From: Akkermansia muciniphila
GTDB lineage: Bacteria > Verrucomicrobiota > Verrucomicrobiia > Verrucomicrobiales > Akkermansiaceae
Direction of reading: 5' to 3'
Assembly (NCBI GenBank): GCA_945888515.1
Contig: CAMDAD010000007.1
Span: 88,995 to 152,994 of the forward strand
DNA: 64,000 nucleotides
Position 1 is the first letter of the stretch. Every line of letters starts with the position of its first letter. A model generated the notes under the pieces. It did not search any database and had not been told where the DNA came from. It saw only the letters and a program-made list of their open reading frames with translations. Below are positions 1-64,000 of the stretch, in pieces. Both the position numbers and the translations under genes were made by a program.

Positions 1-2543
1 TGGATTGGACAGCTAATGGGTATCGTTTACCAACCGAAGCGGAGTGGGAAAAAGCTGCCCGTGGGGGGTTGAGTGGCAAACGCTTTCCCTGGGGAACGGA
101 TACGATCAGCCACAGTCAGGCGAATTACTATGCATCCTCTTCTTATAGCTATGATGCGCGCGGCTCGGCAAACAACTACCACCCGACATACAATGACGGG
201 ACTGAGCCCTACACATCGCCAGTGGGTTCTTTCGTAGCAAATGGCTACGGACTCAATGACATGGCAGGGAATGTATACGAGTGGTGCTGGGACTGGTACG
301 AGGCATCGACGTATGTGAATGGATCGACGGATCCGCGTGGTGCTGTTTCGGGCGTTTATCGGGTGGCACGGGGCGGCGGTTGGGGCTGGGAAGCAATCTC
401 TTGTCGTGCCGCGAGCCGCAGCATCACCGATCCGATGCCCCAGTACAGCAACATCGGCTTCCGTATAGCACGAAATTCAGGTGCTGGCGCACTCGCATCA
501 TTCTCTTCAACCGATACCAATCTCGACACACGAATGTGGACATTGACCCTATCGGCAGTTGTGAATGGTAGTGTGTCAGGCGCTGGTTCATATCTCAGTC
601 AAACCAACGCAAATATCTCCGCAACACCGCAACCAGGCTACCTCTTCGGCTCATGGACCGGTGATGGAACTGGATCCACGAAACAGCTTACCATCCTCAT
701 GGACTCGGACAAAACAGTGGGAGCTACATTCGCAGAAGACACCCGCGATCCTGATTCTGACGGCCTAACAAATTATCAGGAAATCATCATTCGACTTACA
801 AATCCCAATCTGGCCGACACCGACAACGATGGCGTGAACGATGGCCAAGAAGTCACCGACACTACGAATCCTCTAGTAGCAGATACCGACGGCGACGGCA
901 TCACTGACGGCGAAGAAAAAACTCGCACTACCAATCCGCTTCTCGTCGATACCGATGGCGATGGCTTGGGTGACTTGCAAGAAATCACGATCTCGCAGAC
1001 CAATCCGCTGCTATCAGACACCAATGGCAATGGCATCAACGACGCACTGGAGGATACCGATAACGATGGCATCTTGAATGGTCGGGAGGTCAATCAACTC
1101 GGCACCAATCCGCTTCTGGCAGACACCAATTCCAACGGTCTCAGTGACACCTACGAGTTGCTGTTCCAAGGCAACACGGATCCATTCACCCCGCGCGTCG
1201 GCGATCGGGTGCGGTATGAACTGGGCCGCCTCGGCTACCAAGGCACCTACAAAATTGTCGGCACTTTGCCCAAGGGGCTCACCTTCAATGCCACGACAGG
1301 TGTTCTCGAAGGAAAACTCACGGGAACAGCAGGCACGAGCAGACTGACCATCCAGGTTCTCAACAGCAAGACGGTGCTGCGCAGCATCCCGCTGAACTTG
1401 CCGGTTCTGGCATTCCCCGCAAGGCTAGCAGGAACATGGCAGGCATTGTTAGAAAATCAACAAGGTCTGCCTGAAGGGCTCATCACCGTTGTCGTCACAT
1501 CCCCGGGGAATTGGAGCGCAACATACGACGGAGTAGGCACGCGCACGATCCGCAGGGCGTCTGGATTCTTTGATCTCGTAGCAGCACAAGATCGGGCATC
1601 TTGGAGCATTACTTTGCCAGCAGTTGCATCCCTTCCGTCTGCTACCATGAGTTTTGGAATTGATGGCAACACGGCGCTTGCCGCAGGCACACATCCGCGT
1701 GGCACGATGCAAGGCTTCCGTCTCGCCCGAGGCGCTGAATTACCAGTTGCAACCCGCACGATCACCATGCTTATCGACCAAGGTGTGCAGGATGGATTTG
1801 TCATACCCGCAGGCACGGGCTGGGCAACGGGGAGTATCAGCAATCGAGGAGCGGTGGCTCTTGCAGGACAGCTCGGTGATGCTCAGGCATTCCGCGCAAC
1901 TCTGTCACTCGGGGCTACAGGACAAGCGCTGATGTGGCTCAAGCCCTACAAAAACCTGAACTCCTACATCGGTGGCATTGTGTCATTGCACGGCAGTGGT
2001 GTTCTGCCTGCATCGCCACTACACAACCAAGAAAGCGGACTTTGGTGGTATCGTGCGGCCGATGCGACGGAGCTCGGTTACCCTGGAGGATTTGCAGCCA
2101 TGAATACCAACGTGGGAGTGCGGAGTCACCCAATACCAGCAAGTGCTCTGGCGCTATCACAAAACCTCGGACTAACGGAACAAGTGATCCGTGGCGTGGT
2201 TTTTGATGGAGGTGGGTTGCCAGATCCAAATGCCGTTGCAAAACTACCTGAATCCTTTGCGATCGATGCAAGCTACAAGATGGTAGCACTGCCCATACCG
2301 GGCCAACCGATGGCCCCGTGGACGGGACTCATTGCTTCACGCACTGGTGGCTTTACTGGAACGCTCAGAGTCGTTGCGAGCAATAGCGACACGATAGCAG
2401 GAAATGCAGCAGTGAGCGGAGTGCTATTCCCCACCGTGGGCAGTCGCGTGGTCGGTGCGGGCTTGGTGAAAATCCCGATTGTCGGCCCCAAAGGCGCGTT
2501 CCGCACAGGAGCCATTGTCTTGGGAACGGAAGAGGAAAACTAA
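1..2543 (+). CDS. Secreted or surface protein, FGE-fold domain + TSP3 repeats (5' partial)
   Basis: The frame is open to the left edge of the window: codons from base 3 read GYRLPTEAEWEKAARGG, the hallmark of the FGE-sulfatase (SUMF1-like) fold, so the TTG at 69 in the ORF track is not the true start. After the FGE core (GNVYEWCWDW, then IGFRIAR) comes an InlB_B-like beta repeat ending in KTVGATF. Seven acidic bacterial TSP3-type repeats follow (DTDNDGVNDGQE, DTDGDGITDGEE and variants; about residues 230-370 of the track protein). Then there is a putative Ig-like segment (LPKGLTFNATTGVLEG) and an unrecognised C-terminal region of about 370 residues. The stretch where true FGE has its two catalytic cysteines reads GGGWGWEAISCRAASRS, so the CxxxxC pair is missing and enzyme activity is unlikely. 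A binding or structural surface protein is inferred; the signal peptide would lie outside the window. Confidence 0.85.
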   Translation, partial: DWTANGYRLPTEAEWEKAARGGLSGKRFPWGTDTISHSQANYYASSSYSYDARGSANNYHPTYNDGTEPYTSPVGSFVANGYGLNDMAGNVYEWCWDWYEASTYVNGSTDPRGAVSGVYRVARGGGWGWEAISCRAASRSITDPMPQYSNIGFRIARNSGAGALASFSSTDTNLDTRMWTLTLSAVVNGSVSGAGSYLSQTNANISATPQPGYLFGSWTGDGTGSTKQLTILMDSDKTVGATFAEDTRDPDSDGLTNYQEIIIRLTNPNLADTDNDGVNDGQEVTDTTNPLVADTDGDGITDGEEKTRTTNPLLVDTDGDGLGDLQEITISQTNPLLSDTNGNGINDALEDTDNDGILNGREVNQLGTNPLLADTNSNGLSDTYELLFQGNTDPFTPRVGDRVRYELGRLGYQGTYKIVGTLPKGLTFNATTGVLEGKLTGTAGTSRLTIQVLNSKTVLRSIPLNLPVLAFPARLAGTWQALLENQQGLPEGLITVVVTSPGNWSATYDGVGTRTIRRASGFFDLVAAQDRASWSITLPAVASLPSATMSFGIDGNTALAAGTHPRGTMQGFRLARGAELPVATRTITMLIDQGVQDGFVIPAGTGWATGSISNRGAVALAGQLGDAQAFRATLSLGATGQALMWLKPYKNLNSYIGGIVSLHGSGVLPASPLHNQESGLWWYRAADATELGYPGGFAAMNTNVGVRSHPIPASALALSQNLGLTEQVIRGVVFDGGGLPDPNAVAKLPESFAIDASYKMVALPIPGQPMAPWTGLIASRTGGFTGTLRVVASNSDTIAGNAAVSGVLFPTVGSRVVGAGLVKIPIVGPKGAFRTGAIVLGTEEEN

Positions 2544-2722
2544 GCATACTCCGCTCAATGCCCCCCTACCCCATCCACATCTCCAAATCCGCGAGTGCTG
2601 CCCTGATGTTCCCTTGGGAGCCCTCGGCAATCTGACGGGTGATGCTTGGTCCGACCGAATGGCCCTTCCAATTGCATCCCAAAGAAAGAACATTCCAAGC
2701 AGTCATTGCCCTGCATGAATCA

Positions 2723-2736
2723 TTCCCGATCAGGAA
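2723..2736. promoter_or_regulatory. Operator-like palindrome, copy 1 (hipB promoter region)
   Basis: TTCCCGATCAGGAA is a 14-bp palindrome with 6 of 7 arm positions paired, centred on GATC. It recurs identically just before the HipB-like start codon. HipB-family repressors bind such sites to repress their own operon; that this is an operator is an inference. Confidence 0.55.
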
Positions 2737-2771
2737 CTTTATGTGCTTTGGCCTCCTTGACAGATCAAAAC

Positions 2772-2787
2772 TTCCCGATAGATAACT
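2772..2787. promoter_or_regulatory. Operator-like site, degenerate copy 2
   Basis: TTCCCGATAGATAACT matches 12 of 16 bases of the flanking copies (TTCCCGATCAGGAACT). It lies 49 bp after copy 1 and 47 bp before copy 3, so the three sites are nearly evenly spaced. It is followed by an AT-rich stretch that could be promoter DNA. Confidence 0.4.
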
Positions 2788-2818
2788 TTTTTCGATATGC
2801 ATTGAGATGCATGCCATG

Positions 2819-2832
2819 TTCCCGATCAGGAA
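2819..2832. promoter_or_regulatory. Operator-like palindrome, copy 3, abutting the hipB start
   Basis: Identical to copy 1 (TTCCCGATCAGGAA) and ending two bases before the ATG at 2835, so it occupies the place of the ribosome binding site. A repressor bound here would cover the translation start region. The role is inferred from position and symmetry. Confidence 0.55.
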
Positions 2833-2834
2833 CT

Positions 2835-3044
2835 ATGAAAATTCAAGATGCAGAGAGCCTTGGCCAAGCCATCCGCCAGCAGAGGCGTCGTTTGAAGGTG
2901 ACCCAGAAGGACTTGGCGATGACTTCTGGCACAGGCCTGAGGTTCATCATCGACCTAGAGAAAGGAAAGCCCACATGCCAACTGGGCAAGGCATTGGAGA
3001 TTGTCCGCGCCTTGGGTCTGAAACTGGAAATCGAGATCCCATGA
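2835..3044 (+). CDS. HipB-like XRE-family transcriptional repressor/antitoxin
   Basis: A 69-residue helix-turn-helix protein starting MKIQDAESLGQAIRQQRRRL. The HTH_3 core is LGQAIRQQRRRLKVTQKDLA followed by a recognition-helix region around TSGTGLRFIIDLEKGKPT, a typical HipB/XRE layout. The longer track ORF (2646) is rejected because ATG 2835 follows directly on the operator-like repeat and the extension has no domain character. The stop overlaps the next start as ATGA, which is the usual hipBA coupling. In intact systems HipB represses the operon and neutralises the HipA kinase. Here the partner is truncated, so only the repressor half may remain functional. Confidence 0.8.
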   Translation: MKIQDAESLGQAIRQQRRRLKVTQKDLAMTSGTGLRFIIDLEKGKPTCQLGKALEIVRALGLKLEIEIP

Positions 3045-3370
3045 ATCCTTTGATCGTTCATTTGCACGGGAGGCGGGGCGGAGTGCTGAAGGATGACGGC
3101 CGTCGCATGGTCTTCCGTTATGATGCCGCATGGTTGGCGGATACAGGAGCCTTGCCATTGTCACGTCAATTGCCGCTGCAATCGGAGCCACTTGAAGACC
3201 AAGGGGTGAATGTCTTCTTTGGTGGCTTGCTACCAGAAGCCGATGCCATCGGTAATCCGCTGGCGCTGCCAGAATTACAAAATGAAATCATCCGTCATAG
3301 AGTCACGCAACGCGCTGAGAAAATGTTGGAGCATTTGGACAAGATCAAAGGCGAAATATCGCCCCACTGA
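3041..3370 (+). pseudogene. Truncated hipA: N-terminal domain only
   Basis: The frame starts at the ATG overlapping the hipB stop. Its first 70 or so residues match the HipA N-terminal (couple_hipA) domain: a short beta-rich start with HLHGRRGGVLKDDG, then FRYDAAWLA, LPLSRQLPLQ and VNVFFGGLLPEAD, where HipA normally has FFxxLLPEG. After that the sequence changes to a short unrelated tail (LPELQNEIIRHRVTQRAEKM) and stops at 109 residues. HipA kinases are about 400-440 residues, so the whole kinase core (catalytic Asp, P-loop-like region) is absent. The tail faintly resembles the C-terminal end of a type I restriction S subunit, which might mark a recombination junction; this is only a suggestion. 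Confidence 0.7.
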
Positions 3371-3590
3371 CTCGCGAACAATCAAAACAAAAATTCACCG
3401 TCATCCCGCAGGAATGATTCATCGCATCACTAACGAAACATCACCTTTGGAGCTTCAAGGCTTGAGCGGCTGCGTTCTCAGGCTTTGGGATGACTTTGTT
3501 AAGAAACCCAGAATCGATGTCTACACCGTTGTCAAAAATGCACCATTTTTTCGGATTTCAGCGGAAATTGTCGGAATCCATCCTAAATAG

Positions 3591-3617
3591 AAAAAAGCCT
3601 TGTGGATACAAGGCTTC
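3591..3617 (-). terminator. Rho-independent terminator after tRNA-Lys
   Basis: On the minus strand the stem AAGCCTTG / CAAGGCTT (loop TATCCA) is followed by a run of T. It sits 18 bases downstream of the tRNA-Lys 3' end. Confidence 0.8.
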
Positions 3618-3634
3618 GATTCGGATGAGAGAAG

Positions 3635-3707
3635 TACGAGGACTGGGACTCGAACCCAGGACCAATTAGTTAAAAGCCAACTGCTCTACCAACTGAGCTA
3701 TCCTCGC
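3635..3707 (-). tRNA. tRNA-Lys (anticodon TTT)
   Basis: The minus strand folds into a complete 73-nt cloverleaf: acceptor GCGAGGA/TCCTCGT, D-arm with AGCTCAGTTGGTAGAGC, anticodon loop CTTTTAA with TTT, and T-arm with GGTTCGAGTCC. The 3' CCA is not encoded (the next bases are CTT). It lies downstream of mpl on the same strand and has its own terminator. Confidence 0.95.
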
Positions 3708-3869
3708 TTTTCTCTGTTACCCCGTGAAGGGGCGCACTTGTTACGGGAAAATAGGATGCTTGGCAAGTTATTTTCTGAAAAAATTTCATTTTTTTCGTGT
3801 GGGAGGATTGTTGAAGAAAGACAGGATTCCGCCAGATCCGACAGATCTAACCGATGCAAGCCGAAGTGA

Positions 3870-5252
3870 CTACAAACGCTCCAGTAACTTCTGATGTATG
3901 CCGCCGAAGCCACCATTGCTCAGCACAGCGATCACATCGCCGGGTTTTGCCTCCGCAACTACCAAATCAACAATTTCCGGCACGCCGGGCAGATACCAGC
4001 CTTTGCCACCGAAAGCTACGATGTCGTGCGATAGTCGATCGGGATCAAGACGCTCAGCCACTGGCACTTTGTGCAGATCGGCAATCGCCGCTACCACGGC
4101 AAAATCAGCCAGCGCCAGAGACTGCGCGAGTTCGGTTTGGAACACACTGCGCTTCGTGGTGTTCGAGCGCGGCTCAAACAGCACCCACAGGCGAGAATCT
4201 GCGTAGCGCTGGCGCAGGGCGGCAATCGCCAGCTTGATAGCGGTCGGGTGATGCGCGAAGTCATCCACCACCTTGATGCCATTCACTTCGCCTTTCAACT
4301 CCTGACGCCGCGCCACCCCCTCGAAGCTCAGCAAGCCGGCACGCGCCTCTTCCGGAGTCAGCCCAGCAAACAAGCCTGCACAAACCGCCATCGCCGCATT
4401 GCGCACATTGAACTCACCAACCATCGGGATCTCATACACTTCTCCATTGATCGTAAAAGTAGAACCACTAGCATGATAGTCGATGTCCACGATCCGCAGA
4501 TCGCAATTTTCCCCCATGCCCACGGTTTTCACTGGGCAGGGCGCGTTCGCGGCGACTTGCAGCGCGTGAGCATCATCACCATTCACAAAGGCCATGCCAT
4601 TACGCGGCACGATGTTCAGCAGACGGCGAAAGCTCAGCTTGATCTCCTCCACATTATTGTAGATATCCGCATGATCGAACTCGATGTTATTAATCACAAG
4701 GCACTCGGGCAGGTAGTGGAGAAATTTCGAGCGCTTGTCAAAAAATGCCGTGTCGTATTCGTCGCCTTCCAGCACCGTGATCGCGGAGTCCGTGAATACC
4801 GCCCCGCCGCCGAGATTTTTCGGAAGCCCACCGATCATGTAGGAGGGATCACGATCTGCCGATTTCAAGAGCCAGGCCAGCATCGAGGACGTTGTGGTTT
4901 TGCCATGCGTGCCGCTGACCACAAAATTCCGCTTGCCGCGCAGAAAATGTTCTTTCAATACCTCGGGCAGAGAAACGTAAAGCAGCTTACGCTCCAGCGC
5001 CGCCTCGGCCTCCTCATTGCCACGGCTGATAGCATTGCCGATCACGATCACATCCGCGCCCGCCGGAATGTTGCTTGCCTGGTAGCCCTCTACCAGTGGA
5101 ATCCCCTGCCCTTCCAGAAAAGTAGACATCGGTGGATAGACATTGGCATCGCTGCCCGTGACCGTGAAACCGCGCGCCTTCATCCCGGCGGCTACGGCAC
5201 CCATGGCTGTGCCACAAATGCCTACAAAGTGAAAATGCTGATTCTGCGCCAT
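3870..5252 (-). CDS. mpl: UDP-N-acetylmuramate:L-Ala-gamma-D-Glu-meso-DAP ligase
   Basis: Mur-ligase family enzyme of cell-wall recycling; it joins the recovered tripeptide to UDP-MurNAc in the cytoplasm. The N-terminal Rossmann-like domain has HFVGICGTAMGAVA, followed by the ATP-binding loop SGTHGKTTTSSMLAW and the acidic EGDEYDTAFFDKRSKF, which is characteristic of Mpl rather than MurC. The C-terminal domain has DDFAHHPTAIK and LFEPRSNTTKR. Length (460 residues) is normal. The track start at 5270 is a TTG; ATG 5252 (MAQNQHFHF) is preferred because it abuts the conserved fold. The gene follows the HAD phosphatase gene after about 20 bp and is probably co-transcribed with it. Meso-DAP peptidoglycan is implied. 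Confidence 0.93.
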   Translation of the reverse strand: MAQNQHFHFVGICGTAMGAVAAGMKARGFTVTGSDANVYPPMSTFLEGQGIPLVEGYQASNIPAGADVIVIGNAISRGNEEAEAALERKLLYVSLPEVLKEHFLRGKRNFVVSGTHGKTTTSSMLAWLLKSADRDPSYMIGGLPKNLGGGAVFTDSAITVLEGDEYDTAFFDKRSKFLHYLPECLVINNIEFDHADIYNNVEEIKLSFRRLLNIVPRNGMAFVNGDDAHALQVAANAPCPVKTVGMGENCDLRIVDIDYHASGSTFTINGEVYEIPMVGEFNVRNAAMAVCAGLFAGLTPEEARAGLLSFEGVARRQELKGEVNGIKVVDDFAHHPTAIKLAIAALRQRYADSRLWVLFEPRSNTTKRSVFQTELAQSLALADFAVVAAIADLHKVPVAERLDPDRLSHDIVAFGGKGWYLPGVPEIVDLVVAEAKPGDVIAVLSNGGFGGIHQKLLERL

Positions 5253-5273
5253 GTTGTCGTTTTCTAACAAAAA

Positions 5274-6155
5274 TCAAAAGGTGGGAGCCGCGACACGGCC
5301 GTTCTCGCTCTCCTCGATTCGATGACGCAAGATGCGATCCGCGACCTCGCGCACCATTTCGCTGAGCAAGAGCCACAAATGGCTGCCCTTGCGGTAGTCG
5401 GCGGGCGCAATGTGTTTCACCCGGCCTGCATGCGCGCAGAGCTGGTAGCATTTGCGAAAGCTTTTGCCGCTGGCGTCCTCGGGATTGTACACCGCGATCG
5501 CCTGACCGCCGTTGCGGTTGAGCACGGTGAAGCAGGGAACATCCGTGGGACCATCACCCACATAGACCATATTCTCAAAGGGCACGGGGCGTAGCTCATT
5601 CGGCATGTGATCGTTCACATCCTGATCATAACGCAGCATGCCCTTGTTGATGCGGAAGAGAAATTGCGTTTTCGTTGTGTGGGAGATCGTGCGTTTCGGG
5701 AAACTGATCCGACCCTCCGCATCCTCGCCGAACTCGCAGCCGAAAATCGCCTTCACGTGCGGCTGCAAGCGCGAGCCATCGAGAAGCGCCTTCAGCCCCG
5801 AGGAGACGATGTAGTGCTCGATCTTGATTCCCGCCGCTTCATGTTCTTCGCTGAGACACACTTTCGGCAGATCAGTGAAAATATCTGGTAAGCCCGGAAA
5901 AAACGACAAGCCCGCACCCAATTCGGTGAGTCGCGCATTCGTGACATTGTCCATGCCGAGGTAATCGAGAAGGCATTTCATATAAGCCAACTCGCCATCC
6001 CACTTCTGCTCCGTCACCAACCCATTGCACTTTTTCCAGAACTGCGCCGGATCGATGCCGAATTGCGGAAACAACACATCATCCTGCATGTAGCGGGGGC
6101 TGAGTGTCTGGTCGTAGTCATAGACCAGCGCGATGATGTTTTGGGGAACTGCCAT
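5274..6155 (-). CDS. HAD-superfamily phosphatase
   Basis: The haloacid dehalogenase fold is shown by motif [12 protein letters not shown] (nucleophile and acid/base Asp pair), motif [10 protein letters not shown], a conserved Lys region ([12 protein letters not shown]) and motif [15 protein letters not shown]. The protein is soluble with no signal peptide. The cap insertion between motifs I and II is helical and of phosphoserine-phosphatase-like size, so a small phosphometabolite substrate is likely, but the specific one cannot be read from sequence. The track start (6191) adds [12 protein letters not shown]; the internal ATG at 6155 ([15 protein letters not shown]) places the fold directly at the N-terminus and is preferred. 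It lies just upstream of mpl on the same strand. Confidence 0.8.
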
Positions 6156-6280
6156 AAGGTTGCAGGAACTAAAACCATTCGGCGCATTCACCGCAAGTCT
6201 AATTGCACTGGCCCGTCCGATTTCATCCTTTTCTCAACGAAGGTCATGCTTGGAATAGGAGCGTGATCGCAAAGATGCAT

Positions 6281-8278
6281 TCACGTCCCCAGGATGTTCT
6301 TCATGCTGCTGAAGAAATTGCTCAGTTCGTCCTCGCTGGCTTCGCGGCCGAAAATTTCCTCGTAAGAGGTCATCAGCAAGTGCTCACCGTCGAGCTCCTC
6401 GAGGAAACTACTCTCCTGGCAGGAAACCTGTTCGCCGAATTTCACCCGCGTGGCACAGTAGGTCATCGTCAGGCGCTCGCGAGCACGGGTGATCCCGACA
6501 TAGAGCAATCGACGCTCCTCATCCTTGGTGCCCTCGCTCAGGCTGCGTTTGTGCGGTAGTGTGCCTTCTTCCAACCCGACGAGATAGACATGAGGAAATT
6601 CCAGGCCTTTTGAGGCGTGCAGCGTGATCAGAGTGACGCCTTGTTTACTCTCCAGATCATCTTCTTTTTCTGAACTGAGTGAAACGGCATCGAGGAAATT
6701 CTGCAAGGACTTGCCGCGCACGGAATAGTCATCGAGCTGCTGGATGATGCTGCCAATTCCCTCAGTGCGGGCGTCGCGTTCCTTCTCGGTCTTGCAGCCG
6801 CGCATCAGCCAGGCGACGTAGTCCATTTCCGCGATCATCTCGCGCAGGACCTTGCCGGCATTTTCCCTGGCGACATCGATGCGTGCCTTCGCTCCGGAAA
6901 TCAGCGCGACAAACTCCTCGATGCAGTTCCTCGTTTTGGTGCCGAGAGTCTGCGTGAAAACCGGATCGCACAAGGCCTCCCATACGCTCTTGTTCGTCTC
7001 ACGACTGTAGTCGGTGGCGAGAACGGCAGTCGTTTGACCGATGCCGCGGTTCGGTGCATTCAGCACGCGCAACAGCGCCACGTCTGCTTCCGGCGAAGCT
7101 AACAACTGCGCGTAGGCAATCACATCGCGGATCTCGCGTCGGTCGAAAAAACTCTGCGCGCCCACCATGCGATAAGGGATTTTTCTCTCGCGCAGGGCTT
7201 CCTCCAGTCGCCGGCACTGGCCATTCGTGCGGAACAGCACGGCGAAATCCTCCCATGCTTTTTTCGATAGATTTTTCTCCTCGATGATTTCCTCTGCGAT
7301 AAACTCGGCTTCCTGCTCATCGCCCGGCATGGCCACCACCCGCACCGGTGCCCCACCCGCGCGGGTGCTGATGAGTACCTTGGCGCGGCGGCCGATGTTG
7401 TGCTTGATCAGGCTGTTGGCAGTGTGCAAAACCGCGTGCGTGCTACGGTAATTTTCTTCTAACAGAATGACGCGGGGGTTAGGAAAAAATTTCTCGAATT
7501 GCAGGATGTTTGCCATCTGCGCACCGCGCCAACCGTAGATCGATTGATCGTCATCTCCCACCACACAAACATGATAGGGTGGTCCCACCAGTTGCTGGAG
7601 CAGGCGCATTTGCAGCGAGTTCGTGTCCTGGAATTCATCGACGGTGACACGCTGATAAAACTCCCGAAACACCTGTCGCACGTCCTCGTGCTCGGTCAGT
7701 AGTTTTTCTCCTAGCACCAGAAGATCATCGAAATCCACGGCATTCTGCGCGCGTAGTTCGTTCTGATAAGCGGTGGCGATGATGCCGATGAAATCATCGT
7801 CCTGTTGAGATGGATCAAGCCCGGCATTTTTTGCTTTGGAAATGGCTCCGAGGATTTGCTCGGGTTTCAAAGTCGAGTTTGCGCCGCCTTTGCGCACCAT
7901 GATTTGTTTGATCAGGCCGACCTGATCACTGCCGGTGTAGATGGCGAAATTTTTCTTATACCCGAGTCGATCGATGCCCCCACGCAGCAGTCGCACGCAC
8001 AGCGAGTGGAACGTACAAACCGTCATATCCTCGGCGGCCTGCTTTGATACCATGCCGCTGATGCGGTCGCGCATTTCGGAGGCGGCCTTATTGGTGAAGG
8101 TCACGGCGAGGATGTTCTTTGCTGCCACGCCACGTTCCAACATATTGGCGATGCGGCACGTGACCGTGCGTGTTTTCCCCGTGCCAGCGCCCGCCAAAAT
8201 GAGAACAGGACCATCAATCGCAGCCACGGCATCGCGTTGCGCTTTGTTCAGGGAGTCGAAAGAAAATGCACCAGCCAT
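6281..8278 (-). CDS. UvrD/PcrA/Rep-type ATP-dependent 3'-5' DNA helicase
   Basis: A 665-residue superfamily 1A helicase with all motifs in order: Q-motif LNKAQRDAV, Walker A LAGAGTGKT, motif Ia TFTNKAASEM, Walker B VDEFQDTN, motif III DDQSIYGWRGAQ, motif IV LEENYRST, motif V TLHASKGLEFPHVY and motif VI LLYVGITRARERL. It would unwind duplex DNA in repair and replication restart. Length suits the UvrD/PcrA/Rep group; choosing between them needs a tree, so no symbol is given. The start MAGAFSFDSLNKAQ puts the Q-motif near the N-terminus as expected. Confidence 0.92.
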   Translation of the reverse strand: MAGAFSFDSLNKAQRDAVAAIDGPVLILAGAGTGKTRTVTCRIANMLERGVAAKNILAVTFTNKAASEMRDRISGMVSKQAAEDMTVCTFHSLCVRLLRGGIDRLGYKKNFAIYTGSDQVGLIKQIMVRKGGANSTLKPEQILGAISKAKNAGLDPSQQDDDFIGIIATAYQNELRAQNAVDFDDLLVLGEKLLTEHEDVRQVFREFYQRVTVDEFQDTNSLQMRLLQQLVGPPYHVCVVGDDDQSIYGWRGAQMANILQFEKFFPNPRVILLEENYRSTHAVLHTANSLIKHNIGRRAKVLISTRAGGAPVRVVAMPGDEQEAEFIAEEIIEEKNLSKKAWEDFAVLFRTNGQCRRLEEALRERKIPYRMVGAQSFFDRREIRDVIAYAQLLASPEADVALLRVLNAPNRGIGQTTAVLATDYSRETNKSVWEALCDPVFTQTLGTKTRNCIEEFVALISGAKARIDVARENAGKVLREMIAEMDYVAWLMRGCKTEKERDARTEGIGSIIQQLDDYSVRGKSLQNFLDAVSLSSEKEDDLESKQGVTLITLHASKGLEFPHVYLVGLEEGTLPHKRSLSEGTKDEERRLLYVGITRARERLTMTYCATRVKFGEQVSCQESSFLEELDGEHLLMTSYEEIFGREASEDELSNFFSSMKNILGT

Positions 8279-8373
8279 GCCCGCGACAGTGAAAGCGCAT
8301 CACTCCACAAATGACAATCACGAAACCAAACGAATGCAAAAAACCAAGCAAGAGCGATAGAAAATCGAGGCCG

Positions 8374-10029
8374 TCAGTTTTGTGACCTCACCTCTCTGAT
8401 CAGATCCGCCGTCGCTTTGGCTGCCGCTTCGTCTTGGCTAGCGACTTGCAATGCAAGCAAAGCCTCCAATAGGCAAAGATCGCGCGGCCAATGTAGCAGA
8501 CCTTCTTGAAACATTTCCTGAGCGCGCACGACATTGCCCTTGCTCTCGTAGTATTTGCCCAGCGGCACACTCATCGGCATGAGCGAGCTGGGAGGCATGA
8601 GACGAGAGGCAAAAGCCTGCCGCTCACGCGCTCCGCTATACCAGTTGTAGGCGGAGGTTGATTTCGGATCCGCCTGAGACATGGCTAGGTCGCCTTTAAA
8701 GCTCATCGTCGCAATTTCAAGAAAAGAAAACGCACGAGCAAACACCGTCAACTCACCCAGTTTGATCGCATCACTGCGAGCCTGCTCCATCAGTGGCAAA
8801 TGCGCAGCGAGCGCTTGATGGATTTCTCCCGCTCGCGTGGCATTTTTTCCCTCCAGCGCGATTTGTCCATCCAATGCCATGCCGAGGCCTTGGTAGAAGA
8901 AAGCAACCCGAGAATGCTGTGACATTTTTTGCATCGATTCCCGTGACGGCACACTGGCTCTGGCGCGTACTAGGTCGCCTTTGCTCGATCGGCGCATCAG
9001 TAATCTCGCCTCCAACGTCTTCGCCTCCCACCACAGGATGCGTGCGCCGGGCGACTGCAATCGATCCTCGGGAACTGAAACTTTAGCCAGACCACTCGCG
9101 ACGGCCAAAGCAGAATCATAATCACCCGCTGACGCCAAGGCCACGGCGCGGTAGGATTCCGCCCGAATCCACTCTGGGCAGTCTGCGATGCCAAAACCGC
9201 ACTTTTTCATCCAATCCTGATACAAGTCTGCGCAGCGGGAAAAGGCGGTCGCTGCCTCGCGGTGATTTCCACAACGCCACTCATAATGCCCGAGCAAGTG
9301 AAAATACGGCGCGTAATCTGGAACCATCTGACAAAGCTTCCGCGCCATAGGCAGGTCCGGCTCCATGCGTAGATTTTCTGTGCGCATCATCAACCAGCCG
9401 TGCATCAGCAGTGGTGAATTGGGTTGGCTTTGCATCAGCGCCTGCACTTTCTTCTGTGCGAGTTCCTGTTCGGTTTTCGGCGTACCATATTCATCAAATC
9501 CGCTGCGACGGAAATACGACTCAAACAACTGCAACTGCATGTCCTGTGGGTATTTCTGTGACACTTGCGCAAAAGCATCAGCAGCGGCAGCGGGGCCGTC
9601 ATCGAGGAGGCGCATGGTAGCGAAAAGATAACCCCGCTCAATTTCCGTTCCTGCACCCGCCTGAATCAGCGCCAGCGCCCTCTCGGCGGCGGCGAGGCGC
9701 GCCTTGCGAAATTCACTTTCGTTTTCCAATAAACTAAAAATGACCCCAAAGTGTGCCATCAAACAATCCGGGTCGCATTGCAACGCGGCGACAAAATGTC
9801 GATACGCTTCAAAGTCCCATCCCCCGTGTATCAGGTTCAATCCTTGCAGCACATGTTTCTGAGCATTTTCCTCGCTCGCGCTGATCGCCATGTTGATTCC
9901 CGCCGGACCACCGCCGAGTTGAACCGGAAGAGCCTGAGCGACATGGGGCAATATCATCTCCTTAACGTCAGGAGGCTCCTCCGCAGCGAATGCCACGCTC
10001 ATAAGCCCTAACAATGACAAGATTCGCAT
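8374..10029 (-). CDS. Secreted TPR-repeat protein
   Basis: A 551-residue protein with a short signal peptide (MRILSLLGLMSVAFA, cleavage expected before AEEPP). The mature part is all-helical and TPR-like: HGGWDFEAYRHFVAALQCDPDCLMAHFG, further units around YFHLLGHYEWRCGNHREA, and a C-terminal KGNVVRAQEMFQEGLLHWP. The N-terminal segment resembles the protein at 29227 (both combine an AISA/AIAG segment with xFEAxRxFxxxxxLDPxCxMAxxG), so the two are probably paralogues, but this one lacks the C-terminal peroxiredoxin-like domain. No enzymatic motif is visible. A periplasmic or secreted protein-interaction role is inferred. Confidence 0.7.
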   Translation of the reverse strand: MRILSLLGLMSVAFAAEEPPDVKEMILPHVAQALPVQLGGGPAGINMAISASEENAQKHVLQGLNLIHGGWDFEAYRHFVAALQCDPDCLMAHFGVIFSLLENESEFRKARLAAAERALALIQAGAGTEIERGYLFATMRLLDDGPAAAADAFAQVSQKYPQDMQLQLFESYFRRSGFDEYGTPKTEQELAQKKVQALMQSQPNSPLLMHGWLMMRTENLRMEPDLPMARKLCQMVPDYAPYFHLLGHYEWRCGNHREAATAFSRCADLYQDWMKKCGFGIADCPEWIRAESYRAVALASAGDYDSALAVASGLAKVSVPEDRLQSPGARILWWEAKTLEARLLMRRSSKGDLVRARASVPSRESMQKMSQHSRVAFFYQGLGMALDGQIALEGKNATRAGEIHQALAAHLPLMEQARSDAIKLGELTVFARAFSFLEIATMSFKGDLAMSQADPKSTSAYNWYSGARERQAFASRLMPPSSLMPMSVPLGKYYESKGNVVRAQEMFQEGLLHWPRDLCLLEALLALQVASQDEAAAKATADLIREVRSQN

Positions 10030-10111
10030 GCCGCTACGTTGACTGAAATTTTTCCTGATCCAAGCAAAATTGATACTCGCCTGACAGGACTTTGCGGTTT
10101 ATGATCGGCGC

Positions 10112-10918
10112 ATGAACTTCGGAGTCATCGGTTGCGGGAAAATGGGTTCGGCTCTGGTCGGGGGGGCCATGCGCACCGGCGTGCTCACACCAGAAAGTGT
10201 ATGGGGCTATGATGCTGTTGCCGCCGCGACCACGGAATTCTGCCGCAGCACTCGCGCGCAATCAGCCACCAGCCTGCAAGAGCTGGCCGATCACTGCGAT
10301 ACCTTTCTCCTCGCCACCAAACCGCACCAGGTGCGCGATGTCCTCCAGCAATTGGGAAGCGCCCTCCAGAACAAGCCAGCATTGGTCATTTCCGTGGCTG
10401 CCGGAATTCCTCTGGCCGTCATGGAAGAATGCCTGCCCCCTTCGGTCAGAGTCATCCGCACCATGCCAAACACGCCAGCACTTGTCGGAAAGGGAGCCAC
10501 AGCCTATTCGCTAGGATCGCGCGCGCTGCCAGATGACGGCATCGCAGCTGCCACGCTTTTTTCGGCTGTCGGGCTCGCGATTTCTACGCCTGAGTCGCTC
10601 ATGGATGCCGTCACGGGACTCTCGGGATCAGGACCTGCTTATGTGTTTGTGATGATCGAGGCGCTGGCGGATGCCGGGGTCCGGCAGGGACTGGCACGCA
10701 CAGATGCCATCCAACTGGCGGCCCAAACTCTTCTCGGCGCTGCCACCATGGTGCTCGATACCGGCCTGCACCCCGCCGCACTCAAAGACATGGTCACCTC
10801 TCCCGGCGGCACTACCATCGCAGGCATCGCCGCACTGGAAAAGTGCGGCATTCGCCATGCACTCCACGAGGCTGTGGCCGCAGCTAGTCATCGATCCAAA
10901 GAACTCTCCTCGCTTTAA
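10112..10918 (+). CDS. proC: Pyrroline-5-carboxylate reductase
   Basis: Catalyses the NAD(P)H-dependent last step of proline synthesis in the cytoplasm. The N-terminus carries the Rossmann glycine motif GVIGCGKMGSALVGG; next come VIRTMPNTPALVGKGATA and the C-terminal dimerisation/active-site region LSGSGPAYVFVMIEALADAG and VTSPGGTTIAGI. The 268-residue length is normal. It is divergent from the TPR gene on its left and leads a run of five plus-strand genes with gaps of 11-20 bp, which suggests an operon. Confidence 0.95.
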   Translation: MNFGVIGCGKMGSALVGGAMRTGVLTPESVWGYDAVAAATTEFCRSTRAQSATSLQELADHCDTFLLATKPHQVRDVLQQLGSALQNKPALVISVAAGIPLAVMEECLPPSVRVIRTMPNTPALVGKGATAYSLGSRALPDDGIAAATLFSAVGLAISTPESLMDAVTGLSGSGPAYVFVMIEALADAGVRQGLARTDAIQLAAQTLLGAATMVLDTGLHPAALKDMVTSPGGTTIAGIAALEKCGIRHALHEAVAAASHRSKELSSL

Positions 10919-10929
10919 TTCCATCACTC

Positions 10930-11859
10930 ATGAAAGCCATTACCACGCTCACCCTGATTGGCGTTAGTTCGTTTCTTTTCTGCTCCTGCGGATCGGATAC
11001 CGATCTGCCGCCACCACTCATCGGCACAGTTCAGACATCCGCTGGCCCCGCCCATGCTGCCTACCAGAAAGCACTTGCCGCGGATCAATCTGGCAAAGCC
11101 AAAAAAGCCGTCAAACTGTATAAGGCCATGGCCGATCAATACCCCACCGCCCGCGATGTCGCACAGGCACGATTCCGCCAAGCGCAACTGCACGAGCAAA
11201 TGGGTGACATGGTCGAAGCCTTCGAGGCATACAACGATGTGACGAAACGCTACCAGGGCAGCAAGCTGTATTCTCAGGCGCTCGCGCGCGAATCCGCGAT
11301 CGCCCAACAAGCTCTGGATGGCAATATCAAATCTGGTTTCCTATTCGGAACCAAACTGGAAACCAAACAAATGGTCGAAATGCTCGAAAAATTGCGTGAT
11401 TCGGCACCACAAGCTACCTCCGCTCCCAAGGCGCAGTTCCAGATCGGCGAGGTCTATCAAAACAAAGGCAGAGCCACGGAGTCGATCCTCGCTTACCGCA
11501 AAGTGGTCGCAGATTGGCCCGATAGCACACAGGCACCCGAAGCCCAATACCGCATCGGCGTCATCCTGATCGAGGAGGCCAAACGCGGCAATCAAGACAT
11601 GGGAAATCTCGACCGCGCGCGCGAGGCATTTCAGGATTACCTGATGATCTACCCGAACGGCTCACGTGCCCCCGCCGCACGCAATCAGATTGCCTCACTC
11701 GCCAATCAGGATGTCCAGCGTTCACTAGACGTAGCCGATTTTTACAAACGCAAGGGCAACCATGAATCGGCACGATTTTACTATCGCGAAGTGCTGAAAA
11801 AACAAGGCTCTGGCCCATTGCACGACAAAGCGCAAGCTGGTTTGAAATCCCTCGAATAA
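10930..11859 (+). CDS. BamD-like TPR lipoprotein (outer-membrane assembly)
   Basis: Lipoprotein signal peptide with a lipobox ending FLFCSC, then TPR units: AAYQKALAADQSGKAKKAVKLYKA, FRQAQLHEQMGDMVEAFEAYND, FQIGEVYQNKGRATESILAYRK and YRIGVILIEEAKRGN. This matches the BamD/YfiO or YbgF-like outer-membrane lipoprotein layout (309 residues, slightly longer than BamD of E. coli). BamD is the essential lipoprotein partner of BamA in beta-barrel insertion. The next gene encodes an LptE-like lipoprotein, which supports an outer-membrane biogenesis setting. Exact orthology to BamD is inferred. Confidence 0.7.
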   Translation: MKAITTLTLIGVSSFLFCSCGSDTDLPPPLIGTVQTSAGPAHAAYQKALAADQSGKAKKAVKLYKAMADQYPTARDVAQARFRQAQLHEQMGDMVEAFEAYNDVTKRYQGSKLYSQALARESAIAQQALDGNIKSGFLFGTKLETKQMVEMLEKLRDSAPQATSAPKAQFQIGEVYQNKGRATESILAYRKVVADWPDSTQAPEAQYRIGVILIEEAKRGNQDMGNLDRAREAFQDYLMIYPNGSRAPAARNQIASLANQDVQRSLDVADFYKRKGNHESARFYYREVLKKQGSGPLHDKAQAGLKSLE

Positions 11860-11878
11860 CTCGAAATCACTCTCCACC

Positions 11879-12409
11879 ATGCGCGCTGTCACTTCTCCTG
11901 CTTTGTTGCGACTCTCTCTCACGCTCTGCCTTGCCACACTTAGTTCCTGCGGAGGCTACCGCATGGAGGGGCATCGTCCACAAGCGCTTACTCATGTTCA
12001 GAACATTCGCGTGGTGCTTTTTGAAAATAAAACACTGATCCCGCGCGGCGAAGTCATCGCCACCAATTCGATCATCGATGCCCTCGCTAGCGACGGCACC
12101 TATCGCCTCGCTAACGACTCGCATGCCGATGCTACACTGCAAGGCACTGTCGAAACCGTCACCTACAACCAGGTGCGCTCCACACGACTCGACACGCTGC
12201 GCTCAGAGGAACTGGAGAACAGAGTCAGCATCCGCTGGGAGCTTCGCGATGGGAAAAATCCCATGAAAGTGCTCGCCTCCGGTAGGGCATCAGGCACTTC
12301 GCGTTTTGCCATCGATTCCAACTTGCAAACGGCTCGCACCAATGCATTGCCCGATGCCATGCAGCGTGCCGCCACGCAAGTCGTGGGGCGGCTCACCGAT
12401 GACTTCTGA
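11879..12409 (+). CDS. lptE: LptE-like LPS-assembly lipoprotein
   Basis: A 176-residue lipoprotein with lipobox LATLSSC followed by GGYRMEG, the usual start of LptE/RlpB homologues. The body carries the family's pattern of early beta strands (IRVVLFENKTLIPRGE), a TATLQGTVETVTYN strand and the C-terminal helix ARTNALPDAMQRAATQVVGRL. LptE plugs the LptD barrel that delivers LPS to the outer surface. It is 19 bp downstream of the BamD-like gene and 11 bp upstream of rsmI. The assignment rests on architecture, length and context; sequence conservation in this family is low. Confidence 0.72.
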   Translation: MRAVTSPALLRLSLTLCLATLSSCGGYRMEGHRPQALTHVQNIRVVLFENKTLIPRGEVIATNSIIDALASDGTYRLANDSHADATLQGTVETVTYNQVRSTRLDTLRSEELENRVSIRWELRDGKNPMKVLASGRASGTSRFAIDSNLQTARTNALPDAMQRAATQVVGRLTDDF

Positions 12410-12420
12410 TCCGCACCATC

Positions 12421-13110
12421 ATGTCTAACGGAACCTTTTATCTGGTCCCGACTCCCATTGGGAATCGCGATGACATCACCTTGCGAGCGCTGGAAGTTCT
12501 GCGCCGTGTCGATGCGATTGCCTGTGAGGACACCCGTCACTCTTCTCCCCTGCTTCAACACCACGGGGTGCAAAAACCACTACTGTCACTGCACGAGCAC
12601 AATGAAATCCGCCGCATACCGGAATTGTTAGATCGAGTGCGCGCGGGAGAATCGATCGCGGTGATCACCGATGCCGGCATGCCAGGCATTTCTGATCCCG
12701 GTTACCGCCTCATGCAACGGTGCATCGAGGAATCCATCCCCTGCGAAGTACTGCCCGGCCCCTCCGCCATCCTCAATGCACTGATCGGTTCGGGATTTCC
12801 CTGCCATGCCTTTAGCTTCGGTGGATTTCTTTCGGTCAAAAAAGGCAAACGCGCCCAGACCCTCCGAGCCGCGCTCGATTCCCAGCAAACCGCGATCTTT
12901 TTTGAGTCCCCGCATCGATTGATCTCCACACTGGAAATCCTCGCATCCCTACAACCTGAGGCCCATGTCTGCGTAGCCCGCGAGTTGACAAAAAAATTCG
13001 AGACTTTTCACCGCGATACCGCAGCCGCTCTCTTCGCGTTTTTTCAGATCCATGCGCCTAAAGGAGAAATCGTGCTGCTGGTCCACAGCAATGCTACGGC
13101 AACGCCCTAA
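12421..13110 (+). CDS. rsmI: 16S rRNA (cytidine1402-2'-O)-methyltransferase
   Basis: SAM-dependent tetrapyrrole-methylase-fold enzyme that methylates C1402 in the ribosomal P site. Diagnostic motifs are LVPTPIGNRDDITLRAL at the N-terminus, CEDTRHSSPLL, VITDAGMPGISDPGY (the SAM-binding loop) and LPGPSAILNALIGSG, then FFESPHRL and VARELTKKFE. At 229 residues it is shorter than the usual 270-290 and ends right after the catalytic fold (KGEIVLLV), so the C-terminal helical extension seen in E. coli RsmI is missing. Confidence 0.9.
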   Translation: MSNGTFYLVPTPIGNRDDITLRALEVLRRVDAIACEDTRHSSPLLQHHGVQKPLLSLHEHNEIRRIPELLDRVRAGESIAVITDAGMPGISDPGYRLMQRCIEESIPCEVLPGPSAILNALIGSGFPCHAFSFGGFLSVKKGKRAQTLRAALDSQQTAIFFESPHRLISTLEILASLQPEAHVCVARELTKKFETFHRDTAAALFAFFQIHAPKGEIVLLVHSNATATP

Positions 13111-13125
13111 CACATTTTTTCGCCC

Positions 13126-14055
13126 ATGCTTTCTTTTTCCACCTGCTGGAACAACTCACGCCACACCGATGGTGAAGAGATGATTGATGAAATTCTCGCG
13201 CTGGGATTTCACCACATCGAGCTCTCCCACGGCATGACCATCACCAAGCTCCCCGGCATTCGCAAGGCATTCGCGGCAGGTCGATTCCGCTGCTCCGGCG
13301 TGCACAATTTTTTTCCTTCTCCCGTGGAAGTGATGATCGATGCACCCGATGCCTACGAATACACCTCACACCGCCCTTGGGACCGCAAACGAGCACTGGA
13401 AATGAGCTTGCAAACCCTGGAGCTAGCGGCGGAATTCCGAGCAAACTATCTCGTCCTGCACATGGGCTCCGTGCCGCTGAATCCCAAAAAATACACCAAG
13501 CGCCTCACCGCGATGGTGGCCGAGGGGAAACAACACGATCCCGAATTCACCAAGGCAAAAATCAAATTTGTCAAAAAACGCGAAAAAATCGCTCCACTCT
13601 ACTACAGCCGCGCCATTGATGCGTTAGAGCAACTCGTCACCAAGGCCGAGGAATATGGCGTCATTCTCGCCGTCGAGTCGCGCTCTCGCTTCGAAGACAT
13701 GCCGAACGAACGCGAGATGCTTCACCTGCAAAACCACTTCAAAGACAACCCCTGGATCGGGTATTGGCACGACTTCGGTCACGTCCAGCTCAAGCACAAC
13801 CTTGGGCTACTCGATCACCACGACTGGCTGCGCAGCATCCAGCCGCATATCATCGGCGCACACATTCACGATGTCGAGTGGCCAGCCCGCGATCACCGCA
13901 CCCCCTTCACCGGCACACTGGACTACAAAACGCTGATGCCCTTTTTCCCCGCCGGCTGTCCTATCATCTGGGAACTTTCTCCGACCCGCAAAACGGAAGA
14001 AATCCTCGCCGCGCTCGAGGTGTGGAAAAAAGTTTTTCCCGAGAGATTACCGTGA
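13126..14055 (+). CDS. Xylose isomerase-like TIM-barrel protein (sugar isomerase/epimerase family)
   Basis: AP-endonuclease-2/xylose-isomerase-like barrel. Candidate metal-site segments are EIL...HHIELSH at the N-terminus, LHMGS, VILAVESRSRFEDMP (glutamate), YWHDFGHVQ and IIGAHIHDVEW, the spacing expected for the metal-binding His/Glu/Asp set. The protein has 309 residues and no signal peptide. This family includes sugar epimerases, hydroxypyruvate isomerases and myo-inositol enzymes; the substrate cannot be told. It starts 15 bp after rsmI and closes the plus-strand run. Confidence 0.75.
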   Translation: MLSFSTCWNNSRHTDGEEMIDEILALGFHHIELSHGMTITKLPGIRKAFAAGRFRCSGVHNFFPSPVEVMIDAPDAYEYTSHRPWDRKRALEMSLQTLELAAEFRANYLVLHMGSVPLNPKKYTKRLTAMVAEGKQHDPEFTKAKIKFVKKREKIAPLYYSRAIDALEQLVTKAEEYGVILAVESRSRFEDMPNEREMLHLQNHFKDNPWIGYWHDFGHVQLKHNLGLLDHHDWLRSIQPHIIGAHIHDVEWPARDHRTPFTGTLDYKTLMPFFPAGCPIIWELSPTRKTEEILAALEVWKKVFPERLP

Positions 14056-14200
14056 TGATATTAAAATAAATACGTATTTTAACACGATACCATCGTAAAA
14101 GTGACGTATATAAGAATAGCCACCTCGGATCATCCGCAATCGATCGAATCGACTATAGTAAACTAGTTCAAAAAGGAAAACTGACGATTGTTTCCTCTCC
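14056..14200. other. AT-rich intergenic spacer with two palindromes between convergent genes
   Basis: This spacer separates two converging genes. It holds the perfect 12-bp palindrome AAATACGTATTT (within 14068-14081) and an inverted repeat ACGAT-ACC-ATCGT at 14084-14096. Either could act as a bidirectional transcription barrier, but there is no GC-rich stem plus T-run typical of an intrinsic terminator. No reading frame is credible here. Confidence 0.4.
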
Positions 14201-16249
14201 TTATCTGGGTGGCATCAGATGACGACGAAAAAAATCCACTCGCTTGCGTTGCATGTGTCGGGACTCGCCCACTCCGTGTTTGCCATTGGGCACTACGATT
14301 AATTCAAAGTCCTTGTCCGCTTTGATGAGGGCATTGACGACCTGCATGGTCGAGGAGGGATCCACATTGGTGTCCACTTCACCCACTGTCAGCAGAAGCG
14401 CGCCACGAAGATTCTTAGCGTGGGTCACATTTGAGTTATCAGCGTAGTGCGGTCCGATCGGCCAGTCCATCCATTGCTCGTTCCACCAGATTTTGTCCAT
14501 GCGGTTGTCGTGGCATCCACAGTCAGCGACAGCTGCCTGATAAAAATCGCTATGGAATAAGACCGCGCCTAACGCATTTTGCCCACCTGCCGAGCCACCA
14601 AAAATGCCGACGCGCGTGAGGTCCATTTGCGGGAATGTTTGGGCCGCCGCTTTCATCCAGGCGATGCGATCGGGAAAGCCTGCGTCCTTGAGATTCTTGT
14701 AGCAGAAATGATGAAATTTCTTGCCCCGGTGCGCCGTGCCACGCCCGTCCATTTGCACCACGATGAAACCATGAACAGCCATTTCGTGCATCGGCACGAT
14801 CCATGGTGCCCAAGATTTTTTGGTGAAGGCATCCTGCGGACCCGCGTAGATGTATTCTACAACTGGATACTTACGACTCGGGTCAAAATCCGGAGGAAAA
14901 ACAATCGTGCCATAGATATCAAAGGTCCCATCTCTATCCTTCGCCACAAAAGCCTGCGGCAGTTTCCACTTCTCGCGCAACGCGGTGTCGTCGGCCTCGC
15001 TGAGAGTCTTGAGCAATGCACCATCATCCGTTCGCCGCAGCTCATAGACCGGAGCTTTGTCGATCCGCGACCATCGGCACACATACGTCGCCCCACTCGG
15101 AGAAAACACTGGTTCCTCATGATCTCCGGGCGATGTCGTCAAGGGCCATGCTTTACCACTATCGACATGCACCATGACATAGTGATCGAAATACGGATCT
15201 TGCCCAGGATGATAACCGCAGACTTGCAACATCGCTGTGCGTTTTTCTTCCGAGACATTGATTACTTTTTTCACGACCCATTCGCCCTTCGTTAGCTGTT
15301 TTTTGACCGCGCCAGTTTTTCCATCGAACAAATACAAGTGATTCCAACCATCGCGCTCGGAGTTCCACAAGATTTCATCACCATCACGCCAATCGCGACG
15401 AAAGCCGTAGCCGTAGGCATACACAAACGTGTCGCTCTCCTCCTTGATGAGAGTTCGTTGGATCCGCGTCACGATGTTCATTTCGATCACGTTCATTTTG
15501 CCGAAACCGCGCTCGATGTATTCGTAGGTCAATCGTTCGGAATCGCTGCGCCACGCCACATGTTTGATTTCAAAGGGATTGGCAATGAGGCTTTGATCCG
15601 GGATAAGCGGACCACTATCATCTGTCGTAAAAATCCATGGTATCGAAATACTAAGATCATCTCCCGGTTTAGGGTAATCAATCGAAAAATGCTCAGGCTG
15701 CAATTTTTTTTCAGGAGAAGAGCGGGTGTATTGCACTTTTCTCATGGGAGCTTCCTTGCGTTTCCACAGCATGAATTTTTTCGAGTCAGGCGACCAATAA
15801 GGATTTCCCACAAATGTCCCTTGCTCATCTGCTTTCGCAAGTGTCCGCTCGGCATCTGTTTTTCGATCCTTGAGGATGACAGTTCCGTCGCGCAACAACA
15901 CCTCCCATTTGCCGTCAGTGGATCTAGGATTTTCATAACCGGGTCTGCGTGAGCGTCGTTCCTCGTTAGACTTTGGTAAGGGGGGAACCGGCGCAGTGGT
16001 CATTGTTTCGGTATCTTTTTTGATGTCGTATGATTTGACCACCGTCCTGCCATCAGCCTCTGTCAAACGATACAGCAACTGCGTTTCATCGGATGACCAA
16101 CCGAAGGTAATCTTTTGATTGCGGACGGGCGTCTGAGAAATTCCGAAAAATTTTCCCGTAATTTGTTCAAATTCGGCCGTTCCTCCGTGTTCAGCATGTA
16201 GCGGAATCACGAGCATCATGGCTAGCGTCGCATAGTGGGCGTAAGACAT
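14201..16249 (-). CDS. S9 family prolyl oligopeptidase / DPP-IV-like peptidase
   Basis: A secreted serine peptidase: N-terminal signal sequence (MSYAHYATLAMMLVIPLHA), a beta-propeller region with repeated WSPDSKK, WRSDSERLTY and FSPSGATYVC blades, then an alpha/beta-hydrolase domain. The nucleophile is in GIFGGSAGGQNALG, the acid in GEVDTNVDP and the histidine in PNGKHGVGES, a complete triad. It would cleave short peptides, typically after proline, in the periplasm or outside. The track start at 16348 would overlap the divergent gene; ATG 16249 gives a proper signal peptide and is preferred (682 residues). Confidence 0.9.
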   Translation of the reverse strand: MSYAHYATLAMMLVIPLHAEHGGTAEFEQITGKFFGISQTPVRNQKITFGWSSDETQLLYRLTEADGRTVVKSYDIKKDTETMTTAPVPPLPKSNEERRSRRPGYENPRSTDGKWEVLLRDGTVILKDRKTDAERTLAKADEQGTFVGNPYWSPDSKKFMLWKRKEAPMRKVQYTRSSPEKKLQPEHFSIDYPKPGDDLSISIPWIFTTDDSGPLIPDQSLIANPFEIKHVAWRSDSERLTYEYIERGFGKMNVIEMNIVTRIQRTLIKEESDTFVYAYGYGFRRDWRDGDEILWNSERDGWNHLYLFDGKTGAVKKQLTKGEWVVKKVINVSEEKRTAMLQVCGYHPGQDPYFDHYVMVHVDSGKAWPLTTSPGDHEEPVFSPSGATYVCRWSRIDKAPVYELRRTDDGALLKTLSEADDTALREKWKLPQAFVAKDRDGTFDIYGTIVFPPDFDPSRKYPVVEYIYAGPQDAFTKKSWAPWIVPMHEMAVHGFIVVQMDGRGTAHRGKKFHHFCYKNLKDAGFPDRIAWMKAAAQTFPQMDLTRVGIFGGSAGGQNALGAVLFHSDFYQAAVADCGCHDNRMDKIWWNEQWMDWPIGPHYADNSNVTHAKNLRGALLLTVGEVDTNVDPSSTMQVVNALIKADKDFELIVVPNGKHGVGESRHMQRKRVDFFRRHLMPPR

Positions 16250-16374
16250 GCCGCCAATACCGTCCCAGCGCGCCAGATATTGCAAGCAAAGTTCGCCAAA
16301 TACCAGATCACATCTCTGCCATCGCCGCTTGAATTGACTTGCGGCCAAGCATCGAACCGCTCATGTTGTGCGGC

Positions 16375-17091
16375 ATGCCACATTTACGTCTGCCCGCTTT
16401 TCTGATTGCATGCTTCATCTTGATTCATGCGCCTACTGCATCTGCTCAAGCAGCTCGGTTGATCGACGATACCGCGCCCGGTTTCCGCGATCTCACCGCG
16501 GCCGACTTCACCAAAGTGAACAGTGCCGATGACACTTGGACGTGGAAAAATGGCGTGCTCTTTTGCAGCGGCATGCCCGTCAGTGTCATGCGCACGACGA
16601 AGGAATACAAAAATTTCGAAATGGTAGTCGAGTGGATGCATGAAAAACCGGCGGGCAATTCTGGAGTTTTCGTCTGGACCACTCCGTCATCGATAGAACA
16701 ACTCACCGCCGCAGGAAAGCCTGGTCTACCGCAGGGAATCGAAGTGCAGGTCCTCGACCTCGCCTATGAGACACAGGTGAAATCCGCAGGCAAAGCCACC
16801 GATTGGTTCACCTGCCATGGCGATGTCTTCGCGGTGGGAGTGAAAATGAAGCCGTTTTCCCCACTATCGCCGAATGGCAGTCGCAGCTTTCCTCGCAAAA
16901 ACGTATGCAATGGTCATGGCAAATGGAATCACTACTACATCCGTGCCATCAACGGCGAAGTGCGCTTGTGGGTCAATGGAGAGGAAGTTTCCGGCGGAAA
17001 TGGCTGCGATCCTTCGAGCGGATTTCTGTGTCTCGAGAGCGAGGGATCACCCATCCAGTTTCGAAAACTCCGCATCCGTGAAGTACCGTGA
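16375..17091 (+). CDS. Secreted DUF1080 (3-keto-disaccharide hydrolase-like) protein
   Basis: The start MPHLRLPAFLIACFILIHAPTASA is a clear signal peptide; the track start 36 bp earlier adds only MRPSIEPLMLCG. The mature protein has the DUF1080 beta-sandwich signature: FRDLTAADFTKVN, TWKNGVLFCSGMP, YKNFEMVVEWMHEKPAGNSGVF, GIEVQVLD, and the C-terminal NHYYIRAINGEVRLWVNGEEV...GFLCLESEGSPIQFRKLRI. DUF1080 proteins are abundant in Planctomycetes and Verrucomicrobia, and some are 3-keto-glycoside hydrolases. It is divergent from the S9 peptidase with about 125 bp between the starts. Confidence 0.85.
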   Translation: MPHLRLPAFLIACFILIHAPTASAQAARLIDDTAPGFRDLTAADFTKVNSADDTWTWKNGVLFCSGMPVSVMRTTKEYKNFEMVVEWMHEKPAGNSGVFVWTTPSSIEQLTAAGKPGLPQGIEVQVLDLAYETQVKSAGKATDWFTCHGDVFAVGVKMKPFSPLSPNGSRSFPRKNVCNGHGKWNHYYIRAINGEVRLWVNGEEVSGGNGCDPSSGFLCLESEGSPIQFRKLRIREVP

Positions 17092-17198
17092 GATCGGCGA
17101 AAACCTGATTCACATCAAAACGGACTTCACAGTGTATCGCCAATCATGCCGCATTCTGGCATTGCATACGACAGATGAATCTCTATAACGCGGGTCTG

Positions 17199-18137
17199 AT
17201 GAACGCAAATTGGTTTGTATTAAGCGATGGGCAACAACTCGGACCGTATACGGGCGAGCAATTGGTGCAGTTTGCCCAAGAAGGGCGTCTTGCCACTGAG
17301 ACCATGGTCTGGTCCGAGGGCATGGCCGAATGGATCACTGCTTCACAAGTTCCCGGGCTCTTTCCGGAGGCCGCTGTCGCCACGCCTGTTGTTGCAAAAC
17401 CAGCACTGGCCACCAGCAACTGGGCTCCTCCCGGCGCGCGCGCGGCTACCGCAACTGCCAGCGCAGTCGTTTCACCCTATGCCACTCCCAGCTCCTCGCT
17501 AGCACCTGCACCCGCCGGTGGAGAATATCCTTTCCTCTCCATCAAGCCTGCTAGCTTCGGTTTGTGGATGTGGACTTTTTTGGGTGGATTTCTCTCCATC
17601 GTTATTGCGATCGCTTTTTTCATCATGGGCGTGACGAGAGCAAGTGCAAGCGCCAGTGTGCCCAGCAGTGCTTCTAATACCGATGGACTGGCTCCCATGC
17701 TCATCGCAAGCTGTTTTTATGGTCTTGCGATGATCTGCCTGCTTCTCTCCGCGATCTTCTTCTACATGAACATCTACCGCGCCTGGAGCTGCTTGCGCGC
17801 CGGAGCGCCACGCACCACTCCCGGAATGGCGATCGGTATGTTGTTCATTCCGTTGTATAATCTCTATTGGATGTTCGTCGCCATCGCCGGACTACCGAAG
17901 GACTGGAACCGCATCGTCGCCCGTTATGATGACTTGCAAACCGCACCACGACTCAGCGAAACAACATTCCTCATGTTTTGCATCGGCTCACTGGTTTTCC
18001 CACCGCTTTCTATGATCGTGATGTTTCCCATGATGTCGCAAGTGTGCGCGGGTATCAATTTCTTCGCCTATCGCCGCAATGCCACCACTCTCGGAGGTCA
18101 AGGACCCGCTGGATTCGGAGGCGTCAAATTCGGCTGA
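17199..18137 (+). CDS. GYF_2-domain membrane protein
   Basis: The N-terminus NWFVLSDGQQLGPYTGEQL...MVWSEGMAEWITASQVPGL is a GYF_2 domain (about residues 3-55), followed by a low-complexity Ala/Thr/Pro linker and about four to five transmembrane helices (FGLWMWTFLGGFLSIVIAIAFFI, ASCFYGLAMICLLLSAIFFYMNIYRAW, MAIGMLFIPLYNLYWMFVAIAGL, FLMFCIGSLVFPPLSMIVMF). The membrane part resembles DUF4328-type proteins. The start at ATG 17199 is chosen over 17175 because the GYF_2 fold begins there. It is a second copy of the architecture seen at 46114. Function unknown. Confidence 0.7.
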   Translation: MNANWFVLSDGQQLGPYTGEQLVQFAQEGRLATETMVWSEGMAEWITASQVPGLFPEAAVATPVVAKPALATSNWAPPGARAATATASAVVSPYATPSSSLAPAPAGGEYPFLSIKPASFGLWMWTFLGGFLSIVIAIAFFIMGVTRASASASVPSSASNTDGLAPMLIASCFYGLAMICLLLSAIFFYMNIYRAWSCLRAGAPRTTPGMAIGMLFIPLYNLYWMFVAIAGLPKDWNRIVARYDDLQTAPRLSETTFLMFCIGSLVFPPLSMIVMFPMMSQVCAGINFFAYRRNATTLGGQGPAGFGGVKFG

Positions 18138-18142
18138 TTGGT

Positions 18143-19285
18143 TCAGCTTTTCATCAGCCAGCTGATGTGCGGCGTGTAAAGGTGCGGCTCTAACAAAAAG
18201 GAGTCGTGCCCTTTGTCCGAATGGACGGTGATCTGCGTGGCTTGGATGTCGGCGCGCTCGAGATGCAGTGTGAGATCTGCCTGCTCCTCGGGGTAGAAAC
18301 AAAAATCACTATCGATGGAAAACACCAGCCAGCGCTGACCAGCCGCCGCCGCCCGGTCTAACAATTCACGCGGACTGCCCGCATCACCTTCGATTACAGC
18401 ATCGTAGCACGACCACATGTCGATGATGCGCAGGTAGGTGTTCGCATCGAATCGACGAACGAATTTTTTCCCTTGGTGGAGCATATACGACTGAAACTGG
18501 TCGCGCACTCGATACCAAGACAACGTGTCATTGTCCTGCACGATATCCTGCCGCGCGCGACGCTCGATGGCATCGAGATGGACGAAAGTTTTATGAGAAA
18601 TCATCCGCGCCAAAGCCAAGCCGTAGAGCGGCGGTTGGTCATCGTAATAATCACCGCCGTTAAAGTTTGGATCATTTTCGATGGCTAGGATTTGCTCGAA
18701 CAAGATGAGGCGATTCAGCACGGTTGTTTTGAAGCCGGCCGCGATTGATGCCACACGCTTCACACGATGCGGATAGCGCGTCGCAAAGGTCAGTGCCAAA
18801 AGACCACCGACCGATGGCCCGATGACCGCATGCAAAACATCGATGCCTAAAGAATCCAGCAACAACGCGGTAACCTTGACCTGATCTGCGGCAGAAATCC
18901 GGGGAAACGCCGAGCCCCACGGCTTGCCAGTCTCGGGGCGGATGGACGCAGGACCTGTCGTGCCGTAACAGCCACCAAGATAATTTGCGCAGATGATACA
19001 AAACTCATTCGTATCAAGAGCTTTTCCTGGGCCAATCATTTCCTCCCACCAACCGTCGTGCATTTCCGGTTGCCAAAACGCCTCCACTCCCGGAATTCGC
19101 GGATTGAGACCCGCCGCGTGGTGCGAACCGGAGAGCGCATGATAAAGCACAATGGCATTGGACTTATCGGCATTCAAAGTCCCCCACATTTCATAGGCGA
19201 TACAGAGACCGGGCAAGACCGAACCATCGCTCAGCGCAAACGGCTGGGCGATCTGGCAAAATTGCGTTTCAATCAGGGCAGGCAT
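18143..19285 (-). CDS. metX: Homoserine O-acetyltransferase (MetX family)
   Basis: Alpha/beta-hydrolase-fold acyltransferase that activates homoserine for methionine synthesis. Diagnostic stretches: YEMWGTLNADKSNAIVLYHALSGSHH, WWEEMIGPGKALDT, NYLGGCYGTTGPAS and the nucleophile loop AVIGPSVGGLLALTFATRYP (Ser in GPSVGG, usually GPSMGG). The acid lies in FSIDSDFCFYP and the histidine in DKGHDSFLLE. Acetyl versus succinyl specificity cannot be decided by eye. It lies next to rrf2 and cysE, which fits a sulfur-amino-acid cluster. Confidence 0.92.
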   Translation of the reverse strand: MPALIETQFCQIAQPFALSDGSVLPGLCIAYEMWGTLNADKSNAIVLYHALSGSHHAAGLNPRIPGVEAFWQPEMHDGWWEEMIGPGKALDTNEFCIICANYLGGCYGTTGPASIRPETGKPWGSAFPRISAADQVKVTALLLDSLGIDVLHAVIGPSVGGLLALTFATRYPHRVKRVASIAAGFKTTVLNRLILFEQILAIENDPNFNGGDYYDDQPPLYGLALARMISHKTFVHLDAIERRARQDIVQDNDTLSWYRVRDQFQSYMLHQGKKFVRRFDANTYLRIIDMWSCYDAVIEGDAGSPRELLDRAAAAGQRWLVFSIDSDFCFYPEEQADLTLHLERADIQATQITVHSDKGHDSFLLEPHLYTPHISWLMKS

Positions 19286-19327
19286 GTCACTGGCGGGGGC
19301 TTCTTGTAGGCGGATACAGAGGCAAAA

Positions 19328-19741
19328 TCAAATGTAAAACATGCTACCGCCCGGCATCGTTGACATCTGAGCGAGTGTGATACTGGCTAAATTTTTATGA
19401 AAATCAGCCGCGAGGGATTTCCATGATTGCGCAACTGCCGCGCCTGACTCCCCCTCACTACTCACGCTAAAAGTGAGCAACGAGGGATCGATCGCCTCCA
19501 CAATTTCCTTTAAACTAATAGCCGTTGGCTCCTTCGCCAAAAGATATCCACCCTCTTTGCCCCGTTTGCTCTCCACCAGTCCAGCGCGACGCAGGTCGTT
19601 GAGAATTTGCACTAAAAAGTTTGCAGACACGGCTTCACGTTGTGCAAGCTCTTCAAGACGTGTTATCGTCGGCGTGCCGTGCCGTTTGGCAAGCTGGGCG
19701 AGCGCTCGACAGGCGTATTCTATTTTTTGGGAAATCCGCAT
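19328..19741 (-). CDS. Rrf2-family transcriptional regulator (no Fe-S cysteines)
   Basis: A winged-helix Rrf2 protein starting MRISQKIEYACRALAQLAK. The HTH is in AQREAVSANFLVQILNDLRRAGLVESKRGKEGGYLLAKEP, the Rrf2 signature. None of the three cysteines that bind [2Fe-2S] in IscR or NsrR is present, so it resembles CymR-like, cluster-free members. CymR controls cysteine metabolism together with the cysteine synthase complex, and this gene sits between metX and cysE, so sulfur regulation is a fair inference. The track start (19816) runs through the divergent cysE start and is rejected; ATG 19741 leaves 7 bp to the cysE ATG. Confidence 0.85.
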   Translation of the reverse strand: MRISQKIEYACRALAQLAKRHGTPTITRLEELAQREAVSANFLVQILNDLRRAGLVESKRGKEGGYLLAKEPTAISLKEIVEAIDPSLLTFSVSSEGESGAAVAQSWKSLAADFHKNLASITLAQMSTMPGGSMFYI

Positions 19742-19748
19742 AAGCAAA

Positions 19749-20585
19749 ATGAAACATACAAACGAGGAAAGTGCGAGTGCTAAGGTGAGTCGATTTTGCG
19801 GTGGCCGCGAAATCAATGTGGCAGCCCTGTGGCAAGAAATACGTCAGCAAGCCGCCAAAGTCATCGACCGAGAACCACAAATGGTGAACCTCTTGAAAGA
19901 TGTCGTCCTCAATCGCTCGTGCCTGGGCGAAGCACTGGGGACACGATTGGCACGGAAATTATCGCGTGAAGATATGACGCGCGAGGAGCTCTCGCCCTTG
20001 CTGGCTGGACTTTTCCAAGCCCATCCCGAGCTGACACGCAGCGCGGCCAAAGATTTAATCGCGATTATCGAGCGCGATCCCGCTTGCGATTCCCCTCTGC
20101 AGCCCTTGTTGTTTTTCAAAGGCTTTCTCGCCATTTGCACCTACCGGGTTTCGCATTATCTCTGGCAACACGATCGTCGCGATCTGGCACTGTATTTCCA
20201 AAGCCTCGCCAGCGAGGTTTTCGCCGTGGACATCCACCCGGCGGCACGCATCGGCTGCGGGATTCTGTTAGACCACGCGACCAGCTTTGTCGTCGGGGAA
20301 ACGGCCATCATCGAGGACGATGTTTCCATCCTCCACGAGGTCACGCTCGGCGGCACTGGTAAGGAATCGGGCGATCGCCACCCCATCGTGCGCTCCGGTG
20401 TGCTGATCGGAGCCGGAGCGAAAATACTAGGCCGCGTGATCATCGGCGAGTGCGCCAAAATCGGAGCTGGCAGCGTGGTGCTGACCGATGTCCCAGCTCA
20501 CACCACAGTGGCCGGAGTCCCCGCCGTGGTGGTGGGAGTCGCCAAAGAAGACGCCCCAGCGCTGGACATGGATCAGCGGATTTGA
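19749..20585 (+). CDS. cysE: Serine O-acetyltransferase
   Basis: Makes O-acetylserine, the carbon acceptor for cysteine synthesis. The N-terminal helical domain has LWQEIRQQAAKVIDREPQM and the left-handed beta-helix acyltransferase part has VDIHPAARIGCGILLDHATSFVVGE, DVSILHEVTLGGTGK and RHPIVRSGVLIGAGAKILG (hexapeptide repeats with the catalytic His). The track ORF from 19473 reads antisense through rrf2 and is rejected. ATG 19749 gives 278 residues, the usual size; a GTG at 19785 preceded by GAGGAAAG is an alternative start. It is divergent from the Rrf2 gene with only 7 bp between start codons. Confidence 0.92.
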   Translation: MKHTNEESASAKVSRFCGGREINVAALWQEIRQQAAKVIDREPQMVNLLKDVVLNRSCLGEALGTRLARKLSREDMTREELSPLLAGLFQAHPELTRSAAKDLIAIIERDPACDSPLQPLLFFKGFLAICTYRVSHYLWQHDRRDLALYFQSLASEVFAVDIHPAARIGCGILLDHATSFVVGETAIIEDDVSILHEVTLGGTGKESGDRHPIVRSGVLIGAGAKILGRVIIGECAKIGAGSVVLTDVPAHTTVAGVPAVVVGVAKEDAPALDMDQRI

Positions 20586-20627
20586 GCAAGGTTTTTTCAT
20601 TCCCGAGTGTGAATGCAATCAAATGTG

Positions 20628-21032
20628 ATGAACTGGTTCTTCTATGACTATTTGAGCTCTATTGCTTACGGAGTTGCAGGATTGGTGATTCTTTTCACAT
20701 TGATTTTGCTGGCGCGAACTCGGACTATATCCTCATTCTTAATGGCCGCCGGCATGTCCCTGTTGGCCGTTGCTCTCATAATCACAGGCTATTTGTGCAT
20801 TCCGATTTATCAATCTAATCATGTCGTGAGTATTCAATCAGTTGCAAATAGGCATTTCGATCCTGAGCAAAGCTACCGCAAAAAAATAGAGCTACGCACT
20901 ATGCTTGGGAATCAACGCTTGTATGCCATCTATACCGCAGGAGCTTTGATTTCCATCGGACTTGGTGGATTGATCTTCCAGTGCCTAGGGAATGATCGTG
21001 CGGTCAACGACCCTACAGAATGTGATCGCTAG
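20628..21032 (+). CDS. Small hypothetical membrane protein
   Basis: About 134 residues with three predicted transmembrane helices: SIAYGVAGLVILFTLILLAR, LMAAGMSLLAVALIITGYLCI and a C-terminal AIYTAGALISIGLGGLIFQCL, separated by a soluble loop (HFDPEQSYRKKIELRTMLGNQ). No family is recognised. Base composition is visibly lower in GC than that of its neighbours, and the gene is flanked on the right by a palindromic repeat, so it may be a recent arrival. ATG 20628 (MNWFFYDY) is preferred to 20613. Confidence 0.55.
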   Translation: MNWFFYDYLSSIAYGVAGLVILFTLILLARTRTISSFLMAAGMSLLAVALIITGYLCIPIYQSNHVVSIQSVANRHFDPEQSYRKKIELRTMLGNQRLYAIYTAGALISIGLGGLIFQCLGNDRAVNDPTECDR

Positions 21033-21108
21033 TGTTTTTAAGCGTCGAGTCAATGAGCGAGTCGCCGAGGCATCCTTTCAGGGCTCACGGTGCCGATGGT
21101 AATACGAA

Positions 21109-21130
21109 ACCCACGGTTGAAACCGTGGGC
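21109..21130. repeat. Palindromic hairpin (REP-like)
   Basis: The sequence ACCCACGG-TTGAAA-CCGTGGGC forms an 8-bp GC-rich stem with a six-base loop. It stands alone in the spacer between the small membrane protein gene and tpiA. It is not followed by a T-run on either strand, so a dispersed palindromic repeat is more likely than a terminator. Dispersed hairpins of this kind are common in genomes with REP-associated transposases, such as the one at 36558. Confidence 0.5.
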
Positions 21131-21179
21131 TCCGGATGAGGCGTCGGATTGCGACGAATCTGTCAGCTTTTCGGCTGAA

Positions 21180-21950
21180 TCAGTTCGCAGGCGAGCCGTT
21201 GGAGATGATATCGACGAAGCTCTGCGCTTCCAGCGAAGCACCACCAATCAGGGCGCCGTCGATGTCTGGGCAGGCCATGAGCTCGGCGGCATTGTTGGGT
21301 TTCACGCTGCCACCGTATTGGATGCGCAGTTTACCGGAAATTTCCGGGCCGTAGAGATCAGTGATGACACTGCGCACAAAGGCATGCGCTTCCTGCGCTT
21401 GTTCCGCAGTGGCGGTGACGCCAGTACCGATGGCCCAAACGGGTTCGTACGCAACCACGGTGTCCTCCATGTCAGAAGCCGTGATGCCTTCTAGGCCTTC
21501 GCTGATCTGGCTGCGCAGGATGCTTTCGAGTTTGCCGGCATTGCGTTCTTCCAGGGTTTCGCCGATGCAGAAAATGAGTTTCAATCCGACCTCGCGCGCC
21601 TTTTTCATCTTCGCGTTGATGATGGCATTGGTCTCGCCAAAAATGGAGCGGCGCTCGCTGTGGCCGATGATCACGTGGCGCACCAGGATCTCGCGCAGCA
21701 TCTTCACGCTGATTTCACCGGTATAGGCACCGTCATCGAATTGCGAGCAATTCTGCGCCGCCATTTCCACACCGCGTGCTTCCGTCAACGCCTCCGAGAG
21801 CGTGGGCAAGGAGATGAAAGGTGCGGCAATAACGATGTCAGAGGTCTGGCGACCCGTGAGTTTGCTGAGGAACGATTTCACAAAGTCCTGCGTGTCCGAG
21901 GGACCTTTGTTCATTTTCCAGTTAGCGGCGAAAATCGGACGGCGATACAT
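21180..21950 (-). CDS. tpiA: Triosephosphate isomerase
   Basis: Glycolytic TIM-barrel enzyme interconverting DHAP and glyceraldehyde-3-phosphate. Catalytic residues are visible: Asn/Lys in FAANWKMNKG, His in VIIGHSERRSIF, Glu in VAYEPVWAIGTG, and the phosphate loop in IQYGGSVKPNNA and GALIGGASL. Length (256 residues) is normal. It is 30 bp downstream of pgk on the same strand, a classical pgk-tpiA pair. Confidence 0.97.
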   Translation of the reverse strand: MYRRPIFAANWKMNKGPSDTQDFVKSFLSKLTGRQTSDIVIAAPFISLPTLSEALTEARGVEMAAQNCSQFDDGAYTGEISVKMLREILVRHVIIGHSERRSIFGETNAIINAKMKKAREVGLKLIFCIGETLEERNAGKLESILRSQISEGLEGITASDMEDTVVAYEPVWAIGTGVTATAEQAQEAHAFVRSVITDLYGPEISGKLRIQYGGSVKPNNAAELMACPDIDGALIGGASLEAQSFVDIISNGSPAN

Positions 21951-21980
21951 GATGGGATGTGTTAGGTGTTAGGTGAAAAA

Positions 21981-23177
21981 TTAAACGTTGGTAAGAGCGG
22001 CGACGCCTGGCAGCTCCTTGCCTTCCAGCAATTCAAGCGAGGCTCCACCACCGGTGGAAATGAAATTCATTTGATCATCAAGACCGAACTTGTTCACGGC
22101 CGTGACCGAGTCGCCGCCGCCTACGATCGAGAGTGCGGCGGAATCGGCGACCGCCTGAGCGATGGCGCGTGTGCCTTCGGCAAAGGAGCCGATTTCGAAC
22201 ACACCCATGGGGCCGTTCCACAGAATCGTTTTGGCCGAGGCGATTTCTTTACTGAATTCGGCAATCGCTTGCGTGCCGATATCAATGCCTTCCCAGTCAT
22301 CTGGAATTTCGCCGCCTTCGGTGTAAGCAGCGGTGACGCGGGTCTCGGCACCATCTTTGAACTCTTGCGTGATGCGAGTGTCGGCGGGAAGGAGGAAACG
22401 AATGCCCTTGGCTTCCGCATTTTTCAAAATGTCCAGCGCGAGTTCCAGCTTGTCATTTTCCACAAGCGACTTGCCAATCTTGTAGCCTTGCGCCTTGCGG
22501 AAGGTGTAGGCCATCGCTCCGCCGATGATAAAGGTATCGGCCTTGGCCATCAGCGAGTTGATCACTTGGATTTTATCGGATACTTTTGCGCCGCCCATGA
22601 TGACGACGAAAGGACGCTCACCTTGGTCGAGCTTATACACGAGGTATTCCAGTTCACGCGCCATCAGGAAGCCCATCGCACTTTGTTTCACATAATGCGT
22701 TACGCCCTCGGTGGAGGCATGGGCGCGGTGCGCGGTGCCGAAGGCATCGTTGACAAAAATGTCCGCACTACCGGCGAGCTGCTTGGCGAAGTCGGCATCG
22801 TTCTTTTCCTCCTCAGGATAAAAGCGGGTATTCTCCAGCAATAGCACCTGTCCGGCCTGAAGACCAGCACGCAGAGCAGCGACTTCCTCACCGATCGAAT
22901 CAGCAGCGAGCTTGACCTCTTGGCCTAACAATTCCGCGAGGCGCACGGCCACGGGCTGAAGCGAAAACTCTGCGGAGGCACCCGCCTTCGGACGGCCCAG
23001 GTGCGAGCAAAGCACTAACTTGGCGCCACCTTTCAGCAAGTGTTGGATGGAGGGCACAGCGGCGGTGATACGAGTATCATCGGTGATCGCACCATGTTTC
23101 AACGGCACATTGAAGTCCACACGCATGAGAACTTCCTTGTTTTGCACATCTAGTGATTGAATCGAGAGCTTGGCCAT
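21981..23177 (-). CDS. pgk: Phosphoglycerate kinase
   Basis: Transfers phosphate from 1,3-bisphosphoglycerate to ADP. The N-terminal domain has VLMRVDFNVPLKHG, VLCSHLGRPK and ENTRFYPEEEKND; the C-terminal nucleotide domain has IMGGAKVSDKI, ILWNGPMGVFE and IVGGGDSVTAVNKFG, STGGGASLELLEGKELPGV. The track ORF starts 55 codons too early with no domain match; ATG 23177 (MAKLSIQSLDVQNKEVLMRVDFN) gives 398 residues, the usual size. It is the first gene of the pgk-tpiA unit and divergent from the thioredoxin-fold gene. Confidence 0.97.
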   Translation of the reverse strand: MAKLSIQSLDVQNKEVLMRVDFNVPLKHGAITDDTRITAAVPSIQHLLKGGAKLVLCSHLGRPKAGASAEFSLQPVAVRLAELLGQEVKLAADSIGEEVAALRAGLQAGQVLLLENTRFYPEEEKNDADFAKQLAGSADIFVNDAFGTAHRAHASTEGVTHYVKQSAMGFLMARELEYLVYKLDQGERPFVVIMGGAKVSDKIQVINSLMAKADTFIIGGAMAYTFRKAQGYKIGKSLVENDKLELALDILKNAEAKGIRFLLPADTRITQEFKDGAETRVTAAYTEGGEIPDDWEGIDIGTQAIAEFSKEIASAKTILWNGPMGVFEIGSFAEGTRAIAQAVADSAALSIVGGGDSVTAVNKFGLDDQMNFISTGGGASLELLEGKELPGVAALTNV

Positions 23178-23362
23178 GGGCAGTGGGTAAGACGGTGGGG
23201 AAACGAATGTCAAGCATGATACAACAGGAAATACGCGATTATCGCAAAAGGTTGCCAGCGGATTGCGGTCCATACGGCACGATAGATCGAAAAAACCTGA
23301 GATTTTTCGATAATTGCTCGACCTGCGAAAAAATGGCGTCATTCTATGCCCACCAATTCACT

Positions 23363-24346
23363 ATGAAAAAGAACAAACTGATTGCGACCCTTGCGTTGTC
23401 ATTTGCCACATTGACCTCCGCGTTCGCCGGTGGCGAAGGATGGGTCACTGATTTCGAAGCTGCCAAAAAAACGGCTAACGAAGATAAAAAAGACCTGCTA
23501 GTCGACTTCACTGGCTCTGACTGGTGCGGTTGGTGCATCAAGCTGAACGAAGAAGTTTTCTCCAAAGAACCTTTCAAGGCGGCAACGAAGGATCAATTCG
23601 TGATGGTGGAACTCGATTTCCCCCGCAAGAAGGAACTGGATGCCAAACTGAAGGAGCAAAACGAAGCGTTGCAAAAGAAATTCCAAGTTCAGGGATTCCC
23701 TACCATCATGCTCTGCGATGCCACAGGAAAACCTTACGCCAAAACTGGATATCAGCCCGGTGGTCCGGAAAAATATGTGGCTCACCTCGAAGAACTAAAA
23801 GCCGTGCGCGTCAAGCGTGATGAGGCATTTGCCAAAGCTGATGCCGCCAAAACCGATGTGGAAAAAGCCGCCTTTTTGGTCGAAGGTCTAAAAGCACTGG
23901 ACGAAGAACTCGTCGATAGCTGCTACAGCGATGTCGTCGAAAAAATCGGCACGCTGGATAAGGAAGACAAGTCCGGTTTCGTCAAAGCACGCAAGGAAGC
24001 CGCCGAGAAAAAAAAGGCGGAGGAATCAGCCATGGCTTCCGTGCAAGAATTCATGGGCACCAAAATCAAACCACTGATGCAGGCTAAGGAATACGACAAA
24101 GCTCTTGAAGCCGTGAAGTCGTTCATCAAGGAGAACCCGAACACACCGGAAGAATACAAAATCGGTATGACCCTCAACATCGGCCTCGCTGGCCCTATGG
24201 AAAAAGGCGATGCAGAAGCCGCCAACGCCATGGTGGATGGTGTTGCCAAGGACTATCCCAATAGCGATGTCGCCAAGAACGTCGATAGAATCAAAGAGAG
24301 CATCAAGGCTCGCCTCGCGCAAAAGCCCGCCGCAGAGAAGGAGTGA
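23363..24346 (+). CDS. Secreted thioredoxin-fold protein with WCGWC motif
   Basis: Signal peptide MKKNKLIATLALSFATLTSAFA, then a thioredoxin-like domain with DFTGSDWCGWCIKLNEEVF (CxxC) and the cis-proline FPTIMLCDATGKP, in the style of Thioredoxin_7/DUF255-like periplasmic proteins. The C-terminal half (about residues 150-327) is helical, rich in Lys/Glu/Ala, with a TPR-like end (EYDKALEAVKSFIKENPNTPEEY). It probably acts as a disulfide reductase or isomerase outside the cytoplasm. The track start 70 codons upstream adds no domain. It ends at a shared bidirectional terminator. Confidence 0.85.
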   Translation: MKKNKLIATLALSFATLTSAFAGGEGWVTDFEAAKKTANEDKKDLLVDFTGSDWCGWCIKLNEEVFSKEPFKAATKDQFVMVELDFPRKKELDAKLKEQNEALQKKFQVQGFPTIMLCDATGKPYAKTGYQPGGPEKYVAHLEELKAVRVKRDEAFAKADAAKTDVEKAAFLVEGLKALDEELVDSCYSDVVEKIGTLDKEDKSGFVKARKEAAEKKKAEESAMASVQEFMGTKIKPLMQAKEYDKALEAVKSFIKENPNTPEEYKIGMTLNIGLAGPMEKGDAEAANAMVDGVAKDYPNSDVAKNVDRIKESIKARLAQKPAAEKE

Positions 24347-24375
24347 TCTCCTCGGAAACGAAACATCACCCTCAC

Positions 24376-24413
24376 AAAAAAATGCGCCATGGTGACCCGT
24401 GGCGCATTTTTCT
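24376..24413. terminator. Bidirectional rho-independent terminator
   Basis: The stem AATGCGCCA / TGGCGCATT (24381-24408) is flanked by A-run on the left and T-run on the right. It sits between two converging genes (thioredoxin-fold and yebC) and can terminate both. Confidence 0.9.
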
Positions 24414-24424
24414 GTCCCTCCACA

Positions 24425-25135
24425 TCAAGCGATGTTCGTGAACACCGCCTGCACGTCGTCGTCGTCTTCCAACTTATCGATGAGCTTTTCCACTTCCTCC
24501 AGTTGCTCTTCAGTCAACTCCACGGGATTGCTGGCTACGCGTCGCAGCTCGGCTTTTTTCACGGAAATCCCCAACTGCTCGAAGGCCTGCGTGAGCGTCG
24601 AGAAACTCGTGTAATCAGCGAAGGCCGTGACCAGATCATCTTCCACCAGAAGTTCTTCCAGCCCTGCGTCGATCAGCGACAGCTCGATTTCCTCCAAGTC
24701 CAACTCCGGCGTGCGTTGGAACTCGACAGCCGCTTTGCGCGAGAACAAAAACTCTAGCGATCCGCTCGGCACCATCTGGCCGCCGTTTTTGTTGAAGTAG
24801 GTTTTCACATTGGTCACCGAGCGATTCGAATTATCGGTAGCGCACTCGACAAACACCAGCACGCCGTGAGGCCCTTTGCCTTCGTAGTTCACTTCCACGA
24901 TGTCCTGCGCGTCTTTGGCCGAGGCGCGTTTAATCGCGGCATCAATGTTTTCTTTCGGCAGGTTCTCCGCCTTCGCGTTGGCGATTGCCAATCGCAGCTT
25001 CGCGTTGGTGAACGGATCCGGACCACCTTCCTTAGCAGCCATCGTGATCAATTTTGCCATCTTGGGAAACACCTTGGACATCTTGTCCCAGCGTGCTTCC
25101 TTGGCTCTTCTTCTGCATTCAAATGCGCGTCCCAT
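24425..25135 (-). CDS. yebC: YebC/PmpR family protein
   Basis: A 236-residue protein of the YebC/TACO1 family: [51 protein letters not shown] in the N-terminal part, then [39 protein letters not shown] and an acidic C-terminus. Family members act in transcription control or in relieving ribosome stalling at polyproline. The start ([19 protein letters not shown]) differs from the common MAGHSKWxNIKHRK but matches a known variant subgroup. Confidence 0.93.
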
Positions 25136-25243
25136 AGTCTTAATTTGTTAGAAAAAAATTTTGATTTGGCGGCTAGCGCCGTCACGAGTAAAGCGGAAAA
25201 TCGCCTGACTACCAAACAAAGTTTGCAAAAAAGTGCAGACTCA

Positions 25244-26128
25244 TCAGTCGTCGTGACTCACATCCACTGCCACAAGGATGACCTGGTTTCCGGCACCCAG
25301 AGTCACACCGCGCAAGGGGCTAACGTCACTGAAATCACGCCCCCAGGCTAACGTGATATGGCGCAGCGAAGGCATGAGGTCGTTCGTGGGATCCAAATCC
25401 ATCCAGCCCCAGTCTTCACCGCACCAGAGCGATAGCCACGCATGCGAGGCGTCCGCGCCGATCAGTTTTTGCTGCCCAGGCGGCGGTAATGTTTCCAAAT
25501 AGCCACTGACATAGCGAGCGGGCAAACCGACACCGCGCAAACAGGCAATCATCACCTGCGCGTAGTCCTGACATACTCCCCGCTTTTTTTTCCACGACTC
25601 GGTGATCGGCGTGGCTACATGGGTGGCTGTCGGGTCAAAAGTGAAGTCGGTGAAAATCCGGTGATTCAGATCCAAGGCCGCTTCTAGGATCGGTCTCGCA
25701 GGCGTGAAACTGCGCATGGCATACTCACGCATTTCCCGAGACGGATGAATGAGCGGCGAATCACAGACAAATTCCGCCGCCATTGTCGCAGCAGACCACT
25801 CCGAAGATTGGCAGATGTCACGCACGCACTCCCATGGCAGAGTGGCGGCAGCGTTTACCTCGGGCTGGGCTTTGACGTGAATGTAGCAGCGCGATGTGAC
25901 TTCCAACTCGTCGTGCGAGCCCTCGATTTCGAAGTAAGTGATCGCATTGCCATACGCATCATGGCGGTGGTAGCGGTGCAGCGGTTCGGGGCGAATGGTG
26001 ATTTCGTGCCACGGACATTCCTGATTCGGCAAACGGCGAGGCGTCAGCTTCGCATGGTAGTGACAGACACTCACTGGACTGTCGTATCGGCATAGCGTGC
26101 GATGAATGACTTGGAAGCGCATGGTCAA
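25244..26128 (-). CDS. Transglutaminase-like cysteine protease fold protein
   Basis: COG1305-type protein: N-terminal beta domain (MRFQVIHRTLCRYDSPVSVCHYHAKLTPR, the Bact_transglu_N signature) followed by the transglutaminase core with catalytic Cys in KKRGVCQDYAQVMIACLRGVGLPARYVSGYL, His in DASHAWLSLWCG and Asp in WMDLDPTND. The 294-residue size is normal. Its start overlaps the stop of the ATP-grasp/alpha-E gene by 4 bp (ATGA), so the two are translationally coupled. Such triads are predicted (Iyer, Aravind and colleagues) to make or process peptide-like amide bonds; the product is unknown. Confidence 0.9.
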   Translation of the reverse strand: MTMRFQVIHRTLCRYDSPVSVCHYHAKLTPRRLPNQECPWHEITIRPEPLHRYHRHDAYGNAITYFEIEGSHDELEVTSRCYIHVKAQPEVNAAATLPWECVRDICQSSEWSAATMAAEFVCDSPLIHPSREMREYAMRSFTPARPILEAALDLNHRIFTDFTFDPTATHVATPITESWKKKRGVCQDYAQVMIACLRGVGLPARYVSGYLETLPPPGQQKLIGADASHAWLSLWCGEDWGWMDLDPTNDLMPSLRHITLAWGRDFSDVSPLRGVTLGAGNQVILVAVDVSHDD

Positions 26129-28638
26129 CGGGAGCGGCGGGTGGCGTGGCTAAAATAATCCTCAGTGAGCCGATGGGACAGCGATTCGAAATAATTGATA
26201 AAGTCTTCCAACGATTGTCGCAGCAGTTCGAAACGCCGCGCATCAGACTCCAAGTCCGTCAAATCGATCGCATGCAAGTAGCGCAGCATCATCTCCACCG
26301 CCTCGAGCGCTGTGGCCGCACCAGATAGCGAGGAGCCCTGTGGTAGCAGTCGCGCTTGCTGATGGATCGCCTCTAACTGAAAGGCGAGAGAGCGCGGATT
26401 TTCCGCATGTAGCATCAGCAGATCCAGCACCTGCAGCAATTTCGGCTTGGCAAAATGATGGCGCCGATAGGTCATCGTGCTGTCGAAAATTTCCAACAAG
26501 GGCACCAGCACTGTCTCGTTATCCTCGCAGAGTTGGACGGCGGCTTGCAGGAAGGTAGCGCTCGCCGATCCGCGTTCGATGCGACGTCCCAGTTCCAAAA
26601 AACGCCAGCCATGCCCTTGCACCATGTTTTCCGATTGCATCCCGCTGAAGGCTGCCATGTCGAGGATGATACGATCCAGCTTCGCTGTGATTCCATACGC
26701 ACCGGCATGAGTCAGCGGTGCGGGAACTTGCTCTTGCAATTGATTGAAAAGACGCCAGGTATCATCCGATAGCCGATCCCGAGCCGCCGCCGCGTTGTAT
26801 TGCAGTTTCCCTAACAAGTCCGCCACACCATCCACCCGCTTGGGATTATCCATCAGCTCCTTAATTTCCTGAGAGACCGTATCTGTCGCACCCATGACAT
26901 CCAGACGCTCATCTAACAATTTCAACTTTTGCGCGAGGCGCAATCCATCTTGCAGCTCGTGCATTTGCAACTCCCCTCCCTCGCCACCCAAACGCTTGCT
27001 CAGCATTCGCAGGACACGTGTGGTCTGCTCCATACGCTCGGCGTATCGACCCAGCCAAAACAAATGATCGGCCATGCGGCTCGGCACATCGCCCGGCGGC
27101 CGCGAGACACGCAGCACATCCGCGCGATCCACAAGCAAGCTCTTGGGTGCAACCTCTTCGTCGGAAATCACCCACACATCCTTGCTGAGCGCGCCTGCTT
27201 CCATCGATACCAGAAACCCCTCACTGCTCGGGCTCACCCGCCCTAAGCCGCCCGGCATGACGTGCGATTCCTGCTCTGTGCCGCACACAAACGCCCGCCA
27301 CACAAACGCGCGTGGCTCCAGTTGACTGCCAGTCCAGAATGGCGCATGCGATAGCACTAGCGCCTCCTGTGCGACCCAAGCCGCAGGGTCCGCAGTCACC
27401 TCGTCGAGGAGCGCTTTCAAGTTTTTGTCATCGAGCGCAGCCGTCGATTGCGCGGGTCGATCGCACCCACAATAAGCTTTTTTAAACACCCAGCGCCGCG
27501 GATCCGCCATCACTTCCGCAAGCGCCGAGGGCTCGCCACACCACCAAGTTGGCACCGAGGGAATGAGCAGATCTTCTCCTAACAACTGCTGGCACAAATT
27601 CGGCAAAAATGGCAGCCACGCAGCGGCTTCCATCACTCCCGAGCCCACCGGATTTGCAATGCGTACACGGCCATTGCGCCATGCCTCTAACAGACCCGGC
27701 ACCCCGCTCCAGCTCGTGGGATCCAGCTCCAGCGTATCACAGGAAACATCCTCCACGCGGCGAATTAGCACATCCACCTGCCGCAACCCCTCCAGCGTCT
27801 TCATAAACAGCCGCGTGTCACGCACTGTCAGATCCGCACCTTCCACTAACGGAAACCCGAGATACCGCGCCTTGAACGCGTGCTCAAAATAGCTCCGATG
27901 ATACGGCCCAGGCGTCACCATCACCACATGAGGCGTTTTCCGATGAACGGATGCCATTTCTCGGAAAATATCCCGCTCCCGCTCGAAAAACGACGCCAAG
28001 CGCTGCACGCGGCACTGCTTGAATTCGTGCGGGAACGCCTGCGACAGCACGATGCGATTTTCCAACGCATAGCCAAGCCCGCCCGGCATCTGGCATCGGT
28101 CCGCCAGTGCCACCCAATGGCCATCCGCACCACGCACCAGGTCTGTCGCCATAGTGCACAAGCCATCCTCTTTCAGGTTCACGTCCTGGATCTGACGCAG
28201 GTAGCCCGGATTGGCAAAGAGCAAACGCGGCGGAATCCACGACTCCTTGATCAATCGCCGCGGACCATACACATCCGCCATGATCGCCCGCAACAAACGC
28301 ATGCGCTGACGCAAGCCCTGCTCCACCACAGCAAAATCAGAGGAGCTCACCAGCACCGGCATGGCATCGAGAAACCACGGCCGCCCCGCCGCACCCGTAT
28401 CTTGAAAGACGTTATACGTCACACCGTGATCGCTCAACAAGCGGGCGATCGTGGCGGAATTGTCCTGCATCCCATGCGATCCCAGCTGCGCCAGCATACG
28501 CGAAAACAACTGCCAATGCGGACGCACCGACCCGTCCGCAGCAAACATTTCATCCCACCCCCCCGGCATCGGCCGATAGGAAAACGAAGACGCAGCCATG
28601 CCTGGAAGAGGCGGTGAAAAACTCGATTGCATCTGCAT
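26125..28638 (-). CDS. Circularly permuted ATP-grasp fused to alpha-E domain
   Basis: The first 480 or so residues are the circularly permuted ATP-grasp of COG2308 (GGWDEMFAADGSVRPHW, HGVTYNVF, NPGYLRQIQDVN, GPYHRSYFEHAFKARYLGFPLVEGADL, PTWWCGEPSAL, VFKKAYCG). The rest is an alpha-E helical domain (DHLFWLGRYAERMEQTTRVLRML, GHGWRFLELGRRIERG, TMTYRRHHF, ESLSHRLTEDYF). In many genomes these are separate genes; here they are one polypeptide. The gene is coupled by a 4-bp overlap to the transglutaminase gene. The track start at 28668 is a GTG; ATG 28638 is used here, and 28632 is an alternative. Confidence 0.9.
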   Translation of the reverse strand: MQMQSSFSPPLPGMAASSFSYRPMPGGWDEMFAADGSVRPHWQLFSRMLAQLGSHGMQDNSATIARLLSDHGVTYNVFQDTGAAGRPWFLDAMPVLVSSSDFAVVEQGLRQRMRLLRAIMADVYGPRRLIKESWIPPRLLFANPGYLRQIQDVNLKEDGLCTMATDLVRGADGHWVALADRCQMPGGLGYALENRIVLSQAFPHEFKQCRVQRLASFFERERDIFREMASVHRKTPHVVMVTPGPYHRSYFEHAFKARYLGFPLVEGADLTVRDTRLFMKTLEGLRQVDVLIRRVEDVSCDTLELDPTSWSGVPGLLEAWRNGRVRIANPVGSGVMEAAAWLPFLPNLCQQLLGEDLLIPSVPTWWCGEPSALAEVMADPRRWVFKKAYCGCDRPAQSTAALDDKNLKALLDEVTADPAAWVAQEALVLSHAPFWTGSQLEPRAFVWRAFVCGTEQESHVMPGGLGRVSPSSEGFLVSMEAGALSKDVWVISDEEVAPKSLLVDRADVLRVSRPPGDVPSRMADHLFWLGRYAERMEQTTRVLRMLSKRLGGEGGELQMHELQDGLRLAQKLKLLDERLDVMGATDTVSQEIKELMDNPKRVDGVADLLGKLQYNAAAARDRLSDDTWRLFNQLQEQVPAPLTHAGAYGITAKLDRIILDMAAFSGMQSENMVQGHGWRFLELGRRIERGSASATFLQAAVQLCEDNETVLVPLLEIFDSTMTYRRHHFAKPKLLQVLDLLMLHAENPRSLAFQLEAIHQQARLLPQGSSLSGAATALEAVEMMLRYLHAIDLTDLESDARRFELLRQSLEDFINYFESLSHRLTEDYFSHATRRSR

Positions 28639-29226
28639 GACGTAACAAGCTGACCTTGTCCCAATCACAGATTTTTCGCAATCCTATTTCTGGGAGCGTG
28701 TTCGAAACGTGTTGCCTCATCAATACAAACACCATGTCGACAGCCATGATTTTTGCGTGAAAAAGCACCGAAGAATACACAAAGAAGATGCGGGCAAGGT
28801 ATGCGCAACTGACGAAACAGAATCCACTAGCCATGAGATCGGTAATCCGCCGACTCAACAACGAATGCTGGATCCACCACGAGAGTCTCTATGCGATGGA
28901 AGAAGAGGCAACGAACTCGGTCATTCAGGAAACTTTCGGTGTGCTCGCATGATGATTCATCGTTTTTTTTGAAGGAAATAAGTAAAATGATTTTTTGAGG
29001 CAACCTCTAAAAGCCGATGTACTCGGATGGTATGATTGACTTTCTTGGCAGAAAAGACCAAGCAAAGAGTTATCTCTCGATCGAAATCTTCCTAGTCCTG
29101 ATTTTGATCACACACATGACTCATTCAGCATCAATCAACTCACTACGAACCCATTCTCATGCAAGAAACCGCGTTTTCGCACAGTAAACATCTCGCACCG
29201 CTTTTCAACGGTGCTTGATCCATCAC
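28639..29226. other. Gene-poor spacer (about 590 bp)
   Basis: Lower in GC than the flanks. The only reading frame with protein-like character is the short one at 28788-28952 (separate entry). The track ORF at 28709 has no coding character. Divergent promoters for the ATP-grasp gene and the TPR-peroxiredoxin gene must lie here, but no clear -35/-10 pair was recognised. Confidence 0.4.
28788..28952 (+). CDS. Possible small protein (54 aa) or gene remnant
   Basis: Below the track's length cut-off. The frame starts MRARYAQLTKQNPLAMRSV and ends with NSVIQETFGVLA; composition is balanced and amphipathic (helix-like, with Trp, His and conserved-looking hydrophobic spacing), unlike the neighbouring frames. 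The bases AAAGAAG sit directly before the ATG and could serve as a weak ribosome binding site. The frame is open for nine more codons upstream before a stop, so it might be the end of a decayed longer gene. No family recognised. Confidence 0.3.
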   Translation: MRARYAQLTKQNPLAMRSVIRRLNNECWIHHESLYAMEEEATNSVIQETFGVLA

Positions 29227-31491
29227 ATGGCCTCGCACTTGTACATTTTTTCTTTGTCTCTAACGCTGCTTACTTCACCGTGCATGGCGGATCCCGATCA
29301 AGCGCCCGAAGCCTTGCGTGCTGGGCATTCGCATGAGGGAGAGGCATTCAATGAGGGCCCGCGTCAGATGGCGATCGCCATCGCTGGCACGGGCGAGGTG
29401 CATTTCCCGATTCATCGCGCTTCCCCTGCCGTTCAATCGTTTTTCCATCAAGGAATCGGACAACTTCACGGATTCTGGTATTTCGAAGCGGAGCGAACTT
29501 TTCGCCAGATCGCCGCGCTGGATCCCACCTGCGCGATGGCCTACTGGGGCATGGCCATGGCGAATTGGGAAAATCCCAAGCGCGCCACCGAGTTCATCAA
29601 CAAAGCCATGGCGCTGCGCGAACATGCGGGAGTGAAAGACACCATTTGGATCGAAGCCCAGCATCGCTATCACACGGCGGCTGGCAAAGATGATATCGCG
29701 AAACGTCGCCAACTGATCCGCGACCTCGAAGCCATCATCCACGCTTATCCAGACGACATCGAAGCGAAAGCCTTTCTCGCCTGTCGTCTCTGGCAATTCA
29801 GCCGCCAAGGTCTACCGATCAGCTCACATGAATCGGTCGATGCCCTACTACAGCAAGTGCTCGCAAAAGCCCCTATGCATCCCGCCCACCACTATCGCAT
29901 CCACTTGTGGGATCAAGAAAAAGCCGAGCGTGCACTGGATTCAGCAGCCTTGCTCGCCAGCACGGCTCCCGCGATCGCTCACATGTGGCACATGCCGGGA
30001 CATATCTATTCAAAATTGCATCGCTACGATGACTCCGCTTGGCACCAGCAGGCGTCGTCGCGCGTCGATCACCGCTGGATGGTAAAGCATCGCATTCTCC
30101 CTGATCAGATTCACAACTATGTGCACAATCAGGAATGGCTGATCCGCAATCTCCAAATGTTAGGCAATTGCTCGGAGGCGCTTGCGGTTTCGCGCGACTT
30201 GCTCGGCCTTCCTCGCCACCCCACGCTCAACTCCGATACTAACAACAAGTCCAGCTTGCATTTCGGTCGACTCAGACACTTGGAAACGTTAGAGCAATTC
30301 GAACTTTGGGACATGGCGCTCAAGGATCTGGCTACTGGTGATTTTTCCAGTCCGGGTAATGACGAAAGTGTAATCAAAACGCAGCGACTTTCTGGCATCG
30401 CGCATTTTTCACTCGGAAACCTAACAGAACTGAAACAGCTGTGTGATGCTCTCACCGCCGAAACAGAGAAACGTCTCACAGAAAAATCTACTGCCCAGGA
30501 AACCGCGCGCAGCAAAGCGCAGAAAGACAAAAAGAATCGTAAAGAAATCGATCAGGCCGTAGCCGATGCCGGACGTAAATGGAATGAGCCTATACGTAAA
30601 CACAAGGAACTGCTCGAGGAAATGAGAGCACATCTCGCGTTGTTAGAAAAACGCAAACCTCTCTCGTTGAAAGGCATTCGCCGGCCCAAGCACATCATGG
30701 CGCGACTTCACCTGCAACTCGGAGAAAAAGAGCAGGCGCTGCGTTTATCGAAAGAAGCAGTGGAGGATGCACCGCAACAAACTCTTCCGCTCGCCACTCG
30801 CATCGAAATCCTTCACGCATGTGATGACAAAGAAGGCGCCCGCTCTGCATTTACCCAACTGCGAAGCATCTCATCTGCGATCGATCTAAAAACCCCACCT
30901 TTCGCGAGATTGGCATCCATCGCCAGTGACTTAGGTATGGCTGCGGATTGGCGAAACAAGCCTGCGCTGAGAGAGGGTGTCGGCTCACGCCCACCGCTGC
31001 ACTCACTCGGTCCACAGTGCTGGACCCCACCCCCCGCTCCCGCTTTTTCGCTGCCTCAATCTGCTAGTCAGAGAATTTCGTTAGATAGCTTCAAAGGCAA
31101 ACCAGTCGTCTTGCTATTTTACCTTGGCCATGGCTGCCTGCATTGTATCGAACAACTCAACGCCTTCGCACCACAGTATCAAGCCTTCCGAAACGCAGGC
31201 ATCGAGATGATCGCCATCAGCACGGACACGGTCAATGATCTGTTAGAATCCCAGCACGCCTTCACCGGAGGCGGGCATTTCCCCTTTGCGATTCTCGCCG
31301 ATCCCGCGCACAGCAGCTTCCAAGCCTATCGGGCCTATGATGACTTTGAAAAGAAACCCTTGCACGGCACTTTTCTCATCGATCCCCAAGGACGCGTGTT
31401 GTGGCAGGACATCGCGGCAGAACCTTTTGCCAAACCTGATTTCTTACTGAAGGAATCAGTCCGTCTGTTACAGCAGCACAGCGATCGCTAA
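29227..31491 (+). CDS. TPR protein with C-terminal peroxiredoxin/TlpA-like domain
   Basis: A 754-residue exported protein (signal peptide MASHLYIFSLSLTLLTSPCMA). The N-terminal two thirds are TPR-like (FFHQGIGQLHGFWYFEAERTFRQIAALDPTCAMAYWGMAMAN), with a conserved His-rich segment (IAHMWHMPGHIYSKLHRYDD, RILPDQIHNYVHNQEW) and a charged coiled-coil (KAQKDKKNRKEIDQAVADAG). The last 160 residues form an AhpC/TSA-like thioredoxin fold: VVLLFYLGHGCLHCIEQL (CxxC), IEMIAISTDT and GTFLIDPQGRVLWQDI. The track start is TTG 29215; ATG 29227 is preferred. It is a likely paralogue of the gene at 8374. It ends 27 bp before the cobalamin riboswitch but is not controlled by it. Confidence 0.8.
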   Translation: MASHLYIFSLSLTLLTSPCMADPDQAPEALRAGHSHEGEAFNEGPRQMAIAIAGTGEVHFPIHRASPAVQSFFHQGIGQLHGFWYFEAERTFRQIAALDPTCAMAYWGMAMANWENPKRATEFINKAMALREHAGVKDTIWIEAQHRYHTAAGKDDIAKRRQLIRDLEAIIHAYPDDIEAKAFLACRLWQFSRQGLPISSHESVDALLQQVLAKAPMHPAHHYRIHLWDQEKAERALDSAALLASTAPAIAHMWHMPGHIYSKLHRYDDSAWHQQASSRVDHRWMVKHRILPDQIHNYVHNQEWLIRNLQMLGNCSEALAVSRDLLGLPRHPTLNSDTNNKSSLHFGRLRHLETLEQFELWDMALKDLATGDFSSPGNDESVIKTQRLSGIAHFSLGNLTELKQLCDALTAETEKRLTEKSTAQETARSKAQKDKKNRKEIDQAVADAGRKWNEPIRKHKELLEEMRAHLALLEKRKPLSLKGIRRPKHIMARLHLQLGEKEQALRLSKEAVEDAPQQTLPLATRIEILHACDDKEGARSAFTQLRSISSAIDLKTPPFARLASIASDLGMAADWRNKPALREGVGSRPPLHSLGPQCWTPPPAPAFSLPQSASQRISLDSFKGKPVVLLFYLGHGCLHCIEQLNAFAPQYQAFRNAGIEMIAISTDTVNDLLESQHAFTGGGHFPFAILADPAHSSFQAYRAYDDFEKKPLHGTFLIDPQGRVLWQDIAAEPFAKPDFLLKESVRLLQQHSDR

Positions 31492-31518
31492 GAAACGCTG
31501 GCTTTGTTCTTGCCAGCA

Positions 31519-31686
31519 GCATGCAGGGCACATAAGACCCGTTTGTCGGGAAACCGATATGATGAGGAAGCCCTTGGAAAGGGCAGGAAATTGTTGGGGA
31601 AGCCGGTGTGATTCCGGCGCGGTACCGCCACTGTGATTTTCTTTTGGCAACAAAGGAAAAAAGTCAGATCGCCAGCCTTGTCATGC
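31519..31686 (+). promoter_or_regulatory. Cobalamin riboswitch upstream of btuB-like gene
   Basis: The core GGGGAAGCCGGTGTGATTCC, then CGGCGCGGTACCGCCACTGTGA and further on AGTCAGATCGCC, is the B12-box consensus of the cobalamin riboswitch. A closing P1 helix is visible: GCATGCAGGGC at the 5' end pairs imperfectly with GCCTTGTCATGC at the 3' end. It lies 41 bp upstream of the receptor start codon. No intrinsic terminator follows, so control at translation initiation is more likely (inference). Confidence 0.93.
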
Positions 31687-31727
31687 GTTCGAATGATCTG
31701 CGGAGTTCAGGTCAACCAACAGACAAC

Positions 31728-33530
31728 ATGAAACAAAAAAATACGACCTCCCTCGGGAGTCTCAGTTGGCGTGCCGTTGTGGCACGGGGTGCGTTGGGAT
31801 GGTTCGCTACGAACATCGCCCACGCGGAAATCGATAGCGAATTGGAATCCATCGTGGTCTCGGCACTGCGGACTCCACGCGCGGCCAGCGATGTCGCCTC
31901 CGCCGTGACCGTGATGGACCCGCGCGATTTGGAAAAGCGCGGTATGTTGCAACTGCGCGATGCGTTGAACGAATCTCCCGGCGTGATCTCCACCTCTACG
32001 GGCGGTCAGACAGGAGCCCTCGGCTCGGTATTCATCCGCGGCACGAACACCGCCTACTCACAGCTCGTGGTGGATGGCATTCGTCTGAGCGATTCCACGA
32101 CGCAGCTAGGCAATATGTTAGGTGCGGCACGGGTGATGGATCTCGGCCGCATCGAGGTGCTGCGCGGAGCGCAAGGCGCCGCTTACGGCGGTGAATCGAT
32201 CGGTGGTGTGCTGTGGCTAGAAACGGCGCGCGGCACAGGCGAACCGCAGGGCACTTTCTTCTCGGAGGCCGGCTCGTTTCAATCCTTCAATACCGCGATC
32301 CGCTATCAGGGGGAATCGAAGGATTTATCATACTTCTTTTCCGCAGGTTATGAGGAAACGGAGAACGATGCTCCGCAGCAGAACTTCCATCAGGGAAGCA
32401 CTGCGCTGCGATTGGAGCAAAAGATCCATAAACAATGGCAGGCGGGCGTGACCTATCGGGGCGTCGATTCCTATTTTAATAACCTCGGTTCGTCCGATGA
32501 CTATCTCGACGGATCTCTGGCCACATTCTATCTGAATGGTCAGATTCATGCCGATTGGAAAACCAGTCTCATTGCTGGATTCCACCAGGAGTTTTACGAT
32601 AGCAATGCCAGCTACGGCAACTATGGCACCGACATGCGTGCATACAATGTGCTCAACGACCACGAGTGGCGCATTCGCGAAAACTTGATTCTGTTAGGTG
32701 GGGTTTTTGCGCATCGAAGTGACTATCGCAACACCATAGGCACAGCCGCCGAGCGCGATCGCTACGGTCTACATCTCGGTATCGAATGGGAAACGCTGAG
32801 CGATTGGAAAAACTACGCGGCATGGCGATGGGAAGACTATGACGCTTATGGCGAAGAAAGCACCTGGCGCGTCGGCAGTTCCTACGCGATTCCATCCACC
32901 GGCACAATCGTGCGCACAGGCCTTGGCTCCTCGTTTCGCGCGCCAAGTTTTCTCGACCTTTTCGGCTCTGCTTTCGGCGCGGGTAATCCCGACCTGAAAG
33001 CGGAATCCGCCGTGGGCTGGGATTTAGGGATCGAGCAAATGATCGCCTCGCATCACCGCGTGCAAGTCACGGTGTTTCATAACAACATCGAGGAACGCAT
33101 CAATTCTTTCGCCCAGCCCAAGCCCATCAACCTACCTGGGGAAACCCACACGGAGGGATTGGAGAGCGCTGTGGACGGACGTTTCCTCAGCGATGACTGG
33201 CGCTACCGCATCGCCTGGACTTATCTGCCCCGCAGCTTCAGCGATCAACCGCGCCATCATGTCAATGCCGCGCTGGACTGGCAGGTTACGCAGAAACTCC
33301 AACTCGGTATCGGCCTGAATTCTCTCTCAGATCACTCGTGGGGGGGCTCGCCGATCGACTCGTATGTCGTAGGCCGTTTCCACGCGAACTACCAGCTCAG
33401 GGAAAAGATCCGACTGCATGCGCGATGGGAGAATGTGACCGACGAAGAGTATCTACTCTCCGATTTCAGCGGCACACCCATCCCCGCGGCCGGCTCGGCG
33501 GTATTTGCGGGAATCACGCTGCAGTGGTGA
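31728..33530 (+). CDS. btuB: TonB-dependent outer-membrane receptor, probable cobalamin receptor
   Basis: A 600-residue barrel protein. The leader MKQKNTTSLGSLSWRAVVARGALGWFATNIAHA is a long signal sequence; a TonB box-like ESIVVSA follows. The plug domain shows MLQLRDALNESPGVI, FIRGTNTAYSQLVVDGIRLSD and RIEVLRGAQGAAYGGESIGGVLWLET. The barrel ends with VTDEEYLLSD and a C-terminal aromatic (GITLQW), as in BtuB. The riboswitch directly upstream supports vitamin B12 as the ligand. No btuCDF transporter genes are in the window. ATG 31728 is used; the track start (31608) lies inside the riboswitch. Confidence 0.9.
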   Translation: MKQKNTTSLGSLSWRAVVARGALGWFATNIAHAEIDSELESIVVSALRTPRAASDVASAVTVMDPRDLEKRGMLQLRDALNESPGVISTSTGGQTGALGSVFIRGTNTAYSQLVVDGIRLSDSTTQLGNMLGAARVMDLGRIEVLRGAQGAAYGGESIGGVLWLETARGTGEPQGTFFSEAGSFQSFNTAIRYQGESKDLSYFFSAGYEETENDAPQQNFHQGSTALRLEQKIHKQWQAGVTYRGVDSYFNNLGSSDDYLDGSLATFYLNGQIHADWKTSLIAGFHQEFYDSNASYGNYGTDMRAYNVLNDHEWRIRENLILLGGVFAHRSDYRNTIGTAAERDRYGLHLGIEWETLSDWKNYAAWRWEDYDAYGEESTWRVGSSYAIPSTGTIVRTGLGSSFRAPSFLDLFGSAFGAGNPDLKAESAVGWDLGIEQMIASHHRVQVTVFHNNIEERINSFAQPKPINLPGETHTEGLESAVDGRFLSDDWRYRIAWTYLPRSFSDQPRHHVNAALDWQVTQKLQLGIGLNSLSDHSWGGSPIDSYVVGRFHANYQLREKIRLHARWENVTDEEYLLSDFSGTPIPAAGSAVFAGITLQW

Positions 33531-33652
33531 CATCAGGCCATTTTTTTAATGCGGAACGGTTGTCGTTTTGCTAGAATTTACGCATCGAAATTTCATCCGA
33601 ACAGTCTTCAGCACCTGCGCCGACTACGCGATTCGCTTCGTGGAGTCGGCGC

Positions 33653-34375
33653 TTGTTTCATGCCTTGCTCGATGCGATCTATCCGCCGTCCTGCGAATTG
33701 TGCGAGGTGCCTTTGCAGGACGGATGCTACTTGTGCGATGCTTGCCTCGAGAGCTTGCCGCGCATCCACGCGCCCTTTTGCTCATCTTGTGGGGAAATGT
33801 TCGAGGGAAAGATCCAGTCGCAATTCATCTGTCCGAACTGCCGCGACCTAACCTATGCGTTTCGTTTCGCTAGGCCCGTCTTGTGGAATAGCGACAGCGC
33901 CCGCACTCTCATCCACGGACTCAAGTATCAACGCCATCTCTACCTCGCGCGAGATCTCGCACGGATCGCAAGCGAGGCATTTAAAGATCCCCGCCTCGCG
34001 CGGGCAGTCGAAGAACGATGGACACTTATACCAGTCCCCTTGCACTGGAAACGTGAGCAAAGCCGTCACTACAACCAATCAGAAGAAATCGCCCGCCACC
34101 TCGGCGATCTAATGAAGCTCCCTGTGGTGAATGGGCTTAAACGCCAACGATCCACACCTACCCAAACCCACCTAAATCGCAAACAGCGCCTGCTTAATCT
34201 TCGTGGTTCCATCGAACTTTCTTCTGTCGGAAAACGCCTGAATCCCCATGAAATCAAAGGTCTCATACTCATCGATGACGTCTTCACCACTGGTGCCACA
34301 GTTCAGGAATGCGCGCGCATTTTGGCTCAGAATCAGCATGAAAACATAGTTGTCGTAACCGTCATGAGAGGCTAA
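33653..34375 (+). CDS. comF: ComF-family phosphoribosyltransferase-like protein
   Basis: N-terminal double zinc finger (YPPSCELCEVPLQDGCYLCDACLESLP, then FCSSCGEMFEG and ICPNCRDL) followed by a type I PRTase fold with LKYQRHLYLA, IPVPLHWKREQSRHYNQSEEIA and the PRPP loop ILIDDVFTTGATVQECARIL. ComF proteins aid DNA uptake in competent bacteria, and in others their role is unclear. The start is TTG (33653), as no ATG is available upstream of the first zinc finger. It is 47 bp upstream of accD. Confidence 0.88.
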   Translation: MFHALLDAIYPPSCELCEVPLQDGCYLCDACLESLPRIHAPFCSSCGEMFEGKIQSQFICPNCRDLTYAFRFARPVLWNSDSARTLIHGLKYQRHLYLARDLARIASEAFKDPRLARAVEERWTLIPVPLHWKREQSRHYNQSEEIARHLGDLMKLPVVNGLKRQRSTPTQTHLNRKQRLLNLRGSIELSSVGKRLNPHEIKGLILIDDVFTTGATVQECARILAQNQHENIVVVTVMRG

Positions 34376-34422
34376 GCTCACCCGCAGCAGCCCACTGCCG
34401 CCACGACCTACCACACACCGCT

Positions 34423-35265
34423 ATGGGAATTTTCGATAGACCACGTCTCCGTCCTCAGGAAAAACGCGACGATATGCCCGAGGGCATGTGGACCAAGTGT
34501 CCGTCCTGTGAGGCCATGCTGCACCAGTTAGACCTCAAGCAAAATCTCAACGTCTGCCCGCCCTGTGGCCATCATTTCCTTTTCGGTTCGCGCGATCGCA
34601 TCGCTAATCTGGCCGATGAAGGCAGCTTTGAGGAACTGGACGCTGACCTCATCTCCGCCAATCCACTCGGTTTCGCGAAATATCCGGAAAAAATCGAGCA
34701 ACAACGCCTTTCTTCCGAGCTCAACGACGCGGTCGTCACCGGACGCCTCAGCATCGAGGGCAAACCCGCTGTGATCGCGGTCATGGATTTCAAGTTTTTC
34801 GCTGGCTCGATGGGATCGGTGGTCGGTGAAAAAATCACGCGTGCGATCGAACTCGCCACGGCCGAAAAGCGCGGCATCATTATCATTTCCGCCTCCTCTG
34901 GCGCACGCATGCAGGAAGGCATGCTTTCGCTTATGCAAATGGCAAAGACCTGTGGCGCCCTTGCTCTTCATGGCGAAGCTGGCATGCCCTACATTTCGGT
35001 GATGACACACCCGACCACTGGCGGAGTCACTGCTTCTTTTGCCACCATCGGCGATGTGAATCTCGCTGAGCCAAAGTGCATGATCGGATTCGCAGGCCCA
35101 CGTGTGGTTAAGGAAACCACCCACCAGAACCTGCCGCCCGGTTTCCAAACGGCGGAGTTTATGATGGAGCACGGCCTGATCGATGGTATCGTTGCCCGCA
35201 AAGATCTGCGCCATAAGCTAGGCATCCTTCTCGGCTACTTGCTGACCTCTTCCACCCACCCATGA
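34423..35265 (+). CDS. accD: Acetyl-CoA carboxylase carboxyltransferase subunit beta
   Basis: Makes malonyl-CoA for fatty acid synthesis together with AccA. The N-terminal C4 zinc finger is KCPSCEAMLHQLDLKQNLNVCPPCGHH; the crotonase-fold core has IIISASSGARMQEGMLSLMQMAKT, PYISVMTHPTTGGVTASFA and AEPKCMIGFAGPRVV. Length (280 residues) is standard. Its stop overlaps the folC start by 4 bp (ATGA), a widespread accD-folC arrangement. Confidence 0.97.
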   Translation: MGIFDRPRLRPQEKRDDMPEGMWTKCPSCEAMLHQLDLKQNLNVCPPCGHHFLFGSRDRIANLADEGSFEELDADLISANPLGFAKYPEKIEQQRLSSELNDAVVTGRLSIEGKPAVIAVMDFKFFAGSMGSVVGEKITRAIELATAEKRGIIIISASSGARMQEGMLSLMQMAKTCGALALHGEAGMPYISVMTHPTTGGVTASFATIGDVNLAEPKCMIGFAGPRVVKETTHQNLPPGFQTAEFMMEHGLIDGIVARKDLRHKLGILLGYLLTSSTHP

Positions 35266-36482
35266 CCTACCACGAGGCGATCCACTGGTTGTTTTCCACG
35301 CAACTGTTTGGCATCAAGCTTGGACTCGATGGTCCGCGTGAATTGTTGCGACGCTACCTGGCCTACCCAGCTCGTGGCGTGAAGGTCATCCACGTCGCGG
35401 GCACGAATGGCAAGGGCTCCACTTGTGCTTTTATCGATGCCGTCGCCCGCGCCTCCGGCTATCGGACTGGGCTTTTTACCTCACCTCACCTCATCGATTA
35501 CCGCGAGCGCATCAAGGTCGCAGGGGCAGAAATTTCCGAGGAAGACTGCACCCGCCACCTGACCGAACTACGCGAGCTGTGCGAATCTCTGGAGACGCAT
35601 CCTACGTTTTTTGAAATCACGCTGGCACTGGCCATGCGTTATTTTGCGGAGAAGGAATGCGAGCTCATCGTTCTGGAAACGGGCATGGGTGGTCGGCTCG
35701 ATGCCACCACTGCCGTGCCTGCGGACGTCGCAGTGATCACTCCCATCGGCCTCGATCACATACAGTGGCTCGGTGACACCATCGCCGCCATCGCTGCAGA
35801 AAAAGCCGGTATCATCTGCGCGGAGAAGCCTGTCATTTCCGCACCGCAGGAACCAGATGCCGCCCGCGTGATCGCCGAGCAGGCCAATGAAATGCGCGCG
35901 CCGCTGACGGTCGTCACGGAGGCATTGTGCGGCTATGCGCTATCGCTGATTGGCACACATCAGCCTTGGAATGCGGCAGTCGCCCTCGCCGCACTGCACG
36001 CGGCGGAAATTCCCTTACGCTACGATGCCGTGCAATACGGCTTATCCAACACGAACTGGCCCGGCCGTTTCGAGGTGATCCAGCGCTCACCACATACCAT
36101 GATTCTGGATGGCGCGCACAATCCCCATGCTGCCAATGTGTTAGTGGAAACTTGGCAACAGCAATACCCAAAACAATCCGCCACCTTAATCTTCTCCGCA
36201 GTGGCCTCGAAAGACGTGCGCGGAGTACTAGAACGGCTCGCGCCCCTCGCCTGTCGCATTTTGCTCTGCCCCGTGAATAGCCCCCGCGCCCTTAGCCATG
36301 CGGAGTTGTTAGAAGCCATACCCACCGGCAAATCCTACGTGGAAACCCACGACTCTTTGGAGCAAGCAATCGCCGCTGCCCAAACGCATGAAGACCCCAT
36401 TCTCATCGCCGGCAGTCTCTACCTCGTCGGTCAGGCCAGGGCGCACTTGTTAGGCAACACCTATCAACCGAGCGCGCAGTGA
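35262..36482 (+). CDS. folC: Folylpolyglutamate synthase / dihydrofolate synthase
   Basis: Mur-ligase-like enzyme adding glutamate to (dihydro)folate. Motifs: IHVAGTNGKGSTCAFIDAV (P-loop), TSPHLIDYRERIKV, LETGMGGRLDATTA, ITPIGLDHIQWLGDTIAAIAAEKAGII and the C-terminal LDGAHNPHAANVL. Length 406 residues is normal. It is translationally coupled to accD by an ATGA overlap. A weak inverted repeat (GAAAC ... GTTTC) about 20 bp downstream might stop transcription. Confidence 0.95.
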   Translation: MTYHEAIHWLFSTQLFGIKLGLDGPRELLRRYLAYPARGVKVIHVAGTNGKGSTCAFIDAVARASGYRTGLFTSPHLIDYRERIKVAGAEISEEDCTRHLTELRELCESLETHPTFFEITLALAMRYFAEKECELIVLETGMGGRLDATTAVPADVAVITPIGLDHIQWLGDTIAAIAAEKAGIICAEKPVISAPQEPDAARVIAEQANEMRAPLTVVTEALCGYALSLIGTHQPWNAAVALAALHAAEIPLRYDAVQYGLSNTNWPGRFEVIQRSPHTMILDGAHNPHAANVLVETWQQQYPKQSATLIFSAVASKDVRGVLERLAPLACRILLCPVNSPRALSHAELLEAIPTGKSYVETHDSLEQAIAAAQTHEDPILIAGSLYLVGQARAHLLGNTYQPSAQ

Positions 36483-36557
36483 GCTATGAATGAACGAAAC
36501 AAGCATGGCTTTGTTAGTTTCACAGACTAGAAATTATCTCACATCCGTGGATTGAGT

Positions 36558-37673
36558 CTATGTTCCGACTGATACCCGTAGATCACGCATACTCCAGAGC
36601 ACACCTCTGGCCTCTTTTGCTGTTCCTTTCATCGCCCGCGCTCCATCATGGCGCTTTGCTGAGAAACGTTCCCGTGCACTGGCGAATGCTTCGTTGACAA
36701 ACGCCTTGCTGCCAATCACTGCCCCCGCCGTGAAATACCTCACGCGATAGCAGAGAATCGCAGCCATGTTGAGTTCTTGATAGACCGTATCATTGTCATC
36801 GAACTTCACCGCATTCGGACCGGGCTTTTCTCGCGGAATGCGAGATTGTTGCGTCACAGCCTGCAAGCGCTTGCTTTTCGCCACAGCCACTTCATCACTT
36901 GCCGCGACACTCTTGCGTTCGATCGCTAGGCCTAGCAGCTTTCGATACATCTTCGCCACATCCCTCCATTTTTCCGACTCAAAGCCCACGCCCTTGTGCC
37001 CCAGGAAGGCGCGCACCAGCCCTTCGCGCGCTTTCTTGCCATGGCCTCTCGCCCCACCACCCACCGCCTCGCCATAGCTGCTCCAACGGTATTCCGCAGG
37101 GTCTTTCACCATCCCAGCACGCACGGGATTGAGATCGATGTACGCCGCCATCATCCGCGACGCCGTGCCGTCCTCGACGATCACGCTCTTATAGCGCTCT
37201 TCCCACAAGGTTCCTTTGCGCTGGTGGCAAAGATTATACCATCTCGTTATGCGTTGCAGCACGGTCTTCATGAACTGGCTCAGATCATGCATCCGATAGG
37301 TATAGCGCTGATGGATTTGCTGAGCATGAGCAGTGAGCTCCTTTTCACGAGCCTGACGTAACTCCTTTTCCACCAAGTTTACCACCGCATCGCTATAGAT
37401 TGCCCGCAAACGCTTGAGCAATTCCTCATCCGTCAACCCACCCTTCGGCATCGGCGGCACTTCGAGAAGGATGTGGAAATGATTCGACATGAGGCAGTAA
37501 GAACGAATCCGGCACCCGCTGAAGTTTTCATACATCCGCAAGTAGATGCGCAACTGCTCCCGCTCCACATCCCCAAACACAAACTGTCGATCCACCACGC
37601 GAGAAACGCAGTGGTAAATCGCTGGTTTCACCAACGAATCCTTCCAAGGAGCAAGCCATCGAGAACGTCTCAC
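36558..37673 (-). CDS. REP-associated tyrosine transposase (Y1_Tnp / RAYT)
   Basis: A single-strand HUH transposase of the IS200-like RAYT group. The N-terminal part has AIYHCVSRVVDRQFVFGD, RSYCLMSNHFHILLEVP (the HUH metal site in HFHILLE), then LSQFMKTVLQRITRWYNLCHQRKGTLWEERYKSVIVED and AAYIDLNPVRAGMVKDPAEYRWSSYGEA, a classical RAYT ending. The extra C-terminal region of 150 residues (after GHKGVGFESEKWRDVAKMY) is common in PVC members. It starts with GTG at 37673. RAYTs mobilise short palindromic repeats; candidate cognate repeats lie directly upstream (37722 onward). Confidence 0.9.
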   Translation of the reverse strand: MRRSRWLAPWKDSLVKPAIYHCVSRVVDRQFVFGDVEREQLRIYLRMYENFSGCRIRSYCLMSNHFHILLEVPPMPKGGLTDEELLKRLRAIYSDAVVNLVEKELRQAREKELTAHAQQIHQRYTYRMHDLSQFMKTVLQRITRWYNLCHQRKGTLWEERYKSVIVEDGTASRMMAAYIDLNPVRAGMVKDPAEYRWSSYGEAVGGGARGHGKKAREGLVRAFLGHKGVGFESEKWRDVAKMYRKLLGLAIERKSVAASDEVAVAKSKRLQAVTQQSRIPREKPGPNAVKFDDNDTVYQELNMAAILCYRVRYFTAGAVIGSKAFVNEAFASARERFSAKRHDGARAMKGTAKEARGVLWSMRDLRVSVGT

Positions 37674-37721
37674 GCCCCTACCCTACCCAAATCAATCCCC
37701 ATGACAAGAAGAATTACAATA

Positions 37722-37745
37722 ATTTGTCTGTCCCCATGTGTTATT
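37722..37745. repeat. RAYT-linked repeat, copy 1
   Basis: ATTTGTCTGTCCCCATGTGTT plus ATT; one mismatch in 24 bases to copy 2 at 37801. It lies on the 5' side of the transposase gene. Confidence 0.75.
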
Positions 37746-37800
37746 TCACTCGTAGCACCTGCGCTTCGTATTTTCAATCTCAACTGCGGATTAGAAGATT

Positions 37801-37824
37801 ATTTGTCTGTCCCCATGCGTTATT
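37801..37824. repeat. RAYT-linked repeat, copy 2
   Basis: Direct repeat of copy 1 in the same orientation, 79 bp further on, with C instead of T at one position (CATGCGTTATT). Confidence 0.75.
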
Positions 37825-37950
37825 GTTGAACCGTGAAAATCGTATGGTGGTTGCGAAATCACCTGAACTTTCAACGTGACTGGGACAGCGCAGTCACCAA
37901 CCTCGCCGAAATTTACTCCCACATCTAATCATTAATTTGGACACACATGG

Positions 37951-37970
37951 TTAGTCCCTATGTGTTATTT
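37951..37970. repeat. RAYT-linked repeat, degenerate copy 3
   Basis: TTAGTCCCTATGTGTTATTT shares the 3' part (GTCCCxATGTGTTATTT) with copy 1. It may mark the outer boundary of the transposase-associated unit. Confidence 0.5.
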
Positions 37971-38027
37971 AAAATAAATAGGGCCGTCAGTCGATTTACT
38001 AAATTGCTCGCTCGGTAGTCAGACCGA

Positions 38028-39008
38028 TCACAGTCCGGGCAGATTCGCTTTGCCTAACTCCTCGCAGATCATCGTTTCACAGACTTCGATCTGCTTCGCC
38101 CGTCGCACGCGTGCTTCACTGGCGATTTGCTCTAGGGTGTCGATGTCGTAGAGATACACTTCCTCAAGGTCCGCCACCGCCGGGTCGATGTCGCGCGGGA
38201 CGGCGATGTCGATGAAAAACAAGGGGCGGAATTTCCTCTTGCGACGCACCGCCTCCACCTCGGCTTTGTGCACGATCGTATGAGGTGCTCCAGTCGATCC
38301 GATCACTATATCCACCTGCGCCAGAACCTGCTGCCAATCATCGAAACGCACGGCCTGGCCGTTCATCTGCTGCGCCAGATCCAGCGCGCGATCGTAGGAA
38401 CGGTTCGCCACAAAAATGCTGCGTGCACCGCGCGATTGCAGACTTTGCGCCGTCACTCGACTCATTTCACCAGCACCGAGAATCATCACTTGGCTGTCTT
38501 TCAGGTGACCAAAAATTTTCTCAGCAAGGTCCACCGCCACGTTACCGATCGATGTCGCACCCTCTTGGATACCGGTGTCTGTTCGCACTTTTTTTCCGAT
38601 AGAAAATACTTTTTGGAATAATCGATTCAACACCCCGCGCGTCACTCCCGCTTGCAGTGCGGCCTGATACGCATCTTTTACCTGACCGAAAATTTCCGTC
38701 TCGCCCAGAACCATCGAGTCGAGCCCACTCGCCACGCGACATAAATGCACCGCCGCATCCATGCGGCAACGATGATAGCAATGCTCCGCTCCGCCTAACA
38801 TTTCTTCCAACTGCCGCACCGCGGTCTCATCGCCGGAGACATAGATTTCCGTGCGATTGCACGTCGAGATCACCACCGCCTCTTCCACGCCAATCTTAGC
38901 ACGCAGTTCAGTCGCCGCCTCGCCCAGCTTAGAAGGTGCCACAGCAAACAACTCCCTCACCTCTACAGGCGCGGTGCGATGATTCAAGCCCACACAGATC
39001 AGTTCCAT
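38028..39008 (-). CDS. hemA: Glutamyl-tRNA reductase, short form
   Basis: Makes glutamate-1-semialdehyde from Glu-tRNA, the first step of C5 heme synthesis. Motifs: CVGLNHRTAPVEVRE, VVISTCNRTEIYVSG (catalytic Cys), LDSMVLGETEIFGQVKDAY, the NADPH loop ILGAGEMSRVTAQSL and FFIDIAVPRDIDPAV. The protein ends 30 residues after LYDIDTLEQIA, so at 326 residues it lacks nearly all of the C-terminal dimerisation domain of the 420-residue enzymes. ATG 39008 is used; the track start is 72 codons too early and overlaps the upstream gene. The start overlaps the upstream stop by one base (TGATG), so the two are coupled. Confidence 0.9.
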   Translation of the reverse strand: MELICVGLNHRTAPVEVRELFAVAPSKLGEAATELRAKIGVEEAVVISTCNRTEIYVSGDETAVRQLEEMLGGAEHCYHRCRMDAAVHLCRVASGLDSMVLGETEIFGQVKDAYQAALQAGVTRGVLNRLFQKVFSIGKKVRTDTGIQEGATSIGNVAVDLAEKIFGHLKDSQVMILGAGEMSRVTAQSLQSRGARSIFVANRSYDRALDLAQQMNGQAVRFDDWQQVLAQVDIVIGSTGAPHTIVHKAEVEAVRRKRKFRPLFFIDIAVPRDIDPAVADLEEVYLYDIDTLEQIASEARVRRAKQIEVCETMICEELGKANLPGL

Positions 39009-39772
39009 CACACCAGTCCAAAAACCCCCAATGATACGAAAAACAACACCAATACCACCACGGACAAACGACGTCCCGTCAGCCCCCACATCCGCTGCCA
39101 CATCAGCAAGATCCCGTAAAGCACCCACACCGCCACCGCAGCGATCAAATGCGACCAGCCACCGCGATGCGACATCATCCACCCGGCCACGATCCCGAAC
39201 GTCAGCAGCGCATAGCCAATCCACAACAAACGCATCACCGCGGCCAACAACTCCCGCACCGGTGGCAAGTTGCGGAACAGTCCAGATTGCAAGTGATGCT
39301 CTTTCAGTTGCCTATCCAGCACCAGAAACATCACACCCGTGACCGCCGCCAGCGCAAAGGCACCGTAGGCCAGCACTGATATCGCCGCATGCGCCTCACG
39401 CCACGCATCCACTCCGACCGAACGTTCCGGCGGCATCGACATCACCCCCGGCCACAAGGCCGCTGCCTGAAAAAGCACCACCACCGGTGCCGTAAACAGT
39501 CCTACCAGGGAAAGTCGGTATGGCCGCCCCACGACCAAGTAAAACAAGGTTAGCGACCAAGCCAAAAACACGAGAATCTCTCCCTGATCCCGCAAGGGAC
39601 AGGCCCCGCGCATCTGCCCGCGAAATTCCAAAAAAAACAACTGCCCCACAAACGCCCCCGCGATGAATACCAACGTCCACCACGTGCGCGTTCCGCGATG
39701 CAACGACACAGCCCCCCACACCGCGCCAACCAGCGCGAGCAATGTGGAAATGAGCAACACGGTGCGATCCAT
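39008..39772 (-). CDS. HemX/CcsA-like cytochrome c assembly membrane protein
   Basis: A 254-residue integral membrane protein with about eight hydrophobic helices, starting MDRTVLLISTLLALVGAVWGAV. It fits the cytochrome c assembly (CcsA/HemX) family: helices with LVFLAWSLTLFYLVVGRPYR, conserved histidines in REAHAAISVLAYGAFALAAVTGVMFL and GIVAGWMMSHRGGWSH. It lacks the full WGxxWxWDPKE heme-handling loop of true CcsA, which makes the HemX branch more likely. HemX often sits next to hemA and affects GluTR levels. The start at ATG 39772 is preferred to 39790. Confidence 0.8.
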   Translation of the reverse strand: MDRTVLLISTLLALVGAVWGAVSLHRGTRTWWTLVFIAGAFVGQLFFLEFRGQMRGACPLRDQGEILVFLAWSLTLFYLVVGRPYRLSLVGLFTAPVVVLFQAAALWPGVMSMPPERSVGVDAWREAHAAISVLAYGAFALAAVTGVMFLVLDRQLKEHHLQSGLFRNLPPVRELLAAVMRLLWIGYALLTFGIVAGWMMSHRGGWSHLIAAVAVWVLYGILLMWQRMWGLTGRRLSVVVLVLFFVSLGVFGLV

Positions 39773-40452
39773 GACAGCCCCTACATGCACCGCATTGCTC
39801 CATTGCGCAAGTCAGAATCCCACTCCCTAGGTGAGAAAACAGATCGAAAGGCATCGCCTATAAATCCCTTTTTTGCTATTTAAAAACGATTGTATCGTTA
39901 AAAACTAATATAAGTGACCACGAAGACCTCTGTGCCCAGAAGTTTGAGTGCGTCTTCCTTTTTCCGTTTTACGACATCACGCTACGACCATGTGACTTTT
40001 TCACTAGCCTTATCGTAAACGAGGATGACACCGAAGGCCAAGGTCGTATTAAAATCAGGGAAATCCACATACCCCTTCATGGTGCCTCCAACTGCTACAG
40101 GTGTCAAAAGTGGAGCTCCTATGATGCTTCATTTTTTGATTATAACTTTTATTCGGCACTTCTAAGTCGGATCGAAATCATACTAAACAATGATTGTAAT
40201 GGCCCAAGTCACTACGGGGTGCCTGTAAAGGTATATTTTTCATTCTTTTTCCTCCTAGTGACGATTTCATTCACTCCATTCTCCATTTTTTTCCGATGCA
40301 GAATAGCTACGTTTGAAACGCGACAGGCTTGGCGCCGCCATCTTCGCAAAAGAGAGCAAGAAGCAGACTAAGACTTTTGAAAAACCACCGAACTGTCAGA
40401 CACAGCCGGAAGGCAACCTGGAGGGAGTCTTTTACAAACCAGAAGGAGGAAA
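39773..40452. other. AT-rich gene-poor spacer (about 680 bp)
   Basis: Lies upstream of the hemX-hemA unit and downstream of tRNA-Ala. It contains an inverted repeat AACGAT-TGT-ATCGTT at 39885-39899, a protein-like minus-strand fragment at 39982-40128 (separate entry) and T-rich runs around 40240-40290. Base composition is clearly below that of the flanks. The track ORF at 40307 covers the tRNA and is not a gene. Confidence 0.45.
39982..40128 (-). pseudogene. Possible gene remnant or 32-aa protein
   Basis: An open minus-strand frame reads SIIGAPLLTPVAVGGTMKG, then YVDFPDFNTTLAFGVILVYD and ends KVTWS. Composition looks like real protein (beta-rich, no low complexity). An ATG at 40080 would give 32 residues (MKGYVDFPDF ...); upstream of 40128 a stop closes the frame. 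No family recognised. It may be the end of a decayed gene. Confidence 0.25.
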
Positions 40453-40528
40453 TGGTGGAGCTTAGCGGATTCGAACCGCTGACCCCTTGCATGCCATGCA
40501 AGTGCTCTACCAACTGAGCTAAAACCCC
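40453..40528 (-). tRNA. tRNA-Ala (anticodon GGC)
   Basis: Minus-strand cloverleaf: acceptor GGGGTTT/AAGCTCC with two G-T pairs, D-arm AGCTCAGTTGGTAGAGC, anticodon stem CTTGC/GCAAG with loop ATGGCAT (anticodon GGC), T-arm AGCGGTTCGAATCCGCT. Here the 3' CCA is encoded (76 nt in all), unlike the tRNA-Lys at 3635. Confidence 0.95.
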
Positions 40529-40621
40529 ATTTCCTGATTGCCTCATTGTGAGAGACAATGTCACTCTGTTGAGCGCGCGGATTGATAGTGGAGAAACAGG
40601 GACTGTGGCAAGTGAATTTTT

Positions 40622-41563
40622 CTACTTTTTTTGCGAATCCCCGGCCAAACGCGTCAGCACTTCCACGACGTCGCTGGCGGATTGCGCCAGCACGACGGCA
40701 CCCGGCTCGATCGAATCCTCTTGCTCGGTAGTCATTTCCGCCACTGGCTTTTTCAGCAGTAAGGAGGCCGGGACGCTCATTTCAAAAAGCAGCGCAGAAA
40801 ACTCCCCTTCTCCCTGCAAACAAATTTTTGCATCCTCACTGGCATTGACGAGGTCCGATGCCTCGCACGCTAGTGGTTGCCGGGCGTCGCGCGTCAGAGC
40901 GGTGAGCTTGCCCTCGTGCAACATCGAACCCAGCACCAGCACCTGCATCGAGCCGCCCTGCGTGGCGATCACCCTCTGCACCTGCGCGGCCATGTCGCTT
41001 CGGCCTGGTTCATCGGCATAGACCATCGGCACGTAAAGAAAACGCACATTGCGCTCGAAGCGGCGACCCACCAAACTCTGCGCCACGGCGAAAGATACCG
41101 CCACTGCTGAGGCCGAGGCCTGTCCGCGTGGCAAGGAGGCAAGCGAGTCGTAGGGCACGATCAACCAGATCTCCTCCTTCGTCTTGCGTCGCAAAACATC
41201 CGCCAACAGCAAAGGTGCGGCAAAGTCGCCCTGCGTCTGGCCCGCCATCTTGCTCACTTCATAACCGATGTTGTTCACTCCGAGTGCGCCCTCGATCATC
41301 GATGCCATCCGTAGCAAGCCAGCGCGCGCTTCCGCCGACTGGTGATGTCGTGCGCCGACCCACGAGGAGATTTTGAGAAAATCATCCGCGATGCTTTTGG
41401 CATTAATGTCCTTGCGATAGGCGTGCTGTTGTTCCTGTCGTTCCTTTTCCTGATAGTGAAAATGCAAGAACAAGCCGACGCCACCGGATACCAACAACCA
41501 CACGGGCACGGCCACGATCAACATTTTCGTCCATGACCAAGATGTGCGCGAATCGGTCGTCAT
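40622..41563 (-). CDS. Membrane-anchored protein of cytochrome c operon, degenerate M28-peptidase-like
   Basis: A 313-residue protein with one N-terminal transmembrane helix (MLIVAVPVWLLVSGGVGLFLHF) followed by a charged stretch and a soluble domain. The soluble part follows the plan of M28 aminopeptidase-fold domains (RMASMIEGALGVNNIGYEV, IWLIVPYDSLASLPRGQASASAVAVSFAVAQSLVGRRFERNVRFLYVP), yet the expected metal ligands (His/Asp/Glu) are missing, so an inactive fold is inferred. It overlaps the ccsA stop by 4 bp (ATGA) and is third in resB-ccsA-this gene, suggesting a part in cytochrome c maturation. The name is tentative. Confidence 0.55.
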   Translation of the reverse strand: MTTDSRTSWSWTKMLIVAVPVWLLVSGGVGLFLHFHYQEKERQEQQHAYRKDINAKSIADDFLKISSWVGARHHQSAEARAGLLRMASMIEGALGVNNIGYEVSKMAGQTQGDFAAPLLLADVLRRKTKEEIWLIVPYDSLASLPRGQASASAVAVSFAVAQSLVGRRFERNVRFLYVPMVYADEPGRSDMAAQVQRVIATQGGSMQVLVLGSMLHEGKLTALTRDARQPLACEASDLVNASEDAKICLQGEGEFSALLFEMSVPASLLLKKPVAEMTTEQEDSIEPGAVVLAQSASDVVEVLTRLAGDSQKK

Positions 41564-43575
41564 GAAAGATCAGAACTGGTTTGCTTCACCGGCACCTTGC
41601 GGATTTGCTCAACCACCCACAAGACGATGCCGAACAAGATCGTAAGCAGCACGGCGAGGTAAAAGAACCAAATAAAATTTTTCCCCGAAGTGAATCCGTA
41701 ATTGTGCAGGCCTTCGCCGAGGAAATTCACATGCCACCAGGAAAACGATACAATGCAAGCCATGAAGATCGATGCCAGGTGAAAGCCCCAGTCGCGGATC
41801 AGTCCGCCGAAGCGGGCGTGCAGCATGATCAGCGACCACAGCACGATCATGAGAGCGCCGTTTTCCTTCGGGTCCCAGCCCCAGAAGCGACCCCAGGAAT
41901 CATTCGCCCAAATGCCGCCGAGTACCGTGCCCACCAGTGATAAAAACAATGTCAAGCACAGCCCACCATACGCGGCGGTGGTCACCATCTTGAGCAGTTT
42001 TTTCAGATTCTGTCCGAAGCCCAGACCTGCAAGCAAGACGTAAGTCATCGATAAAAAGGCGGTCAGCAATCCCGCAGCATATCCCATCGTCACTGTGATC
42101 ACGTGTGTGGTGAGCCAGTAGTTCGAATTCAGCACTGCCACTAGCGGGTCCATGTGATCTTTCGCATCGCCCACCTCGAATCGCCGCGCCAGCAGTACCA
42201 GCGCCAGGCCCATCAGCGCAGCCAAGGTAGCCGCGATGGCCTCGCGAGTGAAATACTCGATCAACAGCAACACCAGGACAGCCACCGTGCAAATGAAAAT
42301 GATCGTGTCGTAAAGATTCCCCACTGGTGGCCGCCACATGATGTAGCAGCGCATGGAGATGGTAATGATCATATACAACAAGCCTAGACCTGTGCAAACC
42401 AGCGAACCCACCGAGGCCGTTTTTTGCATCCAGCGCGGCACCTCAAAGATTTTCAAGAACCAATACAAACCCGCAGCAAGCAGCCCTAACAGAAACCAGA
42501 TCATCGCATAGAGCATGAGATTTTTCTGATTGTAGCGATTCTCGGCAGCGATCGCGCGATACTCGCCACGCTGCGTCGCCCGCGAAGATAGCGTTTTGAT
42601 CAAAGGATCGAGTTCCCTGCGGAAATCGGATTCTGATTGACCCACGGTGCGCACCGCCGTCTCCATCAATTTCACGTCGGCGATTGCCGTTTTCGGGTCG
42701 GCCGCCTTGGAGGTCATCACGTCCATGATACGATCTCCCACACTGCGCCAATCCTTTTCCGTGGCTGTATCGGGCGGCAGCATCACGAGCCCGAACTTCG
42801 CGTAGTTCGCGCCATCCAGCACTTGCTGCAAGAGCTCCTGCAGATTCGGCGGAATGGGCTCACCAGTGGATTGATTTTGCCTCAGCATCTCCGTAATCAT
42901 CGGCGCCGTTCCCATCACGGTGCTGAGGTCGGTAAAGCGCGATTCACCCTCGGGGCCCGCGCCTTTCATCTCGATGCCCGAGCGCGCAAAGCCAAAGTAG
43001 CCAATCAAAAACTGAAAACTGCGAACGTTGTATGCGAGGTCGATGACTTGTTTCTGCACGGCATCGCGTCGCTTTTCCTCAATGCCTTCATATGACTGCG
43101 CCAGCTCGAACAACTTCGGAATCCCCTCTTCCAATTGCTTATAGGAATAGCGATCGCGCCGCCCCAGAGCCTTCAGGCCGATCGCCTCGATCGCCGCGCT
43201 GTTGTCCACGCGGAATGTCGGTAACTCGACGGCGAGTATCGGGCGGAAGAGGCAATCCATCAGCCACTGCGTCGGCTTGATCGAAATTTTATCTCCAGCA
43301 TCATCGGTGATCTCGATCTTCCGATCACCGCGCAAGCGCAGCATGGTGAACTGTGCGTGTGTGGAAAATGGCTTCACCCGACCGCCATCTTGCAAGGGCA
43401 GTTGGTTCATGAGTTCCACGGTTTCTTTCTCCCATGCCTGATAGCCTGGAATCTTCACGACTTCACCTTTGGGGTTCATGTCGATCACCATGAAAACAAA
43501 CAATGACACCAGCATCGTGGCGATGATGCAAAAGGCTACGATGCGCGCCCATACCATAGATTTCATCTCAGTCAT
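41560..43575 (-). CDS. ccsA: Cytochrome c biogenesis protein CcsA (system II)
   Basis: A 671-residue inner-membrane protein. After one N-terminal helix comes a large soluble region of about 330 residues (EKETVELMNQLPLQDGGRVKPFSTHAQF ...), then eight or so helices with the WWD heme-handling motif GRFWGWDPKENGALMIVLWSLIMLHARFGG and conserved His in WLTTHVITVTMGYAAG and WWHVNFLGEGLHNYGF. With ResB it forms the CcsBA heme transporter and lyase. It lies 2 bp downstream of resB and overlaps the next gene by 4 bp. Confidence 0.92.
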   Translation of the reverse strand: MTEMKSMVWARIVAFCIIATMLVSLFVFMVIDMNPKGEVVKIPGYQAWEKETVELMNQLPLQDGGRVKPFSTHAQFTMLRLRGDRKIEITDDAGDKISIKPTQWLMDCLFRPILAVELPTFRVDNSAAIEAIGLKALGRRDRYSYKQLEEGIPKLFELAQSYEGIEEKRRDAVQKQVIDLAYNVRSFQFLIGYFGFARSGIEMKGAGPEGESRFTDLSTVMGTAPMITEMLRQNQSTGEPIPPNLQELLQQVLDGANYAKFGLVMLPPDTATEKDWRSVGDRIMDVMTSKAADPKTAIADVKLMETAVRTVGQSESDFRRELDPLIKTLSSRATQRGEYRAIAAENRYNQKNLMLYAMIWFLLGLLAAGLYWFLKIFEVPRWMQKTASVGSLVCTGLGLLYMIITISMRCYIMWRPPVGNLYDTIIFICTVAVLVLLLIEYFTREAIAATLAALMGLALVLLARRFEVGDAKDHMDPLVAVLNSNYWLTTHVITVTMGYAAGLLTAFLSMTYVLLAGLGFGQNLKKLLKMVTTAAYGGLCLTLFLSLVGTVLGGIWANDSWGRFWGWDPKENGALMIVLWSLIMLHARFGGLIRDWGFHLASIFMACIVSFSWWHVNFLGEGLHNYGFTSGKNFIWFFYLAVLLTILFGIVLWVVEQIRKVPVKQTSSDLS

Positions 43576-43577
43576 TG

Positions 43578-44828
43578 TTAGGGTTGGTGTGTGCGAGTGT
43601 TCTTACCGATGTAGAGGACAAATTTCAGCACGAAATGCACGAACAGCCCGAGCGTGACGATGTAGAGAGCATACTTCGGCCACTGGTCAGCGGGATTGCG
43701 CACCACTTCAAGTTGCGAGTAGGGTCGTGAATTAGCGACCTGTGCATTTTCACGACCCATCATGCGTTGATAAAATGTCAGGCCCTCATAGCGCATGGGC
43801 ATATTCATCTTGATTTCCACGTTGGCCTCGCTGCCGTTTTCCAAGCGAGTGACGCGACTCTCGAATCGCTTGGGCTTCACCGAGTTTGGATAGTATTCGG
43901 CAGTGGCTTTATCGAGCCGAACGGTGAACGGCATCGTCCAGAGGAACTTGCGCAATTGGAAAACAAAGATCCGCTCGCCGACCTTGATCGTGTGCGGATG
44001 GAAGGCATCGCCGCTGAGGATGAAGCTGGGCAGCGGTTGGCCATCGCGCGGCAGGACTTTCGCATAACACGCGGCGATGTTTGTCTCGGCATCCTTGTTT
44101 GGCGGTCGGTCGAAAATGTAGTAGTCATCGATCACCTGCGCTTCGGCCGAAGGAGCCATCTCATTCACCGACATCACGCGACCGTTTTTACAGTAGCGAG
44201 TGAACTGCATGTCGAAAGGCAATTCCGGCAGTCGCACGGTGCGCACGGGGGCTGGGATACCCACCAGATCGTTCAGATACTGGCCGCGGATCACATGCAC
44301 CTCCTTCGGCATGCCCGTGGTGCGTTCGGAAATTTCCACTACATACTCGTAGTAGTCCTGCGCCACATTGCTGCTTTCACCCTCGAAAAAATCCATCGTG
44401 CCACGTTCCTCGGTCATCTCCGTGACGCCCGCGCTAAGAATCATTAGCAAGATGCCGCTGTGCGAGATCAGCACGCCCGCTTTTTTCCAGCCCTTGCGCG
44501 CGCGCACGATGCCGCCTAAGAGAAGATTGATAAAAAACAATCCGAGCACCCAGTAGCCGCCGGGCATGGGAATCATCAGCGCCTTGCCAGACATGAATTC
44601 GGGCAAGCGCAGCTCACCCAGAATATACCAAGCCTGCGGATCGAAGTATTTCCGCAAGGTCGCATGAAGGCCGTAGTCCACTTGCTCCAGAGTCGCCAAC
44701 CACGTTTGCAGGAGCAGGATCAGCATCAACACCACCGCGAGCGGGAATCCAGAAAAAAAACCAAACACCTGCTGACCTAACGATTTCTGTCGTCGCGTGG
44801 ATGGAACATTGGAAGATTCGTCTGCCAT
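43578..44828 (-). CDS. resB: ResB-like cytochrome c biogenesis protein
   Basis: A 416-residue ResB/Ccs1-type protein: an N-terminal helix FFSGFPLAVVLMLILLLQTWLATLEQVDYG, a second helix GGYWVLGLFFINLLLGGIVRARKG, a third GVLISHSGILLMILSAGVTEM, a large periplasmic beta domain (MPFTVRLDKATAEYYPNSVKPKRFES, MNMPMRYEGLTFYQ) and a C-terminal helix YALYIVTLGLFVHFVLKFVLYIG. Partner of CcsA in heme delivery to apocytochrome c. First gene of the resB-ccsA unit. Confidence 0.9.
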   Translation of the reverse strand: MADESSNVPSTRRQKSLGQQVFGFFSGFPLAVVLMLILLLQTWLATLEQVDYGLHATLRKYFDPQAWYILGELRLPEFMSGKALMIPMPGGYWVLGLFFINLLLGGIVRARKGWKKAGVLISHSGILLMILSAGVTEMTEERGTMDFFEGESSNVAQDYYEYVVEISERTTGMPKEVHVIRGQYLNDLVGIPAPVRTVRLPELPFDMQFTRYCKNGRVMSVNEMAPSAEAQVIDDYYIFDRPPNKDAETNIAACYAKVLPRDGQPLPSFILSGDAFHPHTIKVGERIFVFQLRKFLWTMPFTVRLDKATAEYYPNSVKPKRFESRVTRLENGSEANVEIKMNMPMRYEGLTFYQRMMGRENAQVANSRPYSQLEVVRNPADQWPKYALYIVTLGLFVHFVLKFVLYIGKNTRTHQP

Positions 44829-44870
44829 GATGAAGAATAAAGAATGATACTACGGAGGGATAATCGCGTT

Positions 44871-45461
44871 TTATTCAGCGGCTTTCAGGGATTGAGCATA
44901 GCGGTTGAGGTTTTCCTTTTCCGCCGCCACCTCGTCCTTGGGCCCTACCATCTTGATCGTGATGATGTCGGAGCCGATCTTCGCAACATATCCGGCCAGC
45001 GCGAAGCCATCGACTGACTCCTTGCCCATGCCGCTGGCATAGCGTCCTTCCGCTTCCACCAGCACCGCCTCCGCACCGAGCAGAGATGCTTTCGGCAGGG
45101 CCGCGAGCTCCTGCGCCGTGAGATCGGCTTGTTGGAACTGCTTGCGCCAGCGGTTAACGTTGTCCAGCACGGAACCCTGCGAGCGCGAAACATACACCTC
45201 GCCCGTGCCGCTGGCGCCGAAGCCGTAGTTCAGAAGGCGAAATTGCGAGGCGGGACGAGCCACCCAGTTCGGTGCCGGGGCATCCTGAAACGGACTGGCC
45301 GAGCTGCCGCGAAACTGCTCACCAGACGATGCGTGCAATTTCACCTCCTGATCCTTCGTCGTAATCCCGCGTTTTTCCGTGGAAGTGACTTCCATGGGAG
45401 TTTTCTTACAAGATCCCAGCACGGCACAAGCACCGAGCAACAGAAAAAAAGTGTATTTCAC
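44871..45461 (-). CDS. Lipoprotein of unknown function
   Basis: The start is taken as GTG 45461, giving the lipoprotein signal VKYTFFLLLGACAVLGSCKK (lipobox LGSC). The longer track start (45542) would run into the next gene and has no signal. The mature 180 residues include WVARPASQFRLLNYGFG, VYVSRSQGSVLDNVNRWRKQF and a C-terminal beta/helix end (DIITIKMVGPKDEVAAEKENLNRYAQSL). No known family could be named; the pattern with RWRKQF and a final KMVGP segment recalls lipoproteins found near cytochrome genes in PVC bacteria. It lies 42 bp upstream of resB on the same strand, so it may be co-expressed. Confidence 0.65.
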   Translation of the reverse strand: MKYTFFLLLGACAVLGSCKKTPMEVTSTEKRGITTKDQEVKLHASSGEQFRGSSASPFQDAPAPNWVARPASQFRLLNYGFGASGTGEVYVSRSQGSVLDNVNRWRKQFQQADLTAQELAALPKASLLGAEAVLVEAEGRYASGMGKESVDGFALAGYVAKIGSDIITIKMVGPKDEVAAEKENLNRYAQSLKAAE

Positions 45462-45514
45462 GTCGATGTGGTAGCCTCGCTTACCGCAACGCGCAAGGGA
45501 GGATTGCAAAAAAA

Positions 45515-45931
45515 TCAGATGATCGGCACCGGGGCCAGCCACTCAAACGGGGGAAAACGCAAATTGCGCAAAATCCAGAAGGCGATGACCGCGATCGCAA
45601 TCGCCCATCCCATGCGCGGCGAGAGCGCAAAACTCTGCCCGCGTCGGCTCCACTCGCGCCAGGTCTCTTTCAGCAACAAGGCCCCGAATCCCAGTCCGCA
45701 GAAAATCACCAGAGCATTCATGCGCAAGGCCTCCAGCCAGCGCCCCTGCGACAACATCATCACACAACGCCGCCCGCCACAGCCGGGGCAATGCAGGTCC
45801 GTCCAACGGTAGAACTGACAAGGCGGCATCCAGCCTAGGATTTTCGACTGCAAAAAAAACGCCGCCACCCCTGCCACGATCACCAAGAGAAATAACAAAG
45901 TCCACGGACGCTGATGGTAAGAGAGGCTCAT
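45515..45931 (-). CDS. DUF2752 membrane protein
   Basis: A 138-residue protein with three transmembrane helices and the DUF2752 signature CQFYRWTDLHCPGCGGRRCVMMLSQGRWLEALRMNAL after the first helix. It starts MSLSYHQRPWTLLFLLVIVAGVAAFF; the track start 75 bp earlier adds no domain. Members are small inner-membrane proteins of unknown function. It sits 53 bp upstream of the lipoprotein gene. Confidence 0.85.
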   Translation of the reverse strand: MSLSYHQRPWTLLFLLVIVAGVAAFFLQSKILGWMPPCQFYRWTDLHCPGCGGRRCVMMLSQGRWLEALRMNALVIFCGLGFGALLLKETWREWSRRGQSFALSPRMGWAIAIAVIAFWILRNLRFPPFEWLAPVPII

Positions 45932-46113
45932 GAGGTGGCTGTCAAAGTGAGGACAAAATGGCAGAGTTGGTTTGGGCTCAGTGACTACTGCTCCCCTGCA
46001 CTCCACTCATCATACTAAGTTTGAAGGAATGGATCATGCTTTTTTCTTCTCTCTGGCAAAAAAGCGATCTGTGATTTCAGTGGTTATATACGCTCTAACA
46101 CAGACTGAGGAAA

Positions 46114-46602
46114 TCAGGGAACAAACTTGGTGAACTGAAAAATAAAAAATCCCAAAAACACCAACGTCGCGATCTGAAAAAGGATTCCGAGATAGCCGGT
46201 CACCAGTCCTGCGATCGCCATGCCTCGGCCCGCCATGGGGGATGCGGATTCGCGGATTTTTTTGATGGCCATGTGGCCACAGATGACTGCGGGAATCGCC
46301 GCCAGTCCGTGGACATAGCAGGCCAGTAAACTAATGATCCCACAGACCATGCTCGCAATCGCCAAACCACACTGCGGCACCATTACATAGTCCGACGGCT
46401 GCGTGTAGGCCATCGCCGCCGCCGCGCCCAAGGGCGGAGCTAGCAGCTCGCTCACCTCTCCCATGGGCTTCCACTCTAGTAGGCCATCGCGCCAGACCAG
46501 CGTCTCGCGCGTGACCACACCCTGCGCCATCAACTGCCGCAGCGTCTCTTCCGTGACAGGGCCTTGCTGCTGCCCTTGCGTGCCATAATACCATTGAATC
46601 AT
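46114..46602 (-). CDS. GYF_2 + DUF4190 membrane protein
   Basis: N-terminal GYF_2 domain (MIQWYYGTQGQQQGPVTEETLRQLMAQG...LVWRDGLLEWKPMGEV) followed by a two-helix DUF4190 region (GLAIASMVCGIISLLACYVHGLAAIPAVICGHMAIKKIRES, GRGMAIAGLVTGYLGILFQIATLVFLG). 162 residues from ATG 46602; the track start adds 17 codons without domain match. Second GYF_2 protein in the window (see 17199). Role unknown; probably a membrane adaptor. Confidence 0.82.
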   Translation of the reverse strand: MIQWYYGTQGQQQGPVTEETLRQLMAQGVVTRETLVWRDGLLEWKPMGEVSELLAPPLGAAAAMAYTQPSDYVMVPQCGLAIASMVCGIISLLACYVHGLAAIPAVICGHMAIKKIRESASPMAGRGMAIAGLVTGYLGILFQIATLVFLGFFIFQFTKFVP

Positions 46603-46666
46603 AAATCTATGAGGAAATTGTTCTTCGTCATCGTGGTAGAATCCCGAGCACAAAGCAACCCGCCAT

Positions 46667-47866
46667 TCACCAACCCATCATCACCTGTGTCGCTAATAGT
46701 GCAGCATAGGCTAGCACCACGAAACACAGCAGCGCGACGACCCGATCCGCGAGCGACGCTTGAGGCCGCACCACACTCTCCGAGCGAGGAAACACCACGA
46801 AGGCATAGATCATGCCAGCCACCAGACCACCGGCATGCGCGGCGTTGTCGATGAAATGAATCCCAATGACGCCGATCAGCGCCGTCCCCAGCACTACTGC
46901 AATCAGCCGACGTCTCGACTTGCGCGGCACCAATTTCGCATGGCGGATTTCAAAGACTAACAGAAATCCCAGCATGCCCATGATGCCGCCCGATGCCCCG
47001 AGGGAACTGCCTTTGCCTACCATGGTCGAGCATTCACCGCCCAGCCATGCGGAAAACAAAAATACGATCGGCACCTGCGGCCAGCGCGCGAGCGCCTCGA
47101 TCCGACGTCCCAGATACAACAAGCCCAGCGCGTTCATCACGAAATGGAGTAGGTTCCCGTGCAACATCGGCGCGGTGAGCAAACGCCAGCGCTCATCTCC
47201 ACCTCGGATCAGGGCCGCCGCAAACGGTTTGCCCGAGATCACCTGCATCGCCCCCGTCGCCGCAATCAGGCCCATCAGCACCTTGGTGGCTACGATTTTT
47301 TGCCACGACAGCCACACCTCGAATCGCGCCAGATCCGCGGCATCCCGCATCGTCTCCGCCGTCCACCCGCGCACCTCACGCCAGCGCTTTTTCGTTTCAT
47401 ACCATGGCAGTAAAAAAAACATCACCAGCAGCAACAACCCCAGAGCGGGCGCGGAGGAATGGAGCAAATCCAACAGCAGCGATAGCGGCGCAAATTCCTG
47501 ACGGAACTGAATGATCTCCCACGCCGCGTAGCCCAAAAAAGCGACAAACAACAGCAGACCGAGTTTGACTTGCCCCGTCTGCCGCCGCAGTTGCCTCTCA
47601 CTCGCTACCATGCGCGATGCTTGCAAGGCTTGCTGCAATTCCGGCACTGCCTCGGGCACTTCCATGTGATCCTGCCGAGGAGTCCATACCAAGCCTATCG
47701 CTTCGTCCACGTCATTGCGCAACACTTCCTGCAAAGCGTTCTCATCGGGCACCGAGTTAGGCCCCTTCGCGCCGTCGAGATATCCCCAAGAATCAGGCGG
47801 GGCCACGGGAAACAAATCAGGCCGTGCCCATGCAGGCCGGCCTGGATTCTGAAGATCAGTATTCAC
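46667..47866 (-). CDS. Rhomboid-family intramembrane serine protease
   Basis: A 399-residue protein with a cytoplasmic N-terminal region of about 95 residues, two helices (LGLLLFVAFLGYAAWEIIQF, SAPALGLLLLVMFFLLPW), then the rhomboid core: RLLTAPMLHGNLLHFVMNALGLLYLGRRIE, catalytic Ser in SLGASGGIMGMLGFLLVFEI and His in HFIDNAAHAGGLVAGMIYAF. It cleaves transmembrane substrates inside the membrane. It follows secG by 12 bp on the same strand. Confidence 0.9.
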   Translation of the reverse strand: MNTDLQNPGRPAWARPDLFPVAPPDSWGYLDGAKGPNSVPDENALQEVLRNDVDEAIGLVWTPRQDHMEVPEAVPELQQALQASRMVASERQLRRQTGQVKLGLLLFVAFLGYAAWEIIQFRQEFAPLSLLLDLLHSSAPALGLLLLVMFFLLPWYETKKRWREVRGWTAETMRDAADLARFEVWLSWQKIVATKVLMGLIAATGAMQVISGKPFAAALIRGGDERWRLLTAPMLHGNLLHFVMNALGLLYLGRRIEALARWPQVPIVFLFSAWLGGECSTMVGKGSSLGASGGIMGMLGFLLVFEIRHAKLVPRKSRRRLIAVVLGTALIGVIGIHFIDNAAHAGGLVAGMIYAFVVFPRSESVVRPQASLADRVVALLCFVVLAYAALLATQVMMGW

Positions 47867-47878
47867 ACGCGAATAGCG

Positions 47879-48367
47879 TTACTGCGCAGGCGCTTTGTCT
47901 CCTTCAGCTGGTGCCTCCGGAGCAGTCGGTTCCGCAGGTTTCTCTTCCGCAGGTTTCTCTTCCGCAGGTTTCTCTTCCGCAGGTTTCTCAGCAGGAGCGG
48001 GAGTGGCCTCGATCGGCAATTCTTCGCTCAGGCTTTTGGGCTTTTCCTCGGGAGCCGCCGCTTCTTCCGCAATCGCTGGGGCCTTGGCCAGTGAAGAAAT
48101 CTTGTTTTTCTTTTGCACCAAAATCGCCAGCGTCAGGGTGAGGACGAAAAACAGCACCGCTAAGTAAACCGTGCCTTTTTGCAGAACATTGGTCGTGCGC
48201 GCACCGAACAATTGATCGGTCGTATTCGCACCGAACGCTGCACCGAGGCCCTCTTGTTTCGGCCGCTGCATCAGAACCAGTAGGATCATCATCAAGCAGA
48301 CAAAGACGTAGATGACCAGCAAAGCGGTGGTGCTTACATTGAGAAGATTGATACCAAGAAACGTCAT
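47879..48367 (-). CDS. secG: Preprotein translocase subunit SecG with long acidic/Pro tail
   Basis: Two-helix SecG core: LLVIYVFVCLMMILLVLMQRPKQEGLGAAFG (signature QRxKxEGLGxAFG) and VYLAVLFFVLTLTLAILVQKK. The cytoplasmic C-terminal extension of about 75 residues is rich in Ala, Glu and Pro with four copies of the unit EKPAE, coded by a 15-bp tandem repeat. SecG is usually 70-110 residues; this one has 162. ATG 48367 (MTFLGINLL) is the start; the track ORF begins 17 codons earlier. It assists SecYE in protein export. Confidence 0.92.
   Translation of the reverse strand: MTFLGINLLNVSTTALLVIYVFVCLMMILLVLMQRPKQEGLGAAFGANTTDQLFGARTTNVLQKGTVYLAVLFFVLTLTLAILVQKKNKISSLAKAPAIAEEAAAPEEKPKSLSEELPIEATPAPAEKPAEEKPAEEKPAEEKPAEPTAPEAPAEGDKAPAQ
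47931..47990. repeat. 15-bp tandem repeat inside secG
   Basis: Four back-to-back copies of TCCGCAGGTTTCTCT (the last ends in A). It codes for the EKPAE units of the SecG tail. Three units are identical, so slippage could change copy number in frame. Confidence 0.9.
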
Positions 48368-48583
48368 GGGCGCGGGACTATGAAGACCAAAAGCTGACTT
48401 GTAAAGGTTAGTTTTCAAGAATCTTGTGCGCGAACAATCTTGAGGAAAAGGGGGATAGTTTTCTCTTTTCTATCCAAAAAATCATCGATCTCAGGGGGAA
48501 ATCGTGCTCTCGGTGGTGAAAATGGCGTGATCTTGTCGGCAGACTTGCATTCGCAGAAACCTGTTCTATCCCTTACCCGAACC

Positions 48584-49036
48584 ATGACACCTACTGCCAC
48601 CCCATTTCGCAGTCCCCTCGTGACGATCATCAGCGGATTGATCACCGCCATGGTCTCAGCCAGTCCACTCGAAACCTTCCGCGATACCAATCGCTTGATC
48701 CTGCTCTCACTACACACCGCCGCCCAAGTGCAACAAACGTCCGACACGCTAGCCGAATTTCGCACGCAGCTCGCTGACCGACAGGTGAAAGTCATCGATC
48801 TCTCCCCGCATGCCACTCGCATCCCGCAAACCATTCGCATGACCGCAGATCAGACAGCGCAGCTGCGGAAGGAATTCCGGCTGCCCGCTGACGAAAAACG
48901 TGCCGTCTTCCTTCTCATCGGAAAAGATGGCGGTGAAAAAGCACGACAGTCCGATGCTCTCGATCTGAAACGTTGGTGTGGTCTCATCGATCAAATGCCG
49001 ATGCGACGTCAGGAAATGAAACAAAAACAGCCCTAG
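48584..49036 (+). CDS. Secreted DUF4174-like protein
   Basis: A 150-residue protein beginning MTPTATPFRSPLVTIISGLITAMVSA, a plausible signal peptide, then a thioredoxin-like small domain: LETFRDTNRLILLSLHTA, the strand RQVKVIDLSPHA and AVFLLIGKDGGEKARQSDALDLKRWCGLIDQMPMRRQEM. This pattern fits DUF4174, which is thioredoxin-like without a CxxC. The track start at 48440 precedes the signal peptide and is rejected. It is divergent from secG with 216 bp between the starts. Confidence 0.75.
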   Translation: MTPTATPFRSPLVTIISGLITAMVSASPLETFRDTNRLILLSLHTAAQVQQTSDTLAEFRTQLADRQVKVIDLSPHATRIPQTIRMTADQTAQLRKEFRLPADEKRAVFLLIGKDGGEKARQSDALDLKRWCGLIDQMPMRRQEMKQKQP

Positions 49037-49145
49037 CTGCCGTTGCCTGTTTCGCTAACGACTGCATGTGACGACTTCGTCACCCACGCAAACTCGTCGC
49101 CCTGACCCGCTTTGCCATGCTCGCATAGCCACGAGAAAAACACGT

Positions 49146-51068
49146 ATGCGCATCGACATCATCACGGATACTTTCGCTCCTGACATCAACGGAGTCGCCA
49201 TGACACTGGGGCGCCTCAGTGCTGGGCTCATCGCTAGCGGTCACCGCGTCACGGTGATTTGCTCAGGAGATCAATCGACCTCCTCCACCAGCATCGCCGC
49301 CATTCCTTTGCCCGGCTACAAGGAAGTGCGCATCGGCATGCCCGGTCCGTTCAAGCTGCGCAAGCGCTGGCTGAAAAAACGACCAGATGTGATCTATGTA
49401 GCAACCGAGAGCCCGCTGGGCGTTTCCGCCGTGAGTGTCGCCTCAGGACTGGGCATCCCAGTGACTACGGGCTTTCACACGAATTTCCACGAATACATGG
49501 AGCAATACAAACTGAAGGCGCTGCAACCAGCGGCGATGAGTTACCTGCGCCACATTCACAGCCGCGCCCATGCCACCATGGCACCGAGCCAGGAAGTGGT
49601 CGATATGCTCCAGCGCGAAGGGATCAAACACGCTCACCTGTTAGGTCGTGGCGTGGATACGCAATTGTTTTCACCTACCCGCCGCGATGCCTCCTTGCGC
49701 GCGTCATGGGGCGCTGTAGATACGACTCCGGTCTTTCTCAGCGTCGGTCGCGTGGCGGCAGAAAAAAACATTCCTCTGGTCATGCGTGCCTTCGAGCAAG
49801 CGCACCAAGCCCAACCGCAAGCCCGGTTTGTTGTGGTGGGCGATGGCCCCCTGCGTGAGTCCTGGCAAAAAGCCCAACCATGGGTGCATTTCGCCGGCAT
49901 GCAGCGCGGTGAGGATCTGGCGCGACACTACGCCTCCGCCGATGTCCTGCTTTTTCCCAGCGAAACGGAAACTTTTGGTAACGTGGTGCTCGAAGGCATG
50001 GCCAGTGGACTCGTAGTGGCGGCCTACGATTACGCCGCGACCGCGCAACACATCCGTCACGAAGAAAACGGCATCAAGGTCGCGAAGGGTGATGAAAAAG
50101 CCTGGCTGGAGCAAGTGCTAGCCTGCTGCGACCTAACGACTTTAATCCCCGTGCGAGAAGCCGCCCGACGCAGCGCAGAGCCGTTGTCGTGGGATCACAT
50201 CGTCGAACGCTTCGAAGCCATTCTCGCGGCATCCGCCCGCACGCGCGAGCCGATGCTTGACGGCCAAGGCAAGCGACTCAAGCCAGAGAAATTTTCCTGC
50301 CGCACCGTGTTTGTTTCCGATATCCATCTCGGCACCCCCGAGTGCAAGGCGGATGAAGTCGTTTCCTTCCTCAAGCACCTGCGATGCGAGACTCTCATTC
50401 TCAATGGCGACATCATCGATGGCTGGGCTCTGCGACGCGGAACACGTTGGCAAAATCGACACAGTCGTGTGATCAGAACCATCTTGAAAAAGATGGAAAA
50501 GGAAAATACCGAGGTGATCTACCTGCGCGGCAATCACGATGACATCCTCGAACGCTTCCTTCCCCTCAGCTTCGGCTCGATCCGTATCGTGAAAGACTAC
50601 ATCCACCTCAGTCCTAACGGAAAAAAATACCTCGTCATTCACGGAGATGGATTCGATAGCGTGGCCACCAATCACCGCTGGCTGGCGATGTTGGGAGCCT
50701 TCGGCTACGACAGCCTGCTCGCGATGAACCGAGTCTACAATAAATGGCGGTCGATCATGGGCAAGGAATACTACTCCGTCAGCAAGGCCATCAAGGGCAA
50801 GGTCAAGTCCGCCGTTTCCTTTGTGGACAAATACGAACTGCAATTGCAAAAACTCGCCCACCAGCGCGAGTGCCAAGGCATCATCTGCGGCCACATCCAC
50901 ACACCTGCGGACAAACAAGTGGAGGACATCCACTATTTGAACTCCGGCGACTGGGTGGAAAGCCTGAGTGCGATCATCGAGCACCACGATGGACGCATGG
51001 AGCTCGTGACCTATCAGGAATTCATGCACCGCATCGCGGATGAAATGCAGGAGACCCTGAAAGATTGA
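49146..51068 (+). CDS. Fusion: GT4 glycosyltransferase + LpxH-like metallophosphoesterase
   Basis: 640 residues with two enzymes in one chain. Residues 1-370 are a GT-B glycosyltransferase of the MgtA/SqdX type: MRIDIITDTFAPDINGVAMTL, GFHTNFHEYMEQYKLK, LGRGVDTQLFSP, FLSVGRVAAEKNIP and the EX7E region FPSETETFGNVVLEGMASG. Residues 395-640 are a calcineurin-like phosphoesterase of the COG2908 (LpxH-like) type: FVSDIHLGTPE, LNGDIIDGW, LRGNHDDILE, VIHGDGFD and CGHIHTPADKQ, all five metal-binding motifs. The start at ATG 49146 puts the GT fold at the N-terminus. A role in glycolipid or lipid A-related metabolism is inferred; neither substrate is known. Confidence 0.9.
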   Translation: MRIDIITDTFAPDINGVAMTLGRLSAGLIASGHRVTVICSGDQSTSSTSIAAIPLPGYKEVRIGMPGPFKLRKRWLKKRPDVIYVATESPLGVSAVSVASGLGIPVTTGFHTNFHEYMEQYKLKALQPAAMSYLRHIHSRAHATMAPSQEVVDMLQREGIKHAHLLGRGVDTQLFSPTRRDASLRASWGAVDTTPVFLSVGRVAAEKNIPLVMRAFEQAHQAQPQARFVVVGDGPLRESWQKAQPWVHFAGMQRGEDLARHYASADVLLFPSETETFGNVVLEGMASGLVVAAYDYAATAQHIRHEENGIKVAKGDEKAWLEQVLACCDLTTLIPVREAARRSAEPLSWDHIVERFEAILAASARTREPMLDGQGKRLKPEKFSCRTVFVSDIHLGTPECKADEVVSFLKHLRCETLILNGDIIDGWALRRGTRWQNRHSRVIRTILKKMEKENTEVIYLRGNHDDILERFLPLSFGSIRIVKDYIHLSPNGKKYLVIHGDGFDSVATNHRWLAMLGAFGYDSLLAMNRVYNKWRSIMGKEYYSVSKAIKGKVKSAVSFVDKYELQLQKLAHQRECQGIICGHIHTPADKQVEDIHYLNSGDWVESLSAIIEHHDGRMELVTYQEFMHRIADEMQETLKD

Positions 51069-51121
51069 TCATCGAATCACTTTTACAGCACAGTGCGCGG
51101 GAGACTACGCCTGTTCATGTC

Positions 51122-52669
51122 TTAATGACACCCACAAGTGCCACAGCCTTTGCTTTTCAGCGAAGCGAGTTTGCGTTCGATCTCCAACGAGGTGGGCGTG
51201 ATGGCAAGGCCGCCGAGGGAGGTGCAGCGGTGTTCGCGCGGCATCATCGTGGAGACGTGTTTGGCGGAGTCGATGACTTCATCGAGCGGGATCAGCGGGT
51301 CGAAATCGGCCAAGGCCATGTTCGCGCAGGACAGCGCGTTGCTGGCGGCCATGACGTTTTTGCCGAGACAGGGGGCCTCGACACGGTTGGCGATGGGATC
51401 GCAGATCAGGCCGAGCATCGACTGGAAAGACATCGAGGCCGCGGCGATCGCCTGATCGCGCGTGCCACCGGCCAGCGTGATGAGAGCCGCGCCTGCCATG
51501 CAAGCGGCCGAACCGCCCTCGGCCTGGCAACCGCCCACTTCCGCGGCAAAGGTCCAGCGCGTGGCGATGAACACACCGATGAGTCCGGCGGCGAGCATGG
51601 CTTTGGCCATTTCTTCTTCCTCGAGATTCAGCTCCTCCGCCATGGCGATGACCGCTCCGGGCAAGGCCGCGCAGGCACCGGCGGTGGGTGCAGCGACGAT
51701 GACGCCCATGGAGCTTTTCACCTCCATCAGCGCGGTGACGTAGAGCACGATGCGATTGAGAGCGCCGCCATTGAGCAAACGCCCGGCTTTCATCAGTTCG
51801 GCAAAACGTCCGCTCTGGTGATGCAACACGCGATCCTCATAGCTCGTGCCCGCGATGCCGCTGGCGATGGACCGACGCAGGATGCGCACGATGTGTTTCA
51901 TGCGATCGATGACTTCCTCCTCGGTGAAATTTCCGCGCGCCATTTCGTAAGCCACCGCCAATTTCCACACAGGCGTTTTTTTATTACCATCCCACTCCAG
52001 CATTTCCGCGCATGAAGTAAAGGGCAGCTTGATCTCCTTGCGCGAGGGCACAGGCAATACAGGCGAAAGATGTTTCACCATGGTGGCGACACCAGCGGGC
52101 ACTTCGGGAAAATGATCGCCTCTCACTTGCAGGAGTTTTTGCTCACCGGCGGCGTGGGAGATTACCTCCATGCCATCGAAAGAAAGCTCCGTCGTGGGAT
52201 GGACCCACAGCAAGGTCTCGTGATATCCACCATCCATGTGCAGAGAAATGCCATCGATACTGTGCACCTCCATCATCCCGCCTCCGGTGGAAATGGCGAT
52301 GACCGAGTGTTTCTCGCGGGAGTTGGTGAGAGTGAGTCGATAGGTATTCGGATGCGGATCGCCGACATCGACGGTGACGATGTTTTGCAAGGCGCCGCTG
52401 TCCTCAAAAGTCTGCAACGAATGCGGCAGGCGTTCGTCATCGGCCTCCCAACCTAACAAACCACCGAACAATCCCATGTCGGAGCCTTGGCTGTCGTGCG
52501 TGGTGGGCAGTGAGCCCTCGCGATCGAACTCGATCAGCACCGAGGAAATGTCTCCATCCATGAGATCGCGGGCCAAGCGACCAATGCGTAGCGCGGCGGC
52601 GCAATGAGAGCTCGATGGCCCGCGCATCACGGGGCCGATGACATCATTGAAGATCGAAACAGGATTCAT
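51122..52669 (-). CDS. sdaA: L-serine ammonia-lyase, iron-sulfur dependent
   Basis: A single-chain L-serine dehydratase (515 residues) converting serine to pyruvate and ammonia. The N-terminal beta domain has VIGPVMRGPSSSHCAAALRIG, then HDSQGSDMGLFGGLLG; the alpha domain has VIVAAPTAGACAALPGAV, EVGGCQAEGGSAACMAGAAL and ICDPIANRVEAPCLGKNV, carrying the cysteines that hold the [4Fe-4S] cluster. It ends SKGCGTCGCH, an unusual Cys-rich tail. Seven bases separate it from the downstream end of the first sulfatase gene. Confidence 0.92.
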   Translation of the reverse strand: MNPVSIFNDVIGPVMRGPSSSHCAAALRIGRLARDLMDGDISSVLIEFDREGSLPTTHDSQGSDMGLFGGLLGWEADDERLPHSLQTFEDSGALQNIVTVDVGDPHPNTYRLTLTNSREKHSVIAISTGGGMMEVHSIDGISLHMDGGYHETLLWVHPTTELSFDGMEVISHAAGEQKLLQVRGDHFPEVPAGVATMVKHLSPVLPVPSRKEIKLPFTSCAEMLEWDGNKKTPVWKLAVAYEMARGNFTEEEVIDRMKHIVRILRRSIASGIAGTSYEDRVLHHQSGRFAELMKAGRLLNGGALNRIVLYVTALMEVKSSMGVIVAAPTAGACAALPGAVIAMAEELNLEEEEMAKAMLAAGLIGVFIATRWTFAAEVGGCQAEGGSAACMAGAALITLAGGTRDQAIAAASMSFQSMLGLICDPIANRVEAPCLGKNVMAASNALSCANMALADFDPLIPLDEVIDSAKHVSTMMPREHRCTSLGGLAITPTSLEIERKLASLKSKGCGTCGCH

Positions 52670-52675
52670 GATCGG

Positions 52676-54571
52676 TCAGAGTGAAGGAGCAAATTTTTTT
52701 GCTGGATAAATCAGGGCTTTCTCGCGTCCTTGCAAGACAGCGATGATGCGCTCGAGGATTCGCTGTTGATAGGCTGCCGCGCTATTCGCCCCCTTGCCAG
52801 AAGGGAGCTTTTTGAGACGTTTTTCCATGACGGGCAAAAGTGGTCGCGCTTGTTCACCCATTCGGTCGAGGGTATTCGCTGCCTGCAACGCAGCGTAAGG
52901 CGCCGCATTCTGCAGAAGCACGCGCTCAAGCACAGGCAACGCAGCATCGGCATGACCTTGTTTTGCTAGCGCTTCGGCAGCGGCTACTTGCACGGAAAGA
53001 GCATCGTCGCGGAGCCGCGCGCGCAAGGCTTTTTCCGCATCGGCTGCTTTTTTGCCAAGCACCGTGCATCCTTGCGCCGCCCACCAACGCACGGCCTCGT
53101 TCTCATCAGCGAGCGCCTGAATCAAGGCCGGGAGTTTCGCCGCATCGCGCGAGGAGGCCACCATGGCAAGATCAAAAGCACGCTCTAACGGATAAGCACC
53201 GGGCTGTCGCGAGGCATCATATCCTTCGCTAGCAGAACCCTCGGGCATGAAGCCGTTGTCGACGATTTCCAATGTATGTCGCTTCAAGGCGGCACGCATG
53301 CGCTCGACGGAGGCACGGTGCGCGGGATCGTAAGCGAGATTTTTCACGTTGTCTGGGTCCGACTCCATGTCGTAGAGCTCCTCACTGGGCTTGCTGCCCC
53401 AGAACATCGAGGTGGCATCGGTGAGTTTCCCCTGCTCCGCCAGCTTCGCCCACGACTGATAGCCGCGCGCCTGAAACATGTAGTTCAGCGGCTGCACGTA
53501 GGGCAGGTCTGGACGGAAATTGCGGATGTAAAGCCAGCGGCGGTCGGCTACCGAGCGCATGGTATCGTAGCGCTCGTCCATGCGGTCGCGGGTGCAAAAA
53601 ACAAATTCGTTAGGCTCGCCACGCGCTTCTCCGGCGAAGGGTTTGCCCTGCATCACCGACGTGGCTTTCAACCCAGCTAGCGACAGAACCGTGGGGCCGA
53701 AATCAGGAAAACACACGGGATCCTTGATGCGCGTGCCCGGAGCGGCGGGAGCGAGGTGACGCCACTTCGGCGGGAAATACACGATCAAAGGAACATTCGT
53801 GCCGCTCTGTTGCAAAAAGCGTTTGCTGCGCGGTAAGACACCGCCGTTATCCGCGAAGTAAAACACGATGGTATCTTCGGCAAGTCCTGATTTTTCGAGC
53901 TCTTCGAGTTTTTCCGCGATCATGCCATCCATTGTGTGAATGTGATCATGGTAGCGCCCCCAATCATCGCGCAGCTCTGGGGTGTCGGGTTGATACGGCG
54001 GAATGCGCACCAGCGCGCGATCCATAGGCGGCGACGAAGGTTTACGATCCTGCACAGGAAACAAGCAACTCTCGTGCGTGATCTCGTGGTTGAAAACGCT
54101 GAAAAACGGCTGCTCCGGCTGGGTCCGTTTGCGCCAATGGGCGTCATTGCCGCTTTGATCCCAGGTCTCTTTGATCGAAATCGGACTATTGTAATCAGTC
54201 TTCGCATTGTTGGTGGTATAGTAGCCGGCCTCACGGAGCAAAGCGGGGAATCCCTGCATCGACTGCGGGATTTTGCCGCCCGCGCGCATGTGTCCCGCCG
54301 GTCCCGAACTAACGGCGAAACTGCCCGTGATCAGCGCAAAGCGCGACGGCGCGCAGACCGGTTGTGAGAAGCAACGCTCATAGAGAATGCCTTCCTTAGC
54401 GAGCTTATCGATCGTGGGTGTGCGTGCGAGTTTATCGCCATAGCAACCGAGAAACGTCTGATTGTCCTCGCTGGTGAGCCATAAAATGTTAGGGCGCTTC
54501 TCCTCGGCAAATCCGATTGAAAATGATAGCCAAACAAGAAAAACGATGATGGGATTAAGTAGATGTTTCAT
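52676..54571 (-). CDS. Secreted sulfatase (type I) with C-terminal HEAT-like region
   Basis: Signal peptide MKHLLNPIIVFLVWLSFSIGFA, then the alkaline-phosphatase-superfamily sulfatase core: RPNILWLTSEDNQTFLGCYG (metal Asp pair), the formylglycine motif VCAPSRFALITG (CxPSR), and metal-site residues in IVFYFADNGGVLPRSKRF. The last 150 residues are helical repeats (EAVRWWAAQGCTVLGKKAADAE, VQVAAAEALAKQGHADAALPVLE) of HEAT type. The start at ATG 54571 is preferred to 54589, which overlaps the upstream stop. It is last of three consecutive sulfatase genes; it probably removes sulfate esters from polysaccharides outside the cell. Confidence 0.92.
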   Translation of the reverse strand: MKHLLNPIIVFLVWLSFSIGFAEEKRPNILWLTSEDNQTFLGCYGDKLARTPTIDKLAKEGILYERCFSQPVCAPSRFALITGSFAVSSGPAGHMRAGGKIPQSMQGFPALLREAGYYTTNNAKTDYNSPISIKETWDQSGNDAHWRKRTQPEQPFFSVFNHEITHESCLFPVQDRKPSSPPMDRALVRIPPYQPDTPELRDDWGRYHDHIHTMDGMIAEKLEELEKSGLAEDTIVFYFADNGGVLPRSKRFLQQSGTNVPLIVYFPPKWRHLAPAAPGTRIKDPVCFPDFGPTVLSLAGLKATSVMQGKPFAGEARGEPNEFVFCTRDRMDERYDTMRSVADRRWLYIRNFRPDLPYVQPLNYMFQARGYQSWAKLAEQGKLTDATSMFWGSKPSEELYDMESDPDNVKNLAYDPAHRASVERMRAALKRHTLEIVDNGFMPEGSASEGYDASRQPGAYPLERAFDLAMVASSRDAAKLPALIQALADENEAVRWWAAQGCTVLGKKAADAEKALRARLRDDALSVQVAAAEALAKQGHADAALPVLERVLLQNAAPYAALQAANTLDRMGEQARPLLPVMEKRLKKLPSGKGANSAAAYQQRILERIIAVLQGREKALIYPAKKFAPSL

Positions 54572-54585
54572 AAAAAGTATGCGGA

Positions 54586-56100
54586 TCATTCTCCTCCGCC
54601 CGATTGCTGTCTGGTCACTCCTGCGGTGAGCGCGTTGTATTTTTTGCGCATCGTTTGCAGGGTCTCTTTTTCGGTGGTGGCGAGGTTGGTGGTTTGTGCG
54701 AGGTCTTTGGTGAGATCGTAAAGTTGTTCTTTGGGAGCATCGGCCTTGACCTGACCGAGCTCATCGACGTCGCTCGTCAGGGTCTTCATATCGCGATAAG
54801 GGATGCTCCAAGGCTTTTCTGGTTGCGGCACGGTTTTGCCACCGGAGCCTTGCTGGGGAATGTAGAGCCATTTCTCATCGCGCAGCGCCAGTCCGCGGGT
54901 GCCGTGATGCATGCCAGTGGTGCGCTTGACGGGTGATTTCACCGGATCAAGAAATGCCGATTTTTCGGATGCTCCATCGGGCGAGGCTTCCGTGGGCAGT
55001 TTGGCTCCAGCGAGATCGGTAAGTGTCGCCATCAGATCGATCTGATGGAAATACTCTTTCCGCTCCGTTCCTGCGGGAATCTTCTGCGGCCAGCGCGCCA
55101 GCAAGGCCACGCGATGACCTCCTTCCCACACGTCGGTCTTCTGACCTAACAATTCGCCATTGCAGCGATGCCCTTTCCGCATAGCCTCGCCATGGTAGCG
55201 CCCGCCGTTGTCGCTGGTGAAAACAATGATGGTATCGCGCGCTAGATCGTTTTTTTCGAGGGCATCGAGCACCACGCCGACGCAGTGATCGAGCTGCTGA
55301 ATATAGTCACCATAAATGCCCGAGCCACTCTTACCGCGAAAGTCACTGCTCGGATTGATCGGGTTGTGCGGTGCCTGCCAAGCAAGGTATAAAAAAAACG
55401 GCTGAGTCGTATTTTTCGATATAATAAATTTCACCGCTTCTTTGGCGGAGATCATATCGATCTTTTCATCCGGCCGCAGTTCCATCGCCTTTTTCCCGCC
55501 CACTTGTTTGCCGTGCGCTCCAGTGCCTGGGGATTTGTCCACGCTAATCGGATCGTTTTTATCCCAGCCGAGAATCGCGTGATCGCGCACGAACACCAGC
55601 GGCGGCTCGGAATGCGTGCGCGGCGTCCCGAAAAAGGAATCAAAGCCGAACTCGAGCGGACCGGGCTTAAGCGGCGCATTCCAATCGACCTCGCGCTGAG
55701 TGCCGAAACCGTTGTGCCATTTTCCTATCGCGGCGGTGCGATAGCCGGCATCGCGGAAGACTTGCGGCAGCAGCACCTGTCCCGGATCGAAGTTGCAAGC
55801 GTAGTCCATGGGACGCGACAAGCGAAAGCCGTAGCGTCCCGATAGCATCGCATAGCGCGAGGGCATGCAGATGCCGCTGTAGGAATGGGCATCAGTGAAG
55901 CGCGCGCCATCCCGAGAGAGCGAATCGATGCGAGGCGTGGCGAGCTTAGTGGCCCCATAGCAGGACAGATCGCGGTAGCCGAGGTCATCGGCCACCATCA
56001 GGATGACATTCGGCTTTTCCGCAGCAGACAGTGGCACGATAGCGACGGCAATCAGTGCCGCACGAAGAGCCAAAGAAATGTTTATACCAATCGAGCGCAT
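54586..56100 (-). CDS. Secreted sulfatase (arylsulfatase A-like)
   Basis: Signal peptide MRSIGINISLALRAALIAVAIVPLSA, then KPNVILMVADDLGYRDLSCYGATK, the FGly motif SGICMPSRYAMLSGRYGFR (CxPSR), AAIGKWHNGFGTQ, FLYLAWQAPHNP and IIVFTSDNGGRYHG. Length 504 residues from ATG 56100; the track start lies 58 codons upstream inside the neighbouring gene. Middle member of the sulfatase trio: 14 bp separate it from the upstream sulfatase and its stop lies 15 bp before the downstream start. Confidence 0.93.
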   Translation of the reverse strand: MRSIGINISLALRAALIAVAIVPLSAAEKPNVILMVADDLGYRDLSCYGATKLATPRIDSLSRDGARFTDAHSYSGICMPSRYAMLSGRYGFRLSRPMDYACNFDPGQVLLPQVFRDAGYRTAAIGKWHNGFGTQREVDWNAPLKPGPLEFGFDSFFGTPRTHSEPPLVFVRDHAILGWDKNDPISVDKSPGTGAHGKQVGGKKAMELRPDEKIDMISAKEAVKFIISKNTTQPFFLYLAWQAPHNPINPSSDFRGKSGSGIYGDYIQQLDHCVGVVLDALEKNDLARDTIIVFTSDNGGRYHGEAMRKGHRCNGELLGQKTDVWEGGHRVALLARWPQKIPAGTERKEYFHQIDLMATLTDLAGAKLPTEASPDGASEKSAFLDPVKSPVKRTTGMHHGTRGLALRDEKWLYIPQQGSGGKTVPQPEKPWSIPYRDMKTLTSDVDELGQVKADAPKEQLYDLTKDLAQTTNLATTEKETLQTMRKKYNALTAGVTRQQSGGGE

Positions 56101-56114
56101 ACAGGTGTGATGGA

Positions 56115-57458
56115 TTATTTTGCGGCCGCCTTGAGTTCCGTTAGACGCGCGCGCATTTCCGCTATTCGTGAGGCCTGCGCCGGATCTTTCGCGAGATCCT
56201 TTTCCTCCTGCGGATCCTCGGCGATGTGGAACAACTGCTCGACCTGAAAGTCCGGCCAATAAAAGTATTTCCAATCCTTGCGCACCAAGGCCTCAGACGC
56301 GGGAATGCGATGGATGTTGCCACCAAAGGCGCTGAACTCATAGAGAAACTCCTGTCTCCATGCGGGTTTCTTTTCCGCGAGATAAAGCGGCGACAGATCC
56401 TGCCCCTGCATGGTCTTAGGCGCCTTGATGCCCGTCGCGGCGAGAATCGTCGGCGCGAGATCGGCATTGAGCGCGAAGTCGTCATTCGTTAGACCGCGCT
56501 TTTCCGCTTTCAGGCGGGGATCGCGCACGATGAGTGGCACGCGGATGCTTTCTTGATGCGGATACCATTTATCGGCAAGTCCGTGCTCGGCGTGGAAGTA
56601 GCCATTGTCCCCAGCAAAAATCACCAGCGTGTTTTCCAACAACCCTTGTTTTTTCAACTCCTCTAACACCTTGCCACAGGTCGCGTCCACTTCGGTGGCG
56701 AGGCGGTAGTAATTTTTCATCATCTCCTGGTATTTTTCCGGAGTGTCGAATCGCCAATGCCAGCGCACGCGACCCTCATTGCGCGCGTCCGAGAGAAACG
56801 GCGGCAGGCGGTTCAATGATTCCTCGGTGGCATTCGGCGGAACGGGAACGGTGACATTTTGATAGAGCGACATGCTCTGCGGCTGCGGCAGGAATTGCTG
56901 GGGATTAAGATCCTCGGCATGCGTGGCAAAAAATGCCAGCGTCAGGCAGAATGGTTTATCCTTGGGCCGCTGCTGCAGGAACTCCAGCGCGTCGTTTTCA
57001 TTTTTCTGCGTCACATGGATTTTGCTACCGCCTTTTTGCTTGATCCAGTGGGTGCCGGAATAGGACCGACCGAAGTCAAACTCCTTCGCCGGAAAATCGC
57101 CATTGTGCCACTTGCCGATGTGGCCGACGTGGTAGCCGTTCGATCGCAGCAAACCGGGATACGTTTCGCTCCAGGGCGTCTTGAATTCCTTCATGGCGAT
57201 GTTCCCATGGCGCGACATCCACTGCCCCGTGAACAAGGTCGCACGGCTCACCCCGCAGATCGAAGTGGTGACGCAACTCTGCGTAAACCGGCATCCTTCC
57301 TTTGCCAGTTGATCAAGGTTCGGCGTTTGCAGGAATGGATGGCCCGCGCAGCCCAGCGTGTCGTGACGCCAGTCATCGGCAAACAACACGACCACATTCA
57401 TCGGTTTCGCCGCATGAGCCAGGGTGAGGCTGAACAATAAAAAGAAGAATGCTTTCAT
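56115..57458 (-). CDS. Secreted sulfatase (N-sulfoglucosamine sulfohydrolase-like)
   Basis: Signal peptide [16 protein letters not shown], then [61 protein letters not shown] and [18 protein letters not shown], metal ligands in [25 protein letters not shown]. The formylglycine site reads CGVSR instead of the canonical C-x-[PA]-x-R, so conversion by FGE should be checked. The overall layout (ADDWRx[19 protein letters not shown]) resembles heparan/sulfamidase-type enzymes. First gene of the trio and divergent from ctaB. Confidence 0.9.
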
Positions 57459-57676
57459 ACCGTGGGAAGTCTTACGCCATTCTGATGCCAAAACCTACAA
57501 GCCGACAACAGAAAAGTCCTCCGCATCCGGGAAAGCATTCTCACGAAATGAAATAAGGCAAAGCGCTCGTTCAGGGAAGCGCTGAAAAATTCGCGTTGAT
57601 CTCCTTGGATGAAATCAATCGACGCAACAAATTGGCGTTTGTGATTTGACCGAATCTGTGCAAAGTGGCGGCGCAC

Positions 57677-58576
57677 ATGAATGATGACCTTTCGCCGACA
57701 CCGGGGATGTTTCGCAAGGACCTCGCGGTCCTGACGAAGGTGCGGCTAAACACCTTCGTGCTGGTGACGACATTTTTCGGCTACTTTCTCGGTGCTAAAA
57801 CGCATGGCTGGGACTGGATGCAGTTGTTTCACACCATCCTCGGCACGGCAGCGGCGGCGTTTGGCTCGGCGGCGTTCAATCAGCTGATGGAAATCGATCT
57901 CGATGCCCGCATGGCGCGCACGGCGGACCGACCACTGCCCTCGAAGCGCATGGATGTGCTGGTCGCTTTTGTGATCGGCGTGCTGCTCAGCGCCTTCGGC
58001 CTCGTGCATCTCTCGGTGATGGTGAATAAAATGACGGCCGTGCTGGCGCTGATCACGCTGGTGACCTATGTGTTCCTCTACACCCCGATGAAGCGAAAGC
58101 ACTCGGTCAACACCCTGATCGGAGCCGTGCCGGGGGCGATTCCGCCGATGATCGGCTGGACGGCTGCGGGTGGGGCCTTGGATGAATCGGCCTGGTTTTT
58201 GTTCGCCCTGCTATTTCTGTGGCAGTTGCCGCATTTCATCGCCATCAACTGGATGTGCCGTGAGGAATACGAGGCCGCCGGGTATCGCATGTGGTCGAAT
58301 GGCGATGTCTCCGGCGCAAAAAGCGCGCGACTGTGCATCGGATTTTCCGCCTGTCTGCTGCTATTGCCGCTGTGGCCGTATCTGAGTGGCCTGGCCACGT
58401 GGCCGTGGCTGGTCTGCGGCATGCTGTTAGGTGCGCGCTTGATCCAGTTGTCGCGGAACTTCGGCCAAAAGGGCGACCGCGCCAGCGCCCGGCGTTTGTT
58501 TCTCTTCACCCTGCTCTACCTGCCCGCCGCTCTCACGATACTGGCGGTATGCTGGAAAGGCCCCGGCGCGCGGTGA
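57677..58576 (+). CDS. ctaB: Protoheme IX farnesyltransferase (heme O synthase)
   Basis: UbiA-family prenyltransferase that converts heme B to heme O for cytochrome oxidase. Motifs: VLTKVRLNTFVLVTTFFGYFLG, the Asp-rich site AAFNQLMEIDLDARMARTADRPLPS, YTPMKRKHSVNTLIGAVPGAIPPMIGW and LFLWQLPHFIAINWMCREEYEAAGYRM. About eight helices; 299 residues from ATG 57677. No cytochrome oxidase genes are adjacent in this window. It is divergent from the first sulfatase gene with 218 bp between. Confidence 0.95.
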   Translation: MNDDLSPTPGMFRKDLAVLTKVRLNTFVLVTTFFGYFLGAKTHGWDWMQLFHTILGTAAAAFGSAAFNQLMEIDLDARMARTADRPLPSKRMDVLVAFVIGVLLSAFGLVHLSVMVNKMTAVLALITLVTYVFLYTPMKRKHSVNTLIGAVPGAIPPMIGWTAAGGALDESAWFLFALLFLWQLPHFIAINWMCREEYEAAGYRMWSNGDVSGAKSARLCIGFSACLLLLPLWPYLSGLATWPWLVCGMLLGARLIQLSRNFGQKGDRASARRLFLFTLLYLPAALTILAVCWKGPGAR

Positions 58577-58611
58577 TCGAGGGGCTGTGAAAGCTAAGCG
58601 CCGTAGGGTGA

Positions 58612-59463
58612 TCAGCAGCAACCGGAAATCCGGCGTCCGAAAACAACACGAACGAACAAGGCCATCAGCAGGCCGAAAAGCAGTCCCAGGGTCGCTCCCA
58701 GGATCAGGTTCAGTTTCACGTTGGGGCTGGAGGGATATCGAGGGACGAAAGGCTCTTCATGGAGTTCAATAATTGAGATATGTCTATGAATCAATCGATC
58801 CGTTCCGGACTTTTCTCGCATTTTTTCTAACAAAGCCATTTGGGTTTCGAATTCTTTCTGGACTTCGAGGACAGTCGGATCGCTGGTATTACCGTTCGAT
58901 CTTGTTAAGAGGTTATCCCGTTGTTTGCGTTTTTCCTCCACGACGACTTCCTGATCCACGATGGCTTTTTCCAACTCCTTGAGTGAATCCTCAAACATCT
59001 CACGTTCCTTGTCCTCACGACGCTTTTTATAGGAATCAAAGACTTCCTTGGCAATGTCACGCGCTTGCACCGGATCCGTATGTCTCACTTTGATTTCGAT
59101 CAGGTCCGTGCCGTGGATGTTCTGCGAGCTGACGATGCCACGCAAAACGGCGATCGCATCCTCTTCCGTCATGTTCCATTTTTTGGCGAGATCCAATCTT
59201 TGCACCACTGGCTTCAAAGTCATATTTGCTTTGATGACTTCAAACTCGGTAGCGAAAAATTGTGGAGTGATGGTTTGAAGTAGTCGCGGCGATGGACGCA
59301 CTTGATAGATAAGTGAGCTCTCATATTTCTTCGGCATCACGTAGGTGATCACCGCTGCAGTCAGGAACATGAGCAAAAACGTCACGATCACGATGCCGGA
59401 ATAGAGCAAACATCCGCGCGAAGACGACTTGGCGGGCGGAGAGGAAATCGGTGGAGGATTCAT
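58612..59463 (-). CDS. Wzz-like chain-length determinant protein
   Basis: Two transmembrane helices near the ends (SGIVIVTFLLMFLTAAVITYVMP at about residues 23-45 and LILGATLGLLFGLLMALFVRVVFG at about 255-278) enclose a periplasmic coiled-coil region (EKAIVDQEVVVEEKRKQRDN, EVQKEFETQMALLEKMREK), with a Pro-rich PRYPSSPNVK before the second helix. This is the Wzz/PCP plan. It regulates polymer length of surface polysaccharide; no cytoplasmic kinase domain is present. No polysaccharide genes are adjacent. Confidence 0.85.
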   Translation of the reverse strand: MNPPPISSPPAKSSSRGCLLYSGIVIVTFLLMFLTAAVITYVMPKKYESSLIYQVRPSPRLLQTITPQFFATEFEVIKANMTLKPVVQRLDLAKKWNMTEEDAIAVLRGIVSSQNIHGTDLIEIKVRHTDPVQARDIAKEVFDSYKKRREDKEREMFEDSLKELEKAIVDQEVVVEEKRKQRDNLLTRSNGNTSDPTVLEVQKEFETQMALLEKMREKSGTDRLIHRHISIIELHEEPFVPRYPSSPNVKLNLILGATLGLLFGLLMALFVRVVFGRRISGCC

Positions 59464-59520
59464 GTTATGCCCACCCTAAAGGATTCGTCCCGCGTGTCTA
59501 GCGAGAAACCGGTCACGCGC

Positions 59521-59775
59521 CCCCAACGACTGGTATTGCCTTTGCGTTCCCAACGGGGATCATGAGCATAGCCTAGGGATGAGCGCAGCGATTCCCTAGG
59601 ACTGGATATCCCCAAAAAATATCAGCACCCCAACGGGGTGCGAGACTCTAACACTGCCACTCACGCACCCCGTTGGGGTGCCTGGGATGATGGGCGTATG
59701 GCATCCCAGGGAATCACTCCGTTCATCCCTGGGCTATGCTCTCTGTCCCCGTTGGGGACGGTGGAGTGGCGGCTT
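59521..59775. repeat. Nested palindromic repeat array (BIME-like)
   Basis: Two roughly 60-bp arms in inverted orientation face each other: left arm about 59544-59602 (GTTCCCAACGGGGATCATGA ... CATAGCCTAGGGATGAG), right arm about 59701-59761, whose reverse complement matches with some mismatches (CAACGGGGA, GAGCATAGCC, AGGGATGA, GATTCCCT). Between them are two copies of the hairpin GCACCCCAACGGGGTGC (59625-59641) and its exact inverse GCACCCCGTTGGGGTGC (59665-59681). No gene lies here. Such arrays are typical products of RAYT-driven repeat spread (inference). Confidence 0.85.
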
Positions 59776-59801
59776 TCAGCCGCATCTCGTGACTATCGCC
59801 T

Positions 59802-61115
59802 TCACTTCCCTCCAAGCCCCATCGCGACGCGGAGTTTGGTCTGTGCGATGTTCGACTCTGTCACGAGATCAAAGTAGGCGAGACGGGCGAAACTGAGATC
59901 TTCCTCGGAACGCAGGGTTTCCAGCACGCCGCCGATGCCTTGTTTTGCCGCGCGCGCGCGCGTAAGGGCGTAGGCTTTTTCCGCAGCGCCTAACAATTTT
60001 TCTGCGATGGCGATGCGGTCGCACAGGGAACGCACCGCCGCCACCGACTCCAGCACTTCGCGGGTGATGCGTTGGCGGGTTTTTTCGACGAGCACGGTTT
60101 CCTGATCCGCCAAGCTGTCCGCAGTGGCACTGCGCCGGCTATCAAACAAGCCCCCGGGGCCGACGCGCCAGCCGATGCCGATCACGCCATCGGCCACATC
60201 ATCGAAATTTCCCGTGTGCGAATTGAAGCCGCCGCCGAGTCCACCGACGAAGCCGCGCATCGTGACATCGGGATACCACGGTGCCTTGCGCGTGCCCTCG
60301 GCATCCGTCCTGGCCGCTGCCAGCATGGCTTCGCGACTGCGCAGTTCGGGGCGACGATTGAGTGCCGTGGTGACGAGGGAAGTCATCGAGTCGTTCGCAG
60401 ACACATAGGTGAGCGGCGTGAGTTCGCCGGTGTCGCCGCGCAGGTTCACCCCGTTCGGCAAGCGCAGCAATTCACACAGTTTCGCCGATGCCGTTTCCAC
60501 GTCTTCCTGGGTCTTGCGGATCATCAGGTCGTGCCGGAAAGTCTGCACCTGGGCGCGCAGTTGATCGGCTTCAAAAGCCACGCCTGCCTTGACGGCGGCG
60601 CTGAGCTGAGTTTCGTAATCGCCCGCCAACACGCGCGATTGCTGGCTGACTTGCAAGCTCGCCTGCGCCCGCAACAAACGGAAGTAGGCTTGCGTGACTT
60701 GTGCCATGGTTTGATTGCGCGCGGCATCGACATCGTGTTCGGCCGCCTTGGCGCGTTGTTTGGCGGCGAGATTTTGATAGATCACTTCGCCGATGCGCAG
60801 TTCGGCGGCGACGCCGAGGCCCGCCTGGTAGTTGTTCTTCGATTCCTCGGTGACATTGCCGGGAATGTCCTGCAAGTTGCCCGCCGTGCGGTGATAGCTA
60901 GTGCCCACCGTGAGCCACGGGAAAAATTTCCGCCGCGTATCGGCATACTGCGCGCGCGCGGTCTGCAGCGACACACAGGCGGCCTCGATGTCGAGATGAT
61001 TCGCGCCCGCCAAACGCAGAACAGCGGCGAGGTTGATGTCGTTCGACTGCAATGCCGCAGGCTCACCGGCCTGGACCAACGCCACGAAAGAAAGAGAGAT
61101 CAGAATGCAGCGCAT
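59802..61115 (-). CDS. TolC-family outer-membrane efflux protein
   Basis: A 437-residue TolC/OEP protein. Signal peptide MRCILISLSFVALVQA, then the two helical repeats of the family: AARNQTMAQVTQAYFRLLRAQASL and the repeated SALGxR-type elements (TTALNRRPELRSREAMLAAARTDAE, WYPDVTMRGFVGGLGGG). It forms the outer channel of a tripartite pump. Last gene of the permease-adaptor-TolC unit, 12 bp downstream of the adaptor gene. Confidence 0.9.
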   Translation of the reverse strand: MRCILISLSFVALVQAGEPAALQSNDINLAAVLRLAGANHLDIEAACVSLQTARAQYADTRRKFFPWLTVGTSYHRTAGNLQDIPGNVTEESKNNYQAGLGVAAELRIGEVIYQNLAAKQRAKAAEHDVDAARNQTMAQVTQAYFRLLRAQASLQVSQQSRVLAGDYETQLSAAVKAGVAFEADQLRAQVQTFRHDLMIRKTQEDVETASAKLCELLRLPNGVNLRGDTGELTPLTYVSANDSMTSLVTTALNRRPELRSREAMLAAARTDAEGTRKAPWYPDVTMRGFVGGLGGGFNSHTGNFDDVADGVIGIGWRVGPGGLFDSRRSATADSLADQETVLVEKTRQRITREVLESVAAVRSLCDRIAIAEKLLGAAEKAYALTRARAAKQGIGGVLETLRSEEDLSFARLAYFDLVTESNIAQTKLRVAMGLGGK

Positions 61116-61127
61116 GAGGGTGTGGAT

Positions 61128-62117
61128 TTATTTTTTGGCAGTGACTGCCTGGCCGTCGGTGAAGGTCAGGCCGGTGAGCACGATGAGGGCTTCCTCGCCT
61201 TGCAAGCCGGTGAGGAATTCGATGTTTTTGCCATCGTTGAAGCCGGTGGTAACGGGGGTTTTCACCGCCTTGCCGTCTTTGAACAAAAATACGGACGAAG
61301 ATACTTTTTCGATGAATACCGCAGAGGCCGGAGCGAGCAGAGCGTTGGTGTGCGTTTCGGCGGCGAGTTGGGCTTTGACGTAGGCGCCGGTGATCCATTT
61401 GCCATCGGCATTGGCGACATCGACTTCCACTTTCATCGTGGCCGAGCGGGCATCAATGGTCTGGGCACTGCGCGCGATTTTCCCTTCCCACTCAGGACCG
61501 ACCATGCGCGCCAGGGTGCCGGGTTTCATGAACTTCGCTTCAGACTCGGGCACGGGAATGTCCGCGCGCAGGGTGGAAACATCGGCGATGGTGACGACCG
61601 CTCCGGCCTTGTCCGTGCCGCCTGCGGGGATAAAGGCTCCGAGGTCGGCATGGCGCGCGGTGACGACGCCGTCGAAGGGCGCCTTGATCGTGGCGTAGTC
61701 GAGCAGGACCTCCGTGCGCTTCAGTGCGGCATCGGCGATTTTCACCCGACCTTCGGCTTCATCGAGATCCTGCGGCAAGACCAGCCCTGCCGCTTTTTCA
61801 CTGGCCATGGTGAGGCGCTGAAAGGTGGTGGCGGCGACTTCGCGTGCGGTTTTGGCGCTGATGAGATCGGCCTCCAGTTCGGGGACTTCGAGCACGGCGA
61901 TGATTTGCCCGGCCTTGACGCGATCGCCGACATCGACGCTGATCGACTTCACGTGACCCGCGACGCGCGCGTGCAGCGTAGTGGATTGATTCGGTTGCAA
62001 GGTCGCGGGGATGGTGATCCAGCGATGGATGGTGCCGCGTTGCAGGGGCGTGAGCATCACCTCCACGGCACCGAGCGGTGCGATGAGGAAACAAAGAATG
62101 GTAAGGATTCGCATCAT
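61128..62117 (-). CDS. RND efflux pump periplasmic adaptor subunit
   Basis: Signal peptide (MMRILTILCFLIAPLGAVEV), biotinyl-lipoyl hairpin with TLHARVAGHVKSISVDVGDRVKAGQIIAVLEVPELEAD, coiled-coil region FQRLTMASEKAAGLVLPQDLDEAEGRVKIADAALKRTE, then LDYATIKAPFDGVVTARHADLGAFIPAG and the beta-barrel VVTIADVSTLRADIPVPE. These are the membrane fusion protein domains in order. 329 residues, a compact member. It is 8 bp downstream of the permease gene. Confidence 0.93.
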   Translation of the reverse strand: MMRILTILCFLIAPLGAVEVMLTPLQRGTIHRWITIPATLQPNQSTTLHARVAGHVKSISVDVGDRVKAGQIIAVLEVPELEADLISAKTAREVAATTFQRLTMASEKAAGLVLPQDLDEAEGRVKIADAALKRTEVLLDYATIKAPFDGVVTARHADLGAFIPAGGTDKAGAVVTIADVSTLRADIPVPESEAKFMKPGTLARMVGPEWEGKIARSAQTIDARSATMKVEVDVANADGKWITGAYVKAQLAAETHTNALLAPASAVFIEKVSSSVFLFKDGKAVKTPVTTGFNDGKNIEFLTGLQGEEALIVLTGLTFTDGQAVTAKK

Positions 62118-62125
62118 AGAATTTG

Positions 62126-63855
62126 TTAGGCAGTTGTGGAAGGGGTGAAATGGACACTTTCCTCGTCATCGGGATCGAGCGAGATGGAGCGCGTGGATTT
62201 TCCGGCAAGAAGCGCGAAGCAGGCGGGCAGCAACAGCAAGGTCGCCGCTGTGGCAAAGACCAGACCGCCCACAACCGCGCGACCGAGCGGCGCGATTTGT
62301 TCGCCGCCTTCACCTGTGCCGAGAGCCAGGGGAATCATCCCGGCAATCATCGCCAGCGAGGTCATCAGAATCGGCCGCAAGCGCGAGGAGGCACCGAGAC
62401 GCGCGCCGAGGCGGGCATCGCCTTCGTGGGCGCGGCGTTCACGCTCGGCAAAGGTCACTAACAGAATCGCGTTCGCAAGCGCCACGCCGATCGCCATGAT
62501 GCAGCCAATCGCCGACTGGATGTTCAGCGTGGTGCCGGTGAGCCACAGCGCCACGACCACACCTAACAAAACCGCAGGGACCGTAGAGATGGCGACGAAG
62601 GCCAAGCGCCAGGATTGGAAATTCGCGGCTAACAGAAAAAAGAGCACCAGCACCGCGATGCCGAGACCCTGGCGGAACCCTTTTTCGAGCGCCTCCATCG
62701 TCGGCGCCTGACCTCGCAGTTCGATGCTCGTTTTCGCCGGTGGCGCCCCTGCGGCTGCGATCGCGGCGCGCACTTGTTTCATCGCCGTACCGTAATCCGT
62801 ATCATGATAATTCGCCGTCACGGAAATGAGACGCGCCATGTTGAAACGCTCGAACTGGCTGACCGAAGTCGTGGTGGTGATCTTGGCGAAATTGCGCAGC
62901 GCAACGGGTTCGCCCGAAGACGAAGCGACATCGATGTTGCCCAGATCTTCCAGCGTTTTGGTGTCGGCCTGCGGGATTTGCACCTGCACGTTGTAGGAAA
63001 CGCCTTTGCTCGGATCCGCCCAGAAATTCGCTTGGGTAAAACGACTCGACGTCGTGGCGGCAACCATCGCCCTCGCGACCTCTTGCATGTTCACGCCGAG
63101 CAATCCCGCGCGCTCGCGATCGACCTCGATCTTCACCGAGGGGAATTCCGTTTCCTGGGCGATCTGTATATCGCGCAGTTGCGGCACCTTTTTCATTTCC
63201 GCGAGAATTTTTTCCGCATGGGCTTTCGAAACTGTTAGATCCGTACCGCCGATGGCGACCTCGATCGGAGTGGTCGCGCCGAAGGACATCACGCGCGTGG
63301 TGATATCGGACGGCTCGAAGGACAAGCGCAACTGCGGCATTTCCTGTTTCAGCACCGCCCGCAATGTTTCCTGCAGCGCGAATACATTCACATCTGCTCC
63401 CGCCTCCAACTGCACCGCCAGCCAGCCTTCCTCCGGACCGCCGTTCCAGAGATGGATGAGGTTCACCGGATAGTTCGCGGCATGCACGCCGACGAGGCCG
63501 ATGGTGAGCTTGATCTTGTCCTTGCCGACTTCGCGTTCGATGAGAGAAAGCACCGCCTTGGCATGCTCTTCGGTTTTCTCCACGCGGGTGCCCGCTGGTG
63601 CGCGGAAACGCAGGGCGAATTGATCGGTGTGGGCGCGGGGAAAAATTTCCGTGCCGAGACGAGGTGCGATGCCGAACAACAGCAGCGCCGCTCCGCCGAG
63701 ATAGATCGGCAAAAGAAGCCAACGCATCGCGATCAACGGACGCAGCAGACCTTCATACAGGCGAGCGAGAAAAAACGGTTTCTCCTCATGAGCCTTGCGA
63801 CCGCGCAGCAGCCAGATCGTCAGCACGGGCACCAACGTGGAGGAAAGCAAGTAGT
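62126..63855 (-). pseudogene. RND efflux permease, C-terminal half, interrupted
   Basis: The last 570 or so residues of an AcrB/CusA-type permease: STLVPVLTIWLLRGRKAHEEK after the truncated 5' end, periplasmic porter domain (FPRAHTDQFALRFRAPAGTRVEKTEE, VEVDRERAGLLGVNMQEVARAM), then the second helix bundle (GIAVLVLFFLLAANFQSWRLAFVA, IGCIMAIGVALANAILLVTFAERERR, LRPILMTSLAMIAGMIPLALGTGEGGEQ). RND permeases are 1000-1050 residues. The frame upstream of 63850 changes to unrelated sequence (HYFSKHY-like), so about 450 residues are missing. A TTG at 63850 is only an apparent start. Confidence 0.85.
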
Positions 63856-64000
63856 GTTTGCTGAAAAAGTATCTTTTACGCTGCGCAGTATGCTGCGGGC
63901 GGCATGTGCCATTTCGATAAGAACCGGGATGTGTGATCTTTTGTTCGCTGATTGTTGAGTCGTGGAAGCTCCAGCGTGATGATCAGTCTACCAATCAGAG
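63851..64000 (-). mobile_element. End of an insertion sequence interrupting the RND permease gene
   Basis: From about 63851 outward the sequence no longer fits the RND gene. A minus-strand frame open from the window edge (63998) to a TAA at 63876 reads LIGRLIITLELPRLNNQRTK and ends HMPPAAYCAA, which has the look of a transposase C-terminus. It is followed within 25 bp by GTAGTGTTTGCTGAAAAAGT (plus strand), a plausible terminal inverted repeat. The IS family was not identified, and the far end is outside the window. Confidence 0.55.

Follow-up and report, generated by a model that had tools for sequence, protein, structure and literature searches.

The PlcP-Agt lipid renovation pathway consists of a phosphoesterase and a diacylglycerol (DAG) glycosyltransferase encoded by paired genes under Pho control (PMC4796936, PMC8528852, PMC9239053). 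Under phosphate shortage, it lets bacteria replace phospholipids of the membrane by sugar lipids. Among its glycosyltransferases, Agt2 makes glucuronosyl-DAG (GADG) from UDP-glucuronate (UDP-GlcA) and DAG; this was seen in vitro as well as in E. coli, and GADG drops strongly in a plcP mutant (PMC8528852). Within the Verrucomicrobiota, a single-amplified genome was found to encode PlcP (PMC4796936), which is reported as absent from verrucomicrobial methanotrophs (PMC9239053). The pathway is already known, while its single-polypeptide form appears to be undescribed in the literature searched; our search for a PlcP-Agt fusion or for Akkermansia glycolipids, made outside subscription papers, returned nothing relevant.

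We analyzed a gene located in a window of 64,000 nucleotides (the whole stretch of DNA under analysis) from an Akkermansiaceae genome. Whereas the described pathway uses two enzymes from two genes, Akkermansiaceae carry counterparts of both in one polypeptide. The C-terminal metallophosphoesterase (MPE) half has 45% identity to PlcP of P. aeruginosa (PA3219) and 41% to PlcP of Sinorhizobium (SMc00171) over the domain, and shares with them the five metal motifs, including GNHD, and the clade; these PlcPs, however, are separate proteins of ~270-280 amino acids, and the MPE half is part of a larger polypeptide. The N-terminal glycosyltransferase (GT) half has 46.8% identity to Agt2 (PA0842) over 98% of the half, including the catalytic motif residues, vs 30.6% to Agt1. 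Agt2 is encoded by a stand-alone gene next to plcR and not next to plcP, whereas the fused GT half is joined to a PlcP half. Gene order differs as well: in the named records where a plcP-type gene adjoins a GT gene, it precedes the GT, while the fused gene begins with the GT.

Both characterized PlcP sequences were taken from plasmid records carrying chromosomal DNA and were assigned by gene order. We take the P. aeruginosa plasmid gene whose neighbors encode a GT and a cyclase (annotated as CyaB in sister plasmids) to be PA3219, from the order PA3219-PA3218-PA3217, and the gene that neighbors AHL synthase and LuxR regulator genes in a 3.7-Mb Sinorhizobium record to be SMc00171. The Agt2 sequence (L131:2989-4209) comes from a P. 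aeruginosa plasmid, where it is preceded by genes for a phosphocholine-specific phospholipase C and for PlcR; again by gene order, it is presumably PA0842.

From these comparisons and the genomic evidence below, we consider it very probable that the fused protein is a phosphate-starvation-induced, bifunctional PlcP-Agt enzyme that converts phospholipid to DAG and DAG to glycosyl-DAG. According to this proposal, the C-terminal PlcP half would, in the Mn-dependent manner of PlcPs, cut a membrane glycerophospholipid into DAG and a phosphorylated head group, the release of which would free phosphate, and the N-terminal Agt2-type half would move a sugar from a UDP-sugar onto the DAG, giving a phosphorus-free glycolipid.

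One reading frame for two predicted catalytic halves

The fused gene is a complete ORF with no internal stop (Table 1). Pfam analysis of the protein identified Glyco_transf_4 (residues 14-173), Glyco_trans_1_4 (195-327), and Metallophos (386-587) domains, each above its gathering score. In the GT half, E275/E283 form the EX7E pair of retaining enzymes, and H111, R202, and K207 are conserved, as in Agt2. The MPE half harbors the full set of metal-motif residues (D392, H394, D422, N463, H464, H499, H583, and H585). A longer ORF with a GTG start at 49068 is also open, this GTG lying within the upstream palindrome described below; we took the ATG at 49146 as the start because it is aligned with the invariant N-terminal Met of the fused-protein family. 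The gene is apparently transcribed alone, because the downstream serine dehydratase gene lies on the opposite strand. Elsewhere in the window, positions 47879-48418 encode a SecG-like protein whose tail contains repeated PAEEK units, and three consecutive sulfatase-like genes occupy the minus strand at 52676-57491.

Table 1. Position of the fused gene, its parts, and the upstream palindrome in the window.
Feature	Position	Strand	Description or basis
Complete fused gene	49146..51068	+	640-codon ORF, ATG 49146 to stop ending 51068
N-terminal half: retaining GT-B GT4, Agt2-type predicted DAG glycosyltransferase, residues 1-369	49146..50252	+	Pfam, identity, tree, motif residues, fold
Inter-domain linker, about residues 370-385	50253..50300	+	Near-constant length in 79 relatives; model-confidence dip
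C-terminal half: MPE, PlcP (LpxH2) family	50301..51020	+	Identity, tree, GNHD third motif
Palindromic operator TGTGACGACTTCGTCACC, proposed phosphate-starvation control site	49067..49084		Consensus TGTGAC-N6-GTCACA, 18 bp
Palindrome as candidate phosphate operator of Akkermansiaceae	49067-49084; also L217, L218, L231, L237, L242, L245

An AlphaFold model of the fused protein, built with 39 sequences (mean pLDDT 81), predicts two globular parts with a weaker stretch between them, and confidence dips near residues 360-380. The pTM of 0.59 is low, so that the placement of the two halves relative to each other is not fixed by the model. The fold of the GT half matches that of GT-B retaining enzymes, such as the BshA, MshA, and PimA structures.

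These data agree with the initial annotation, which had described a GT and an MPE with all metal motifs in one polypeptide. It had also raised the concern of a frameshift or missed stop at 50240-50320, which is excluded by independent assemblies: the gene is a single ORF, with an almost constant linker length, in 79 of 80 named contigs (isolates included), and an open frame of fusion length is present in 66 of the 71 genomes of its own family with a strong MPE match (counted by hand). An assembly artefact was rejected on these grounds as the source of the fusion.

Distribution and history of the fusion

The distribution was examined over 289 genomes of the order, most of which have a strong match to the MPE half. 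The fusion is near-universal in Akkermansiaceae, and neighboring families encode the halves in separate genes, with MPE frames of ~300 amino acids in the other families of the order. The SDIHLG motif lies at residue 387-396 in nearly all of the 80 named loci. The fused gene is present in Haloferula luteola, Luteolibacter pohnpeiensis, Roseibacillus persicicus, Rubritalea marina, Persicirhabdus sediminis, and Akkermansia muciniphila CSUN-56, and its closest relative (95% identity) is found in the Verrucomicrobiae MAG RE-26jul17-9. The titles of such relatives, which refer to samples from ponds, lakes, and reservoirs, suggest that the bacterium lives in freshwater.

In the unfused relatives of neighboring families, the MPE gene is in most cases immediately preceded, on the same strand, by the GT gene, and the two often overlap. 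The linkage by which PlcP is recognized, to a gene that makes phosphorus-free lipids, takes the form of a fusion here and of adjacency in relatives, and the history runs from operon to fusion. On the MPE tree, a quick tree, the fusions from Akkermansiaceae group together, and two further fusions (L062 and L087) lie among unfused genes. A single origin accounts for the fusion in Akkermansiaceae, and outside this family it probably arose two more times. It should be noted that L087 is the weaker case, as the match is limited to the first 295 residues of the GT half and the locus comes from a fragmented MAG. Four other apparent fusions (G341, G320, G058, and G105) were rejected, as they consist only of long open frames with the GT in another frame or apart.

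Loss and decay were also observed. In the genus of A. muciniphila CSUN-56, the fused gene is missing from many genomes, and one locus (L103) retains the MPE alone. Two Akkermansia loci, L102 (G086) and L112 (G046), encode a GT half that lacks the first Glu of EX7E and, among other conserved residues, the His and the Lys, together with a PlcP half that retains every metal ligand. Replacement of the GT in these two loci was rejected in favor of decay, the more likely event, as the N-terminus and some flanking sequence are kept and the catalytic residues are lost. A further Akkermansiaceae genome (G164; L121/L043) encodes a free GT of the fused type that has no adjacent PlcP half. Loss and decay in the Akkermansia genus would fit a relaxed need where phosphate is plentiful.

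A palindrome shared with phosphate genes

Alignment of the upstream DNA of congeners identified one conserved block, the palindrome listed in Table 1. In most Akkermansiaceae, its position falls between about -60 and -110, usually from -79 to -92; several Verrucomicrobiales operons with unfused genes carry it at about -74. In the genome under analysis, eight sites were found at one mismatch or fewer, vs seven for a reversed control, so that their number is not informative and the argument rests on where the sites are located: the sole exact match lies before pstB-phoU, and a further site lies before pstS-pstC. Of the 14 exact sites in three congeners, 10 are next to pstB-phoU, pstS, a second pstS, or the fused gene, and the reversed control gave no hits. 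PstB, PhoU, and PstS pass curated cut-offs. This test is independent because the motif was derived from the fused gene and was then encountered at phosphate genes. The fused gene shares this candidate operator with the pst genes, suggesting that it may be induced at low phosphate.

Scans of TGTCA type for a classical direct-repeat Pho box upstream of the fused gene yielded nothing consistent, and the candidate operator is an inverted repeat, whereas the classical Pho box of proteobacteria consists of direct repeats. A one-mismatch palindrome (L224:1501-1518) lies 48 bp upstream of a gene for a nucleotide-sugar epimerase-like protein that might provide the sugar donor, although this location could be due to chance. 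Two one-mismatch palindromes, 78 bp apart, are located upstream of a TonB-dependent receptor gene (L222:1501-1596).

Assignment of the halves and alternative readings

Judged by its sequence, the MPE half is a PlcP and not an LpxH. The initial annotation had called it LpxH-like and had named UDP-diacylglucosamine as a substrate to assay; under such a reading, the MPE half would hydrolyze UDP-2,3-diacylglucosamine and the GT would act on a lipid A intermediate, which we regard as highly improbable. LpxH does belong to the same MPE superfamily (the solved structures nearest to the MPE half by sequence are 5k8k and 5b49), there is a remote similarity to E. coli LpxH (24% identity, E 2e-9), and relatives of the fused gene carry the automatic name "UDP-2,3-diacylglucosamine diphosphatase," which is probably wrong. 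However, the 49 bits scored by the MPE half with the NCBIfam LpxH model are far below the cut-off of 134, and on the MPE tree it groups with both proven PlcPs on the same 62-row side, separated from the LpxH clade by a branch with SH-aLRT 99. All five motifs are present with GNHD as the third, in line with the GNH(D/E) of PlcP, where LpxH has GNRD, the Arg of which is LpxH-specific and separates LpxH from LpxH2 (PMC3087551, PMC5016852). Moreover, P. aeruginosa lpxH2 failed to replace E. coli lpxH (PMC3087551), and PA3219 was later shown to be PlcP (PMC8528852); from size and family, we infer that P. aeruginosa LpxH2 and PA3219 PlcP are the same protein. The genome also encodes LpxI, which accounts for UDP-diacylglucosamine hydrolysis (148.7 bits to PF06230, cut-off 25; 122 bits with the NCBIfam LpxI model, below its 400-bit cut-off), so that lipid A synthesis does not need the fused protein, and Parabacteroides distasonis has both an LpxH-like and a PlcP-type gene. 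Motif, tree, score, and the presence of LpxI led us to reject an LpxH role. UDP-diacylglucosamine is thus an unlikely substrate. The accompanying idea, that the two halves act in succession on a single lipid, has good support.

Regarding the GT half, the earlier label "MgtA/SqdX-type" holds at the level of the GT4 family, which is shared with MgtA, SqdX, and alpha-MGlcDAG synthase, but the closest characterized enzyme that we found is the GADG synthase Agt2. The GT half scores 92 bits with the NCBIfam alpha-MGlcDAG synthase model, far below the cut-off of 400. With 47% identity, which cannot fix the donor, the sugar donor would most likely be UDP-GlcA and possibly UDP-glucose; a TuaD-like nucleotide-sugar dehydrogenase in the genome could supply UDP-GlcA. 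That the same pathway uses a sugar other than glucuronate, yielding monoglucosyl-, galactosyl-, or other glycosyl-DAG, is a serious possibility, if somewhat short of probable: Agt2 itself accepts UDP-glucose in vitro (PMC8528852), and broad specificity is reported for a related glycosyltransferase (PMC8231724), but the kinship with a GADG synthase speaks for glucuronate, and Agt1-type glucosyltransferases form a separate clade (99-100) on the GT tree, a quick tree with modest supports. It is improbable, in turn, that each half has a lipid of its own as substrate and that co-regulation or stoichiometry is the sole reason for their fusion. The lineages that keep a single half, or an intact MPE with a decayed GT, would agree with such an arrangement; nevertheless, the GT-MPE pairing is retained across families as an operon or a fusion, and both halves are catalytically intact in nearly all fused members.

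In P. distasonis, the PlcP-type gene (50% identity) is located directly before a GT that is unrelated to Agt by blastp (L078:4016-5937). This arrangement suggests that a different sugar lipid may be produced in this species by the non-Agt GT beside the PlcP-type gene.

The reading that we favor remains a bifunctional PlcP-Agt enzyme in which both activities would reside in the fused protein. More tentatively, this protein could be a one-protein converter that passes DAG directly between its two sites, is fixed in Akkermansiaceae, and is under the control of a phosphate operator that is palindromic, in contrast to the classical direct-repeat Pho box. PlcP and its partner GT are studied as separate enzymes; their fusion is strong evidence of sequential action and offers a single-protein setting for testing DAG channeling. 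The palindrome represents a candidate phosphate operator for Akkermansiaceae. Finally, the fusion predicts phosphate-controlled membrane remodeling in the phylum Verrucomicrobiota, including gut Akkermansia, in which some species retain the gene whereas others have lost it or carry it in half-decayed form.
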